Assembly: GCF_001007875.1 (NCBI RefSeq)
Contig: NZ_CP011412.1
Location: forward strand, 1,736,001-1,800,000
Source: Sedimenticola thiotaurini
Lineage (GTDB): Bacteria; Pseudomonadota; Gammaproteobacteria; Chromatiales; Chromatiaceae
DNA: 64,000 bases
Reading direction: 5' to 3'
Shown here: piece after piece, positions 1 to 64,000 of the stretch
Numbering within the stretch: the stretch's first letter is position 1
How the letters are laid out: the number at the start of each line of letters is the position of its first letter
Position numbers and translations under genes: made by a program
The notes under the pieces: model-generated
What the model saw: only the letters and a program-made list of their open reading frames with translations
What the model was told of the DNA's origin: nothing
The model's database searches: none

Positions 1-1
1 G

Positions 2-457
2 TTCACCCAGGGTGGTTTCCAACCGGTTATCGGAGAGACCGACGATCTGGATCCGGCAGAGATCGAGCATATCGTGGTCTGCTCCGGCAAGGTCTACTAT
101 GAGCTGCTGGAAGCACGTCGGGCACGGGGACTGCGCAGCGTGGCGATTATCCGTATAGAGCAGCTGTATCCGTTCCCGCATGAGATATTTGATTCGATTA
201 TCGATCAATATCCCCAGGTTGAACGGATCATCTGGTGCCAGGAAGAGCCCCAGAACCAGGGTGCCTGGGACCAGATAAAACACCGTTTCCACACCCTGCT
301 GGATAAGGGTAAACACCTCTATTACGTGGGGCGGCCCGCCGCTGCCGCGCCGGCGGTGGGATACTACCCGATACACGTTCAACAACAAGAGACCCTGATC
401 GATGAAGCCCTGACCGGCCAAATCAATCCCTCAATGAACCGAAGGACGCCTGCATAA
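2..457 (+). CDS. sucA: 2-oxoglutarate dehydrogenase E1, C-terminal part
   Basis: This is the 3' end of the thiamine-diphosphate E1 subunit of the TCA-cycle 2-oxoglutarate dehydrogenase complex; the 5' part lies outside the window. The frame is open from base 2 and reads into [12 protein letters not shown], then a conserved transketolase C-terminal stretch ([11 protein letters not shown], and [12 protein letters not shown] about 70 residues before the stop), both typical of SucA. The stop at 455-457 is followed one base later by the sucB ATG, so the two are co-transcribed and probably translationally coupled. Identity rests on the motifs plus the adjoining E2 gene. Confidence 0.93.
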
Positions 458-458
458 A

Positions 459-1655
459 ATGAGTATCAATGTAACCGTACCGGCACTGCCGGAATCTGTC
501 GCCGACGCCACCATTCTCACCTGGCACAAAAAGCCGGGCGATGCGGTCTCCCGCGATGAGAATCTCGTCGATCTGGAGACCGACAAGGTCGTGCTGGAAG
601 TACCTGCCCCTAAGGATGGGATAATGGGTGAGATCAGTGCGGCCGAAGGTGACACCGTTCAGGCGGGTGATCTGCTCACGTCGATTCAGGAAGGCAGCGC
701 ACCGGCACCCCAGGCATCTACGCCGGCCGCCACCGATACGGCCAGCGATGAAGAGCCGGTTCTGACGCCGGCGGTACGTCGACTGGTTAAAGAGAAAGGC
801 ATTGACCCCAAGGATATCGTTGGTACCGGCAAGGATGGTCGTATCCTCAAGACCGATGTAACCGCCTACCTGGAGAGCCTGGAAGCCGCAACCAGCAAGG
901 CACCTGCAGAGCCCAGCCCGGAGAGTGAAATCACCCAGACGGGTATCGAGGGCGAACGTCCCGAGCAGCGGGTGCCCATGACCCGTCTGCGGGCCCGCAT
1001 TGCAGAACGGCTGCTGGAGGCGCAGCAGAACGCCGCCATTCTGACCACCTTCAACGAAGTGGATCTACAGGCGATCAATGACCTGCGCAAGAACTACAAG
1101 GATAAGTTCGAGAAAGATCACGAGGTCAAACTCGGCTTCATGTCGTTCTTCATCAAGGCCTCGGTGGAAGCGCTGAAGCAGTTCCCGGCGGTCAACGCCT
1201 CCATCGACGGCAAAGACATCATCTACCACGGCTACTATGACATCGGCATCGCGGTCGGATCACCCCGCGGCCTGGTGGTACCGATCCTGCGTGATGCTGA
1301 TCAACTCAGTTTTGCCGAGACCGAGAAGGCAGTGCGAGATTTCGGCAAGAAGGCTAATGACGGCTCCCTCAGTTACGAAGAGCTGACTGGCGGTACCTTC
1401 ACCATCTCCAATGGTGGCGTGTTCGGTTCCATGCTCTCAACGCCGATTCTGAACCCGCCCCAGAGTGCCATCCTGGGTATGCACACCATCCAGCAGCGCC
1501 CCATGGTCATTGACGGCGAGATCAAGATCCGGCCCATGATGTACCTGGCCCTCTCCTACGATCATCGCATTATCGATGGCCGTGAGGCGGTACAGTTCCT
1601 GGTCACTATCAAGAACATGCTGGAGGATCCCACCCGCCTGCTGCTGCAGGTTTAA
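459..1655 (+). CDS. sucB: Dihydrolipoyllysine-residue succinyltransferase (E2)
   Basis: E2 core of the 2-oxoglutarate dehydrogenase complex; it transfers the succinyl group from lipoyl-lysine to CoA. The 398-residue protein has the standard order: an N-terminal lipoyl domain with lipoylation motif ETDKVVLEV (Lys43), an E3-binding domain near residues 107-140 ([14 protein letters not shown]), and the catalytic acyltransferase domain ending in DHRIIDG with catalytic His369 and Asp373. Ala/Pro/Glu-rich linkers join the domains. The length matches E. coli SucB (about 405). No lpd gene follows; the transcript ends at a terminator about 35 bases after the stop. Confidence 0.96.
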
Positions 1656-1687
1656 GTAACCAACAGACCAGGTCTGGATACACTGAT

Positions 1688-1726
1688 AAAACCGGGGATC
1701 CTGCAACAGGAGCCCCGGTTTTTTTA
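1688..1726 (+). terminator. Intrinsic terminator after sucB
   Basis: A stem of AAAACCGGGG and CCCCGGTTTT encloses a short loop and is followed by a run of seven or more T. It closes the sucAB transcript. Confidence 0.85.
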
Positions 1727-1796
1727 TGGATGACTATACTGATCCCCAGAAGTTGGCCGATAATAATTTACCCGATACAGCCAACCTGGCAGGTCT

Positions 1797-3638
1797 ATGC
1801 TAAAAAAAATACTGCTCCCCACGATATGTCTCATCCTCGCCTACGGTTTCTGGCTGAGTGAAGATTTCAAGGAGATATCCGCCGGCGTAGCAATCTTCAT
1901 GTTTGGCATGCTGTCACTGGAGCAGGGCTTCAGAACCTTTACCGGCGGTGTACTCGAGCGACTGATCAATCGCAGCACATCCAGCCCCTGGAAAAGTCTG
2001 CTGTTCGGCATGGTGACCACCAGTATCATGCAATCCAGCTCTCTCATATCGGTGATTACCATCTCGTTTCTCAGCGCCGGCCTGCTGACACTGATGGCCG
2101 GTATCGGAATCATTTTCGGTGCCAACCTGGGCACCACCACCGGTGCCTGGCTGATCGCCGGACTGGGGCTCAAGATCAATATTGCCGCCTACGCCATGCC
2201 GATGCTGGTATTCGGTGTTCTGCTGATCCTGCAAAAAGCGAAAAATCTGAACGGACTGGGCTATATCCTGGCCGGACTGGGATTCCTGTTTCTTGGCATC
2301 CACTATATGAAAGAGGGGTTCGATGCCTTCAGGGACACGATCAATCTGTCCCAGTTTGCCGTTGCCGGTTATCCCGGTCTGTTTCTTTTCATGCTGCTCG
2401 GCGCGTTCGCCACTGTGGTGATGCAATCCAGTCACGCCACCCTGGTGTTGATAATCACCGCTCTGGCGGCCCAGCAGATCACTTACGAAAATGGCCTGGC
2501 ACTGGCTATCGGCGCCAACGTCGGCACCACCATCACCGCCATACTCGGTTCCATCAGCGCCAACGCCCAGGGTCGCCGCCTGGCGGGGGCCCATCTGATT
2601 TTCAACCTGGTTACCGGTCTGATTGCCATCCTGCTTGTCTACCAGCTGATGTACGCCGTGGACCAGATCAGCCAGTTCAGTGGCATTCGGGAGGATGACT
2701 ACACCCTGAAACTGGCTGTTTTTCACACCCTGTTCAATCTGATCGGGGTGGTGGTGATGGCCCCCCTGATCGGGCCATTGGTACATTTGCTGGAGCGAGT
2801 GATCAAGGAGAAGAGACCGGAGATTGATCAACCGAAATACCTGACCGACTCAGCGGTGGAGTTCCCGGAAACGGCTGCCAAGGCGGTACTGCAGGAGTCC
2901 CTGCACCTCTATGACAACGCCCAGGGTATTATCATACATGCACTGGGTTTCAAGCGCCCGGAGGTGCTCTCCACCCTGGATCTTCTGGAGGTGGCTGAGG
3001 CGCAGAAAAAGTTGACCAAGCTGGACATCGATGCCGCCTATGAACGCAGCATCAAGGGACTCTACAGTGAAATCATCGCCTTTATCAGCCGGGCCGACTT
3101 CTCCTGGCAAATGGAACAGTCTGCCGATCTGCACCATCTGCGGGAAGCCAACCAACATCTGGTGGAGGCGATCAAGGACGTCAAACATCTGCAGAAAAAC
3201 CTGCTGCGGTACGTCAATTCGGGGGACAGAGAGTTACGCCACGCCTATGACCAGCTACGTAGCCAATTGGCTGTCATCATCCGGCAACTTGAAGATATCA
3301 GACTGGTGGATCAGAGCGAGACAGCGATACTCTCGCTCGATGCCCTGAGATTGATGCTCAAGGAGATCCATGAGGGGTTCAATACCTCCCTGATTGACAG
3401 AATCCGACAGAGACGGATATCCCCGCAACAGGGTTCATCGCTGATGAATGACAGCCACTACACTCACAGTATTGCCAAAAACCTGATACGGGCCGCCCAA
3501 ACCCTGTTTGCATCGGGTCCCAGGGAGCTGACCCAGGCAGCGCGGACAATCTCCCTGGATGACAACGAGCTGCAGGCGGTATCCGAAAAAGAGCAGGTCG
3601 AAGAGACCACACAGAAGCCCCAACTGACACTGGAATGA
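1797..3638 (+). CDS. Na/Pi cotransporter family protein with PhoU-like tail
   Basis: A 613-residue inner-membrane protein of the Na+/phosphate cotransporter (NptA/YjbB-like) family. The N-terminal half is hydrophobic with two inverted copies of the family signature: a QSSS motif followed by GANLGTTTG, and QSSHAT followed by GANVGTTIT. From about residue 340 the sequence becomes soluble and helical, consistent with a PhoU-like regulatory domain. It probably moves phosphate with sodium; direction cannot be read from sequence, and E. coli YjbB exports phosphate. The start is an ATG followed by Lys codons and a hydrophobic segment. A small coiled-coil gene follows 6 bases downstream. Confidence 0.85.
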   Translation: MLKKILLPTICLILAYGFWLSEDFKEISAGVAIFMFGMLSLEQGFRTFTGGVLERLINRSTSSPWKSLLFGMVTTSIMQSSSLISVITISFLSAGLLTLMAGIGIIFGANLGTTTGAWLIAGLGLKINIAAYAMPMLVFGVLLILQKAKNLNGLGYILAGLGFLFLGIHYMKEGFDAFRDTINLSQFAVAGYPGLFLFMLLGAFATVVMQSSHATLVLIITALAAQQITYENGLALAIGANVGTTITAILGSISANAQGRRLAGAHLIFNLVTGLIAILLVYQLMYAVDQISQFSGIREDDYTLKLAVFHTLFNLIGVVVMAPLIGPLVHLLERVIKEKRPEIDQPKYLTDSAVEFPETAAKAVLQESLHLYDNAQGIIIHALGFKRPEVLSTLDLLEVAEAQKKLTKLDIDAAYERSIKGLYSEIIAFISRADFSWQMEQSADLHHLREANQHLVEAIKDVKHLQKNLLRYVNSGDRELRHAYDQLRSQLAVIIRQLEDIRLVDQSETAILSLDALRLMLKEIHEGFNTSLIDRIRQRRISPQQGSSLMNDSHYTHSIAKNLIRAAQTLFASGPRELTQAARTISLDDNELQAVSEKEQVEETTQKPQLTLE

Positions 3639-3644
3639 TCCGAT

Positions 3645-3893
3645 ATGAAAGGAAAAAAACTACTGGAAAAATTGGCGGATTATCTCAGTCTGGACCAACG
3701 TAACCAGCGCAAAAAACGCGAGAAGATTCGGGAGGTGCTGAAACAGCTGCGGGAAAAGGAGCATCAGTTGAAAGCGCGTATCGAACGGGAGCAGGATGAA
3801 GAGAAGCGCCTCCAGTTAACCAGAGAGCTGGACATCATGCACGCGCAACGGACAAAGGGCGTGGAGATGTTGAAGCAACTGCAGCAGGAGTGA
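3645..3893 (+). CDS. Small charged coiled-coil protein, unknown function
   Basis: I do not recognise this 82-residue protein. It is almost entirely Lys, Arg, Glu, Gln and Leu with heptad-like spacing from about residue 18 to the end, so it should form a long alpha-helix or coiled coil. There is no signal peptide or membrane segment. It starts 6 bases after the Na/Pi transporter stop, so it is probably co-transcribed and could act with the transporter's cytoplasmic domain, but that is only inference from position. The frame is intact and no competing longer frame explains the region. Confidence 0.6.
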   Translation: MKGKKLLEKLADYLSLDQRNQRKKREKIREVLKQLREKEHQLKARIEREQDEEKRLQLTRELDIMHAQRTKGVEMLKQLQQE

Positions 3894-3926
3894 TTATTGG
3901 ATGACCATCCGTTTTTACATGGTTTT

Positions 3927-3958
3927 TTTACCCGGCCAGACCCAAGTGAAGGTATAAT
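3927..3958 (+). promoter_or_regulatory. Possible sigma-70 promoter for fumarase
   Basis: A perfect TATAAT (3953-3958) lies 35 bases before the fumarase ATG. The best -35 match, TTTACC, is at a 20-base spacing, which is long, so only the -10 element is convincing. Confidence 0.35.
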
Positions 3959-3993
3959 GGCGGCTTTATTAACCACCACATCCGGGACCAGCC

Positions 3994-5499
3994 ATGACCA
4001 TAATCAAGCAAGACGATCTGATCCAGAGTATCGCGGATGCCCTGCAATATATCTCCTACTACCATCCGGCCGATTACATCAAAGCGTTGACCGCCGCCTG
4101 GGAGAAAGAGGAGTCCCCCGCCGCCAAAGATGCCATGGCCCAGATCCTGGTGAACTCCAGGATGTGCGCCGAAGGCCATCGCCCGATCTGTCAGGATACC
4201 GGCATGGTAACCGCCATTCTCAAGGTGGGAATGGACGTACGGTGGGATGCGGAAATGGGCCTGGAGGACATGGTCAACGAAGGGGTGCGCCGCGGCTATG
4301 GCAACCCGGACAATGTGTTGCGCGCCTCCGTGGTCAGTGATCCGGCCGGCGCCCGCATCAATACCCGGGACAACACCCCGGCAGTCATTCACACCCAGAT
4401 TGTTCCAGGCGACACGGTGGAGATCGCCCTGGCGGCCAAAGGCGGTGGTTCTGAGAACAAAAGCAAATTCACCGTACTCAACCCGTCCGGCAGCCTGGTG
4501 GACTGGGTCCTGGAGACCGTACCGACCATGGGTGCCGGCTGGTGTCCACCCGGCATGCTGGGTATCGGTATCGGCGGCTCGGCGGAAAAGGCCATGCTGC
4601 TTGCCAAAGAGTCTCTGATGGAGCACATCGACATCCACGAACTGATGGCACGCGGCCCCAGCAACCGGGTTGAGGAGTTACGCCTGGAGCTGTTTGAGAA
4701 GGTCAACGCCCTCGGAATCGGCGCCCAGGGGCTCGGTGGTCTCACCACCGTACTGGATGTGAAGATCCGGGACTACCCGACACACGCCGCCTCACTGCCG
4801 GTGGCAATGATCCCCAATTGCGCCGCCACCCGCCACGTGGAGTTCACCCTGGATGGCAGTGGACCCGCACTGCTGGAGCCCCCCAAGGTATCGGATTGGC
4901 CGGAGATCAGCCTGGAGGGCGGTGGTGCCCGTCGGGTCAACATCGACAATCTCACCAAGGAGGAGATCGCCACCTGGAAACCGGGCGAGAGCCTGCTGAT
5001 CTCCGGCAAGCTGCTGACCGGTCGGGACGCCGCCCACAAACGTATCCAGGACATGCTGGCCAAAGGCGAGCCCCTCCCGGAAGGGGTCGATTTCAAGAAC
5101 CGCTTCATCTACTACGTGGGGCCGGTCGATCCGGTACGCGACGAGGTGGTGGGCCCGGCCGGCCCCACCACGTCGACCCGAATGGACAAGTTCAGCGAGA
5201 TGATGCTGGGTGATATGGGCCTGATCGGCATGGTGGGCAAAGCGGAACGGGGACCCGGCGCCATCGAATCGATCAAGAAACACGGCGCCATCTACCTGAT
5301 GGCGGTGGGTGGCGCGGCGTTCCTGGTCTCCAAAGCGATCCGTTCGTCACGCATGGTAGCCTTCGAGGATCTGGGTATGGAGGCGATCCGGGAGTTTGAA
5401 GTGGAGGATATGCCGGTCACGGTGGCAGTGGACACCAAGGGCAACTCGGTGCACCAGAGCGGTCCGGCTGAATGGCGGGTCAAGATCGGCAAGCTCTGA
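3994..5499 (+). CDS. fumA: Fumarate hydratase, class I (Fe-S, single chain)
   Basis: Iron-sulfur fumarase that interconverts fumarate and malate in the TCA cycle. The 501-residue protein fuses the alpha domain (residues 1-280) and beta domain that are separate in two-subunit enzymes. Three cysteines in the expected places can hold the catalytic [4Fe-4S] cluster: Cys66 (HRPICQDTG), Cys184 (GWCPPGM) and Cys276 (IPNCAATRH). The C-terminal part carries GPTTSTRMD and GKAERG, typical of the beta domain. It is shorter than E. coli FumA (548) because of a shorter N-terminus. An FumB-like enzyme or tartrate dehydratase is an alternative within the family; fumarase is far more likely beside sucAB. Confidence 0.9.
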   Translation: MTIIKQDDLIQSIADALQYISYYHPADYIKALTAAWEKEESPAAKDAMAQILVNSRMCAEGHRPICQDTGMVTAILKVGMDVRWDAEMGLEDMVNEGVRRGYGNPDNVLRASVVSDPAGARINTRDNTPAVIHTQIVPGDTVEIALAAKGGGSENKSKFTVLNPSGSLVDWVLETVPTMGAGWCPPGMLGIGIGGSAEKAMLLAKESLMEHIDIHELMARGPSNRVEELRLELFEKVNALGIGAQGLGGLTTVLDVKIRDYPTHAASLPVAMIPNCAATRHVEFTLDGSGPALLEPPKVSDWPEISLEGGGARRVNIDNLTKEEIATWKPGESLLISGKLLTGRDAAHKRIQDMLAKGEPLPEGVDFKNRFIYYVGPVDPVRDEVVGPAGPTTSTRMDKFSEMMLGDMGLIGMVGKAERGPGAIESIKKHGAIYLMAVGGAAFLVSKAIRSSRMVAFEDLGMEAIREFEVEDMPVTVAVDTKGNSVHQSGPAEWRVKIGKL

Positions 5500-5539
5500 G
5501 TTAATGGGCTGAAAAACCTTTCCCACAGGATGATCTGTC

Positions 5540-5563
5540 CCGGGTCGCCCGCCGGCGACCCGG
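5540..5563. terminator. Hairpin between convergent fumarase and ibaG
   Basis: A perfect 10-bp inverted repeat, CCGGGTCGCC and GGCGACCCGG, with a 4-base loop sits between two genes that face each other. There is no strong T run on either side, so termination may be weak or factor-assisted. Confidence 0.5.
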
Positions 5564-5576
5564 TCAGCAGATCCCC

Positions 5577-5819
5577 CTAACCCTGCAGCGCCTGCCACTG
5601 CTCCCGGGTGTAGGTCTTGATGGAGAGGGCGTGTAACTCATCACTCTCCAGTTGAGGCTTGACGGTGGCCATGACCAGCCGCTGTTTCTGAAGCGGGCTC
5701 TTACCCTCAAACTCATCGCTGATCACCACCGCCTCGAAATGGCGGCCATCACCGCTCACCCTGGCCTCGCAGCCAGGCAGCCCGGTCTCGATCAGCTTCA
5801 CAATTGCATCAATTTCCAT
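5577..5819 (-). CDS. ibaG: BolA/IbaG family protein
   Basis: An 80-residue BolA-fold protein. It aligns by eye with E. coli IbaG (YrbA): an EARVSGDGRHFEAVV-type segment, then the basic QRLV helix and a C-terminal HALSIKTYT segment with the conserved His that can bind an Fe-S cluster together with a monothiol glutaredoxin. Its likely role is in iron-sulfur or acid-stress homeostasis. In E. coli it sits by murA; here it lies alone between fumarase (convergent) and prfC (same strand, 130 bases upstream), so it is probably an independent or short transcription unit. Confidence 0.85.
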   Translation of the reverse strand: MEIDAIVKLIETGLPGCEARVSGDGRHFEAVVISDEFEGKSPLQKQRLVMATVKPQLESDELHALSIKTYTREQWQALQG

Positions 5820-5951
5820 CTCTGCTACCTCGCTAAAAAACTATCACTGGATCATAACGTATTGGGAGAACCGGTTTAACCGACACCCGACAGGTGTATT
5901 CCGCCCGGTGACCGCAACCAGACTGGCAGACGCTCTGCTTTGCGGAACTCT

Positions 5952-7532
5952 CTACAGCTCCCGGGTCGACAGGAAGCGGATATCGGGCCAGCGCTCCTCG
6001 GCCAGGCTCAGGTTCACCCGGGTCGGCGCCAGGTAGACCAGCTGGTCGTCACCATCCAGCGCCAGGTTCTCATGGGCCTTGGCCCGGAACTGTTCCAACA
6101 TCCGGGGATCATCACACTGCACCCAGCGGGCGGTATTGACGCCGACCGGCTCCACAATCGCCTCCACCCCGTATTCACCCTTCAGGCGATGGGCAGCCAC
6201 GTCGAACTGCAACACACCTACCGCCCCCAGGATCATGTCGTTGTTCTTCAACGGCCGGAACACCTGGGTTGCCCCCTCCTCGCAGAGCTGCAGCACACCC
6301 TTCTGCAACGCCTTGAGACGTAGCGGATCTTTCAGCACCACCCGGCGGAACAGTTCGGGTGCAAAATAGGGAATACCTTCATACTTCAGCTCCTCACCCT
6401 CGGTAAAGGTGTCGCCGATCTGGATGGTGCCGTGGTTATGCAGACCGATGATGTCGCCCGGCCAGGCCTCTTCCACATGCTTACGCTCATCGGCCTGGAA
6501 GGTAATCGCGTTGCTGATCTGCACGGTTTTGCCGGTGCGCACATGGCGCATCTTCATGCCCTTCTTGTAGCTACCGGAGCAGACCCGCATGAAGGCGATA
6601 CGATCCCGATGGGCCGGGTCCATATTGGCCTGTATCTTGAAGATAAACCCGGAAAACTTCTCCTCCGCCGGTTCCACCAGCCGCTGCCGGGTCTCCCGGG
6701 CGCGGGGAGCCGGAGCATACTGGACGAACGCATCCAGCAACTCCTTGACACCAAAGTTGTTGATCGCCGAGCCGAAAAAGACCGGCGTCAGTTCGCCACG
6801 CAGATAGGCGTCCAGATCCAGTGCATGGCTGGCACCCCGCACCAGTTCGATCTCCTCCCGCAGCTCCTCCGCCATATCCCCCAGCATTTCGTCCAGGCGC
6901 GGGTTGTCCAGACCTACGATCAACTCACCGGACTGGATTTTACCCCCGTGAGTGGCGGAGAACAGGTGGGTGGTTTCGGTACGCAGGTCGAAGACCCCCT
7001 TGAGCCGCTTGCCCATGCCGATGGGCCAGGTTACCGGTGCACACTTGATCTGCAGTACCTGCTCGATCTCATCGAGAATGTCCAGCGCATCCCGCCCTTC
7101 CCGATCCAGCTTATTAACAAAAGTGAGGATCGGCGTATCGCGCATGCGGCACACCTCCATCAGTTTGATAGTGCGGGCCTCCACACCCTTGGCCACGTCG
7201 ATCACCATCAGGGCCGAATCCACTGCCGTCAGGGTGCGGTAGGTATCCTCGGAGAAGTCCTCATGTCCCGGCGTATCCAGCAGATTGACAATGCCGTCGC
7301 CGTAAGCGAACTGCATCACCGAGGAGGTGACCGAGATACCGCGCTCCTTCTCCATCTCCATCCAGTCAGAAGTGGCGTGGCGGGCCGCCTTGCGCCCCTT
7401 CACCGTACCGGCCATCTGAATGGCTCCGCCAAACAGCAGCAGCTTCTCCGTCAGGGTGGTTTTACCGGCATCGGGATGGGAGATGATGGCGAAAGTGCGT
7501 CGCCGTTGCAGTTGATTGAGCAGTTCGGACAT
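5952..7532 (-). CDS. prfC: Peptide chain release factor 3
   Basis: Translational GTPase RF3, which recycles RF1 and RF2 from the ribosome after peptide release. The 526 residues match the E. coli length (529). Visible GTPase motifs are [13 protein letters not shown] (G1, about residues 18-30), DTPGHEDF (G3) and NKLDRE (G4). Domains 2 and 3 follow, ending in [18 protein letters not shown], a hallmark RF3 C-terminus. The start ATG gives [23 protein letters not shown], the usual RF3 N-terminus, although no good Shine-Dalgarno is visible. Confidence 0.97.
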
Positions 7533-7681
7533 GGGGGATCAGTTACTGGTTGAAAAGAGCGGGATTATACAGCAATTCCGTATGACTCAGGGGGTGTCGA
7601 TAAAACGAATCGAAAGAAGAGTCCGTAATCCTTGGAGTTCCGCGGTCCGTCGCAGCCCGTCACGGGTGTGAACTGGCCGAT

Positions 7682-8155
7682 TTACAACGCTTTGGCGAAC
7701 AGGATGGCATCCTCGCGCCCCTGGTCGGCCGGATAGTAGCCGCGGCGCCGGCCGATCTCATTGAAGCCCAGGGACTCGTACAGTCCGATCGCCACCCGGT
7801 TGCTGGCCCGCACCTCCAGAAACACCGTATCGGCATCACGCTCCCGGGCCTGGTTGATCAGCCGCTGCAGCAAGCGACGGGCAAGTCCCTGGCCACGCAC
7901 TTCCGGATCGGTACAGATATTCAGCACATGGGCCTCGCCGGCAGCAACCGACATGACGCCGTAACCCACCAGGCGCTGGTCCAGAAAATAACCCCAGCAG
8001 ATATAACCTACCCGCAGGGAGTCCCGGAAGATCCCCGCTGTCCAGGGGAAGTCGTAACAGCGCTGTTCCACCGTCATGATGGCGTCGATATCACTCTCCC
8101 TGAGGGGACGAATCCGTAGCAGCGGGTCTCTGATAATGGCATTCATGGAAAGCAT
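7682..8155 (-). CDS. rimI: Ribosomal protein S18-alanine N-acetyltransferase
   Basis: GNAT-fold acetyltransferase that modifies the N-terminal alanine of ribosomal protein S18. The 157-residue frame shows the acetyl-CoA loop RGQGLARRLLQ and the RimI-type LEVRASN segment followed by LYESLGF and YYPADQGREDA. The start is uncertain by three codons (ATG at 8155 or 8146). It lies 15 bases after the uracil-DNA glycosylase gene on the same strand, so the two form a unit; the same pairing is common in gammaproteobacteria. Confidence 0.9.
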   Translation of the reverse strand: MLSMNAIIRDPLLRIRPLRESDIDAIMTVEQRCYDFPWTAGIFRDSLRVGYICWGYFLDQRLVGYGVMSVAAGEAHVLNICTDPEVRGQGLARRLLQRLINQARERDADTVFLEVRASNRVAIGLYESLGFNEIGRRRGYYPADQGREDAILFAKAL

Positions 8156-8170
8156 CTTAAAAGCGCCCGG

Positions 8171-9079
8171 TCAACGCAGCAACCGGACAGCCTTCTGCAG
8201 ATCCTGCCAGGCCTTGGCCTTCTGCTCCGGTGAGCGCAGCAGGTAGGCGGGATGGTAGGTGACCACCAGAGGGATGTCCCGGTAGTGATGTTGACCAGTC
8301 CGCAGACGTCCCACCGCATCATCACGTTGCAGCAGGTTGCGGGCGGCCACTGCGCCAACAGCCAGAATCACCTTTGGATTCACCAGTTCCACCTGGCGCT
8401 GCAAGTAGGGGGCACACTTGAGTGCCTCTTCGGCACGGGGATCCCGATTACCGGGCGGGCGACACTTCAGAATGTTGGCGATATAGACCTGTTCACGACC
8501 CAGGCCAATGGCCTTCAACATGGCGTTGAGCAACTGCCCGGCCCGGCCCACAAAGGGCTCACCCTTGCGGTCCTCATCCACGCCGGGAGCTTCGCCGATA
8601 ATCATCAGATCGGCAGTCTGCGCCCCCACCCCGAATACGGTGCGGGTACGGCTTTTGTGCAGTTCACAGGCCTCGCATTGGGCAACCCTGGCCGCCAGCC
8701 CGGGCCAGTCCAGCTGACTCACCCGATCGTCCAGCAGGCCGTCCGAGTCGAACTGACCAGCCGATCCAGCCGGATCAACTGTGGGGTGATACTCATCTGC
8801 TGGCGGTGGCACCTCATCCAGCCAGGCCGGGGGTTCATCCGGTGCTGGAGATGGAGAAGCAACGCCTGTCCCGGATTCCGGCCTTGAAACCGGCGCAGCT
8901 ACGGGTGGAGCAGTTGCGGAAGCATCATCCATAGCAGTGGGAGCAGATGGCACCGGGGGCGCGGCCAGCGACGGTTCCGCCTCGGACTCCACCGGGTTAT
9001 TCTCCGCCGCCACAGACCTGGGTACCCAGTACTGGATACCCATGGCCTGTAAATACTCCCGACGCTGTGCCTCGTTCAT
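8171..9079 (-). CDS. Uracil-DNA glycosylase, family 4
   Basis: Base-excision repair enzyme removing uracil from DNA, of the Fe-S family 4 type rather than Ung. The C-terminal half (about residues 130-302) has the family motifs: GEAPGVDEDRKGEPFVG (active-site motif A), ILKCRPPGNRDP, and HPAYLLR near the end. Cysteines in CEACELHK, KCRPP and KCAPY are placed to bind the [4Fe-4S] cluster. Residues 25-110 are low-complexity Pro/Ala-rich and probably disordered, which makes the protein about 100 residues longer than a minimal family 4 enzyme. This N-terminal extension is common in proteobacterial homologues. Confidence 0.92.
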   Translation of the reverse strand: MNEAQRREYLQAMGIQYWVPRSVAAENNPVESEAEPSLAAPPVPSAPTAMDDASATAPPVAAPVSRPESGTGVASPSPAPDEPPAWLDEVPPPADEYHPTVDPAGSAGQFDSDGLLDDRVSQLDWPGLAARVAQCEACELHKSRTRTVFGVGAQTADLMIIGEAPGVDEDRKGEPFVGRAGQLLNAMLKAIGLGREQVYIANILKCRPPGNRDPRAEEALKCAPYLQRQVELVNPKVILAVGAVAARNLLQRDDAVGRLRTGQHHYRDIPLVVTYHPAYLLRSPEQKAKAWQDLQKAVRLLR

Positions 9080-9096
9080 GACGTTTGATCGACAGA

Positions 9097-10641
9097 TCAG
9101 ACATCACCCTGGGGGTGGGCCTTCTGCTCCTGGTCCAGTCGATTGACCGCGTTCACATAGGCCTTGGCGGAGGCGATCACGATATCGGTATCGGCGCCCT
9201 GACCATTTACGATGCCACCATTACGCCGCAACCGCACCGTCACCTCGCCCTGGGCGTCAGTACCACTGGTGATGGCATTGACCGAGTAGAGCTGCAGTTC
9301 CGCCTCACTCTGAACGATGGACTCAATCGCCTTGAAGGCCGCATCCACCGGACCACTGCCGGATGCTGCGCCCTCTCTCTCCTGATCATCCACCGAGAGC
9401 ACCACCCGGGCGTAGGGGGTCTCCCCGGTCTCGGAACAGACCTTCAGCGACACCAGCTTGATATGTTCATTTTCGGCGGTAAAACCGGCATCGGAAACCA
9501 GCGCCTGCAGGTCTTCATCAAAGATCTCATGTTTTTTGTCGGCCAGATCCTTGAACCGGCGGAAGGCGTCATTGATCTCCTCTTCCGAGGCGAAGGTGAT
9601 ACCGAGCTCTTCCAGCCGGGTACGGAAGGCGTTCCGTCCGGAGTGCTTACCCATCACCATCCGGTTCTGACTCCAGCCCACATCCTCGGCGCGCATGATT
9701 TCGTAAGTTTCACGATGCTTGAGGACGCCATCCTGGTGAATACCCGATTCATGGGCAAACGCATTGGCACCCACGATCGCCTTGTTGGGTTGCACCGGGA
9801 AACCGGTAATGCCGGACACCAGACGGGAACAGTTGACGATCTGGGTGGTGTCCAGGGTGGTATCGCAGCTGAACAGGTCGCGCCGGGTGCGTACCGCCAT
9901 CACCACCTCCTCCAGAGAGGCATTACCGGCCCGTTCACCCAAACCATTGATGGTACACTCCACCTGCCGGGCTCCCTGACTAACAGCGGCCAGGGAGTTG
10001 GCCACCGCCAACCCCAGGTCGTTGTGGCAGTGAACCGAGAAGATCGCCTTGTCGGAGTTGGGAATACGTTCGATCAGGGTGCGAATGGTCTCGCCAAACT
10101 GCTGGGGCAGGTTGTAACCCACCGTATCCGGCACGTTGATAGTGGTGGCGCCCGCCGCGATGGCCTGCTCGATCACCCGGCAGAGAAAGTCGATCTCGGA
10201 GCGGCCGGCATCTTCCGGTGAAAACTCCACATTGTCGGTATATTGGCGTGCCCGCTTGACTGCCCAGACCGCCTGCTCCACCACCTGATCCGGCGTCATG
10301 CGCAGCTTCTGCTGCATATGGATCGGCGAGGTGGCGATGAAGGTATGAATACGGCCTGAATTGGCCTCTTTTAACGCCTCGCCCGCCCGGTCGATATCGG
10401 CCTCAAGCGCCCGTGCCAGGCCACAGACGGTGCTGTCCTTGATGGTCCGGGCAATGGATTGCACGGCATCAAAATCACCCGGGCTGGCGATCGGAAATCC
10501 GGCCTCGATAATATCCACCCGCATCTTCTCCAGCGCCTTGGCGATGCGCAGCTTCTCCTCCTTGGTCATGGAGGCGCCGGGACTCTGCTCGCCATCACGT
10601 AAGGTGGTATCGAAGATATACAACTTGTCTGAATTGCTCAT
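9097..10641 (-). CDS. leuA: 2-isopropylmalate synthase
   Basis: Catalyses the first committed step of leucine synthesis, condensing acetyl-CoA with 2-oxoisovalerate. The HMGL-like TIM barrel begins [15 protein letters not shown] and contains the metal-binding HCHNDLGLA motif; the C-terminal region (about residues 390-515) is the LeuA allosteric domain that senses leucine. I place the start at the ATG 10641, five or six bases after GGGAG; an ATG at 10644 and a GTG at 10668 are in frame but worse placed. A dedicated promoter and a leucine-rich leader peptide lie upstream, so it is probably controlled by leucine availability. Confidence 0.96.
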
Positions 10642-10725
10642 CATCTGCTCCCGGGTCGGCTCAGTCACTGACGTACTGAATCGCCCTCTGCTCTATTCTT
10701 GAAACTCGTCTTGTCCGCGTGGTTG

Positions 10726-10767
10726 GCCCTCGCCAGGGCATGTGCTTGTCTTATGCCCCACAGGGCA
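10726..10767 (-). promoter_or_regulatory. Candidate leuA attenuator hairpins
   Basis: In transcript order there are four short segments: TGCCC (10763-10767, inside the Leu-Pro codons of the leader), GGGGCA (10754-10759), TGCCCT (10735-10740) and AGGGC (10726-10730). Segments 1+2 and 3+4 form 5-bp hairpins with 4-base loops, while 2+3 can pair instead, giving the classical alternative-structure logic. The 3+4 hairpin lacks a U run, so it is not a textbook intrinsic terminator; the mechanism is uncertain. Confidence 0.4.
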
Positions 10768-10873
10768 GTAGCAGCAGGGAGCGTAGCAGGAAGAGAAGGG
10801 ACTGACGGGGACGCACAGACACGACCGCCCGGGAGGCAGTGTGCTGGATAGAGTGTGCGCTGAATGATTTCAT
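10751..10873 (-). CDS. leuL: Leucine-rich leader peptide of leuA
   Basis: A 40-codon frame between the leuA promoter and leuA. Its last 16 residues are SLLFLLRSLLLLPCGA, with eight Leu codons including four in a row (CTG CTG CTA CTG) just before the stop. E. coli leuL likewise has a run of four leucines. The ATG at 10871-10873 is preceded by GGGA at five bases. Ribosome stalling on these codons when charged leucyl-tRNA is scarce would change folding of the RNA downstream. It lies 109 bases ahead of leuA. The codon run, promoter and position agree, but no expression evidence is available from sequence alone. Confidence 0.6.
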   Translation of the reverse strand: MKSFSAHSIQHTASRAVVSVRPRQSLLFLLRSLLLLPCGA

Positions 10874-10900
10874 CGGTGTCCCGTACCTGAATGTTACTCG

Positions 10901-10929
10901 AATATACCGCAAGGTTTTGCGGTTGCCAA
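10901..10929 (-). promoter_or_regulatory. Sigma-70 promoter of the leuL-leuA unit
   Basis: On the minus strand TTGGCA (10924-10929) and TATATT (10901-10906) are separated by exactly 17 bases, each matching consensus at five of six positions. The spacer contains a perfect inverted repeat CCGCAA-4-TTGCGG (10907-10922), which could be an operator. Predicted start near 10894, about 20 bases before the leader ATG. Confidence 0.7.
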
Positions 10930-10977
10930 GCACGGGAATCTCCGCCCGGGACAATCTACTGGAAGATTGCCATCACC

Positions 10978-11766
10978 TCACTGTTCCCCATCCTCCTCTT
11001 TTGCCGCTGTACTGCCCCGCTGCCCGGCCCGGCGTTCCGCCCGGCGTTGGTGCAGGTAGCGCAGGGTCAACACCGGTCCGGAGACCGCGTAGACCATGAA
11101 CAGGACATACAGGGCCTTCGCCGGCTGACTGATCACCACCGCCAGCACCAGCATCAGCACCACCACCTTCATGAATGGGATTTTGCCCCGGAAATCGATC
11201 TCTTTGAAACTGTTGTAGCGGACGTTGCTGACCATCAGCAATCCGGCCGCCAGGGTAATGAAACAGGCCAGATAGGAGACATCCACCCCCTGAATCTGGT
11301 ACTCCTCCGCAACCCAGACACTGCTGGCCAGAATGGCGGCGGCGGCAGGACTGGGCAACCCCTGGAAAAAACGCTTGTCGGCTGTACCTACCTGGGTATT
11401 GAAACGGGCCAGACGCAGGGCCGCGCCGGCGGTATAAACAAAGGCGGCCAACCAGCCCAGCTTGCCCAGGCTATTCAACGACCAGACATAGATCACCAAC
11501 GAGGGGGCCAGGCCAAACGCCACCATATCGGAGAGGCTGTCATATTCGGCCCCGAAGGCGGTCTGGGTATTGGTCATGCGCGCCACCCGGCCATCCAGAC
11601 CATCCATCACCATGGCGAGAAAGATGGCAACCGCCGCATGTTCGAACTTGCCGTTCATGGCCGCCAGAACGGCATAGAATCCACTGAACAGGGCCGCTGT
11701 GGTAAACAGGTTGGGCAACAGATAGATGCCACGGCTGCGTTTCTGCTGCAGAGAGGGCTCCGGCAT
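10978..11766 (-). CDS. pssA: CDP-diacylglycerol--serine O-phosphatidyltransferase
   Basis: Integral membrane enzyme making phosphatidylserine, the precursor of phosphatidylethanolamine. The CDP-alcohol phosphotransferase signature D-x2-DG-x2-AR-x8-G-x3-D-x3-D is complete between Asp55 (MDGLDGRVAR) and Asp80 (YDSLSD). Several hydrophobic helices follow, then a basic C-terminal tail. This is the type II enzyme of the CDP-OH family, not the PLD-like E. coli type. AGGAAAG precedes the start ATG. It lies between ilvC and leuA on the same strand; an intrinsic terminator separates it from ilvC. Confidence 0.93.
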   Translation of the reverse strand: MPEPSLQQKRSRGIYLLPNLFTTAALFSGFYAVLAAMNGKFEHAAVAIFLAMVMDGLDGRVARMTNTQTAFGAEYDSLSDMVAFGLAPSLVIYVWSLNSLGKLGWLAAFVYTAGAALRLARFNTQVGTADKRFFQGLPSPAAAAILASSVWVAEEYQIQGVDVSYLACFITLAAGLLMVSNVRYNSFKEIDFRGKIPFMKVVVLMLVLAVVISQPAKALYVLFMVYAVSGPVLTLRYLHQRRAERRAGQRGSTAAKEEDGEQ

Positions 11767-11863
11767 GGTTTCTTTCCTGTTTGGGATAAACTGGCGTGAT
11801 TATAAAGGAGTTGTCGACCAAAGACAGTAAGGGAGCAGAACAATCCCGGTCAATCGCCAAACA

Positions 11864-11904
11864 AAAAACCGCCGACTGCAGTCAATGCAGCCGGCGGTTT
11901 TAAT
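11864..11904 (-). terminator. Intrinsic terminator after ilvC
   Basis: On the minus strand a stem of about 14 bp (AAAACCGCCGGCTGCA against TGCAGTCGGCGGTTTT, one mismatch) is followed by a T-rich tract. It closes the ilvIHC transcript. Confidence 0.85.
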
Positions 11905-11920
11905 CGACCTGGGAAGCGGA

Positions 11921-12997
<1,077 letters not shown>

Positions 12998-13036
12998 TCA
13001 ATATCGTATTTCTGAACCGGTCTTTCGAAATTAGAG

Positions 13037-13528
13037 TCAGAGAGTAAGGCCCTTGGCACCACGGGAGATGCCGGACGGCCCGGTACGCACCACCTCGACG
13101 ATCAGATCTTCCTCCACGGCGTTGACGAAGGCATCCAGTTTGCTCGCCTGGCCGGTCATCTCGATCAGATAACTGGAGTGGGTGACATCGATGATCTTGC
13201 CGCGGAAGATATCCACCAACCGCTTGATCTCGTCACGCTGGCTCTTCTCGGCCTTCACCTTTATCAACATCATCTCCCGCTCCACGTGCGGGCCTTCCGA
13301 GAGATCCAGCAGTTTGACCACCTCCACCAGCTTGTTCAGCTGCTTGGTGATCTGTTCGATGATATTTTCGTCCCCTCTTGTCACCAGGGTCATGCGCGAC
13401 AGCGAGGCATCCTCGGTCGGCGCCACCGTCAGGGATTCAATATTGTAGCCGCGGGCGGAAAACAGCCCGGCCACCCGTGACAGCGCCCCGGCTTCATTCT
13501 CCATCAGGATTGAAATTATATGTCTCAT
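13037..13528 (-). CDS. ilvH: Acetolactate synthase small (regulatory) subunit
   Basis: Regulatory partner of IlvI; it confers valine feedback inhibition. The 163 residues begin MRHIISILMENEAGALSRV, the canonical ACT domain with the Asn/Glu/Gly residues that bind valine. A second half (about residues 80-160) matches the C-terminal domain of AHAS III small subunits. It starts two bases after the ilvI stop, so expression is coupled. Confidence 0.96.
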   Translation of the reverse strand: MRHIISILMENEAGALSRVAGLFSARGYNIESLTVAPTEDASLSRMTLVTRGDENIIEQITKQLNKLVEVVKLLDLSEGPHVEREMMLIKVKAEKSQRDEIKRLVDIFRGKIIDVTHSSYLIEMTGQASKLDAFVNAVEEDLIVEVVRTGPSGISRGAKGLTL

Positions 13529-13530
13529 GC

Positions 13531-15249
13531 TTAGACCAGCTCACTTTTCGGAGGAAGATACATCTCGTGGTGACCCTTGCCCGCCTCGATCATCGGGTAG
13601 ACATTTTCCGTCGGATCGATCACCACATCCATAAACACCAGCCGGTCCTTCAGGTCAAAGGCCTCTTTCATGGCCCCCTCCAGATCCTCCGGGCGCTCAA
13701 TCTTCATACCCACATGGCCGTAACTCTCGGCCAGTTTCACGAAGTCCGGCAGCGCGTCCACATAGGAGTGGGAGTAGCGACCGTCATAGAAAAACTCCTG
13801 CCACTGCCGCACCATGCCCATATAGCCGTTATTCAGCAACAGAATCTTGATCGGCAGATCATGCTGCTTACAGGTGGCCAGCTCCTGGATACACATCTGG
13901 ATACTGGCCTCGCCGGTAACCAGCGCCACATCGGCACCGGGATGAGCCATCTGAATACCCATGGCGGCCGGCAGGCCAAAACCCATGGTGCCCAGACCAC
14001 CGGAATTGACCCAGCGGCGCGGTTTGTCAAAGCCGTAAAACTGGGCTGCAAACATCTGGTGCTGCCCCACGTCCGAGGCTACAAACGCGTCACCCCGGGT
14101 AACCTTATGCAGTGTCTCAACGGCAAATTGCGGCTTGATCTGCGGATGATTATGATCGTAGCTGAGACAGTTGGCGCCCCGCCAGTTGTCGATCTGTTCC
14201 CACCACTTTTTCAGCGCACTGGCCTTGGGACTCTTTTTACTCTCCCGGACAATGCGCAGCATATCCTGCAGCACCGATTTCACCGGGCCGACAATGGGCA
14301 CATCCACCCGCACATTCTTGGAGATAGACGACGGGTCTATATCGACATGGATAATCTTGGCGTTCGGACAGAAGTGGGCGATATGCCCGGTAACCCGGTC
14401 ATCGAAACGGGCACCAATGGCAATCAGCACATCGGTATCGTGCATGGCCATATTGGCTTCGTAAGTGCCGTGCATGCCCAGCATGCCGATGAACTGCCGG
14501 TCACTGGACGGATAGGCACCCAGTCCCATCAAGGTATTGGTGATGGGGAAACCCAGTTCCCGGGTCAGCTCGGTCAACTCCTCACTGGCATCCCCCAGCA
14601 CCACCCCACCGCCGGTATAGAAGACCGGGCGTTCCGCACTCAACATCAGGTTGACTGCCTTCTTGATCTGCCCCAGATGCCCCTTGAGCACCGGGTTATA
14701 GGAACGCATCTTGATCTTCTTGGGATAGCTGTAGGGGATTTTCTTGTTAGGGTCGGTAATATCCTTGGGGATATCCACCACCACCGGACCGGGGCGGCCC
14801 GAGGTGGCGATATAAAACGCCTTCTTCATGGTCTCGGCGATATCCCGAACATCCTTGATGAGGAAATTGTGCTTTACGCAGGGACGGGTGATGCCGACCG
14901 TATCCACTTCCTGGAAAGCGTCACTGCCGATAAAGGGAGTCGGTACCTGGCCGGTCAGCACCACCATGGGAATGGAGTCCATGAAAGCCGTGGCAATACC
15001 GGTAACCGCATTGGTCGCCCCGGGTCCGGAGGTTACCAGGGCCACACCGGGCTTGCCGGTTGAACGGGCATAGCCATCCGCCGCATGGGTTGCCGCCTGT
15101 TCATGCCGCACCAGGATATGTTTTACGAAATCCTGTTTAAACAGCGCATCATAGATATGGAGCACCGCTCCACCAGGATAACCAAACACATGCTCAACGC
15201 CCTCGTCTTTCAGACACTGAACGACGATCTCGGCACCACTTAATTCCAC
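13531..15249 (-). CDS. ilvI: Acetolactate synthase large (catalytic) subunit
   Basis: Thiamine-diphosphate enzyme making acetolactate and acetohydroxybutyrate, the first step of valine and isoleucine synthesis. It shows the family motifs [14 protein letters not shown] with the catalytic Glu, [15 protein letters not shown], and the TPP/Mg-binding [12 protein letters not shown]-x-NNGYMG region. I use the GTG at 15249, which has a strong GGAGG six bases upstream and yields [11 protein letters not shown], matching E. coli IlvI; 572 residues. The longer ATG frame to 15303 adds non-homologous sequence. First gene of the ilvIHC operon. Confidence 0.96.
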
Positions 15250-15301
15250 AAATAACCTCCAAACCAACCGGGTTATGGGCCATTTCCACGCCTGTTGGCA
15301 C

Positions 15302-15358
15302 AATATATAAGGGAAAAATCGAACGGTACAAATTACCCATATACGTCAGGCAGGTCAA
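15302..15358 (-). promoter_or_regulatory. Possible promoter(s) of ilvIHC
   Basis: Two overlapping candidates on the minus strand: TTGACC (15353-15358) with TAATTT (15330-15335) at 17 bases, and TTGTAC (15326-15331) with TATATT (15302-15307) at 18 bases. Neither has two strong elements. I found no leader peptide rich in branched-chain residues here. Confidence 0.35.
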
Positions 15359-15538
15359 GCAACAACGGAACGTCCTGCACCACCGCAGGGCATCGAATCC
15401 ATATTCCGGTAACGCTTCACCCATCCGTACCCACGACTGAAAAAGCGGTTTTGAGAAATCGATCCTTGCTGCCCCCGAACGCAAACCCTACAATGATCTC
15501 GACCTTCCTCCACCAACAACATAACAAGGATGATGTCC

Positions 15539-15988
15539 ATGGTTATCCGACTACTGCTGCCCCTGCTGCTTGTTGTCTTCTGGACCGGAGCGGCTGACGC
15601 GCGCATGTATCGCTGGGTTGATGAGAACGGCACTACCGTTTACTCCCAGTCTCCCCCACCATCCGGGAAGGCCACGGAAATCAAGGTCCAGGTAGCCCCT
15701 CCAACACCACCGGACAACGCAAGCGAGAAGCAAACGGCAGACGATACACCGGCCGAGAGCGCTGCTGACAAACCGGCGGATGGACCGACCAAGGCGCAGA
15801 TAGAAGAGTCCAACAGGATCAAGGCGGAAAACTGTGCTGCTGCCCGACAAAATCTTGAGATTTACACCAATCTGGGCAACCGGTTGATCAGAACCCCGGA
15901 CGGCCTCTACAAACGCCTTACCGAAGAGGAGCGTCAGCAGAAGATCGATGAGAGCAAAGCACAGGTTGAAGAGTTTTGCGAAAAGTAG
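15539..15988 (+). CDS. DUF4124 domain protein, exported
   Basis: A 149-residue envelope protein. Residues 1-20 are a signal peptide (hydrophobic LLLPLLLVVFW then AADA), followed directly by the DUF4124 motif MYRWVDENGTTVYSQSPP. This short beta-rich domain is common at the N-terminus of gammaproteobacterial periplasmic proteins and its function is unknown. A Pro/Ala/Asp-rich linker leads to a helical C-terminus. I chose the ATG at 15539 because AAGGA lies eight bases upstream; ATGs at 15530 and 15533 overlap or abut that site. It faces away from ilvI and has its own terminator. Confidence 0.8.
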   Translation: MVIRLLLPLLLVVFWTGAADARMYRWVDENGTTVYSQSPPPSGKATEIKVQVAPPTPPDNASEKQTADDTPAESAADKPADGPTKAQIEESNRIKAENCAAARQNLEIYTNLGNRLIRTPDGLYKRLTEEERQQKIDESKAQVEEFCEK

Positions 15989-16152
15989 CCAACTTGAGGA
16001 AAATCCCTACAACCTGACCACACTCTCCCTACAGACAACCCGATTGGATATAGGGACAATTTAATCACCGTCAACAAGGAAGATCAGGGACTGGTGATAC
16101 ACTTCAGGGACGAATGAAGGGAATCAACTTTCTGCCAGAAGAATTCGACGGC

Positions 16153-16190
16153 GACCCCGAGGATACGGACCCCCTCGGGGTCTTTTATTT
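16153..16190 (+). terminator. Intrinsic terminator after the DUF4124 gene
   Basis: GACCCCGAGG and CCTCGGGGTC form a perfect 10-bp stem with a 10-base loop followed by TTTTATTTT. It lies about 165 bases downstream of the stop; nothing else codes in the interval 15989-16152. Confidence 0.85.
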
Positions 16191-16200
16191 TCCGCCTCTG

Positions 16201-16262
16201 TAGCGGGTTATTTTTATCCGCAAAAGCACCTCGCCAAAGGCCGTCAGCTCGGGTGAAATCCT
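16201..16262. repeat. Decayed copy of a dispersed intergenic repeat
   Basis: The stretch around CAAAAGCACCTCGCCAAAGG and the following GTCAGCTCGGGTGAAAT matches, with several changes, segments at 40053-40095 and 40551-40595. The preceding GGGTTATTTTTATCCGC resembles half of the palindrome found in those copies. It sits in the gene-free interval between the DUF4124 gene and proS. Confidence 0.55.
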
Positions 16263-16454
16263 TTGTTCCCCGCTGACCGGCGAAGAACCGCTGTTATTCT
16301 GGGCAATTATTTCCGTACCACACGCTTCGGCCGCAGATGATCAGTCGGTACAAAGCCGACTCCCCCATCCGCCCGCAGGAACACCCCATTAACCCGTACC
16401 TTCCAAAGCGCCGACACTACCCACAATAGGAAACGGCACAGAGGCGTTATCCAT

Positions 16455-16483
16455 TTGTCCCCATCATGGCATACCGTTAGAAT
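16455..16483 (+). promoter_or_regulatory. Probable promoter of proS
   Basis: TTGTCC (16455-16460) and TAGAAT (16478-16483) are separated by 17 bases. The predicted start, near 16490, lies 30 bases before the proS ATG. The rest of 16263-16454 shows no supported gene. Confidence 0.45.
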
Positions 16484-16519
16484 AAACGCCTTTTGCACCA
16501 ATACCTTTGGATCCTGGAC

Positions 16520-18244
16520 ATGCGTACATCCCAATTTCCTCTTAACACGGTCAAGGAGACCCCCTCCGATGCCGAGATCAGCAGCCATCAGCTGATGGTC
16601 AGGGCCGGCATGATCCGCAAGCTCGCAGCGGGACTCTACACCTGGCTGCCCCTGGGCCTGCGCGTCATGCACAAGGTTGAAAATATCGTGCGGGAAGAGA
16701 TGGATCGCGCCGGCGCTCTGGAGGTGCTGATGCCCTCCGTTCAGCCCGCCGAACTGTGGCAGGAGTCCGGTCGCTGGGAGCAGTATGGCCCCGAACTGCT
16801 GCGCCTCAATGACCGGCACAACCGCTCGTTCTGTTATGGGCCAACCCACGAAGAGATCATCACCGATCTGGCCCGGAATGAGTTGCACAGTTACAAGCAG
16901 CTACCGATCAACTTCTACCAGATCCAGACCAAGTTCAGGGACGAGATCAGACCCCGTTTCGGTGTCATGCGCGCCCGGGAATTCCTGATGAAGGACGCCT
17001 ACTCATTCCATATCGACCAGGAGTCGCTGCAGCAGACCTATGATCTAATGCACCAGGCCTACAGCCGCATTTTCACCCGTTGCGGCCTGGATTTCAGGGC
17101 GGTGCAGGCGGACAGCGGCAGTATCGGCGGCAATGCGTCACAAGAGTTCCATGTACTGGCCGATTCCGGTGAGGATGCCATCGCCTTCTCTACCGAGAGC
17201 GATTACGCGGCCAATATAGAGACCGCCGAGGCGGTCGCCCTGGGCAACACACGCCCGGCACCGGGCGAGGAGTTGCGCCTGGTGGACACACCGAACACCA
17301 AAACCATCCAGGATCTGGTGGAGCGCTTCGACCAACCGATCGAAAAGACCGTCAAGACCCTGATCGTGGCGGCCGCGGAGGATCAACCGGCAAAGTTCAT
17401 CGCCCTGCTGGTGCGTGGTGATCACGAGCTGAACGAGATCAAGGCGGAGAAACTGCCTGAAGTGGCCGCCCCCCTGACCTTCGCCACGGAAGAGGAGATC
17501 CGGGAGACCATCGGTGCCGGCCCCGGCTCCCTGGGCCCGCTCAACTTGCCGATCCCCTGCATCATCGATCGTACCGTGGCCCTCACTGCCGATTTCAGCG
17601 CTGGCGCCAACCAGGATGACAAACACTACTTCGGCATCAACTGGGAACGGGATCTGCCCACCCCCACGGTAGCCGATATCCGTAATGTCCAGGAGGGCGA
17701 CCCCAGCCCTGACGGCAAGGGCGTGCTGACCATCGCCCGGGGCATCGAGGTGGGGCATATCTTCCAGCTGGGCAAGAAGTACAGTGAGGCGATGAATGCC
17801 ACTGTGCTGGACGAGAATGGCCGCAGCCTGGTGATGCAGATGGGTTGCTACGGCATCGGCGTTTCCCGGGTAGTGGCGGCGGCTATCGAACAGAATCACG
17901 ACGACAGGGGCATTATCTGGCCGAACGCCATCGCCCCTTTCCAGGTGGCCCTCTGCCCCATGAAGATGGACAAATCACACCGGGTGCGGGAGGCCACCGA
18001 GCAGCTCTATCGTGATCTGACCGACGCCGGGATCGAAGTACTGCTGGATGATCGCGGTGCCCGGCCGGGCGCCATGTTTGCCGATATGGAACTGATTGGC
18101 ATACCGCACCGGATCGTGATCGGTGAACGGGGGCTGGACGAGGGCAAACTGGAGTACCGTGCCAGAACCGAGACCGATAACCGCATGATCGATATGGAAC
18201 AGATACTACCCTTTATTCAGGAGCAACTGGCTCCGCGCAGCTGA
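16520..18244 (+). CDS. proS: Prolyl-tRNA synthetase
   Basis: Class II aminoacyl-tRNA synthetase charging tRNA-Pro. 574 residues beginning [15 protein letters not shown], as in E. coli ProS. Class II motif 2 ([21 protein letters not shown]) and motif 3 ([14 protein letters not shown]) are clear, and the editing (INS) domain occupies roughly residues 220-400, which makes this the bacterial type that clears mischarged Ala. The C-terminal anticodon-binding domain ends near LPFIQEQL. An upstream in-frame TTG at 16493 would add nine residues not found in the family. Confidence 0.97.
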
Positions 18245-18290
18245 GCCAGGCCTGTTCCCTGAATAGATCAACACAAGAGAACCTGGATTC

Positions 18291-18806
18291 ATGGCAAAAG
18301 TAGAGAGTTTTACAAGAGAGCAGCTGCTGGACTGTGGCTACGGCAGAATGTTCGGTGAGGGAAACGCACAACTGCCGGTCCCCAACATGCTGATGATGGA
18401 TCGCATCAGCCGGATTTCCGATGAGGGTGGCCTCTTCGGCAAGGGCGAGATACTGGCGGAGCTGGACATCAATCCGGACCTCTGGTTTTTTCAGTGCCAC
18501 TTCCCCGGCGACCCGGTGATGCCCGGCTGTCTGGGACTGGACGCCATGTGGCAGGCGGTCGGCTTCTATCTTGCCTGGCTGGGTAATCCCGGCCACGGTC
18601 GGGCACTGGGTGTGGGCGAGGTGAAGTTCACCGGACAGGTGCTGCCGTCGGCAAAACTGGTCACCTACCAGATCGATCTGAAACGGGTCATTACCCGCCG
18701 CCTGGTGATGGGCGTGGCGGATGCCGTCATGAAGGTGGACGGCAGAGAGATCTATACTGCCAAGGATCTGCGGGTCGGCCTGTTTGTCTCCACTGACAAC
18801 TTCTGA
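18291..18806 (+). CDS. fabA: 3-hydroxydecanoyl-ACP dehydratase/isomerase
   Basis: Bifunctional enzyme that dehydrates 3-hydroxydecanoyl-ACP and isomerises the trans-2 product to cis-3, the entry to anaerobic unsaturated fatty acid synthesis. 171 residues, one fewer than E. coli FabA, with catalytic His70 in [11 protein letters not shown] and Asp84 in LGLDAMWQ at the same positions. A cis-3 product needs FabB, which is not in this window. It follows proS by 46 bases on the same strand and may share its transcript. Confidence 0.96.
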
Positions 18807-18972
18807 CCCAATCTGACACTGCAACTTCGCGGAAGGGCACCCTGCATCAGTCAGTTTACGCTGTACGCAGGCTCTGCCGCCGCGCAGCCAGATTCCCTGC
18901 GTCACCCAGGGCTTCCCGCCACACCTGCCACTCCCCTGAAAATCCCATGCTTTGCCCTGGGATGAATATAAG

Positions 18973-18988
18973 TGTGACATAGTGCACA
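18973..18988 (+). promoter_or_regulatory. Candidate CRP (cAMP receptor) site before cpdA
   Basis: TGTGA-6-GCACA matches the CRP consensus TGTGA-6-TCACA at nine of ten core bases. It lies 130 bases before the cAMP phosphodiesterase gene cpdA. The rest of the 312-base interval 18807-19118 shows no gene or clear hairpin. Confidence 0.35.
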
Positions 18989-19118
18989 AAAAAGCAGGTT
19001 TCAGGAAAAAATTACCTCCAGCGGCCGCTTAATGCCGTATCCATCACACCCCTGCCGGATACAAACTGATCCCGCATGCCTTAATATTTAACCAAACCGG
19101 TCGCAATCAGATTTTACT

Positions 19119-19964
19119 ATGCACCAAAAATTCGCCAACTTGAGCAGCCAGCCAGCGGGATCGGCTGACCGCCAGCAAGCCATTCGGGTCCTGCAGATCA
19201 CGGACTGCCATCTGCATACCGATCTGGAGTGGAAACTAGCGGGCATCAATACCCAGATCAGCTTCGACTCGGTGATGTCTCTCGCTGCACAGCAGAAATC
19301 AGAAACGGATCTGTTACTGCTCACCGGCGACCTGGTCCATGACGCCTCTGCGGCCGGTTACACAAGACTGCGAAACTATGTACAGGAGTTCGGCGTACAA
19401 GCCTGCTGCCTGCCCGGCAATCATGATGACCCGGAACTGCTCGCCCGCCACATGGAGGGTGGTTTGGTGAATGTACCCAAGGAGGTAAAGCTGGGTAACT
19501 GGCTCATCGTCATGCTGGATTCCACCCAGTTGGATTCAGAAGGCGGACACCTGAATGAACAGGAGTTGCAGCTTCTGGAACGCTCATTAAGCGAAAATCC
19601 TGGCCGACACGCGCTGATTGCCCTGCACCACCATCCAATCCACATCAAGAGCGCCTGGATGGACAAGATGGCACTGGATAATCCGGAGGCATTCCTCTCC
19701 ATCCTTGATCGCCATGAAAATGTGAAAGGCGTGATTTGGGGCCATATCCATCAGACATTTGAGGCGGAGTGGCATGGCATCCGGATGATGGGGACCCCCT
19801 CCACCTGCATTCAGTTCGTGGAAAACCAGGACAAGTTCGGCATCAGCATGGACGCCCCGGGATTCCGCTGGCTTGAACTGCTGCCGGACGGACAGATCAA
19901 TAGCGGCGTCGATCGAATTGCCGCCCTGCCCCCCGGGCTGGATCTGAAGACCACCGGTTACTGA
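19119..19964 (+). CDS. cpdA: 3',5'-cyclic-AMP phosphodiesterase
   Basis: Metallophosphoesterase that hydrolyses cAMP and so lowers CRP activity. The 281-residue protein has all calcineurin-like metal motifs in order: QITDCHLH, LLTGDLVHD, LPGNHDD, ALHHHPIH and WGHIHQ. The stretch after the last motif (MGTPSTCIQF) and PGFRWLELLPDG match E. coli CpdA closely. Cytoplasmic; no signal peptide. It is a single gene with a candidate CRP site upstream, which would make a feedback loop. Confidence 0.92.
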   Translation: MHQKFANLSSQPAGSADRQQAIRVLQITDCHLHTDLEWKLAGINTQISFDSVMSLAAQQKSETDLLLLTGDLVHDASAAGYTRLRNYVQEFGVQACCLPGNHDDPELLARHMEGGLVNVPKEVKLGNWLIVMLDSTQLDSEGGHLNEQELQLLERSLSENPGRHALIALHHHPIHIKSAWMDKMALDNPEAFLSILDRHENVKGVIWGHIHQTFEAEWHGIRMMGTPSTCIQFVENQDKFGISMDAPGFRWLELLPDGQINSGVDRIAALPPGLDLKTTGY

Positions 19965-20085
19965 ACCGGTGCACAACGCCACAGCCAGGGCAGACGGCGA
20001 CAACCATCCCTTTTTATGGTTATGATAAAGCCAGCGACAAGAGCCGGAGTGCTTGTTCATCCGGTGATTTCAACGGAGAAAAAGC

Positions 20086-21012
20086 ATGCAAAGGTTCTTT
20101 ATCGGCGCCTTCTGCCTGACGCTTGTCATGACCAGTGCATTAGCGGATGGCAATCGCTACACACCCAACGCCCACAACACCCCTGGCTGGCGTCCACTCA
20201 ATCCGTCAGCAGCCGACCAGCCGCCGGTAGCAGGATCGCCCCACGACGCCCCGGTACGCTACCGGCCAAAGAACTACAATCAACCGGAACCGCCCCCTGA
20301 CAACAGGGCCGTGCCAGACAACCAATCCTATGGTGCAGCTCCCGGCTATGGCAACGTTGCCGAACCGCCTCCCTACGGTTACTACTACGACGCTCCGGAC
20401 AACTACAGCCAGCCCCCCTACCCGTATCCCCAGGCAACCTATCCCGGCGAATGGGGATACCCCTCCTACCCGGGTTACAACCCGATGCCGGCCTACGGCT
20501 ACCCATACCCGACTGAGCCGGCCCCCGGTTACAGTCCCTATGCAGCACCGCCGGATTACGGCTACTGGCCGGACTATGGAGGGGGGTATTATGGTCCGTC
20601 CGCCAGTGAACCGGGATTCGGGACCGGCGGCGACTATCCGGGCTACGGAAACAGCGGGTATGACAACAGCCACGGCGCCCCTTCCCAGGCACCGGCCCAG
20701 GGCTATCCCGGCGCCCCATCCGGCTACGCCGCTCCGGAGGGAGAACCAGCGGCTGGTTATCCGGCCTATGGTTATGAACAATCTCCAGGCTATCCGGCAG
20801 CAGGACAACCGACGCCAAATAACCCGTCGCCCCCAGCCTGGAGCCCCCAAGCATCAGCCCCGGAAGCAGCCCGAAATCCCGCTACTAACCACGCGCCGGC
20901 AGCGGCTGCCGGGAGGCCGACGGATAGTTATCGGATAAACGGCTCCACCGCCGTCTTCAGGCCATGGACAGATCCCGATGAGGAGAGTGCGCCACAGCAA
21001 CCCGGCCAATGA
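20086..21012 (+). CDS. Secreted Pro/Tyr/Gly-rich low-complexity protein
   Basis: I do not recognise a family for this 308-residue protein. A clear signal peptide (residues 1-20, ending SALA before DGNRY) is followed by some 250 residues dominated by Pro, Tyr, Gly, Ala and Ser with many irregular YGYPYP, PGYG and YPGY repeats, so it should be extracellular or periplasmic and disordered. Only the last 35 residues (YRINGSTAVFRPW and an acidic tail) look like ordered sequence. Codon usage is GC-rich like its neighbours. Similar YG/P-rich proteins act as adhesive or matrix components, but no function is claimed here. The signal peptide supports the frame over the long antisense frames. Confidence 0.65.
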   Translation: MQRFFIGAFCLTLVMTSALADGNRYTPNAHNTPGWRPLNPSAADQPPVAGSPHDAPVRYRPKNYNQPEPPPDNRAVPDNQSYGAAPGYGNVAEPPPYGYYYDAPDNYSQPPYPYPQATYPGEWGYPSYPGYNPMPAYGYPYPTEPAPGYSPYAAPPDYGYWPDYGGGYYGPSASEPGFGTGGDYPGYGNSGYDNSHGAPSQAPAQGYPGAPSGYAAPEGEPAAGYPAYGYEQSPGYPAAGQPTPNNPSPPAWSPQASAPEAARNPATNHAPAAAAGRPTDSYRINGSTAVFRPWTDPDEESAPQQPGQ

Positions 21013-21033
21013 TCGAGACAGTGGCCCGCCGGT

Positions 21034-21303
21034 TCAGCGAATAGTGAACTCGGCCAGCTCCTGGGCTGGCACCGGTTCACTGGAGACGCCTTCCACCCGG
21101 GCCTGGGCGGGCCCACGGGTGAGCCAGATCCGCAGCTGTTCAACCGCATCAGCCTCGCCACAGGCCAATACTTCAACCCGACCATCGGGCAGGTTCTTGG
21201 CATAGCCGGTAAGCTTCAGGCGCTCGGCTTCAAATCGGGTAGAGGCGCGAAAAAACACACCCTGCACCTTTCCCGAAACCCGGTATCGCATACAGATCGT
21301 CAC
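21034..21303 (-). CDS. acyP: Acylphosphatase
   Basis: Small alpha/beta enzyme hydrolysing the acyl-phosphate bond of compounds such as carbamoyl phosphate. Catalytic residues are present: Arg19 in GVFFRAS and Asn37 in AKNLPDGRVE. 89 residues, normal for the family. The GTG start at 21303 overlaps the upstream stop as GTGA and has AGGAG eight bases upstream, implying translational coupling with the TlpA-like gene. Confidence 0.93.
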   Translation of the reverse strand: MTICMRYRVSGKVQGVFFRASTRFEAERLKLTGYAKNLPDGRVEVLACGEADAVEQLRIWLTRGPAQARVEGVSSEPVPAQELAEFTIR

Positions 21304-21848
21304 TGAACACTCCTTTGATTTTTAGTTATCCGGTCGGGCTGTCGAGCCTGCTCGCCCTGTTCGATCAACTGTTCAATTTTATCCGCCGTGATGATGCCCA
21401 CATGCCGGGTAATCAGCTGACCCTCCGGAGATATGAGCATGGAAGTGGGCAGCGCAAGGACTCTGCCCAGCGTAGTGTGGCCATCAACCGGTGCCAGCAG
21501 CACAGGATAGCTGACTGGTTGCCGCCGCAGAAAAGCCTTCAGCTGTTCCGGGGTTGAATCCTCCATGTTGATACCGATCACCACGGCATCATGCTCATGA
21601 TGGGCCAGGTGGAAACGCTCCAACTCCGGCATCTCCTCGATACAGGGCTGACACCAACTGGCCCAGAAGTTTACCAGCACCCACTGCCCCCGGAACTCAT
21701 CCAGGGAACGGTCCCTGCCATTCAGGTCAGGCAGAATCACATCAACCGCCTGAACAGTGCCCACACAGAGCAGCAGCAACAGCGCCATAACCGGGCGCAG
21801 CCACGCGCTCCGGATTAACCAATCACTGATTCGTCTCGGTCTTCTCAT
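21300..21848 (-). CDS. TlpA-like thioredoxin-family lipid-anchored or exported protein
   Basis: Thiol-disulfide oxidoreductase facing the periplasm. From the ATG at 21848 it has 182 residues: a basic N-terminus, a hydrophobic export segment (residues 21-35, MALLLLLCVGTVQA), and a thioredoxin fold with active site FWASWCQPC (Cys66, Cys69) and a cis-Pro in ALPTSMLI. The Cys in LLLCVG is not in a standard lipobox, so a soluble or membrane-anchored form is equally possible. The start overlaps the end of the YihY gene and has GGAG four bases upstream; a longer frame to 21938 lies wholly inside that gene. Probable role is maturation of cytochrome c or other thiol proteins. Confidence 0.82.
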   Translation of the reverse strand: MRRPRRISDWLIRSAWLRPVMALLLLLCVGTVQAVDVILPDLNGRDRSLDEFRGQWVLVNFWASWCQPCIEEMPELERFHLAHHEHDAVVIGINMEDSTPEQLKAFLRRQPVSYPVLLAPVDGHTTLGRVLALPTSMLISPEGQLITRHVGIITADKIEQLIEQGEQARQPDRITKNQRSVQ

Positions 21849-23118
21849 TGCACTCCAGATCCAGTAGAAAAAGCTCACCCAGCGGTTTGTCCAGCGCCCC
21901 CGACAGAGCCTGCCCCGCCTGCGCCAGCGCTTTGGCAAGCGCCCGTTCAGCAGGCTGATCAGATGTCACCAACGGCCCGGGGTCGGGCAACCGCTCCGGC
22001 TGCACCAGGTAGAGATCCAGCAGGGTGACCGTGGCCAGATCCCGGGCCAGTATCCAGCCACCGCTATCCGTATGACAGAGAAAGTTGGCCTCCAGCAACA
22101 GATTCAACTGATCCGCCAACAGATCCTCATCAACGCCGGGCAGCTGATCAACCAGCGCCTCCAGGGAACGGCTGTCACCGCGCCGCTGGGCCATCGCCAG
22201 CAGACGCACCAGGTGAAAACGGATCAGCAGGGGATCCGGCCCGCTCCTGAGTCGTGACCAACTCTGCCGTCCCATAATCCCGATACAGCAACAGAACTCC
22301 GCACCCAGCAGGGTAATGATCCAGGAGAGGTAGAGCCAGACCAGAAACAGCGGGATAACCGCCAGGGCACCATAAATCATCTCGTAGGCGGGGAAAAGGG
22401 TGACATAGTAAGCAAATAACCGCTTGGCAATCTCAAACAGCAGGGCCGCCAGCACACCACCGGCCACTGCGTGCACCAGGGGCACCCGTTGGTTGGGGAC
22501 CACCAGGTAGAGCAGACTAAAGGCAGCTGCCGAAGCCAGGGCCGGCATCACCCGCAGCAGACCGGCGCTCAGTCCGAAGCGTGCCGCCGCATCGGACAGC
22601 AACGGCATGGAGACCAGGTAGGAGGTGAGCGCCACACTCAATCCGATCAGCAGCGGCCCCAGGGTCAGAATGGCCCAGTAAACCATGAAGCGGTTGAGGG
22701 GATGGCGTCGCTGCTGGATACGCCAGATCCGGTTAAAGGCGTGCTCGATGTTGGCCATCATCAGCAGCGCCGTGGCAAACAGAAAAAACAGCCCGGTACC
22801 GGTCATGCGGGCGGCCTTCTGACTGAACTGATTCAGGTACTGCTGCAGAATCTCGCCGGAGGCGGGCAAAAAATTGTTGAACACAAAGTCCTGCAACTGG
22901 AGCTGTACCCGATCCCCCACCGGAAAGGCGGTGAACAGGGTCAGTGATACCGCCATCAGGGGCACCAGGGCCAACAGGGTGGTAAAGGTGAGCGCCGCCG
23001 CCGTGGGCAGGCCGTGGTCGGCCACAAAACGGGATACGATCAGGGTGCCAAAGCGGCGCAGCCATTGCGCAATAGCCGGGATTCCCCGCGCCCCTGTCTC
23101 TTCACCCTGATCCATCAT
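21823..23118 (-). CDS. yihY: YihY/BrkB family inner-membrane protein
   Basis: A 431-residue protein of the YihY (formerly called RNase BN) family. About six transmembrane helices span residues 40-290, with family segments AAALTFTTLLALVPLMAVS near the N-terminus and YGALAVIPLFLVWLYLSW near residue 250. A soluble C-terminal extension of about 130 residues carries a winged-helix-like region found in many proteobacterial members. Transport or permease roles have been suggested for the family but are not established. The protein is not a nuclease, despite older names. It heads a minus-strand unit with the TlpA-like and acylphosphatase genes. Confidence 0.88.
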   Translation of the reverse strand: MMDQGEETGARGIPAIAQWLRRFGTLIVSRFVADHGLPTAAALTFTTLLALVPLMAVSLTLFTAFPVGDRVQLQLQDFVFNNFLPASGEILQQYLNQFSQKAARMTGTGLFFLFATALLMMANIEHAFNRIWRIQQRRHPLNRFMVYWAILTLGPLLIGLSVALTSYLVSMPLLSDAAARFGLSAGLLRVMPALASAAAFSLLYLVVPNQRVPLVHAVAGGVLAALLFEIAKRLFAYYVTLFPAYEMIYGALAVIPLFLVWLYLSWIITLLGAEFCCCIGIMGRQSWSRLRSGPDPLLIRFHLVRLLAMAQRRGDSRSLEALVDQLPGVDEDLLADQLNLLLEANFLCHTDSGGWILARDLATVTLLDLYLVQPERLPDPGPLVTSDQPAERALAKALAQAGQALSGALDKPLGELFLLDLECNEKTETNQ

Positions 23119-23295
23119 CGTGCCCCGCAGTCCAACCTGCCGCCCTGTTGCAGAAAGTCAGATGGAATAATACACCATATCCCCCTACCCCCATGCCGGG
23201 CATGGGGATAAAAAGCACACCCGGCGCAGCTGTTTCAGCAGCCAGGGTTTCGTTACAATAGAGGGCCGTTAGTCCGACAGGAGCATGCGATCGTC

Positions 23296-24242
<947 letters not shown>

Positions 24243-24245
24243 CCG

Positions 24246-24965
24246 ATGGCCAGACAACTCGCCCTCGGCCTGACCCTGCCGGAGAGTACCAGTTTTGAGA
24301 GCTACCTGCCGGCCACAAACCAGCAGGCGGTAGCCGATGTGGCGGCCTGCGCCCGGGGATTGGGCGAACTGTTCATCTATCTCTGGGGCGCCGAGCAGAC
24401 CGGCAAAAGCCACCTGTTGCAGGCCGCCACCCAACTGGCGGACCAGTCAGGCCGCAGCGCCCTCTACATCCCCCTGGACCAGGCCGCGCAGCTGTCGCCG
24501 GTCATTTTCGAGGATCTGGAGCAGATGGACCTGGTCTGTCTGGACGGGGTTGACCGGATCGCCGGACAGGGGGACTGGGAACAGGGAGTGTTCGGGCTGT
24601 TCAATCGGCTCCGGGAACGGGGCAGATCCCTGCTGGTGGCGGCACGCTGCAGCCCGGCACATCTGCCGCTCGGGTTGCCCGACCTGGCGTCGCGCCTGAG
24701 CTGGGGCCTCTGCTACCAGCTACAACCGCTGAATGACCAGGACAAAATCCAGGCCCTGAGTGAAGCGGCCAGCCGGCGCGGGCTGGCCTTAAGTGACGAG
24801 ACCGCCCGCTACATCCTGCGCCACACCCAGCGGGACATGGGATCACTCCGGCAACTGCTGAAACAGCTTGACCAGGCCTCACTGGAAGCCAAACGGGGCC
24901 TGACGATTCCGTTCATCAAAACCTACCTGGAGCGGCAGCGTAAGGAGCTGACCGGAGAGCGGTGA
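24246..24965 (+). CDS. hda: DnaA regulatory inactivator Hda
   Basis: AAA+ DnaA homologue that, with the sliding clamp, stimulates ATP hydrolysis by DnaA after initiation. The N-terminus MARQLALGL provides the clamp-binding motif QLALGL. The P-loop-like GAEQTGKSHLL lies at about residues 48-58, with a DLVCLDGVD Walker B region and a C-terminal sensor-2 lid containing HTQRDMGSLRQLL. 239 residues, no DNA-binding domain, as expected for Hda rather than DnaA. Last gene of arsC-wrbA-hda. Confidence 0.93.
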   Translation: MARQLALGLTLPESTSFESYLPATNQQAVADVAACARGLGELFIYLWGAEQTGKSHLLQAATQLADQSGRSALYIPLDQAAQLSPVIFEDLEQMDLVCLDGVDRIAGQGDWEQGVFGLFNRLRERGRSLLVAARCSPAHLPLGLPDLASRLSWGLCYQLQPLNDQDKIQALSEAASRRGLALSDETARYILRHTQRDMGSLRQLLKQLDQASLEAKRGLTIPFIKTYLERQRKELTGER

Positions 24966-24971
24966 GTGCGC

Positions 24972-25529
24972 TCAGGGCTCCTTTTGGTGCGCCATGGCCA
25001 GCCGACTCCACACCCAGACGTAGTTGACTCCACTGGCGATAGTGGTCGCCATCACCAGCCAGATCAGACTCTCCAGCAGGAGTTCCGGTAGCCCCACCAG
25101 GCCCCGATCGAGAACCACCGCCAGGACCAAGATGATCTGCGAAAAGGTATTGAATTTACTGATAATACTGGGTTTGGCAGTCAGCTCCATGACCCGAAAA
25201 TGGTAGACCAGCGCCCCAGTCACTATCACCAGGTCACGCAGAACCACCAGCAGCACCAGCCAGACCGGAATAACATCAATCACCGCCAGGGTCAGGTAGC
25301 TGGAGATCAGCAGCACCTTGTCCGCCAGCGGGTCCAAAAGCCCCCCCAACTGACTCTGCCAGCCGTAGTGCTTGGCCAGGTAACCGTCCAGCCCGTCAGA
25401 GATACCCGCAATGGCGAACAGCACCAGCGCCACGCCAAACTGCTGCTCCAGCAGCATCCAGACCACCGGTATCGACATGAAGATACGCAACACACTGATC
25501 AGATTGGGAATATCTTCGCGTTTCAACAT
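24972..25529 (-). CDS. CDP-alcohol phosphatidyltransferase family (PgsA-like)
   Basis: Membrane enzyme of 185 residues with the complete CDP-OH motif from Asp45 (SDGLDGYLAKHYG) to Asp70 (LLDPLADK), then three or four hydrophobic helices. It resembles phosphatidylglycerophosphate synthase (first committed step to phosphatidylglycerol and cardiolipin), starting IPNLISVLRI as PgsA does. Many genomes carry a second such paralogue of unclear substrate, so pgsA is probable but not certain. Convergent with hda (6 bases apart). Confidence 0.82.
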   Translation of the reverse strand: MLKREDIPNLISVLRIFMSIPVVWMLLEQQFGVALVLFAIAGISDGLDGYLAKHYGWQSQLGGLLDPLADKVLLISSYLTLAVIDVIPVWLVLLVVLRDLVIVTGALVYHFRVMELTAKPSIISKFNTFSQIILVLAVVLDRGLVGLPELLLESLIWLVMATTIASGVNYVWVWSRLAMAHQKEP

Positions 25530-25605
25530 TATTACTCTGTCAAGATTGAGAAAACCGCGTGAGGGGTAAGCGATTCGGGGCTGTCCCGGTGACGCCTGCC
25601 GGAAA

Positions 25606-26685
25606 TTATCGCATACGGTAGAAGAGATCGACGCCTTCAGACAGCGGTGCCGCCGTGTCGCCCAGATCGGTGACCGGTTCGATCAGACCATCCAGGGCAA
25701 GCCCCTGCTGTAACACCTGGACACCACCCCGAACCCGCAGATCGTAGGTGATAGCATCCGGATCGACCGATACCATATCGGCCCGTTCCACCGAACTCTG
25801 GGACTGCAGGAAGCGAGCCAGTGCGGCGTACTGCTCCAGTCCGGTCACGCCCCCCACCCGCAGGCGGATGCGGGACAGATTGGCCTCGCCGCCTACCGGC
25901 GCATAGCGGTCCGCCAGCAGGTCGGCCACATGCTGAACACCCTCGGCGGTCAGCGCGGCCGGATCGGCGCCTTCGTCACTCCAGCTGGAGATGCGGTTGC
26001 CGTGATAGAGTCGCCAGGCCGCCCGCCAGAGCTGGCCGGAGAGCCGGGTCAACCGCCCGGTGACAATCAGATCCGGGCTGTAGCGTTCCGATGCGCGCCG
26101 GATATTCTGCTCAAAGTCGCCCCAGAGATCGGCCACCTGGACGCTGGACTGGTCTTCCAGATCCATTAACGGAATCATCAGCGGTATACCGCGCCGCTCC
26201 GCCACCGCAGTCATGGCATTCAGCAGACGCCCATCCTCCTCGGGACGCATGACCCGGCGCTGACCGTTGGCTTCGATACCCAGCCAGACCAGCCCGGAGG
26301 GACGGTTTTCTCCCCACACCGGCAGACGCCGTTCCCGCAACAGGCGCTGTACCGCCGCGGCATCAAACTGCACACTCAACAGCCGACCGGCGCCACCATC
26401 GGAGGAGCCACCGGAACCAAAACGGTAGCGAAACTGCTGCACGTAGTTCTGGGCCTGGCCGATATCACCCTGCAACTCGGGGCGCTGGGCCACGCCACGG
26501 TTACCGGTCACCTTGATCAACATCTGGGCAAAGGCGCGCTTGATGCCGGCAGTACGCTGTCCTGCCGACTGCCCCTCCACCGGTACCTCGGCGCTGTATA
26601 ACCCGCTCACCTGGCTGGCTGACGCCAGGGTGACACACCCCATAAACAGGGTCAGCAGAAGCAACGCCTGGGTGAGCTTGATCAT
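25606..26685 (-). CDS. DUF2066 domain exported protein
   Basis: A 359-residue protein. Residues 1-23 form a signal peptide (MIKLTQALLLLTLFMG then SAS), followed by a DUF2066 domain with GIKRAFAQMLIKVTGNRGV and a repeated pattern of short beta and helix segments. The function of DUF2066 is unknown; the gene recurs between purM and a CDP-alcohol transferase in many gammaproteobacteria, as here. The longer frame to 26919 runs into the purM promoter and lacks any export signal, so ATG 26685 is preferred, though no good Shine-Dalgarno is visible. Confidence 0.8.
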   Translation of the reverse strand: MIKLTQALLLLTLFMGCVTLASASQVSGLYSAEVPVEGQSAGQRTAGIKRAFAQMLIKVTGNRGVAQRPELQGDIGQAQNYVQQFRYRFGSGGSSDGGAGRLLSVQFDAAAVQRLLRERRLPVWGENRPSGLVWLGIEANGQRRVMRPEEDGRLLNAMTAVAERRGIPLMIPLMDLEDQSSVQVADLWGDFEQNIRRASERYSPDLIVTGRLTRLSGQLWRAAWRLYHGNRISSWSDEGADPAALTAEGVQHVADLLADRYAPVGGEANLSRIRLRVGGVTGLEQYAALARFLQSQSSVERADMVSVDPDAITYDLRVRGGVQVLQQGLALDGLIEPVTDLGDTAAPLSEGVDLFYRMR

Positions 26686-26853
26686 AAGGTGGGATGAAAT
26701 CGATGAACGACTGGGCATGTGCTGGGAATCCGACAATAGAAAACTGATCCGCCAGATTCTAGCCTGCCGCCGGTTGCAAATCCATTCGCGCTCCCTAGAT
26801 TGCCCCCCCGGGACAATTCCAAGGTCGGAAAGAGCGCTCGTCACCATTTCCGG

Positions 26854-26862
26854 TGATATAAT
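26854..26862 (+). promoter_or_regulatory. Extended -10 promoter candidate for purM
   Basis: TGATATAAT (26854-26862) is a perfect extended -10 element; the -35 region is poor, as is usual for this type. A second candidate, TGGTAGAAT, lies at 26896-26904. Both sit between the divergent DUF2066 gene and purM. Confidence 0.45.
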
Positions 26863-26953
26863 CCGTCTCCTTTGCCTGATCCAGCCCTGCGGATTTGGTA
26901 GAATCAACAACTTCAGCACGTTCTGTTAACGCGCACCTAGCCTGGAGTGATCA

Positions 26954-28006
26954 GTGGATCAGAATAAAACCGATTCCGCCTCCCTGAGTTACCGGGATGC
27001 CGGTGTCGATATCGACGCCGGAAACAGCCTGGTCGAGCGGATTAAACCTATTGTCAAAAATACCTTCCGACCCGGCGTCATGACCGGTCTGGGGGGATTC
27101 GGGGCGCTCTTTGAACTGCCGCTGGACCGCTACCGGGAACCGGTGCTGGTATCCGGGACCGACGGGGTGGGCACCAAGCTGCGCCTGGCCCTGGCCCTGC
27201 AGAAACATGACACCATCGGCATCGACCTGGTGGCGATGTGCGTCAATGACATTATTGTCACCGGCGCCGAACCGCTGTTCTTCCTCGACTACTATGCCAC
27301 TGGCCAGCTCGACGTGGCGGTGGCCAGCAGCGTGATCGAGGGCATCGCCGAGGGTTGTCGGCAATCCGGTGCCGCCCTGACCGGCGGTGAGACCGCGGAG
27401 ATGCCGGGCATTTACGAAACCGGTGACTACGACCTGGCCGGCTTCTGCGTTGGTATTGTGGAGAAATCCCGTATCATTCAGCCGGAGCGGGTCCAGCCGG
27501 GTGATGTGCTGCTGGGACTCGCCTCCTCCGGTCCCCACTCCAACGGCTATTCCCTGATCCGCAAGATCCTGGAGGTCTCCAAAGCCGACCTGCAACAGCC
27601 CCTGGGGGACACCACCCTGGGCAGCGCCCTGCTGACCCCGACCCGGATCTATGTGAAATCCCTGCTGGCGCTGCACCAGTCGATCGACATCCACGCCATG
27701 GCCCATATCACCGGCGGCGGCCTGCCGGAGAATCTGCCCCGGGTACTGCCCGAAGGCACCCGGGCGGTGATCGACAGCAACTCCTGGCAACGCCCGGCGG
27801 TGTTCCAGTGGTTGCAGGACGCCGGCAACGTGGTCGAATCGGAGATGCTGCGCACCTTCAACTGCGGCGTCGGCATGGTGGTCTGCGTCGCTGAACAGGA
27901 TGCCGAGCAGGCCATGGCACTGCTGCAGGCCCAGGGGGAATCGGTCTGGAAACTGGGCCATATCGAATCCCACGATGGCGCCCCCAGCGTGGAACTGACG
28001 GCGTGA
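26954..28006 (+). CDS. purM: Phosphoribosylformylglycinamidine cyclo-ligase
   Basis: AIR synthetase, fifth step of purine synthesis. 350 residues with [29 protein letters not shown] and [11 protein letters not shown] motifs, all classical PurM ATP and substrate-binding segments. The start is GTG at 26954 with GGAG six bases upstream. Its stop overlaps the purN GTG start as GTGA. Confidence 0.97.
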
Positions 28007-28671
28007 CAGAGCAGCAGAAACTACCCATCGTGGTGCTGGTGTCCGGTAGCGGCAGCAACCTGCAGGCGATTATCGACGCTGCCGCCCAGGATCTGCCGGT
28101 GGAGATCCGCGCGGTCATCAGTAACCGGGCTGACGCCTACGGACTGGAACGGGCCAAGCGGGCTGCGATCCCCGCCCGGCTGCTCGATCACACCGACTAC
28201 CCGGACCGGGAGAGTTATGACCGGGCATTGATGGCGCTGATCGACGACTACAGCCCGGCACTGGTGGTACTGGCCGGTTTCATGCGCATCCTGACCCCCG
28301 GTTTCGTCAACCACTATAAGGAACGCCTGCTGAACATCCATCCCTCCCTGCTACCCAAATACCGCGGCCTGCACACCCATCAACGGGCACTGGAGGCAGG
28401 CGATCCGGTCCACGGCGCCAGTGTGCACCTGGTGACCGAGGAGTTGGATGGGGGGCCGGTTATCCTGCAGGTGCGGGTGCCGGTAGAGCCGGACGATGAC
28501 GAATCGACGCTGGCCGCCCGGGTACTGACCCAGGAACATCTTATCTACCCCCTGGCCATTCGCTGGATCGCGGAGGGACGCCTGCGGGTCAATGACGGCA
28601 CCCTGGAACTGGACGGGCAGGCCCTGCAAGGGCCGGTTATAATGGAGTTTAACCAAGTAACCAATGGATGA
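28003..28671 (+). CDS. purN: Phosphoribosylglycinamide formyltransferase
   Basis: Transfers a formyl group from 10-formyl-THF to GAR, the third step of purine synthesis. Begins with the nucleotide-binding [13 protein letters not shown]; catalytic Asn111 and His113 lie in [12 protein letters not shown] and Asp149 in ELDGGPV, the same spacing as E. coli PurN. 222 residues. Overlaps purM by four bases, so the pair is translationally coupled. Confidence 0.97.
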
Positions 28672-29414
28672 CCGGTCTCCCCATGAGATCCCTCTTCACA
28701 CTGTTGCTGGCCACCTGCCTGGCCCTACTGCCCGGAATCGCCACCCCGACCGCCGGACAGATACTCAAACCTTACCGTGCCGAGTATCAGCTCAGCCTGG
28801 GCAGCCTGGTGGTGGGTCGAGCCAAAATCACCCTGGATCTCTCTGCTGACGGCCAGTACAGCTATCGCGCCTACACCTGGCCGGTCGGCCTGGCGGCCCT
28901 GTTTCGCAAGGATGAGATCACCGAGCAGAGCGAAGGTCGGATTGTCAATGATGCCGTCGTCCCCTCCCGCTACCTGTACAGCCACAAACGGCCCAAACGG
29001 ACCCGTGAGGTAAACCTGGACTTCAACTGGCCCGCGGGACGGGTGGCCAACCAGATCGCCGGCACCCCCTGGTCAATGCAGATCCCGGAGGGGACCCAGG
29101 ACAAATTCAGCCAGCAACTGGCCCTGATACTGGCGGTGGGCCGTGGCGACAAGGCGGCGGAATACCGGGTGGCCGACGGCGGACTATTGAAAAGTTATCG
29201 CTATACGGAAGTGGACCGGGAACAGGTCAACACCAAATCGGGCCAATACAGCGCCATCAAACTGGTGCGCAACAAGGGTGATCGTCCCTCCCGCACCACC
29301 TTCTGGTTCGCCCCGGAGCTGAACTACCTGCCGGTGAAGATCACCAAGCATGAGAAGGAAGGCAACTACATCATGGAACTGATCTCGGTCACCTGGCAGG
29401 ATGGCAACGGCTGA
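28668..29414 (+). CDS. DUF3108 domain exported protein
   Basis: A 248-residue protein with an N-terminal signal peptide (SLFTLLLATCLALLPG, cleavage near ATPTAG) and a DUF3108 domain starting LKPYRAEYQLSLGSLVVGRA. The domain forms a lipocalin-like beta barrel in envelope proteins of unknown role. The first ATG overlaps the purN stop (ATGA); an ATG at 28683 is also possible and would trim five residues. Adjacent purN-DUF3108 is a recurrent gammaproteobacterial pair. Confidence 0.82.
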   Translation: MTGLPMRSLFTLLLATCLALLPGIATPTAGQILKPYRAEYQLSLGSLVVGRAKITLDLSADGQYSYRAYTWPVGLAALFRKDEITEQSEGRIVNDAVVPSRYLYSHKRPKRTREVNLDFNWPAGRVANQIAGTPWSMQIPEGTQDKFSQQLALILAVGRGDKAAEYRVADGGLLKSYRYTEVDREQVNTKSGQYSAIKLVRNKGDRPSRTTFWFAPELNYLPVKITKHEKEGNYIMELISVTWQDGNG

Positions 29415-29415
29415 G

Positions 29416-29937
29416 TCAGTCGCGCCGTAACAGGCGGCTCATCACCGATCTGAAAAAACCACCCGGCGCCACCGTGATACGGGCATCATCCACATTGATC
29501 TGCTCCAGATCGTAACTGCTGTACTCCACCCCGGCCTCCTGGTACATCTCCTGGGAGAGTTTCAGATCATCCGCCCAGCGGGACAGAAAATCCTCGCTCG
29601 GAGCGATACAGACAATGCGCCCCACCTCTTCCTGGATCAGCTTGGAAGCACAGCGCGGACAGGGGGGATGGGTGACGTAGACAGTACAACCGGTCAGATC
29701 CCGCTTGGCGAAGATCATGGCATTCTCTTCGGCATGGATGGTGAGATTGAGCTTGCAGTTGCGGTCAGTGAGCCGTTCCGTGCGATCCTCCACCCCGGCC
29801 GCGAAGCCGTTGTAACCGACCGAAACAATCCGGTTACCATCGGTGATAACCGCCCCCACCTGGGAAGAGGGGTCCTTGCTCCAGGCGGAGACATGAGCCG
29901 CCAGGCCCAGGAAACGGGTATCCCATTTAACACTCAT
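29416..29937 (-). CDS. Deoxycytidylate deaminase family protein
   Basis: Zinc-dependent deaminase of the dCMP/cytidine family, 173 residues. The zinc and proton-shuttle motif is HAEENA (His68, Glu70) with PPCPRCAS (Cys93, Cys96). The extended insert around DRNCKLNLT fits dCMP deaminases, which supply dUMP for dTMP synthesis. Substrate cannot be proved from sequence. Convergent with the DUF3108 gene. Confidence 0.88.
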   Translation of the reverse strand: MSVKWDTRFLGLAAHVSAWSKDPSSQVGAVITDGNRIVSVGYNGFAAGVEDRTERLTDRNCKLNLTIHAEENAMIFAKRDLTGCTVYVTHPPCPRCASKLIQEEVGRIVCIAPSEDFLSRWADDLKLSQEMYQEAGVEYSSYDLEQINVDDARITVAPGGFFRSVMSRLLRRD

Positions 29938-30025
29938 TCAGGTGGCCTCATTGAAGATCGGTTGATGTGCACGGGACAAAGTGCATCACCGGGTGACGGC
30001 GAAACCGTCACCCGGCATCTCACGG

Positions 30026-31117
30026 TCAGTTGTTCTGAATCACGATATTGGGGAACTTGGCTGCGTAGCTCTTGGCCTGCAGGGCAAGTTTGGCGGTGGT
30101 CCGGCGGGCGATCTCGCGATAGATCTGGGAAATGCGCGCATCCGGATCGGCGGCCACGGTGGGTTTGCCGCCATCGGTCTCTTCCCGGATACGGATATCC
30201 AGTGGCAAGGCACCCAGGAAGTTAACCCCGTACTGCTCCGCCATGCGGCGACCGCCGCCTTCACCGAAGATGTGTTCCTCGTGACCGCATTTGGAACAGA
30301 TGTGGATGCTCATGTTCTCCACAATGCCCAGCACCGGCACCTCGACTTTCTCAAACATCTTGAAGCCTTTGCGGGCATCCAGCAGGGCGATGTCCTGCGG
30401 CGTGGTCACGACTACGGCACCCGATACAGGTACTTTCTGCGCCAGGGTCAGCTGGGTATCACCGGTACCCGGCGGCAGATCGATAATCAGGTAGTCCAGG
30501 TCGGACCAGTTGGTGTCGTTCAGGAGCTGTTCCAGCGCCTGGGTGACCATGGGTCCGCGCCAGATCATGGGGGTCTCTTCATCGATCAGGAAGCCGATGG
30601 ACATGGCCTGGATGCCGTAGTTTTCCATCGGTTCCAGGCTCTTGCCGTCTTTCGATTCCGGCTGTCCGGAGACGCCCAGCATACGGGGCTGGGAGGGACC
30701 GTAGATATCCGCATCCAGCAGTCCCACGGTGGCGCCCTCTTCAACCAGGGCCAGGGCCAGGTTGACGGCGGTGGTGGATTTACCCACCCCACCCTTGCCG
30801 GATGCCACGGCAATGATGTTCTTTACGTTATCAATCGGCTTGAGGGATTTCTGTACCGAATGGGCGGTAATTTTCCAGCTGACATCCACGTCCACCGAAG
30901 AGACTCCCGCCACACCGGCGATCTGCGCTTTCAGCGCGTCGGCCAGTTCGTCTTTGAAACCTTTTGCCGGGAAACCCAACTCAACAGCCACCTTTACCGC
31001 GCCGCCGTCGATCTCTATGCCCTTGATAAATTTGGCACTTACCAGATCTTTATCCAGATGGGGCTCGGTGTAGCCCTTGATCGCCTCTTCGATCATCTCT
31101 TTTGTTACTTCAGCCAT
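30026..31117 (-). CDS. apbC: Iron-sulfur cluster carrier protein Mrp/ApbC
   Basis: P-loop ATPase that assembles and delivers [4Fe-4S] clusters. 363 residues: an N-terminal MIP18-like (DUF59) domain (residues 5-85), the deviant Walker A motif SGKGGVGKST (106-115), DADIYGPSQP and DLPPGTGD. A CSKCGH pair near residue 272 binds the bridging cluster. It sits back to back with metG and next to the Fe-S-rich rnf operon, a common gammaproteobacterial arrangement. Confidence 0.95.
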   Translation of the reverse strand: MAEVTKEMIEEAIKGYTEPHLDKDLVSAKFIKGIEIDGGAVKVAVELGFPAKGFKDELADALKAQIAGVAGVSSVDVDVSWKITAHSVQKSLKPIDNVKNIIAVASGKGGVGKSTTAVNLALALVEEGATVGLLDADIYGPSQPRMLGVSGQPESKDGKSLEPMENYGIQAMSIGFLIDEETPMIWRGPMVTQALEQLLNDTNWSDLDYLIIDLPPGTGDTQLTLAQKVPVSGAVVVTTPQDIALLDARKGFKMFEKVEVPVLGIVENMSIHICSKCGHEEHIFGEGGGRRMAEQYGVNFLGALPLDIRIREETDGGKPTVAADPDARISQIYREIARRTTAKLALQAKSYAAKFPNIVIQNN

Positions 31118-31179
31118 TGCATGCTCCTACGAGATGGCCCCAACGGGAGGCCGCAGATTTGCGTAATGAATAGCCGGAC

Positions 31180-31208
31180 ATTCTACATTAAAAAACACTT
31201 ATGCCCAA
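31180..31208 (-). promoter_or_regulatory. Possible promoter of apbC
   Basis: On the minus strand TTGGGC (31203-31208) and TAGAAT (31180-31185) are 17 bases apart. The -10 is good and the -35 weak. The predicted start is about 55 bases before the apbC ATG. Confidence 0.35.
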
Positions 31209-31325
31209 CCAAATCGCTTGGTCTTTACTCCTGGGTAGATTGACAAATGTCGTTTATACCTACTTTAAACCCCTGGGATACTAATCTTTTAACAGAAATC
31301 TGGTCAGACCATCGACGTTGATCGC

Positions 31326-31355
31326 TTTTCGCAATCCCTCTAATTATGTGATAAT
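31326..31355 (+). promoter_or_regulatory. Possible promoter of metG
   Basis: TGTGATAAT forms an extended -10 (core GATAAT, 31350-31355) with a weak TTTTCG at 31326-31331. The remaining sequence of the 325-base apbC-metG interval holds no supported gene. Confidence 0.35.
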
Positions 31356-31442
31356 TGCCTGTTTTATCGGGCCGGTGCCTGTGGCTTTAGATCAGCAACC
31401 CCACCGGTCGAAAATCTTTCCCCCGGACGCAACCGTGAGATC

Positions 31443-33482
31443 ATGAATCAGACAGCGCGAAAAATACTAGTGACCAGCGCCCTTCCCTACGCCAACGGTC
31501 CGATCCATATCGGTCACATGGTGGAGTACATTCAGACCGACATCTGGGTTCGCTTCCAGAAAATGTGCGGTAACCAGTGCCTCTACGTTTGTGCCGATGA
31601 TGCCCACGGAACGCCCATCATGCTGCGGGCCCGCAAAGAGGGGATCGAACCGGAGGCCCTGATCGCCCGGGTTGCCCAGGAGCATAAGGCCGATTTCGCC
31701 GATTTCAACGTCGGTTTCGACAATTACCACTCCACCCATTCAGAAGAGAATCGGCACTATGCGAGCCTGATTTACCAGCGCAACAAGGAGAAGGGCAACA
31801 TCGCCAGCCGAACCATCACCCAGGCCTATGACCCGATCGAGGAGATGTTCCTGCCGGACCGGTTCATCAAGGGTGAGTGCCCCAAATGCGGCGCCCAGGA
31901 CCAGTACGGTGACAACTGTGAAGTGTGCGGCGCCAGCTATTCCCCGGCCGAGTTGAAAAACCCGGTGTCGGCCGTTTCCGGGGCCACGCCGGTGGAGCGG
32001 GACTCCGAACACTACTTCTTCAAACTGGCCAACTTTGAAGCCATGCTGAAAGGCTGGATTCGCGACGGTCATCTTCAGGAGGAGGTAGCCAACAAGCTGG
32101 GCGAATGGTTCGAGGCGGGGCTGCATGAATGGGATATCTCCCGGGACGCCCCCTACTTCGGTTTCGAGATCCCCGACCATCCGGGTAAGTACTTCTATGT
32201 CTGGCTGGATGCACCGATTGGCTACATGGCCAGCTTCAAGAACCTGTGTGATCGTACTGAGGGTCTGGAGTTCGACGAGTTCTGGGGCCCGGAGTCGGAT
32301 GCGGAGCTGTACCACTTCATCGGCAAGGATATTATCTATTTCCACGCCCTGTTCTGGCCGGCCATGCTCAATGGCGCCGACTTCCGCAGCCCGACCGCGG
32401 TGTTCGCCCACGGCTTCCTCACCGTGGACGGCCAGAAAATGTCCAAGTCGCGGGGCACCTTCATCAAGGCCCGCACCTACCTGGATCACCTGAATCCCGA
32501 GTACCTGCGCTACTACTTTGCTGCCAAGCTCGGCGCCGGAATCGAGGATATCGATCTGAGCCTGGAGGATTTCCAGGCCCGGGTGAACTCGGACCTGGTG
32601 GGCAAGGTGGTCAATATCGCCAGCCGTTGCGCCGGCTTTATCAAGAAGCGTTTTGCCGGCCAGCTGGCCGGGCAACTGGCCGACCCGAACCTGTTCCAGA
32701 GTTTTGTCCAGGCCGGTGAGCAGATCGCCGGACATTATGAAAAACGGGAATTCAGCCGGGCGGTGCGGGAGATCATGGCCCTGGCCGATCGGGCCAACCA
32801 GTATATCGATGAGCAGAAACCCTGGATTATCGCCAAGGAGCCGGAGCGCGATGCGGAACTGCAGCAGGTCTGCTCCATGGGGCTCAACCTGTTCCGGCTG
32901 CTGATCGGCTACCTGCGGCCCATTCTACCGGCTACCGCGGAGCGTTCCGAGGCCTTCCTGCAGGTTGATCCACTGACCTGGGAGTCATTGAAAAACCCGC
33001 TGCTGGATCACCATATCGCCGCCTTCAAACCGCTCATGACCCGCATTGAGCCGAGCCAGATCGAGGCGATCATCAACGCATCGAAAGAGGATCTGGAAAA
33101 ACAGGCGGATGCCGCCACCCAACCGGCCGGACCGCTCGCCGATGATCCGATCAGCGACACCATCGACTTTGCCGACTTCGCCAAGATCGATCTGCGGGTG
33201 GCGAAAATCGTCAAGGCGGAACGGGTTGAAGGGGCAGACAAACTGCTGCAGCTGACCCTGGATCTGGGTGGCGAAACGCGCAATGTCTTCGCCGGCATCA
33301 AGTCCGCTTACGACCCCGCCGACCTGGAGGGACGCCTGACGGTCATGGTGGCCAACCTGGCCGCCCGCAAGATGCGCTTCGGTGTGTCGGAAGGCATGGT
33401 GCTGGCAGCGGGCCCGGGCGGTAAAGAGATATTCATCCTGTCTCCGGACAGCGGTGCCAAACCGGGAATGCGGGTCAAATAG
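31443..33482 (+). CDS. metG: Methionyl-tRNA synthetase
   Basis: Class I synthetase charging both elongator and initiator tRNA-Met. 679 residues: HIGH motif in [10 protein letters not shown] near residue 22, a zinc knuckle with CPKCG and CEVCG near residues 146-163, and KMSKSRGT near residue 332. The C-terminal 110 residues (from [20 protein letters not shown]) are a tRNA-binding/dimerisation domain, so it is the long dimeric E. coli-type enzyme. The initiator tRNA gene lies 25 kb away. Confidence 0.98.
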
Positions 33483-33523
33483 GCGGATTACAGCAATGAC
33501 CTGGTGCTTCTGATGGCTGTTGA

Positions 33524-33556
33524 CACCTGCTCCCGGCAACAGCCGGTGGGCAGGTG
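33524..33556 (+). other. Strong hairpin downstream of metG
   Basis: CACCTGC pairs with GCAGGTG, enclosing an inner CCGGC-AACA-GCCGG stem. There is no T run after it, so it may be a 3'-end stabiliser or Rho-related structure rather than an intrinsic terminator. Confidence 0.45.
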
Positions 33557-33616
33557 ATGATGGTCAACGGGGCCGGGATGGGAGAGCCGGAAAATATGCT
33601 GCAAATATTATGTTGC

Positions 33617-33628
33617 ATGACCGGTCAT
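33617..33628. promoter_or_regulatory. Perfect 12-bp palindrome upstream of rnfA
   Basis: ATGACCGGTCAT is a perfect palindrome 144 bases before rnfA in a gene-free 289-base interval. It is a possible operator, but short palindromes also occur by chance and the regulator is unknown. Confidence 0.25.
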
Positions 33629-33771
33629 ACAGAATGGGCAATATTTGAGGCATTCACCGTATATACCCAATGGTTATAAGGTTATACACACACAAACTGT
33701 CGGTTGTTAGCATTAGGGTTAACCACTACCATCGACCATCCCTCTCCTTATATAGAGTAGGTCCGCTTTAG

Positions 33772-34353
33772 ATGAAAGAGTACGCGCTTATCCTCATCAG
33801 TACCGTGCTGGTCAACAACTTCGTCCTGGTGAAGTTTCTTGGCCTGTGCCCCTTCATGGGCGTTTCCAAAAAACTGGAGACGGCGGTCGGCATGGGTATG
33901 GCGACCACCTTTGTATTGACTCTCTCTTCCATCTGCAGTTACCTGGCTAACGAATACCTGCTGGCACCCCTGGGACTGGAGTACCTGCGCACCATCACCT
34001 TTATCCTGCTCATTGCCGTGCTGGTGCAGTTCACCGAGATGGTGATGCACAAGACCAGCCCGATTCTCTATCAACTGTTGGGCATCTTCCTGCCCCTGAT
34101 CACCACCAACTGTGCAGTTCTGGGCGTGGCCCTGCTCAATGTTCAGGAGCAGCACGGTTTTATTGAATCCGGCCTGTACGGTTTCGGTGCCGCTGCCGGC
34201 TTCTCCCTGGTGCTGGTGCTGTTTGCCGCCATGCGTGAGCGGGTCACGGTATCGGATGTACCACAGCCTTTCCAGGGCAGCGCCATTGCCATGATCACCG
34301 CCGGCTTGATGTCCATCGCCTTCATGGGCTTCTCCGGCCTGGTATCCAGTTGA
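33772..34353 (+). CDS. rnfA: Rnf/Rsx electron transport complex subunit A
   Basis: Integral membrane subunit of the ion-translocating ferredoxin:NAD+ oxidoreductase. 193 residues, six hydrophobic helices. The segments [16 protein letters not shown] and [16 protein letters not shown] hold the two conserved cysteines that coordinate the intramembrane Fe-S centre shared with RnfE. First gene of rnfABCDGE. Confidence 0.96.
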
Positions 34354-34365
34354 GGTGATGACAGG

Positions 34366-34938
34366 ATGCTGATTGCAATTGCCGCCATTGCCCTACTGGC
34401 GCTCGCCTTTGGCCTGCTGCTCGGCTATGCCGCCATCCGCTTCCACGTCGAGGGGGATCCGATCGTGGAGAAGATCGAAGCCCTGCTGCCCCAGACCCAG
34501 TGCGGCCAGTGCGGTTTTCCCGGTTGCCACGCCTACGCTGAGGCACTGGCAAACGATGAGGCTGAGATCAACGCCTGCCCCCCCGGTGGCGAAGCCACCA
34601 TGATCTCCCTGGCGGATCTGCTGGGCAAAGATCCGGTTCCGCTGGAAGGCGCCGCCGCCGAGGAGAAACCAAAAGCCGTCGCGGTGATCAGGGAAGAGGA
34701 GTGTATCGGTTGTACGCTCTGCATCCAGGCCTGCCCGGTTGATGCCATCCTGGGTTCCGCCAAACACATGCATACGGTGATTCGCGATGAGTGCACCGGT
34801 TGTGAACTCTGTGTACCCCCTTGTCCGGTGGAGTGCATCGACATGGTGCCGATCGAGGTCAACATCAGCAACTGGAAATGGCCATTCCCGGGGGACACCC
34901 GCAACAGTGCCACCCTTGAAACCGCCCCCGAGAACTAG
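34366..34938 (+). CDS. rnfB: Rnf complex Fe-S subunit B
   Basis: Membrane-anchored ferredoxin-like subunit, 190 residues. After one N-terminal helix come a four-Cys cluster motif ([16 protein letters not shown] with a later Cys in NACPPGG) and two [4Fe-4S] ferredoxin motifs, [12 protein letters not shown] and [12 protein letters not shown]. It probably takes electrons from ferredoxin, although direction depends on conditions. A 12-base gap separates it from rnfA. Confidence 0.96.
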
Positions 34939-34943
34939 ACGAT

Positions 34944-36656
34944 ATGCAGCACTCCGTGTCAAAGCAGAAGCATACCCTCTACCGATTCCATGGCGGGTTG
35001 CACCTGCCGGATAACAAAAGCCAGTCACTCAAACTACCGCTGGAGCAGGTGGCGCTGCCAAAACAGCTGATCATCCCCCTGCAACAGCATATCGGCGAGA
35101 GCGCGGAGCCCCTGGTCAAGGTGGGGGATCATGTACTCAAGGGCGATATGCTGGCCAAACCACAGGGCTACGTGAGCGCCCCGGTACACGCCTCCTCATC
35201 CGGCACTGTGGTGGCAATCGAAGCCCAGCCGATCCCCCACCCCTCCGGTTTACGGGCCGACTGCGTGGTGATTGAAACCGACGGCAAGGAGACCTGGGGC
35301 AACCAGCTGGAACCGATGCCCGACTACCGGGAGGTCGACCCATCGCTGGTGCGGGAACGTATCCGCAATGCGGGCATTGTGGGCATGGGCGGTGCCGCAT
35401 TCCCGGCCAGCGTAAAGCTGACACCAGGGCAGGAAAACCCGATCCATACCCTGATCATCAATGGTGCGGAGTGCGAACCCTACATCACCTGTGATGACCT
35501 GTTGATGCAGACCCAGGCGGAGAAGATCCTGCTGGGCGTGGACATCATCCGCCGCCTGGTTGGTGCGGAGCGTTGTCTGTTTGGCATTGAAGACAACAAG
35601 CCCAAAGCGATCGAGCAGATCCAGCTGGCGGTAAATGAAGCCGGATTCGACTGGATCTCGGTAATCGCCATCCCCACCCTCTACCCGAGCGGTGGCGAGA
35701 AGCAGTTGATCAAGGTGTTGACCGACCAGGAGATACCCTCCGGTAGTATCCCCGCCAAGATCGGCATGCTGTGCCATAACGTGACAACCGCCTTCGCCAT
35801 TGCGGAAGCGGTGGTCGATGGCAAACCACTCATCTCCCGCTATGTCACTGTGACCGGTAATGGGGTCAGGCAACCGCGAAACCTGGAGGCGTTGATCGGT
35901 ACACCTGTAGCGGCCCTGATCGCCCAGGCCGGCGGCTACACTGACCAGGTGACCAAACTGATCGTTGGCGGTCCCATGATGGGATTCACCCTGACTACTG
36001 ACCAGGTACCGGTCACCAAGGCCACCAACTGCCTGCTGGCGGCCGACAGCCACGAGGCACCCGATCCCGGCCCTGCACTGCCCTGCATCCGCTGCGGTCG
36101 CTGTGCCGACGCCTGCCCCGCCAACCTGTTGCCCCAACAGATGTACTGGTATGCCCGGGCCAAGGATCTGGAGAAAGTGCAGGAGTACAACCTGTTTGAC
36201 TGTATCGAATGCGGTTGCTGCTCCCATGTCTGCCCCTCCCATATCCCGCTGGTGCAGTATTTCCGCTTTGCCAAGACCGAGAGTTGGGCACAGGAGAAGG
36301 AGCAGCGGGCGGCGGAACGGGCGCGTCAGCGTCACGAAGCACAGTTGGCCAGAAAGGAGCGCCTGGAGGCGGAGCGCAAGGCCAAACTGCGGAAGAAGAA
36401 AGAGGCGCTGAAGAAGCCGGTTAGAAAACAGCCGGACTCCGATGTAGCCGGTGCTGAGGCAGATCCCAAAAAAGCAGCCATCGCCGCCGCCCTGAAACGG
36501 GCCGCCGAGAAAAAAGCCAAGCTCGCAGAACAGGGGATCGCTCCCAAAAACCAGGCCAACCTCAGCGATTCCCAGCAAAAGGCGATTGATCGGGCGGATC
36601 AGCGCCGGACCGAAAATCAAACCGACGCCGTGACCTCTGAAAAGCAGGGTGAATAA
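34944..36656 (+). CDS. rnfC: Rnf complex subunit C
   Basis: Peripheral subunit binding FMN and NADH, 570 residues. It has a Complex I 51-kDa-like NADH/FMN region (GMGGAAFPASVKL, INGAECEPYITCDD), a SLBB-type domain, and two ferredoxin motifs CIRCGRCADACP and CIECGCCSHVCP. The final 130 residues are a Lys/Glu/Ala-rich charged tail with repeated AERARQRHEA-like segments, which vary greatly between species and are probably coiled or disordered. Confidence 0.95.
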   Translation: MQHSVSKQKHTLYRFHGGLHLPDNKSQSLKLPLEQVALPKQLIIPLQQHIGESAEPLVKVGDHVLKGDMLAKPQGYVSAPVHASSSGTVVAIEAQPIPHPSGLRADCVVIETDGKETWGNQLEPMPDYREVDPSLVRERIRNAGIVGMGGAAFPASVKLTPGQENPIHTLIINGAECEPYITCDDLLMQTQAEKILLGVDIIRRLVGAERCLFGIEDNKPKAIEQIQLAVNEAGFDWISVIAIPTLYPSGGEKQLIKVLTDQEIPSGSIPAKIGMLCHNVTTAFAIAEAVVDGKPLISRYVTVTGNGVRQPRNLEALIGTPVAALIAQAGGYTDQVTKLIVGGPMMGFTLTTDQVPVTKATNCLLAADSHEAPDPGPALPCIRCGRCADACPANLLPQQMYWYARAKDLEKVQEYNLFDCIECGCCSHVCPSHIPLVQYFRFAKTESWAQEKEQRAAERARQRHEAQLARKERLEAERKAKLRKKKEALKKPVRKQPDSDVAGAEADPKKAAIAAALKRAAEKKAKLAEQGIAPKNQANLSDSQQKAIDRADQRRTENQTDAVTSEKQGE

Positions 36657-36659
36657 CCG

Positions 36660-37703
36660 ATGCGTTTTACCACCATAACCTCCCCCCACAGCGACCGGCC
36701 CAACAGCGTCAGGAAGACCATGTTGCTGGTCATCCTGGCACTGATGCCGGGTGCGGCCGCCATGATCTGGTTTTTCGGCTGGGGCATCTTGATCAACATG
36801 CTGCTGGCCAGCGTGACCGCCGTCGCCTGTGAGGCGCTTGCCATGCGCCTGCGCAAACGGCCGGTACTGCCGGTGGTGGGTGATTTCAGCGCCGTGCTCA
36901 CTGCCTTGCTGTTCGCTGTGGCGGTGCCGCCCCTGCTGCCCTGGTGGCTGACCGTCCTCGGTGTCGCCTTTGCCATCCTGATGGTCAAACAGATCTACGG
37001 CGGCCTTGGCTACAATCCATTCAATCCGGCCATGGCGGCCTATGTGCTGCTGCTGGTCTCCTACCCGGTACAGATGACCTCCTGGCTGCCACCGGCCATG
37101 CTTAACGAATACCCCCTGACCTTTTTACAGAGCGCCAGTGTGATCTTCACCGGTGCCCTTCCGGACGGGCTCGACTGGGATACCCTGACCATGGCCACAC
37201 CGCTGGACGCCATGTTTACCCAGTTGGATCAGAGCCGGATGTTGAGCGAGATCCTGACCCAGCCACTCTGGGGTGACTTTGGCGGCCGTGGTTGGGAGTG
37301 GGCCGGTAACTGGTTCCTGCTGGGTGGTCTGTTCCTGCTCTACAAACGGGTTATCAGCTGGCATATTCCGGTCTCCATGCTGGGCAGCCTGCTGGTGATC
37401 GCCATGCTGTTCCATTTCCTGGACCAGGAGGCCTACCCCTTCGGCATGTTCCACATCTTTACCGGTGGCACCCTGCTGGGAGCCTTCTTTATCGCCACCG
37501 ACCCGGTATCCGCCTGCACCACCCGCAAGGGACAGCTGCTGTATGGCGCCAGCATCGGCCTGCTGGTGTTTATTATCCGTACCTGGGGTGGCTACCCCGA
37601 TGCAGTGGCCTTTGCGGTGCTGCTGATGAATATGGCGGCGCCCACCATTGACTATTACACCCAACCGAGGGCGTTCGGCCATCCGGGAGCGGGACGTGAT
37701 TAG
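36660..37703 (+). CDS. rnfD: Rnf complex subunit D
   Basis: Membrane subunit of 347 residues with nine or so helices, homologous to NqrB. The covalent-FMN motif LTMATPL places the flavinylated Thr at about residue 180, and TDPVSACTTRKGQ is another family signature. Its last codons overlap the rnfG start. Confidence 0.95.
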   Translation: MRFTTITSPHSDRPNSVRKTMLLVILALMPGAAAMIWFFGWGILINMLLASVTAVACEALAMRLRKRPVLPVVGDFSAVLTALLFAVAVPPLLPWWLTVLGVAFAILMVKQIYGGLGYNPFNPAMAAYVLLLVSYPVQMTSWLPPAMLNEYPLTFLQSASVIFTGALPDGLDWDTLTMATPLDAMFTQLDQSRMLSEILTQPLWGDFGGRGWEWAGNWFLLGGLFLLYKRVISWHIPVSMLGSLLVIAMLFHFLDQEAYPFGMFHIFTGGTLLGAFFIATDPVSACTTRKGQLLYGASIGLLVFIIRTWGGYPDAVAFAVLLMNMAAPTIDYYTQPRAFGHPGAGRD

Positions 37704-38331
37704 GCATCCGGTTTCTCTCGCAGGCATATTGCTGGCCCTGTTCGCCACGGCGGGAACCGCACTGGTGGCGGTGACCAATAATCTGACCGCCGACAAGATC
37801 GCCGCCAATGAACGGGAGGCACTGCTGCAGAGCCTGACCGCCCTGGTGCCGGCCGAGACCATCGACAACGATATTGTCACCGATACCCGCGTAGTGTCTG
37901 ACAAACAGCTGCTGGGCGGCGATCAGACCCTGGTCTACCTGGGGCGCAAACAGGGCAAACCGGTCGCGGCCGTATTCACCTCCATGGTGCCGAACGGTTA
38001 CAGTGGCCCGATCAAGTTGCTGGTGGCGGTCAAGGTTGACGGCACACTCGGCGGTGTCCGGGTGGTATCTCACAAGGAGACGCCCGGGCTGGGTGACAAG
38101 GTGGAGGAGAACCGCTCCGACTGGATCTTCTCGTTCGAAGGGAAATCGCTCACCAACCCGGATCTGTCCGGCTGGAAAGTGAAAAAAGATGGCGGCGAGT
38201 TCGATCAGTTCACCGGAGCCACCATCACGCCCCGGGCAATTGTCAACGGTGTGAAGAACACCCTTCTGTACTACCAGAAACAGGGCAAGACCCTGTTTCA
38301 GAAACCCGACGAGGCAGCCAAAGATGAGTGA
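37696..38331 (+). CDS. rnfG: Rnf complex subunit G
   Basis: Single-helix membrane subunit with a periplasmic FMN-binding domain, 211 residues. The flavinylation motif is [10 protein letters not shown] with Thr at about residue 176, and [12 protein letters not shown] is the usual preceding signature. I place the start at GTG 37696, six bases after GGGAG and overlapping the rnfD stop by eight bases; an upstream TTG at 37648 lies inside rnfD. An ApbE enzyme elsewhere in the genome would be needed for flavinylation. Confidence 0.94.
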
Positions 38332-39022
38332 CATAAACTATGGCCGACTGATCCGCGACGGTCTCTGGAACAACAACCAGGCCCTGGTGGCCCTGCTGGG
38401 TCTCTGCCCACTGCTTGCGGTCACCAGTACCGCGATCAATGGACTGGGGCTGGGTATCGCCACCACCGCCGTGCTGGTGATGTCCAACGCCACCGTCTCC
38501 CTGATCCGCAACCTGGTGCGCCAGGAGGTGCGACTGCCGGTGTTCGTGATTGTGATCGCCTCTTTTGTCACCGCGGTGGAACTGAGCATGAACGCCTGGT
38601 TCCATGATCTCTACAACGTGCTGGGCATCTTCATTCCGCTGATCGTCACCAACTGCGCCATCATCGGTCGGGCCGAGGCGTTTGCCTCTAAGAATCGCCT
38701 GCTACCCTCCATCGTGGATGCGCTGGCCATGGGGCTGGGATTCACCTGTGCCCTGGTGACCCTGGGCTCGATGCGGGAGCTGATCGGCATGGGCACCCTG
38801 TTTTCCCAGGCGGATCTGATGTTCGGTGAGATCGCCAGCGGCTGGACCCTGAGCCTGGGCAGCGATTTCAAGGGCATGTTGCTGGCCATCCTGCCGCCCG
38901 GTGCCTTCCTGGGTATGGGCCTGATGATCGCCCTGAAAAACATCATCGACAACCGACTCACCAAAACCGAGCCGGCGGCCGTCTCAAACACCCAATCCGA
39001 TATGACGCCCGACACCGCCTGA
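38324..39022 (+). CDS. rnfE: Rnf complex subunit E
   Basis: Membrane subunit of 232 residues paralogous to Rnf[18 protein letters not shown] and [17 protein letters not shown] carry the conserved Cys residues. The start overlaps the rnfG stop by eight bases. In E. coli nth follows rsxE; here the next gene is an alpha/beta hydrolase, so the usual endonuclease III gene is absent from this position. Confidence 0.95.
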
Positions 39023-39060
39023 GATTCCAGCCGGCCTGAATCTCGCCACGGGGACAGCAG

Positions 39061-39903
39061 ATGCCGCAGGAGCTAACCCTCAATACCCGCTGGACCAGGC
39101 TGGCGGCAAAACGCTTTCATGAGGGCCGGGGCAGACCGGTCATCGCGCTGCATGGCTGGCTGGATAATGCCGCCAGTTTTGACCCCATCGCGCCCCTGCT
39201 GCCGGACCTGGATATCCTGGCCCTGGATCTGCCGGGCCACGGCCACTCGGCCCACCGACCAGCCGGACAACACTACCATTTTGTCGATTTCGTAGCGGAT
39301 GTGGTAGCCGCCGCCGACGCAATCGGCTGGGAGCAGTTCTCCCTCATGGGACACTCCATGGGCGCCGCCATCAGTAGCCTGATTGCTGCCAGCTTTCCGC
39401 AACGGGTGGAACGCCTGGTACTGATTGAGGGGCTCGGTCCCTGGGGAGAGGATCCGGAAAACTGCGCCGATCACCTGGCTGAAGCGACCCGGCAACTACT
39501 CGACGGGAACCCAACCAAACAGCGGCATTACCCCTCGCTGCAACCGATCATCCGGGCCCGTCTGCAGGCCGGAGACCTGAGTGAATCCTCCGCCCGCCGC
39601 CTGATGGAGCGAAACACCGGCACCGATAGAGAGGGCATCTTCTGGCGCACCGACCCGCGACTGCGTTACCGCTCGCCCATTTATATCACCGAGGAGCAAG
39701 CCCAGGGATTCCTGTCCCGTATCCAGGCCCCCACCCTGTTCATCCGGGACGGGGAACGCACCCCTCCGGCCCGTTACAACTGGCAGCAACGGGAAACCCT
39801 GATCGCCAACCTGAAAATCGCCAAACTGAGCGGTGGACATCATCTGCACATGGAGAATCCGCAACCGGTAGCGGAGGTGGTCCGCCGCTTTTTCAGCGAA
39901 TAG
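39061..39903 (+). CDS. Alpha/beta hydrolase
   Basis: A 280-residue serine hydrolase of the alpha/beta fold. The oxyanion region is ALHGWLDNAASFDPIAPLL, the nucleophile elbow GHSMGAAIS, and the catalytic His is in GGHHLHMENP near the end; DLPGHGHS is another family motif. The substrate is unknown. The overall pattern resembles soluble epoxide-hydrolase or serine-hydrolase-like cytosolic esterases. It starts 38 bases after rnfE and may be co-transcribed. Confidence 0.85.
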   Translation: MPQELTLNTRWTRLAAKRFHEGRGRPVIALHGWLDNAASFDPIAPLLPDLDILALDLPGHGHSAHRPAGQHYHFVDFVADVVAAADAIGWEQFSLMGHSMGAAISSLIAASFPQRVERLVLIEGLGPWGEDPENCADHLAEATRQLLDGNPTKQRHYPSLQPIIRARLQAGDLSESSARRLMERNTGTDREGIFWRTDPRLRYRSPIYITEEQAQGFLSRIQAPTLFIRDGERTPPARYNWQQRETLIANLKIAKLSGGHHLHMENPQPVAEVVRRFFSE

Positions 39904-39954
39904 GGATTCCGTACATGGCAGGACGCCTGCACTGGTTTGCCTATTTGACGACCA

Positions 39955-40750
39955 ACCGGCAGATTGACACGACGTACGGCAGCGCCCCTCTCCATTCAGC
40001 CTGACAGACATCCCAGGATTGAACGGGGAAATGCTTGTGGGTACTTTTGTATCCAAAAGTACCTCGTCACAGGCCGCCAGGTCGGGCGAAATTCCTCTAG
40101 TAGGTCAACCTGTTTTTAACTCGGGGAAACCAGCCCTCCGGGCTGGGTTACTTTTACGGGTAAAAGTAACCAAAACCCCCGCTCCACCACGCCACCCCGG
40201 CGGGGTTCCCTCTGTTTCTCGCCAGCAACGGGGCGCGCATAACTCGCTGCGCTCAGACAGATGCGTGCCTTTGTCCGTCCCTTGCTGCGATACTCGGTGG
40301 CGCGGAAGTCGGATTATCGTGCTAAGCCTAGACCATTAACGCTTTCCATAATGAACAGGTAGATTGGCAGGCGGTATGCCAGTGTCCCTCCCCCGTTCAG
40401 CCTGTCGAGCATCGCAGGACTGAGCGGATACAAGCGTGAAATTGTCTGAGCCGCACAGCGGCGAGTTTTTTCACGCGCCGCTCAGACCGAGAAGCGCAGA
40501 GTACCCGAAGGGCAGGCTGACCGGGGAAAGGCTTTTGGGCAGTTTTGGCCACAAAAGTACCTCGCCGAAGGCCTTCAGGCCGGGCGAAATGCCTTTTTAA
40601 ACAGGTGATCCGATCCGCCGGGCCGGGTTACTTTTACGGGTAAAAGTAACCAAAACTCTCTCGCCACCACGCCACCCCTGTGAAACCCAAACGCTGAATA
40701 ACGTTTTTTAAGATGAACAGGCTGATTGGCAGGCGGTATGCCAGTCCACC
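39955..40750. repeat. Mosaic intergenic repeat array, two-plus units
   Basis: This gene-free 0.8-kb stretch contains modules in duplicate or triplicate. Module a (AGATTGGCAGGCGGTATGCC and GTTCAGCCTG) occurs near 39961, 40361 and 40722. Module b (AAAAGTACCTCG then GGCGAAAT) occurs at 40055 and 40553. Module c, a perfect palindrome GGTTACTTTTA-CGGG-TAAAAGTAACC, occurs at 40146-40171 and 40626-40651. A further inverted pair GTCTGAG and CTCAGAC lies near 40446-40490. Spacings differ (about 400, 362, 498 and 480), so it is a mosaic rather than a simple tandem. No terminal transposase or coding capacity is seen. Confidence 0.75.
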
Positions 40751-40792
40751 ACCACCCATAATCCAGTGGCCTGTTACAGACGCCCGCAGGCG

Positions 40793-41941
40793 CTACTGAT
40801 TCAGATCATTCACTACCCAGCGCCAGGCGATGATCAGTCCCAGCAGGGATACCGCGACGGACAGATTGAATACCACAGCAGGCCCGATGTGCTCCCACAG
40901 CGCCCCGCTCACCACTGTACCCAGGGCTCCGCCGAGGCCGAAGCTGAGACTGCTGTAGAGCGCCTGTCCCCGGCCCTGGTGACGGCCGGTGAAGTAGTGG
41001 TGTACCAGGTGGATCGCCGAGGCGTGAAAGGTACCGAAAGTGGCGGCATGAAGCGTCTGGGCAAAAAACAGTAGAATCAGGGAGTCGGCAAAATTGCCGA
41101 TCAGAAACCAGCGCAGCGCCGCCAGCAGCAGACTGGCCATCAACACATTGCGCGCTCCCAGACGCAGCAACAGACGGGGTACCACCAGGAACACCGCCAC
41201 TTCCGCCACCACACCCAGGGCCCAGAGCTGACCGATCAGGGTTTTGCTGTAACCGAGCGACTCCATGTAGATAGAATAAAACCCGTAGTAGGCGCCGTGA
41301 CCAGCCTGCAGCAGAAAGCAGGTGGCAAGAAAAGCCACTACCGCCGGATTGCGCAAGACCGAGAGGATACTGGGTTGATCCACCGGGTGGGGCCGGCTGG
41401 CCGGGTCGGCGATCAGCAGGCTGGCGCCCCACAACAGCCCATAGATGGCCAGCAGCACCGGCAGTACCGCGACCGGGCCGTACAGATCCACCGCCACGCC
41501 AAGCACTACCACCGTAACGATAAAGCCCACCGATCCCCACAACCTGATCTGCGCATACCGGGAGACCCGCTCACCCAGATAACAGAGCACAACCGCTTCG
41601 AACTGGGGCAACACCGCGTTCCAGAAAAAGCTGAACAGTATCATCACCAGGGCCAGTTGCCAGAAGCCCTGGAACCAGAACACCGCCACGAATACCAACG
41701 TAGTGAGCAGGGCTCCGAAGCGCACGATGACCATGCGCCGGCCCAGGTGATCCCCCAGCCAGCCCCACACAAAGGGCGCAACAATCTTGGTAGCCATGGG
41801 GATAGCCATCAGCTGGCCGATCGCCACGGCATTGAACTCGAGACTCTTCAGGTAGAGTCCCCAGTAGGGCACCAGGACACCCAGTGCGGCAAAGTAGAAG
41901 AAATAGAAGCCCGACAGGCGCCAATAGGGCATACGCGTCAA
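40793..41941 (-). CDS. MFS transporter, HcaT-like
   Basis: Major facilitator permease of 382 residues with twelve predicted helices. It starts YWRLSGFYFFYFAALGVLVPYWGLYL and contains the loop 2-3 signature WGWLGDHLGRR. It resembles the small MFS_1-like/HcaT (phenylpropionate) group. Homologues are found next to aroC in other gammaproteobacteria; the substrate is unknown. Confidence 0.85.
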   Translation of the reverse strand: MTRMPYWRLSGFYFFYFAALGVLVPYWGLYLKSLEFNAVAIGQLMAIPMATKIVAPFVWGWLGDHLGRRMVIVRFGALLTTLVFVAVFWFQGFWQLALVMILFSFFWNAVLPQFEAVVLCYLGERVSRYAQIRLWGSVGFIVTVVVLGVAVDLYGPVAVLPVLLAIYGLLWGASLLIADPASRPHPVDQPSILSVLRNPAVVAFLATCFLLQAGHGAYYGFYSIYMESLGYSKTLIGQLWALGVVAEVAVFLVVPRLLLRLGARNVLMASLLLAALRWFLIGNFADSLILLFFAQTLHAATFGTFHASAIHLVHHYFTGRHQGRGQALYSSLSFGLGGALGTVVSGALWEHIGPAVVFNLSVAVSLLGLIIAWRWVVNDLNQ

Positions 41942-41993
41942 TCTATGGGATCAGTGAACCGGCCGGTAGCACGCTTGCGCCACCGGCCAGGGG

Positions 41994-43091
41994 TTATACA
42001 GAGGCAGGGATATCCGGCGTCCCGCTCTGAACGTCGAGGTTTTGCGCCCGGTGCCGCAGCAGATGGTCCATCAGCACCAGCGCCAGCATCGCCTCCACAA
42101 TCGGTGTGGCCCGGATACCCACACAGGGGTCGTGACGCCCTTCAGTCACCACCTCCACCGGTTCACCAGCCAGATTCACGCTGCGACCCGGCAAACGCAG
42201 GCTGGAGGTGGGTTTGAAGGCGACGCTGGCCAGAATATCCTGACCGCTGGAGATACCACCCAGGATACCGCCGGCGTGGTTGCTGAGAAACCCCTCCGGG
42301 GTCATCTCATCCCGGTGCTCCGTGCCCTTCTGGGCCACGCAGTCAAAACCGGCGCCGATCTCCACCCCCTTGGCGGCATTGATACTCATCAGGGCATGGG
42401 CGATATCCGCATCCAGACGGTCGAATATCGGCTCTCCCAGTCCCACCGGAATGCCGCTGGCCACCACATCGATACGCGCCCCCACCGAGTTACCCTCCTT
42501 GCGCAGGGCATCCATGTAATTTTCCAGCTCGGCCACCTTGTCCGCATCGGGACAGAAAAAGGGATTCTGCTCCACCTGATCCCAGTCCCGTTTGTCGATA
42601 CGGATCGGCCCCAGTTGGGAGAGACAGGCGCGGATAGTGATACCACACTGCTCACGCAGATATTTTTTGGCGATGGAACCGGCCGCTACCCGCATGGCCG
42701 TCTCCCGGGCAGAAGAGCGGCCACCGCCGCGATAGTCGCGCAGACCGTACTTCTTGGTGTAGGTGTAGTCGGCGTGACCGGGACGGAAGCGGTCCATGAT
42801 CTTGGAGTAGTCCTTGGAGCGCTGGTCGGTGTTGTGGATCAGCAGCGCAATCGGCGTGCCCGTGGTTCGGCCCTCGAACACGCCGGAGAGGATCTCCACC
42901 CGATCCGCCTCGCGCCGCTGGGTGGTATGGCGGGAGGTACCGGGCTTGCGACGATCCAGGTCGTCCTGCAGATCCGCCTCGCTCAGCGCCAGTCCCGGTG
43001 GACAACCATCGACTATACAGCCGATGGCCGGCCCGTGGCTTTCGCCAAACGAGGTAACGGTAAAGAGTTTTCCGTAGCTGTTTCCAGACAT
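41994..43091 (-). CDS. aroC: Chorismate synthase
   Basis: FMNH2-dependent last step of the shikimate pathway, EPSP to chorismate. 365 residues with all three family signatures: [18 protein letters not shown] near residue 15, [11 protein letters not shown](A)MRVAAG near residue 125, and [17 protein letters not shown] near the C-terminus. Follows the TolC-family gene by 67 bases on the same strand. Confidence 0.98.
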
Positions 43092-43158
43092 AGTGTACTG
43101 CCTGTTGGATGATCGATAGTGTCTGGCAGGAACGCCGGGCGCCCCTGCCAGAACCGGG

Positions 43159-44472
43159 TTACTGCAGCCAGCTGTTGACCTGTTTCAGATCATCAATGGA
43201 GAGGTTGCCGGTCGCCTGCTTCAGCAGCAGACCATTGAGGATAAAATCATAACGCACCTGGGCATAATTGCTGCGGGCACTGAACAGGTCCCGCTGCGCA
43301 TTCAGCACATCCACCATGGTGCGGGTACCCACTTCGAAGCCGGCGGTGGTGGCCTCCAGGGCACTCTCGGCGGAGATGGTACTGGCTTTGAGCGCTTCAA
43401 CCCGGCTGATACTGGACATCACGCCCCGGTAGGCGTCCCGTACCGAACGGTTGACCGAGCGTCGCTGCTGATCCAGGCTCTGCTGGGCAGCTTCGTAATC
43501 AAAACGGGCCTGTCGGGTACGGGCACTGACCCCGCCACCGGTATAGAGCGGCAGATTCAGTTCCAGCCCCACATAGGTGGTGTGGGCATCGGTGCCGGTC
43601 CTGCTGCTGCTGACATCCAGCGAGTGTGATCCCACCAGGTCCAGGGTTGGGGAGTCACCGGTGTCCTGCAGGTCGATGTTGAGACGGGCAATATCGACAC
43701 CGTAGCTTGCTGCCTGCAGGGAGAGATTCTGGGTTTGGGCCGCCTCGGCCCACTGTTCCGGATTCTGCGGTTGCGGGGGATTGAGCGGCAGTTTTTCGGC
43801 CAGCGGTGCCAACTCCTTGACCGACTGTCTGATAATCTCCTGCTGCGCTTCCCAAGCGTTATCCAGAGCATTTTCCGCCTGGATCAGGTCGGCCCGGGAC
43901 TGGTCGAATGCGGCCTGCGCCTCATGCACATCGGTAATAGCGATCAGACCCACTTCAAAACGCTGCTTGGCCTGATCCAGCTGGCGTTCGATAGCCGCAT
44001 TCTCCGCCTTGGCAAATTCCAGGCTGTCCTTGGCCGACAGTACATTGAAATAGGCCTGGGCAACCCGGATGATCAGATTCTGCTCTTCAGCCGCGTAGGT
44101 CACCTGGGCCTGGGCAATCTGCCGGTCAGCCTGGTCGAGCTGAATGTTGAGCTCCGGATGATAGATGGACTGGGAGAGATTGAGCGCAAGGCCCGCCGTG
44201 GCATAGTTGTTCGGGTTTTTGGTCGGACTGGAAGCGGAGTGGTTGATATCGTAACGGATCAGACCGGCGTCACCGGAAAGACTGACGTATGGCAGCAGCA
44301 ACGCCTTGGCAAGCGGCTTCGCTTCCAGGGCAGAATCCCGGTTTGCCATGGCCGCTCGCAATTGTGCGTCATTCTGCAATGCAAGCTGATAAATCTCCCA
44401 CAGATCCTCCGCCTGGGCGGAGGAGGCCCCCAGCAACTGGCCAAGCAAAAGCGGCAACAACATCTTTTTCAT
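43159..44472 (-). CDS. tolC: TolC family outer-membrane efflux protein
   Basis: Outer-membrane channel for tripartite efflux or type I secretion, 437 residues. Signal peptide at residues 1-21 (ending SSAQA), then two OEP repeats of long helices with [34 protein letters not shown] and the C-terminal [17 protein letters not shown] motif. The match to the TolC/type I family is good; the partner pump is not in the immediate neighbourhood unless the ABC protein downstream of the next gene is involved. Confidence 0.9.
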
Positions 44473-44537
44473 GGTTAATCCTGTACAGAATCGAGAATCA
44501 TAAAATTATATCATCAAAGTGCTACTGAACTGGTGGG

Positions 44538-45386
44538 TTATTGTGGCATGGGCGGCACCAGCAGTTGCGGATCAATCTGGAACTGATGGAAATTCATTCT
44601 CCAGTCCAGGTGTGGCCCGGTCACCCTTCCCGTCGCTCCCACCCGCGCGATGGGATCACCCTGCCGGATCCGGTCACCTTCCTTTACCAGAATCTCGCTC
44701 AGATGCAGAAAAGAGGAGGAGAGATGCTGACCATGATCCAGGATCAGGGTACCGCCGGAAAAAAACATGTCGGGATGGACCAGGGTGACAACACCATCCG
44801 CCGGTGCCCGCACCAGGGTACCGACCGGGGCGGCCACATCCACTCCATAGTGGGGCCGCCGCGGCTTCCCGTTGAGTATCCTTTGGCTGCCATAGACGCC
44901 GGAGATGCGCCCCTTTACCGGCCATTGCCAGCCGGTCAGATAATCGGTCCGGGGATCGTCCAGTTTCCTGGCCGCCTTGACCAGGGCCGACTCCCGGCGA
45001 ATCCGCTTAAGATCCATCTTCTCCGGCGTCACTTTCCGTTTCGGCAGATTATCGATCCGCTGGATCTTGTACTCTCGCCGGGCGATCTCCAGTACCTGCT
45101 CCTCGCTGTGGCCATCGGGATAGGTGAGCCGCAACCGACTTTGGGGCGGATGATCCCGATCGAATCCCAACACAAAGTAACCCTGATCCGACACCGCAAC
45201 CGACAGATCATCCAGTTTCACCTGTACACCCGGCTCGGTTTTACCCACCACCAGGCCGCCCTGGACATAATTTCCCTCCAGGGTGTAACCGGCGTACCCG
45301 GGGGTGGAGATAAGCAGAACGGCACAGATCAGCAGATAACGGACCAGGGAGACAGGAGATTTCATTTTATGTTGGTTTTCAGCCAT
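44538..45386 (-). CDS. M23-family peptidoglycan endopeptidase-like protein
   Basis: Exported LytM-type protein, 282 residues. Signal peptide (residues 8-32, ending GYA), a beta-rich domain, then the M23 fold. The metal motif HYGVD (His179, Asp183) and HLS (His228) are present, but the final HxH motif reads GPHLDW, with Asp261 at the position of a zinc-binding His. Asp could still bind metal, so activity is uncertain. Likely to cleave peptide cross-links or to act as an amidase activator. Divergent from the ABC transporter. Confidence 0.85.
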   Translation of the reverse strand: MAENQHKMKSPVSLVRYLLICAVLLISTPGYAGYTLEGNYVQGGLVVGKTEPGVQVKLDDLSVAVSDQGYFVLGFDRDHPPQSRLRLTYPDGHSEEQVLEIARREYKIQRIDNLPKRKVTPEKMDLKRIRRESALVKAARKLDDPRTDYLTGWQWPVKGRISGVYGSQRILNGKPRRPHYGVDVAAPVGTLVRAPADGVVTLVHPDMFFSGGTLILDHGQHLSSSFLHLSEILVKEGDRIRQGDPIARVGATGRVTGPHLDWRMNFHQFQIDPQLLVPPMPQ

Positions 45387-45572
45387 GGTTGATTGGAGTA
45401 CCTAGCGGAGACAGGTCCCGATATTGGGGCAGCAACCGGAACCTGCACGATGCATTCTGACAGGGCCACGATTTCTGTGTATCAGTTAATCATGAAATAA
45501 TGCCAGAGGGAAAGATCACATGGAAATTTCTGACCCGAAATCACAGCCGTCGTTCCCCGGATACGCCATAAA

Positions 45573-47387
45573 ATGACAGATACCCATCCTACACAGCACA
45601 AGATTCGCAGCAGACACTACAGTTGGCCGGAAGTGGTCAGCATGGTACTGGAACACCGCAGCGAGCTAGTGAAGGCAAATATCATTGCCATCCTGGGTAC
45701 CTGTATCTCCGTGCCGATCCCCTTGCTGATCCCCCTGATCGTGGACGAAGTACTGCTGGACAAACCCGGCCCCAGCGTACCACTGATGAACTCCCTGTTT
45801 CCCGACTCCTGGCACTCCCCTCTGCTCTATATCGGCGTCATCCTGCTACTGACCATGCTGATGCGTCTCGCCTCTCTGCTGCTGGGCGTGTGGCAGATGC
45901 GCCAGTTCACCATCATCTCCAAGGATGTCACCTTCCGTATCCGGCGCAGCCTGCTGAAACGGCTGGAACGGGTCTCCATGGCGGAGTACGAAACCCTCGG
46001 CAGCGGCACCGTGGCCTCTCACCTGGTGACAGACATCGACGCGGTGGACAGCTTTCTCGGCGTCGCCACCAGCAAGTTCCTGGTGGCGGTACTGAGTATC
46101 ATCGGTACCGCCATGGTGCTGCTCTGGATGCACTGGCAACTGGCTATCGTGATCCTGCTGATCAACCCTATCGTGATCTGGATCACCACTATCTTCGGTC
46201 ACAAGGTGAAAGCGCTGAAACGGCGTGAGAACAGCGCCTACCAGGCGTTCCAGGAGAGCCTGGCCGAGACCCTGGACGCGATCCAGCAGATCCGCGCCAG
46301 TAACCGGGAGCGCCACTATATCCAGCGCATCATCGGCAAGGCGGACCGCATACGCCAGCACTCCGCCGCCTTCACCTGGAAGAGTGATGCGGCCCAGCGC
46401 CTCTCCTTCACCACCGTGCTGTTCGGTTTCGACTTCTTCCGCGCTCTCAGCATGGTGATGGTGCTGTTCTCCGGTCTCAGCATCGGTCAGATGCTGGCGG
46501 TCTACGCCTATCTCTGGTTCATGATGTCCCCATTACAGGAGATCCTGGCGATCCAGTACTCCTATAACGGTGCCAAGGCGGCACTGGAACGGATCAATCA
46601 ACTGATTCGCATGGACCTGGAACCCGAGTATCCCCACAATCAGAATCCCTTCCAGGGGGTCACCACCACCGACCTGCGCCTGGAGCATATCAGTTTCCGC
46701 TACGGCGATGGCCCGCTGGTGCTGGACAATCTGTCGCTCAATATCCGGGCCGGAGAAAAAGTGGCCCTGGTGGGGGCCAGCGGCGGCGGCAAGACCACCC
46801 TGGTGCAGATCATCCTCGGACTCTATCCTCCGGAATCGGGCACCATCTATTTCAACGGAGTACCGATGACCGAGATCGGCATGGACAAGGTGCGGGAGCA
46901 CGTAGCCACGGTCCTGCAGCAGCCGGCCCTGTTCAACGACAGCGTGCGCATCAACCTCACCCTGGGTCGACCATGCAGCGACGACAAGCTCTGGGAGGCG
47001 CTGCGGATTGCCCAACTGGAGGAGACCATTCGGGAGCTGGATAAGGGACTGGACACACAGGTGGGGCGGGACGGAGTGCGTCTATCCGGTGGCCAGCGCC
47101 AGCGGCTGGCGGTGGCCCGGATGGTACTGACCAACCCCCGCCTGGTGATTCTGGACGAGGCCACTTCGGCCCTTGACAGCACCACGGAAAAGCATCTGCA
47201 TGAGGCGCTGCAGAGTTTCCTCAAGGATCGCACCACCCTGATCATTGCCCACCGGCTGAGCGCAGTAAAACAGGCTGACCGGGCGCTGGTGTTTGACGAT
47301 GGCAGGATTATCGAGCAGGGCAGCCATGAAGAGCTGATCAATAACCAGGGACTCTACGCCTCCCTCTACCGCCGCCAGGAGGTGTAA
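45573..47387 (+). CDS. ABC transporter, fused membrane and ATPase domains
   Basis: Exporter half-transporter of 604 residues. Residues 30-340 form a six-helix type I exporter membrane domain. The nucleotide-binding domain has Walker A GASGGGKTTL (about 400), signature LSGGQRQRLAVAR (about 504) and Walker B LVILDEATSALD (about 524), then a His switch in AHRLSAV. It resembles MsbA/lipid or multidrug exporters. No accessory membrane-fusion gene is adjacent, so the substrate is unknown. It probably works as a homodimer. Confidence 0.88.
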   Translation: MTDTHPTQHKIRSRHYSWPEVVSMVLEHRSELVKANIIAILGTCISVPIPLLIPLIVDEVLLDKPGPSVPLMNSLFPDSWHSPLLYIGVILLLTMLMRLASLLLGVWQMRQFTIISKDVTFRIRRSLLKRLERVSMAEYETLGSGTVASHLVTDIDAVDSFLGVATSKFLVAVLSIIGTAMVLLWMHWQLAIVILLINPIVIWITTIFGHKVKALKRRENSAYQAFQESLAETLDAIQQIRASNRERHYIQRIIGKADRIRQHSAAFTWKSDAAQRLSFTTVLFGFDFFRALSMVMVLFSGLSIGQMLAVYAYLWFMMSPLQEILAIQYSYNGAKAALERINQLIRMDLEPEYPHNQNPFQGVTTTDLRLEHISFRYGDGPLVLDNLSLNIRAGEKVALVGASGGGKTTLVQIILGLYPPESGTIYFNGVPMTEIGMDKVREHVATVLQQPALFNDSVRINLTLGRPCSDDKLWEALRIAQLEETIRELDKGLDTQVGRDGVRLSGGQRQRLAVARMVLTNPRLVILDEATSALDSTTEKHLHEALQSFLKDRTTLIIAHRLSAVKQADRALVFDDGRIIEQGSHEELINNQGLYASLYRRQEV

Positions 47388-47445
47388 CCAGAGAGACGCT
47401 TGCAGCCCCCCCGCACGGACAGGCCGATGATAAATCTGCACCATT

Positions 47446-47470
47446 AAAAAGGGGGCCGAGGCCCCCTTGG
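47446..47470 (-). terminator. Intrinsic terminator after pnp
   Basis: On the minus strand a perfect AAGGGGGCC-TCG-GGCCCCCTT-type stem is followed by TTTTTAA. It ends the rimP-to-pnp transcript; read on the plus strand there is no T run, so the ABC gene may rely on it only partly. Confidence 0.8.
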
Positions 47471-47497
47471 ATACTACTCAGCGAAGCGGCAGATCCT

Positions 47498-49594
47498 TCA
47501 GGACTCGCCCTCTTCCACAGCTTTCATGCTGAGACGGACACGACCCTGCTTGTCCACCTCCAGGACTTTCACCTTGACCACATCACCTTCGGCCAGCTTG
47601 TCGCTCACTTTCTCGACCCGCTCTTCACAGATCTGGGAGATGTGCACCAGGCCATCCCGGCCCGGCAGGATGGTGACAAAGGCGCCGAAGTCCATCAGAC
47701 GGACCACCTTACCTTCGTAGATCGCACCCACTTCCACATCAGCGGTGATCAGTTCGATACGTTTCTTGGCATCTTCACCGGCGGCCTTGTCGACCGAGAA
47801 GATCTTCACCACACCGTCATCGCTGACGTCAACCGTGGCACCGGTCTCTTCGGTGATGGAACGGATGGTGGTGCCACCCTTGCCGATTACGTCACGAATC
47901 TTGTCCGGGTCGATCTTGATGGTGATGATGCGCGGCGCATGCTCGGACATCTCTTCCCGATGGGTATCGATCGCCTTGTTCATCTCTTCCAGGATGGTCA
48001 GGCGTCCTGCCTTGGCCTGATCCAGAGCGATCTCCATGATCTGCTTGGTGATCCCGTCGATCTTGATATCCATCTGCAGGGCGTTGATACCGTTGGAGGT
48101 ACCGGCCACCTTGAAGTCCATATCACCCAGGTGATCTTCGTCACCCAGGATATCGGTCAACACGGCAAAGGCGTCATCCTCTTTGATCAGGCCCATGGCC
48201 ACACCGGCTACCGGCGCCTTGATCGGCACACCGGCATCCATCAGTGCCAGGCTGGTACCGCAGACCGAAGCCATGGAGCTGGAGCCGTTCGACTCGGTAA
48301 TCTCAGAGACCACACGGATCGAATAGGGGAACTCCTCCAGGGTCGGCATACAGGAGAGCACGCCGCGCTTGGCCAGACGACCGTGACCGATCTCACGCCG
48401 TTTGGGTGAACCGACACGACCGGTCTCGCCCACGCAGAAGGGAGGGAAGTTGTAGTGCAGCATGAACGGCTCACGATACGTGCCATCCAGTGCATCGATA
48501 ATCTGGGAATCACGCTCGGTACCCAACGTGGTCACCACCAGCGCCTGGGTCTCGCCACGGGTGAACAGGGCGGAGCCATGGGTACGGGGCAATACCCCGG
48601 TACGCACGCTGATGGGACGTACGGTCTTGGTGTCACGACCATCGATACGGGGCTCACCGGAGAGAATCCGTCCACGGACGATCTTCTTCTTCAGTTTACC
48701 GATGGCATCTTTCACCTCACCCTCGCTCCACTTGGCATCTTCACCGGAGCAGAGCGCTTCGACAGCGGCATTGGTGGCCGCGTCCAGCTGGGCGTAACGC
48801 TCCATCTTGTCAGCTATCGTGTAGGCCTGCTTGATCGCATCGCCGGCGGCGGCAGCCACCGCCTCGGTGAGCGACTCGTCTTCAACCGGGACACTGTACT
48901 CGATGGTCGGCTTACCGACTTCAGCGGCCAGCTCCTTGATGGCGTTGATGGCGACCTGCATCTGTTCGTGACCGAACAGTACCGCACCCAGCATCACCTC
49001 CTCGGAGAGTTCACGTGCCTCGGATTCAACCATCAGCACCGCATGCTCGGTACCCGCAACCACCAGGTCCAGATCGCTCTCGTCGCTGAGTCCGGTACTG
49101 GAAGCGTTAAGGATGTAGTTGCCATCCTTGTAACCCACTCGGGCCGCACCAATCGGTCCCTGGAACGGCAGACCGGAGATGGCCAGTGCCGCGGAGACGC
49201 CGATCAGTGACGGAATCTCCGGATCCACTTTCGGGTTCAGCGACATCACGGTACAGATGATCTGTACCTCATTTGTAAAGCCCTTCGGGAACAGGGGGCG
49301 AACCGGCCGGTCAATCAGGCGACAGGTCAGGATCTCCTTCTCGGAAGGGCGACCTTCACGCCGGAAAAAACCACCCGGAATCCGGCCGGAAGCGTAGGTT
49401 TTCTCCTGGTAATCAACGGTCAGCGGGAAGAAGTCCCGGCCTTCAACGGCGCTCTTGGCGCCCACCACGGTGCACTGCACCACAGTGCCGTCCATATCGA
49501 TCATGATCGCGCCGTCCGCCTGGCGGGCGATTTCGCCGGTCTCCAGGCTTACGGTGTGTTCACCGTACTGAAATACTTTTTTGGTAGGGGTCAC
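47498..49594 (-). CDS. pnp: Polynucleotide phosphorylase
   Basis: 3'-5' phosphorolytic exoribonuclease, a trimer and degradosome component. 698 residues: two RNase PH folds joined by an all-helical linker ([12 protein letters not shown] and SDVAL-type active region around [16 protein letters not shown]), a KH domain ([16 protein letters not shown]) and a C-terminal S1 domain ([20 protein letters not shown]). Ends MKAVEEGES. Located 30 bases after rpsO, as in E. coli. Confidence 0.98.
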
Positions 49595-49626
49595 AATAGT
49601 GTCCTCAAATTTGGTTCAGGTTCGGG

Positions 49627-49896
49627 TTAGCGACGCAGGCCTAGACGCGAAATCAGTGAGCGATAGCGTTCAACATCCTTGGACTTCAGATAATCCAGTA
49701 GCTTGCGGCGAGAGTTCACCATGCGCACCAGTCCACGACGGGAGTGGTGATCGTGTTTATGGGCAGCGAAATGCTCGGTCAGCTGGTTGATGCGAGCGGT
49801 CAACAAGGCTACCTGCACCTCAGGGGAACCGGTATCGTTCGGTCCCTGTGCATATTCCTCAACAATCGCCTTTTTCTGTTCTGCGTTAAATGCCAT
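49627..49896 (-). CDS. rpsO: 30S ribosomal protein S15
   Basis: 89 residues beginning [18 protein letters not shown] and ending SRLGLRR, the standard S15. The ATG at 49896 has GAGGA eight bases upstream; a longer frame to 49992 runs into the promoter region. S15 binds the 16S central domain early in assembly and represses its own mRNA in E. coli. A promoter with near-consensus elements lies 140 bases upstream. Confidence 0.98.
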
Positions 49897-50037
49897 TTTG
49901 TTTTTCCTCACTGTTGTTAAATTAAGAAATCCGCGCCCGACAAGTGGGATCAGGGGCGGACTATTGACCCGCTTGTGCGGGTCGTCGAACAATCACCGAA
50001 CAGCCTGGCTCAGCCGTGCGGGATCTGTAAACGGGGG

Positions 50038-50066
50038 ATTATGCGGGGTTTTGGTGTGGCAATCAA
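50038..50066 (-). promoter_or_regulatory. Internal promoter for rpsO-pnp
   Basis: On the minus strand TTGATT (50061-50066) and CATAAT (50038-50043) are 17 bases apart, between truB and rpsO, where E. coli also has an rpsO promoter. A GACCCGC-GCGGGTC hairpin (49974-49991) follows in the leader. Confidence 0.55.
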
Positions 50067-50109
50067 ATGCCGGCACCTTATTCCGTCATTAAGGGACTGA
50101 ATCGGTCGG

Positions 50110-51018
50110 TCAGATCATGCGCTTGGGCGCCACCCGTCCATCATCCAGAATTTCACCAACGCCCATAAAGTTGTCCTGGTCATCATAGATGCGTACCCGA
50201 CCTTGGGTGGGCGCCCGGGGCACAATGACCGGCTGACCTTGACGCAGGTAGAAAGCGGTGTCGCCATTAAGGCGTACGTCGGGCCAATCCATGATGGCGC
50301 TGTCCACTGGCAACAGCAGCGCATCCAGGGCATCCCTACCCTGTTCGGCGGTCGCTTGCAGGGTCGCCAGATCCAGCATACCTTCCCCGGAGAAGGGGCC
50401 GACCTGGGTGCGTCGCAACCCGATCACATGGCCACCACAACCGAGCAATTCACCGATATCTTCAGCCAATGTACGGATATAGGTACCCTTGCTGCAGTGG
50501 ACCTCCAGTTCAAATTCCGGCAGATCACAGGTGAGCAGACGGATCTCATGGATGGTCACCCGGCGTGGTTTGCGCTCCACCTCGACCCCGTCCCGGGCCA
50601 ATTTATAGAGTCGCTCACCCTGGTGCTTGAGCGCCGAATACATGGGTGGGATCTGCTCGATCTCACCGACGAACTGTTGCAGCGCCCGATTCAACTGTTC
50701 AGGCGTGATGGCTTCGGTGGATCGGGTCTGCAGCACTTCCCCTTCGGAGTCTGCCGTGCTGGTGGTTTCACCCAGCTTGACCCGAACCCGATAACGCTTA
50801 TCCGCATCCAGCAGGAAGGCAGATACCTTGGTGGCACCACCAAAACAGATTGGCAACAGCCCGGTGGCCAGTGGATCAAGGCTGCCGGTATGGCCCGCCT
50901 TGCTGGCGAAATAGAGATTCTTAACCTGTTGCAGCGCCTTATTGGAGCTTGCCCCCAGCGGCTTGTCGAACAACAGAATACCTTGGACGTTACGTCCCCG
51001 TTGACGTCTGCGTCCCAT
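50110..51018 (-). CDS. truB: tRNA pseudouridine(55) synthase
   Basis: Makes pseudouridine-55 in the T-loop of all tRNAs. 302 residues with the catalytic Asp48 in [16 protein letters not shown], the [15 protein letters not shown] segment and the RRTQVGPF motif; the C-terminal PUA-like domain ends APKRMI. Its start overlaps the rbfA stop by one base. Confidence 0.97.
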
Positions 51019-51398
51019 CAGTCGTTGTGCTCATCACGGTCCGGATGATCCGATTTAACCGCCTGCTCAATCAGGGCGGAGAGCCGGCTGCCCCGCTCAA
51101 TCGATTCATCGTGCACGAAATGCAGTTCCGGCACAGTACGCATACGGATGCGCTGCCCCAGTTCATGACGCAGACCGGGAGCCGCCTGTTTCAACGCCCG
51201 GGTGACTCCGTGCTGGTCCAGTTCCCCACCCAGGAAGGTGAAATAAACCTTGGCGTGGGAGAAATCCCGCACCACATCCACCGCCTGGATGGTGATCATG
51301 CCGGTTTTGCGACTGTCCAGGGTGACCCGCACCAGCTCCGCCAGTTCGCGCTGGATCTGCGCAGCCACCCGATCGGTTCTTTTAAATTCACGTGCCAT
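51018..51398 (-). CDS. rbfA: Ribosome-binding factor A
   Basis: KH-fold 30S assembly factor, 126 residues. It opens [23 protein letters not shown] and contains the KxYFTFLG and [22 protein letters not shown] segments that define RbfA. Eighteen bases separate it from infB, and it overlaps truB by one base. Confidence 0.97.
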
Positions 51399-51416
51399 TG
51401 ACTGATCAGTTCACAA

Positions 51417-54101
51417 TCAGAGCTGGCGGGCGATTTCAGTGCGTTCGAACACTTCGATCTGGTCACCCGGCTTGACATCATTGTAGTTCTTCACGCCGAT
51501 ACCGCATTCGGTGCCTGCCTTCACTTCCATCACATCATCCTTGAGACGGCGCAATGATTCGAGCACCCCTTCATAGATCACCACGTTGTCACGCAGCACA
51601 CGGATCGGGTTGTTGCGCTTGACCATGCCCTCGACAACCATACAGCCGGCAATGGCCCCGAGCTTGGAGGAGCGGAACACATCCCGCACCTCGGCGAGAC
51701 CGATAATCTCTTCCCGCACTTCGGGAGAGAGCAGACCGGAGAGCGCCTTTTTCACATCATCAATCACCTCGTAGATGATGCTGTAGTAGCGGATATCCAG
51801 GCCACGATCCTCTGCGGCGCGGCGGGCGGCCGCATCGGCACGCACATTGAAACCGATCACGAAGGCATCCGAAGTGGCGGCCAGGTTGATATCGGTCTCG
51901 TTGATACCGCCCACCGCGGAGGCGACCACCTTGACCTTTACTTCATCGGTGGAGAGTTTCAGCAGGGATTCCCGCAGCGCTTCCACACTACCCTGTACAT
52001 CCGCCTTGATAATCAGGTTGATAACGCCCACGTCACCTTCGGTCATCTTGGAGAAGAACTCGTCCAGCTTGGCCGCTTTCTGAGCCGCCAGCCGGTTGTC
52101 ACGATTGGTCTCCTGACGAACCGATGCCAGTTCACGGGCTTTACGCTCGTCGGCTACCGCAATCACCTCGTCACCGGCATTGGGCACGCCGGAGAGTCCC
52201 AGCACCTCAACCGGGATCGAAGGACCGGCCGAGTCAATCGGCTGACGGTTCTCATCCAACAGCGCCCGCACACGGCCGAACTCCTGGCCGCACACCAGCA
52301 TGTCACCCTTCTTGAGATTACCGGACTGCACCAGGATAGTAGCCACCGGACCGCGTCCTTTGTCCAGACTGGACTCGACCACGATTCCCCGGGCCGGACC
52401 CTCTTTCACGGCGGTCAGTTCCAGCACTTCCGCCTGCAGCAGAATGGCATCCAGCAGGGCGTCAATACCGGCACCGGTTTTGGCAGAGACCTCGATGAAC
52501 TGAGTATCACCACCCCAGTCCTCCGGTATCACCTCGTGTTGGCTTAACTCCTGCTTGACCCGATCCGGGTTGGCTTCCGGCTTATCCATCTTGTTGACGG
52601 CGATGATCAGCGGCACACCGGCGGCCTTGGAGTGCTGAATCGCCTCAATGGTCTGGGGTTTGACGCCATCATCGGCCGCCACCACCAGCACCACGATATC
52701 CGTTACCTGGGCACCGCGGGCACGCATGGCGGAGAATGCAGCATGCCCCGGGGTATCGAGAAACGAAACCATGCCGTGATCCGTCTCCACGTGGTAGGCA
52801 CCGATGTGCTGGGTAATACCACCCGCCTCGCCCGCCGCCACGCGGGTGCTACGGATGTAGTCCAGCAACGAGGTTTTACCATGATCGACGTGGCCCATGA
52901 TGGTCACAACCGGGGCGCGATGTACCAGTTCGCCCTGAACCTCATCCAGCGAGCTCATCACCTGGGCTTCGATGCTGTCATCCTGCTTGGTGACCGGCAC
53001 ATGCCCCAGCTCTTCTACCACCAGGGTTGCCGTGTCGTGATCCAGGGGCTGGTTGATAGTAACCATCATACCCATCTTCATCAGCTCCTTGATCACGGCC
53101 GCTGCCTTGATGGACATCTGTGAGGCCAATTCAGCAGCGGTAATGGTATCCGGCACCACCACTTCACGAACCACCGGGGCTGTCGGTTTGACAAACCCGT
53201 GCTGTGAATCGCCCTGAGAGGCTCCGGTTTTGCCGCGCCCAGCCTTGCCTTTCCGACGGCCCCGCTTATCCGCAGAGACATGGAGCTTTTTACGGCTGTC
53301 GCCATCATCGCTGGCTTTACGACCGCGCCCGGCGCTGGCACGGGTCTCTTTTTTCTGGCTGGCCCGCTTGGCGGGCCGCTCTTCAGCGACAGCAGCTACT
53401 GCCGGTGCAGCTTCAGTCTCCACCACAGCAGGCGCTTCTTCTTTCGGTGTGGATTTGACCGCAGTCGGAGATTCTTCAGATTCCGGTTTTTTCAGCCCCT
53501 GTTCCTGCTGTTGACGGGCTTCCTGCTCAGCCCGGCGCTGTTTCTCTTCTTCTTCCCGCAGCCGCGCCTCTTCAGCCAGCCGCTTGTTCTCTTCTTCTCT
53601 GACCTTTTCCAGTTCCGCCAGTCTCATCGCCTCTTCGGCTTCACGGCGAGCCTGATCCTCAGCAGCGATCTGTTCGCGCTTCCGGGCCTGCTCCTCGAGC
53701 GCCTTACGGGCCTCCTCGGCGTCCTGCAGTGTCTTCTCGTTCTCGCTGGCTGAACCCCGTTTGACGTAGGTGCGCTTGCGACGCACTTCGACGCTCACGG
53801 TCTTGCCGGCACCCCGTACCGCACCCCGGCCACCCGGACCGCGTCCACCGGCCGCCGGTTGTTGCAATTCACTGACCGTTTTACGCTTCAGGGTGATTTT
53901 CCGGGGACCACCGGAGGCAGATTCACCATCTTTCTTGCCGTGACTTTCCCGCAAATACCCTAACAGCTGCGCTTTTTCTGACACGCTGATCGGGTCATCA
54001 GCGCTGTTCTTGTTTACTCCAGCTTCTTTCAGCTGGGTTAGCAGGCGCTCTTCTGCAATTCCAACATCTTTTGCGAGCTGCCTTACCGTTACATCACTCA
54101 T
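51417..54101 (-). CDS. infB: Translation initiation factor IF-2
   Basis: GTPase that places initiator fMet-tRNA on the 30S subunit. 894 residues: an N-terminal IF2_N domain ([18 protein letters not shown]), a long Lys/Glu/Ala-rich linker (residues 110-300), then the G domain with [20 protein letters not shown] and NKMDK near residues 400-510, followed by domains II-IV ending [10 protein letters not shown]. Length matches E. coli IF2-alpha (890). Confidence 0.98.
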
Positions 54102-54122
54102 AGGGTAGTACCTCCGGCAACC

Positions 54123-55625
54123 TTAGCTCTGCTGCTCGTCCGCGAACCAGGGAGCCCGTGCAGTCATAATCAACTGCGCCGCCTTCTCCTCGTTCATACC
54201 ATCAATTTCCATCAACTCATCAACCGATTGTTCTGCCAGGTCTTCCATGGTGATGATTCCCCGGCTGGCCATTTCATAGGCCAGGTCCGAATCCATCCCA
54301 TCCATACTGAGCAGATCTTCCGCCGGGCCTTCGCCCATCGCCTCTTCTTTGGCGATCGCCTGGGTTAACAGGATCTCTTTCGCTCGACCGCGCAGCGCTT
54401 CGACAATCTCGTTATCGAACTCCTCGATCTCCAGCATTTCGCTGATCGGTACATAGGCCACTTCGTCGAGGGTGGTGAATCCTTCCTGTACCAGGATCAT
54501 TGCCACCTCTTCATCAACGTCGAGCTGCTTCATGAAGTTGTCCACAAACTCACGCACCTCGGCCTCGCTCTGGGCCTCGGCATCGGACTCGTTCATGACG
54601 TTCAGTTCCCAACCGGTCAGTTCACTGGCCAGCCGTACATTCTGGCCGCCGCGTCCAATCGCCTGAGAGAGATTATCCTCACTGACCGCGACAGTCATGC
54701 TGTGGGAATCCTCGTCCACCACGATCGACGCGACATCAGCCGGCGACATGGCGTTAATCACGAACTGGGCCGGATTGTCATTCCACAGGATGATATCCAC
54801 CCGTTCGCCATTCAGCTCATTGGATATCGCCTGTACCCGGGAACCCCGCATACCGACACAGGCACCCACCGGATCAATCCGCTGATCGTTGGTCTTGACG
54901 GCAATTTTAGCGCGCAAACCCGGATCACGGGCAGCACCCTTGATCTCGATCAGACCTTCACCAACCTCCGGCACCTCCAGCTTAAACAGCTCGATCAGCA
55001 GTTCCGGGCAGCTGCGGCTGACAAACAGCTGAGGCCCACGCTGTTCTGAGCGCACGTCATAGAGATAGCCCCTGACCCGATCACCAGTGCGAACCGGCTC
55101 ACGGGGTATCATCTGGTCACGCAGGACGATCGCTTCCGCATTGCCACCCAGATCCAGGGTGACGTTGCCCCGGTCGACCCGCTTGACGATGCCGGTCACC
55201 AGCTCTCCGATACGCTCCTGGTAAGCCTCTACCACTTTCGCCCGTTCCGCCTCGCGTACTTTCTGTACAATCACCTGCTTGGCGGTCTGCGCTGCGATAC
55301 GGCCAAATGCGATCGACTCCATCGGTTCCTCGATGAACTCGCCGACCTGAATGTCCGGATGGGTTTTGCGCGCCTCTTCCAGAAGAATCTCTTTCTCCGG
55401 GTTCAGCTCTTCTCCCTCTTCCACTGCATCGATAACTTCCCAACGGCGGAAGCTGGAGTAGTCACCGGTGACCCGATCCACTTCAACGCGCACACCGATG
55501 TCGCCCCCGTGTTTTTTTCGGGTAGCAGAAGCGAGCGCATACTCGATCGCCTCAAAAATGATCTGTTTCTCAATGTCCTTTTCGTTGGACACCACATCAA
55601 CGACCAGCAGAATCTCTTTATTCAT
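54123..55625 (-). CDS. nusA: Transcription termination/antitermination factor NusA
   Basis: RNA-polymerase-binding elongation factor, 500 residues from ATG 55625 ([16 protein letters not shown]). N-terminal polymerase-binding domain, S1 domain ([17 protein letters not shown]), two KH domains ([35 protein letters not shown]) and two C-terminal acidic helix-hairpin-helix repeats, as in E. coli. The upstream frame to 55643 adds seven residues absent from the family. 22 bases before infB. Confidence 0.97.
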
Positions 55626-55639
55626 CTGTCTCAACCCAA

Positions 55640-56098
55640 TCAAAATTCAGGCACTAATCGCGCTCTATCAATCAAATCCAGTGGCAGGGCGGTCACTTCA
55701 CCGTCCATGGCCACCAGGACCTCACCATCCTGCACGCCCTTTAAAACGCCTTCGAAACGGCGTCTGTCATGCAATTTCGTTCGCAACCGGACGTTGATCT
55801 TCTGGCCGGCAAATCGCACGAAATCCTTTTCAAAAAACAGGGGCCTGTCCAGACCCGGCGACGACACTTCCAAACTGTAGTTTTCCTTGATCGGATCTTC
55901 TACGTCCAGTACACCGCTAACCTGATGGCTGACCGTGGCGCAATCATCCACACTGATCCCGTTTTCGTGATCTATATAGATGCGCAGCAGCGACCCGCCC
56001 TTTCCCTGGCTCAGGTACTCCACGCCCACCAGCTCGTACCCCAGAGGCTCTACCGCCCCCCGGACAATTTCAATCAAGCTTTCAGATGCGCCCGCCAT
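55640..56098 (-). CDS. rimP: Ribosome maturation factor RimP
   Basis: 30S assembly factor, 152 residues from ATG 56098 ([14 protein letters not shown]). The core [24 protein letters not shown] and the [20 protein letters not shown] segment are the RimP signatures. ATGs at 56104 and 56110 are also possible and no strong Shine-Dalgarno decides. It is the first gene of the operon and is preceded by an unusual structured leader. Confidence 0.95.
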
Positions 56099-56263
56099 GT
56101 TCATCAACAAAAATCAGAAATAAAAAAAGGGCCATTGGCCCAAGTACACAGGTAGCCGACCTTTTGGCCGGCGATACCAATAAAAAAACCCCAAACGGGG
56201 CCCTTCTAAAAAGCAGTGAATTTAAATACTACCACTGCAAGCCACCACCGTGGCTACCGAATC
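56099..56263 (-). promoter_or_regulatory. rimP leader with three hairpin/U-tract structures
   Basis: From the predicted start near 56263 the transcript passes GCAGTG-14-CACTGC-TTTTT (56208-56238), CCCC-GTTT-GGGG-TTTTTTT (56182-56200, extendable by GU/AU pairs) and GGGCC-ATT-GGCCC-TTTTTTT (56122-56141). Between the last two, GGTA-x2-GCCGGCC-AAAA-GGTCGGC-TACC (56149-56179) forms another stem. The final terminator lies only 24 bases before the rimP ATG, so the operon must be read through it. A rimP leader with a terminator is described in Enterobacterales; this may be a relative. Confidence 0.6.
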
Positions 56264-56269
56264 CGGCCC

Positions 56270-56298
56270 ATTATACCTGTGAGTAACTCTCCATGCAA
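56270..56298 (-). promoter_or_regulatory. Strong promoter of the rimP-nusA-infB operon
   Basis: On the minus strand TTGCAT (56293-56298) and a perfect TATAAT (56270-56275) are 17 bases apart, just after the end of the acr3 gene. Confidence 0.7.
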
Positions 56299-56373
56299 TC
56301 GGCACTACGGTACCCATCAACAGGCCAGGCTCCGGACCAGACCATCCCTGGTCGCCCGGAGGCCGGCAACTCC

Positions 56374-57414
56374 TCAGGCAAAGTGTGAGCGGGTCCGATT
56401 GGCCAGCGCCACTAATGAAAGCATCACCGGCACCTCCACCAGCACACCCACAACAGTCGCCAGCGCAGCGCCGGAATGCAGGCCAAACAGACTGATCGCC
56501 ACCGCAACGGCCAGCTCGAAGAAATTGGAGGTTCCGATCAGGGCAGCCGGCGCTGCAATACGGAAAGGGACTCGCCACAGATAACCCCACCCATAAGCTA
56601 TCATAAACACGCCGTAGCTCTGAATCAGCAATGGCACCGCAATAAGCAGTATAATCAATGGCTTATCCAGGATTGTCTGGGCCTGAAAGCCAAACAACAA
56701 CACAACCGTCGCCAATAGCCCGATCACGGAGAAAGGCTTTATCCTGCCGGTAAATGCCGCTATGCGCTCCTCGTTGCCGCCGCCATCCAGGGACTTGCGG
56801 GTCACATACCCGGCCACAAGGGGTATCACCACATAGAGCACAACTGACAGCAGCAGGGTCTCCCAGGGCACGATAATATCCGTTACCCCAAGCAACAGCG
56901 CGGCTATTGGCGCGAAAGCAAAGACCATTATGAGATCGTTGAGGGATACCTGCACCAGGGTGTAGTTGGCATCACCACGTACCAGTTGACTCCACACAAA
57001 AACCATTGCTGTACAGGGCGCAACGCCGAGCAGAATCATTCCGGCGATATACTCTTTCGCCACTTGCGGTTCAACAAGCCCGGCAAAGAGATGTTCAAAA
57101 AACAGAATACCCAGAGCCGCCATAGTGAAAGGCTTGATCAACCAGTTCACCACCAGCGTTATGCACAACCCTTTGGGCTTTTTCCCCACATCCTTGATAG
57201 AAGAAAAATCCACGTTGACCATCATCGGGTAGATCATCACCCAGATGAACAGCGCCACCACCAGGTTAACGCTGGCATATTCAATGGACGCCAACAGTTG
57301 AAACATGCCCGGAAACAGAGCACCCAAGATAACACCCGCGACGATACAGAGGGCGACCCAAAGCGATAGTAAGCGTTCAAAAATTCCCATGGGTGACGAG
57401 GATTCAGTACTCAT
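56374..57414 (-). CDS. acr3: Arsenite efflux transporter ACR3
   Basis: Inner-membrane arsenite exporter of the ACR3 (BART) family, 346 residues and about ten helices. Signature segments: [20 protein letters not shown], the Cys-containing [15 protein letters not shown] with the essential pore Cys, and [18 protein letters not shown]. It is not the ArsB/NhaD type. It is the last of arsR-arsI-acr3 and lies directly upstream of the rimP promoter. Confidence 0.95.
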
Positions 57415-57499
57415 TGCAACTTTTCTCTACCAATTTATTCCTATTACCGGAGCAGCTTGAAAAACTGCCCGTACCCGAAGCAGGCGCAGCTTTCCAGAA

Positions 57500-57973
57500 T
57501 TACCCGCCGCAACAACTGCTTGCACTATCCGAAGGAGCACAACAATTTGCTTGGGCGTTCACATCCGGGACGCAGCAAACCGCTTCACCGCTGGCTTGCG
57601 CGTCTGAAAAGTAACGCGTGTCCTCCATGGTCTGGTACGCCTCCCAGGCGATTCCGGCTGGATCGGTCACCCAGGATTTATCGGAACGGGCATAACAGCA
57701 GACCACTTCGCCTTCATCGAAAAGTGACATATCTGCACTTTTCATGCGTTCGCGTAACTCACCCAGTTCATTCTGCTCTTCAACCTGCACACCCAGATGA
57801 TCGAGCCCCGGTTTGACCCGGGTAGAGATGGCAAAATTAATGGACGGATCATCCAGTAACCATTTTGCGTAGTCACTCTCTATTTTTACTGGTTCCGTAC
57901 CAAACAGCGTGTTGTAGAACCGGATACCTTCGTCGAGATTATCGACTCCAAGATGTATATGCATACGTTTCAT
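57500..57973 (-). CDS. arsI: ArsI/CadI-family C-As lyase (glyoxalase fold)
   Basis: Type I extradiol/glyoxalase-fold protein, 157 residues. The metal set His5 (or His7), His59 and Glu111 and the vicinal pair Cys92-Cys93 match the known ArsI C-As lyase, which demethylates trivalent organoarsenicals such as MMA(III) to arsenite. The C-terminal 30 residues carry three CC pairs (CCVP, CCAP, CCGG) and may bind metal. CadI (cadmium-induced protein) is the same family. Its place between arsR and acr3 supports an arsenic role: cleavage followed by efflux of the arsenite. Confidence 0.85.
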   Translation of the reverse strand: MKRMHIHLGVDNLDEGIRFYNTLFGTEPVKIESDYAKWLLDDPSINFAISTRVKPGLDHLGVQVEEQNELGELRERMKSADMSLFDEGEVVCCYARSDKSWVTDPAGIAWEAYQTMEDTRYFSDAQASGEAVCCVPDVNAQANCCAPSDSASSCCGG

Positions 57974-57993
57974 AATTGAACTCTTCAGTTTGC

Positions 57994-58353
57994 TTATGGC
58001 TCACAACAGAAGTCAGCCAACTCAATGACGGAACAGCCTTTGCGCTTATCCTGGCGGATACTGGCAAAGTCACCACTGCAACAATCCTTGATCAGGAAAC
58101 CAATCAGGTCACGCATCGCATCGTAATTGGCAAAATAGATCACGGAACGCCCTTCCTTCCGGGAAGAGATAAGTCCGGCGTTGGACAGGTGTTTCAGGTG
58201 GAATGACATGGTGTTATGGGGTGTACCCAACTGCTCACTAACCGCTCCAGCCGGCATCCCCTCCACCCCGGCACGAACCAGCAGGCGAAATGCCCGCAGC
58301 CGGGTCTCCTGGGAGAGTGCGTCGAACATGGTAATAGCATTTTGTATGTCCAT
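57994..58353 (-). CDS. arsR: ArsR-family arsenite-responsive repressor
   Basis: Winged-helix repressor of 119 residues from ATG 58353. Helix-turn-helix: LGTPHNTMSFHLKHLSNAGL. The metal-sensing cysteines lie at the C-terminus, CC at 91-92, Cys107 and CC at 116-117, like the Acidithiobacillus type rather than the helix 3 ELCVCDL type of E. coli. It controls its own operon through the inverted repeat over the start. The longer frame to 58458 lacks family homology in its extra N-terminus. Confidence 0.92.
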   Translation of the reverse strand: MDIQNAITMFDALSQETRLRAFRLLVRAGVEGMPAGAVSEQLGTPHNTMSFHLKHLSNAGLISSRKEGRSVIYFANYDAMRDLIGFLIKDCCSGDFASIRQDKRKGCSVIELADFCCEP

Positions 58354-58388
58354 ATGTCCAGAATATTCGACATATAAAAACCTGTCAA
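58352..58388 (-). promoter_or_regulatory. ars operon promoter with ArsR operator
   Basis: On the minus strand TTGACA (58383-58388, perfect) and TATTCT (58360-58365) are 17 bases apart. A 7-bp inverted repeat ATATGTC-10-GACATAT (58352-58375) covers the -10 and part of the spacer, as expected for an ArsR operator. The predicted start falls at or within a base or two of the arsR ATG. Confidence 0.7.
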
Positions 58389-58507
58389 TGGCTGTAGAAA
58401 TATTTTCTTCAGGGGCGCAGGCCACCGGGAAGGTGGTTACCATGCTACGGATAAGCATACGGCTGGCGCGAGAGAGCTACTCTAAGCTTCGAGAAAAGTT
58501 GCACTAA

Positions 58508-58899
58508 GGCGCCTGTCGAACCTGACTGTTTGGATGTCGTAGGTTCGAATGCTCTTCTTGCAAAAAATGAAAAAGGGCCGCACTTTAGCGACCCTTTTCC
58601 TGGTTTGGTAGCGGGGGCAGGATGAGCTCGCTGCGCTCGTACTGCGCGCCTGGCGGCGCTTGTCGAACCTGACTGTTTGGATGTCGTAGGTTCGAATGCT
58701 CTTCTTTCAAAAAATGAAAAAGGGCCGCACTTTAGCGACCCTTTTCCTGGTTTGGTAGCGGGGGCAGGATGAGCTCGCTGCGCTCGTACTGCGCGCCTGG
58801 CGGCGCTTGTCGAACCTGACTGTTTGGATGTCGTAGGTTCGAATGCTCTTCTTTCAAAAAATGAAAAAGGGCCGCACTTTGGCGACCCTTTTCCTGGTT

Positions 58900-58917
<18 letters not shown>
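58508..58917. repeat. Tandem 147-bp repeats derived from tRNA-fMet 3' end
   Basis: Two full 147-bp units (58508 and 58655) and a third partial unit (58802) that runs into the real tRNA. Units are almost identical; I see about three base differences. Each carries, on the minus strand, the last 18 bases of tRNA-fMet (ATCCTGCCCCCGCTACCA) followed by its terminator; on the plus strand each also has GTCGTAGGTTCGAAT, an inverted copy of the T-arm. The frame 58445-59032 across this region is an artefact of the repeats. Confidence 0.85.
58864..58893 (-). terminator. Intrinsic terminator of tRNA-fMet (three copies)
   Basis: On the minus strand AAGGGTCGC pairs with GCGGCCCTT (one GU) around a 6-base loop, followed by TTTTT. 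Copies with one base change occur at 58717-58746 and 58570-58599 in the tandem repeats. Confidence 0.8.
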
Positions 58918-58976
<59 letters not shown>

Positions 58977-58988
58977 TCTGGAGGGCAG

Positions 58989-59017
58989 ATAATACGCACA
59001 TAAAAACGCTTTGGCAA
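58989..59017 (-). promoter_or_regulatory. Promoter of tRNA-fMet
   Basis: On the minus strand TTGCCA (59012-59017) and TATTAT (58989-58994), five of six matches each, are 17 bases apart. The predicted start is about 6 bases before the mature 5' end. Confidence 0.65.
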
Positions 59018-59092
59018 CCCCTGTTCAGACATTTAACAGGAATAATCAATAACCACGACAATTCACAGATTACGCTCCTGTTTTGTATATCG

Positions 59093-59125
59093 AAAAAAGC
59101 CCTGTCCTAATGACAGGGCTTTTTT
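59093..59125 (-). terminator. Intrinsic terminator after nuoN
   Basis: GCCCTGTC-5-GACAGGGC with A runs before and T runs after, so it works on both strands. It ends the nuo transcript and insulates the tRNA promoter. Confidence 0.85.
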
Positions 59126-59158
59126 AGCTCAGAAACAAACTGAAGCTTTTAACAGGGC

Positions 59159-60595
59159 TTATCCGAACGCTGCAGCGCAAAGCGATAGCAAACCGGCGGG
59201 AAACATTCCCAAGACCAACATGGAGAGCCCATTCACCGATAGTGCAATCTGGGTGTCCATACCAGCGATCAGGGGCGTCTCATCCACCGGCTTGTCGAAA
59301 TACATCAGCTTGACGATACGCAGGTAGTAGAAAGCACCAATAATGGAGAAGAACACACCCACCAGGGCAAGCCAGGTCATATCCACACTGATGACCGCTT
59401 CCAGCACCACCATCTTGGCAAAGAAGCCGACAGTAGGCGGCACGCCAGCCATGGAGAACATCACCAGCAGCATCATGCCGGCAAACCAGGGACTGCGCTC
59501 GTTGAGACCCTTGTAGTCATCCAGATTCTCCGCCTCGAAACCCCGCCGGCTGAGTAGCATGACAATTCCGAAGGCACCCAGGGCCATGATCGCATAGACG
59601 ATAGTGTAGAACATGGCGGCCGTGTAACCGGTACTCGTGCCAGCCAGTATACCCAGCAGAATGAAACCCACATGGGAGATGGTTGAATAGGCCAACATGC
59701 GTTTGATATTCCCCTGGGCAATGGCAATAACATTACCCACACCCATAGAGAGAATCGACAATATCACCAGCATATATTGCCAATCGCCATGTAGCCCACC
59801 CAGGCCATCCACCAGCATCCGTATCGCCAGCGCGAATGCGGCAATCTTGGGCGCACTACCAAGCAAGGTCACTACGGCGGTGGGCGCCCCTTCATACACA
59901 TCGGGAACCCACATATGGAACGGCACTGCACCAAACTTGAAGGCCATACCGATCACTACAAACACCAGCCCGAAGACCAGTACAATCTTGTTCACATCCG
60001 GATTGGTCAAGCCGGCACTGATCGCCTGGAACTCGATAGATCCGGTTGAACCATAGATCATGGAGATACCATAGAGCAGCATGCCGGAAGCCAGCGCACC
60101 CAGTACAAAATATTTCATCGCGGCCTCTGCACCACCGGTAGAATCCCGGTTAAAGGCGACGAGCGCGTAGAAACTGAGCGCCAGCAATTCCACACCCAGA
60201 TAGACCGTCAGGAAGCTGTTGGCCGAGATCATCACCATCATGCCCAGGATGGCGAACAGGCCCAGCACATAGTACTCACCTTTGAACAGATCCCGGTCCC
60301 GCAGATAATCCTTGGAGTAGAGGAAGGCACCGGCACTGATGATGAAAATGGCTATCTTGAGGATATCCGCCATACCATCCCGCACAACACTGCCGTCGAA
60401 CACAATGCGTGTTTCGTCAGGGGATGTCATCAGGGTGACAATAATCGCCAGCAGCAGACTGATCAGGGTCATGCCGTAACTGATTACCCGTTGCTCCTCT
60501 TTCAGAAACAGATCCACCACCAGGATCAAACAGGCCGCTGACAAGATAAAGATCTCCGGTAGTACCGGTATCAGGCTGGATGTATCAAATTGCAT
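59159..60595 (-). CDS. nuoN: NADH-quinone oxidoreductase subunit N
   Basis: Antiporter-like proton-pumping subunit of respiratory Complex I, 478 residues with about 14 helices. The conserved charged residues lie in GVELLALSFYALVAF and in KFGAVPFHMWVPDVYEGAP, and the Lys in NIKRMLAYSTISHVGF. Ends in a hydrophobic tail. Thirty-one bases downstream of nuoM; last gene before a strong terminator. Confidence 0.96.
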   Translation of the reverse strand: MQFDTSSLIPVLPEIFILSAACLILVVDLFLKEEQRVISYGMTLISLLLAIIVTLMTSPDETRIVFDGSVVRDGMADILKIAIFIISAGAFLYSKDYLRDRDLFKGEYYVLGLFAILGMMVMISANSFLTVYLGVELLALSFYALVAFNRDSTGGAEAAMKYFVLGALASGMLLYGISMIYGSTGSIEFQAISAGLTNPDVNKIVLVFGLVFVVIGMAFKFGAVPFHMWVPDVYEGAPTAVVTLLGSAPKIAAFALAIRMLVDGLGGLHGDWQYMLVILSILSMGVGNVIAIAQGNIKRMLAYSTISHVGFILLGILAGTSTGYTAAMFYTIVYAIMALGAFGIVMLLSRRGFEAENLDDYKGLNERSPWFAGMMLLVMFSMAGVPPTVGFFAKMVVLEAVISVDMTWLALVGVFFSIIGAFYYLRIVKLMYFDKPVDETPLIAGMDTQIALSVNGLSMLVLGMFPAGLLSLCAAAFG

Positions 60596-60626
60596 CGAAT
60601 CTCACCAATTCCTTGAATGGGGCCGG

Positions 60627-62144
60627 TTAGGGTATTTTTGTTACCGCAATATGTTTCAGAAGGTTGGCGACGGATGCATCCATCACCTCGACCAGAGGCG
60701 CAGGCCAGAGACCGAGAGCCAACACGGCGATTGCCAGTGAGCCGAGCACCAGAAACTCGCGCCCACTGATATCCTTCAGTGCAGCGACCTTGTCACTGAC
60801 CACAGGACCAAACACCACCCGTTTAATCATCCACAGGGTGTAGGCGGCACCGGTAATCAAGGTGGTCGCGGCCAGGAAAGCGAACCAGAAGTCGGCACGG
60901 AAGCTGGCCAGGATAACCATAAATTCACCCACGAACCCCGAGGTGCCGGGAAGTCCGGCATTCGACATGGCGAAGAACACCATGAAACCGGCAAAGATGG
61001 GCATGCTGTGGACCACGCCACCGTAATCGGCTATCTGGCGACTGTGCAGACGGTCATACAACACGCCGACACAGAGGAACATCGCAGCCGATACAAAACC
61101 GTGCGACACCATCTGTACCATGCCGCCTTCCATACCCAACAAGGCACCACCATTGGCGTTGCCGTTCTGGGCAATCATGAACACGATGAAGAAGCCCAGG
61201 GTCACAAAACCCATGTGAGCGATGGATGAATAGGCGATCAGCTTCTTCATATCCTGCTGCACCAGTGCAACGAAACTGATGTAGACGATAGCGATCAGGG
61301 AGATAGTAATGATCAGCCAATCCAAGTGCTGACTCGCGTCCGGTGTAATCGGCAGACTGAAACGCAGGAAGCCGTAGCCACCGATCTTCAGCATGATTGC
61401 TGCCAGAATAACCGAACCGCCAGTCGGTGCCTCCACGTGCGCATCCGGCAACCAGGTATGCACCGGCCACATCGGCACTTTAACGGCAAACGCCATCAGG
61501 AAGGCAATAAAGATCAGAATCTGCACATTCAGATCCATTTTCAGATCGTGGAATGCGAGGATATCGAAACTGCCCGCCTGGAAATACATGTAGATCAGGG
61601 CGACCAACATGAAGACCGATCCAAAGAAGGTGTAGATGAAGAACTTGATGGTGGCATAAACCCGGTTTGGCCCACCCCAGACACCAATAATCAGGAACAT
61701 CGGTATCAACATCGCTTCCCAGAATACGTAGAACAGCATGGCATCCAGGGCCGAGAAGACACCGATCATGACACCTTCCATGATCAGGAACGCCGCCATG
61801 TAGTGGGAGGGTTTGTACTGAATCACCTCCCAACCGGCGATTATCACCAGAATTGTGATAAAGGTCGTAAGGATGATCAACGGCATGGAGATACCGTCCA
61901 CCCCAAGGTAGTACTCGATATTGAACAGTTCAATCCAGCTCGCGCGCTCAACAAACTGCATACTTGCTGTAGACGGGTCAAAAGACGAGTAGAGCGGCAG
62001 ACTCACAAGGAATGTGAGGATCGCAATGGTCAGGGCCGTCCAGCGCGTGGCGTTGGCTGCCTTGTCTCCACTTGCGAGAACCAGTAAGCCACCAACGATG
62101 GGTAACCAGATGGTCAAACTGAGGATGGGCCAGTCTGCTAACAT
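60627..62144 (-). CDS. nuoM: NADH-quinone oxidoreductase subunit M
   Basis: Second antiporter-like subunit, 505 residues, about 14 helices. Signature stretches are FWEAMLIPMFLIIGVWGG with the key Glu, VKVPMWPVHTWLPDAHVEAPT and KLIAYSSIAHMGFV. The C-terminus has the typical GxWPAPLVEVMDASVANLL. Follows nuoL by 20 bases. Confidence 0.97.
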   Translation of the reverse strand: MLADWPILSLTIWLPIVGGLLVLASGDKAANATRWTALTIAILTFLVSLPLYSSFDPSTASMQFVERASWIELFNIEYYLGVDGISMPLIILTTFITILVIIAGWEVIQYKPSHYMAAFLIMEGVMIGVFSALDAMLFYVFWEAMLIPMFLIIGVWGGPNRVYATIKFFIYTFFGSVFMLVALIYMYFQAGSFDILAFHDLKMDLNVQILIFIAFLMAFAVKVPMWPVHTWLPDAHVEAPTGGSVILAAIMLKIGGYGFLRFSLPITPDASQHLDWLIITISLIAIVYISFVALVQQDMKKLIAYSSIAHMGFVTLGFFIVFMIAQNGNANGGALLGMEGGMVQMVSHGFVSAAMFLCVGVLYDRLHSRQIADYGGVVHSMPIFAGFMVFFAMSNAGLPGTSGFVGEFMVILASFRADFWFAFLAATTLITGAAYTLWMIKRVVFGPVVSDKVAALKDISGREFLVLGSLAIAVLALGLWPAPLVEVMDASVANLLKHIAVTKIP

Positions 62145-62164
62145 GCGATGCGTCCTACCTTTTT

Positions 62165-64000
62165 TTAAGCGATCACGAACCAGGTCAGCAGAACCAGCAG
62201 ACCCAGAATCATGGCAATTGCGTAATGGAAGAGATAACCGGTCTGGATGTTACGCACCCAACCAGCGAACAGGCCAACGGAGCGGGCGGACCCGTTAACA
62301 ATCAGCCCATCAATCAAACGACGGTCACCCAGGTTCCAGAACAGCTTCCCGAGACCCCGACTGCCCCCGGCGAATATCGCCTGATAAGCCTCGTCAAAGC
62401 CATATTTCTTGTCCAGTATCTGGTAAATACCCACACTCTCGAAGCGCTTCTTCCAGGCGCTGGCCAGGGACGGCTTCACCATGTAGAAGACGAATGCCAC
62501 GGCTACACCTGAAGCCGCCAGCAGGGTGGGCAGGCCAAAGATGCCATGAGTGAAGAAGGCCCAGGTACCATGGAACTCGATCTGCCCCAGCGTGTTGTGC
62601 TCTGGCAATACAAAGATCACATCCTTGAACCAGTCACCAAACACCATCTCCCTGACGGTAAACATACCGATAAACAGCGATGGGATGGCCAGCAGTATGA
62701 GTGGAATGGTGACCACTTTAGGCGACTCCCGCAGGTGTTCCCTGGCATGCTCATCCCGCGGACCGTTGCCGTGGAATACCAGGAAGTACATACGGAAGCT
62801 GTAGAGCGCGGTAATGAACACACCAGCCACTACGGCGAAGTAGGCATAGCCAGAACCGGCGATAGTGGAGTGATGTACCGCTTCGATAATGGCATCCTTG
62901 GAGAAGAACCCGGACGACCCCGGCAGACCGATCAGCGCCAGCGAACCGATCAGTGCCGTGATCCAGGTGATCTTCATGTATTTGCGGACACCGCCCATGT
63001 TACGGATATCCTGATCATGGTGCATGCCGATGATGACCGAACCAGCGGCCAGGAACAGCAGCGCCTTGAAGAAGGCGTGGGTCATCAGATGGAAAACCCC
63101 CGCCGCGTAGGCTGAAACACCCAGCGCCACCATCATGTAGCCGAGCTGGGACAGGGTGGAGTAAGCCACCACCCGTTTAATGTCGTTCTGCACCACACCG
63201 ATCAAACCGGTAAACAGTGCGGTGGTGGCACCAATAACCAGCACAAAGGTCAACGCCGTCTCGGACAGTTCATACAGAGGCGACATACGCGCAACCATGA
63301 AGATACCGGCGGTTACCATGGTGGCGGCGTGGATCAATGCGGAGATCGGCGTCGGACCTTCCATTGAATCCGGCAACCAGACGTGCAGCGGCACCTGGGC
63401 CGATTTACCCATGGCACCGATAAACAGGCAGATACAGATCACCGTCATCAACGACCAGGCGGTATCACCAAACAGGCTGATCTGGGTATCCGCCAGCTGC
63501 GGAGCGGCCTTGAACACCTCGGTGTAATCCAGGCTGTTGGTGTACATGGCTATCGCTGCAATACCCAGCAGGAAACCGAAATCACCGACCCGGTTGACCA
63601 GGAACGCCTTAAGATTGGCGAATACCGCGGTCTCCCGCACCGACCAGAAACCGATCAACAGATAGGAGACCAGGCCCACTGCTTCCCAGCCGAAGAACAG
63701 CTGCAGGAAATTATTCGACATCACCAGCATGAGCATGGAGAAGGTAAACAGGGAAATGTAACTGAAGAAGCGCTGGTAGCTGTTGATACCGGCCAGGCTC
63801 TCATTGGGCCAGTTCTCTTCATCATGGGCCATGTAGCCAATGGTGTAGATATGTACACAGAAGGAGACGAAGGTAACCACCACCATCATCATGGCAGTCA
63901 GCTGATCCACCAGGAAACCGATCTCCATGCGAATACCTTCGCTGACCATCCAGGTGTAGAGGCTTTCGTTATAAACCCCGGTGGTACCGTTAATAAACTG
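62165..64000 (-). CDS. nuoL: NADH-quinone oxidoreductase subunit L (5' end cut)
   Basis: Largest antiporter-like subunit with the long lateral helix. The frame is open to the window edge and reads QFINGTTGVYNESLYTWMVSEGIRMEIGF, so about 35-45 N-terminal residues lie outside. Visible signatures: FFGWEAVGLVSYLLIGFW, KSAQVPLHVWLPDSMEGPTP and KRVVAYSTLSQLGYM. The C-terminus ends LLVLLTWFVIA. Genes nuoK and beyond should follow upstream in the next window. Confidence 0.97.
   Translation of the reverse strand, partial: QFINGTTGVYNESLYTWMVSEGIRMEIGFLVDQLTAMMMVVVTFVSFCVHIYTIGYMAHDEENWPNESLAGINSYQRFFSYISLFTFSMLMLVMSNNFLQLFFGWEAVGLVSYLLIGFWSVRETAVFANLKAFLVNRVGDFGFLLGIAAIAMYTNSLDYTEVFKAAPQLADTQISLFGDTAWSLMTVICICLFIGAMGKSAQVPLHVWLPDSMEGPTPISALIHAATMVTAGIFMVARMSPLYELSETALTFVLVIGATTALFTGLIGVVQNDIKRVVAYSTLSQLGYMMVALGVSAYAAGVFHLMTHAFFKALLFLAAGSVIIGMHHDQDIRNMGGVRKYMKITWITALIGSLALIGLPGSSGFFSKDAIIEAVHHSTIAGSGYAYFAVVAGVFITALYSFRMYFLVFHGNGPRDEHAREHLRESPKVVTIPLILLAIPSLFIGMFTVREMVFGDWFKDVIFVLPEHNTLGQIEFHGTWAFFTHGIFGLPTLLAASGVAVAFVFYMVKPSLASAWKKRFESVGIYQILDKKYGFDEAYQAIFAGGSRGLGKLFWNLGDRRLIDGLIVNGSARSVGLFAGWVRNIQTGYLFHYAIAMILGLLVLLTWFVIA

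Follow-up and report, generated by a model that had tools for sequence, protein, structure and literature searches.

The rimP-nusA-infB operon encodes a ribosome maturation factor, a core transcription factor and initiation factor 2. Its control by NusA is still poorly worked out beyond E. coli and Bacillus. Within the 64-kb stretch of Sedimenticola thiotaurini DNA analysed here (referred to as the window), a first-pass annotation had proposed that the operon is preceded by a leader with serial terminators. We asked what kind of leader this is, and by which means it might control the genes downstream.

Layout and conservation of the rimP leader

The leader spans 56298 to 56098 on the minus strand, and all elements described by the annotation were indeed present there, in the order –10 element, stem A, stem B with its U5 run, T1, stem C, T2 and rimP (Table 1). 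This region is a rimP-nusA-infB leader of the gammaproteobacterial tandem-terminator form, which is a known type (described in 2010 by Naville and Gautheret; PMC2965389) with modest variation. Its hairpin form and conservation point to a real but ordinary attenuator, and not to a new system.

Table 1. Features of the rimP leader and the operon that follows it (positions in the window).
Feature	Position	Strand	Sequence or composition	Basis
–35 element	56293..56298	-	TTGCAT	sequence; TTGCAT-17-TATAAT kept in L002–L006
–10 element	56270..56275	-	TATAAT	sequence
Stem A	56240..56255	-	AGCCAC-GGUG-GUGGCU, without U-run	fold
Stem B	56208..56238	-	GCAGUGG..UUCACUGC, then U5 (hairpin 56238-56213, U5 to 56208)	fold, alignment
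T1	56182..56206	-	core CCCCGUUUGGGG (CCCC..GGGG) at 56200-56189, then U7	fold, hairpin-plus-U detector
Stem C	56151..56178	-	GGUA..GCCGGCC-AAAA-GGUCGGC-UACC, without U-run	fold
T2	56122..56141	-	GGGCCAAUGGCCC-UUUUUUU (hairpin 56141-56129, then U7)	general rimP-leader motif
rimP	55640..56098	-		ORF; Pfam RimP_N and RimP C-terminal SH3
nusA	54123..55625	-		ORF; Pfam NusA
infB	51417..54101	-		ORF; Pfam IF2

The 162-nt leader folded with a minimum free energy of –62.0 kcal/mol, as compared to –43.6 ± 3.9 kcal/mol for dinucleotide shuffles (z = –4.7). The three hairpin-plus-U terminators of the annotation were all found (stem B, T1 and T2), but only T1 and T2 proved to be conserved as terminators. 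Both are nearly invariant across the window and its three closest relatives (L002, L003 and L006), and covariation in their stems was uninformative, since these are invariant in the four closest sequences save for one G-U/A-U pair at the base of the T1 stem. T1 moreover has an A/G-rich 5′ flank able to pair with its U-run, and is separated from T2 by a spacer of 47 nt. Even with up to 3 mismatches allowed, the window contains a single copy of the T2 sequence plus U-run (0.01 expected), and the whole genome has one match to GGGCCNNNGGCCCT6. As previously annotated, the last U of T2 lies 24 bases from the rimP ATG. No clear Shine-Dalgarno sequence was found between T2 and this ATG, and a second in-frame ATG is present at 56104. 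Among named organisms, the RimP proteins closest to that of the window come from Sedimenticola species, at 95% and 92% identity.

Stems A, B and C are likewise all retained in the three closest relatives, with one compensatory change in stem A (A-U to G-C) and a variable pair in stem B (alignment pair 36/56, found as G-C, G-U and A-U) among the 4 sequences aligned. Stem B was considered as a third conserved terminator and rejected, because the position of its U5 run reads GCGTTAAG (GTTAAG in the DNA) in these three relatives while the stem itself is kept. A terminator at stem B, should it function, would thus be confined to the window. In two further Sedimenticola records (L004 and L005) the 5′ half of the leader differs and the arrangement of T1 and T2 is the same.

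The transcriptional start is predicted at approximately 56263-56262. The promoter had been annotated as a consensus one, which holds for the –10 element but not for the –35 element, as the latter matches TTGACA at only 3 of 6 positions (with a 17-nt spacer to the –10). An automated promoter scan gave no call for this site; its elements and spacing are conserved among the Sedimenticola relatives. No promoter was found in the T1–T2 interval of the window leader.

Relation to known rimP leaders

The general rimP-leader motif was defined as a GGGc..gCCC terminator with a U-run located 4–130 nt before the gene, to which several gammaproteobacteria add an inverse CCCg..cGGG terminator upstream, together with a potential antiterminator that competes with the terminator (PMC2965389). 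In the window, T2 (GGGc..gCCC with U7, in the 5′UTR of rimP-nusA-infB) corresponds to the general motif and T1 (CCCg..cGGG with U7) to the inverse one, whereas the leader differs from the published tandem form in having no competitive antiterminator, in its extra stems A, B and C and in its 47-nt T1–T2 spacing. The view that the known rimP leader has one terminator, and that terminators in series would be a variant, has to be given up: the tandem was already described in gammaproteobacteria in 2010, the Rfam family RF01770 models two hairpins with U-runs, and a 2019 paper on E. coli places t1 and t2 upstream of rimP (PMC6511841). Nor is this family one of Enterobacterales, as had been stated, since its title says Gammaproteobacteria. 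Like the window, E. coli carries two terminators before rimP and a promoter-like site upstream of T1, but there metY immediately precedes the leader, which also forms a stable antiterminator helix, while in the window the tRNA-fMet is 2.6 kb away.

The comparison with RF01770 that had been proposed yielded an end-to-end alignment, with both model hairpins and their U-runs in register with T1 and T2, but also a 19-nt insertion between the hairpins and a score of 23.8 bits, below the gathering cut-off of 47. The positive controls scored 102 (E. coli), 91.2 (Vibrio) and 83.5 bits (Phaseolibacter), and the model failed on Pseudomonas, Motiliproteus and Sedimenticola leaders. At its cut-off it was found to miss tandem-hairpin rimP leaders outside Enterobacterales and Vibrionales, with L112 at 46.4 bits, L016 at 30.6 bits and no match at E ≤ 1 for L003, L005 and L021. 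A search of the class retrieved 0 of 274 genomes at cut-off, and because the model is this narrow it was dropped as a means of class census. The low score of the window is a property of the narrow model, although formally it leaves the leader outside the family; that the RF01770 cut-off misses most such leaders is new here.

In the distant phylum of Bacillus subtilis, NusA-dependent termination in the ylxS(rimP)-nusA leader was reportedly observed by Mondal et al. in 2016. The likeness of the two leaders lies in an attenuator before the same operon and in the same idea of NusA feedback.

Distribution of the tandem and position of the promoter

A single hairpin-plus-U detector was run on the regions upstream of rimP in 49 genomes from the family of the window and in 89 spread over the class, with 20 dinucleotide shuffles per region as a control. 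It detected the order T1–T2 in 40/49 family genomes and in 42/89 class genomes, the latter being no unbiased class-wide rate as this sample leans to genomes with a RimP most like that of the window. None of the 2,760 shuffles yielded the two in that order. At least one of T1 and T2 was detected in 81/89 class genomes, and about half lacked one of the two by the detector used. In a first set of 115 rimP loci, T1 and T2 occurred together in 90. The tandem rimP leader is thus far commoner than the Rfam model implies.

Among the genomes with the tandem, the tRNA-fMet was regarded as adjacent when lying within 400 nt of rimP. In 21 of the 28 genomes with an adjacent tRNA-fMet, T1 starts 9–24 nt after the tRNA. 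Of the 28, 10 have a promoter-like site between T1 and T2 (against 1.7 expected from shuffles) and 2 have one upstream of T1. In the 44 tandem genomes without an adjacent tRNA-fMet, T1 is still present; here, 18 genomes have the promoter-like site upstream of T1 (5.2 expected) and 4 have it between T1 and T2 (2.1 expected). Fisher tests gave 0.012 and 0.0024. These values serve as indications only, given the relatedness of the genomes and the scant space for a promoter upstream of T1 wherever the tRNA sits close to it. Nevertheless, there is a tendency for the rimP promoter to be predicted in the T1–T2 interval when tRNA-fMet is adjacent and upstream of T1 otherwise; this tendency is new here, as is the usual start of T1 shortly after an adjacent tRNA-fMet. 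The window is of the type without an adjacent tRNA-fMet and with the promoter upstream of T1; the 3′ end of its tRNA-fMet is at 58900, approximately 2.6 kb upstream, confirming that this tRNA is separate from the operon.

Readings of the tandem terminators

Whether an antiterminator could compete with T2 was examined by folding with the T2 pairs under soft penalties, alongside shuffled controls. The published form of antiterminator was not found in the window, where the best alternative to the T2 fold was 5.4 kcal/mol less stable, and 94 of 100 shuffles preferred an alternative more than the real leader did. In five Sedimenticola relatives the alternative was likewise 3.8–6.2 kcal/mol worse than the T2 fold, and the best alternative of the window (AAGGGCC with GGCCCUU) requires a G that is absent from L002, L003 and L006. 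These values argue against an attenuation by RNA switch as proposed for some gammaproteobacteria, in which an antiterminator captures the 5′ arm of T2. Such a switch does fit other leaders, as the antiterminator was favoured by 1.8 kcal/mol in the E. coli control, and the alternative fold was near even or favoured in several Vibrio and Grimontia leaders (L044 +4.9, L065 +2.8 kcal/mol), but for the window we regard it as very improbable. Given the lack of an E. coli-type antiterminator, any switching in the window leader probably needs a protein, for which NusA would be the most likely candidate.

The best explanation, and in our estimation a rather likely one, is that premature stops at T1 and T2 limit the expression of rimP-nusA-infB, probably in response to NusA feedback. 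RNA polymerase would start near 56263 and transcribe stems A and B, after which a stop at T1 would leave an RNA of approximately 82 nt and a stop at T2 one of approximately 142 nt, and rimP, nusA and infB would be reached only by polymerases passing both. Premature termination is suggested here by the form of the elements and their conservation. As NusA promotes termination at such hairpins, abundant NusA would be expected to lower its own operon, and since the window has no competitive antiterminator fold, control would probably operate via protein-dependent termination efficiency rather than via an RNA switch. NusA feedback is a reasonable hypothesis already published for this leader family: NusA was put forward as the best candidate regulator in the 2010 study, which also cites work from 1985 in which NusA represses the operon (PMC2965389). 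Regulation in E. coli is less straightforward, however, because rimP fusions there fell rather than rose in a rho mutant (PMC7815308). Tandem leaders do exist without an antiterminator, and control by protein alone (NusA) would be easier to study in them.

T1 and T2 might instead be constitutive partial terminators, which set a fixed operon level or insulate rimP from tRNA-fMet or ars read-through without being regulated. The missing antiterminator fold would suit this reading, as would the closeness of T1 to an adjacent tRNA-fMet, which is that of an ordinary tRNA terminator. On the other hand, T1 persists in the tandem leaders that have no such tRNA next to them, and the rimP terminator stem has a special conserved sequence, absent from other terminators, that exceeds the needs of plain termination (PMC2965389), leaving unregulated termination possible but considerably less probable. 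The terminated leader (stems A and B with T1, approximately 82 nt) could also be a stable trans-acting small RNA, in line with its stable three-hairpin fold, with the compensatory changes that keep stems A and B in close relatives, and with a 2017 study that lists the rimP leader among the ProQ-associated sRNAs, as one of attenuator origin (PMC5391140). Yet these two stems are recognisable in the closest relatives only, the 5′ half being different in L004 and L005, and no targets are known, which makes a small RNA an improbable product.

Returning to premature termination with NusA as input, T1 might have a dual use, which we put forward as no better than a speculative extension. Where tRNA-fMet adjoins rimP, T1 would end the tRNA transcript and rimP would be started between T1 and T2; elsewhere, T1 might have been taken over under an upstream promoter as a first attenuator, one lacking an antiterminator, with NusA acting at two serial checkpoints, and in the window strain perhaps at a third (stem B with its U5).

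The region between tRNA-fMet and the leader

Between tRNA-fMet and the leader, the minus strand carries ArsR-like (HTH_20), glyoxalase-like (ArsI-like by sequence) and ACR3-like (SBF family) genes at 56374-58458. In the genus relatives L003 and L005, the tRNA-fMet lies approximately 0.9–1 kb upstream together with tandem repeats and no arsenic genes lie between, and since the ars-type cluster is missing at that place in these two, it was probably inserted in the lineage of the window.

Downstream of tRNA-fMet on the minus strand (58520-58976), tandem copies with a period of 147 nt were observed, each unit combining the 3′-terminal ~20 nt of the tRNA with a terminator and with a spacer that contains an inverted piece of the T-arm. 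Similar copies follow tRNA-fMet in L003 and L005, and we take these repeats to resemble the tyrT/rtT repeats of E. coli. A 195-aa ORF over the tRNA and the repeats (58445-59032, minus strand; with ..VVGSNPAPATKPGKGS.. repeated) appears to be no genuine gene but a frame that happens to stay open through the tRNA 3′ repeats. Elsewhere in the genome (G000:C1:3524194-3524379), the repeat downstream of tRNA-fMet has two 44-bp matches (84%), 142 bp apart, which possibly belong to a repeat of this type next to another tRNA.
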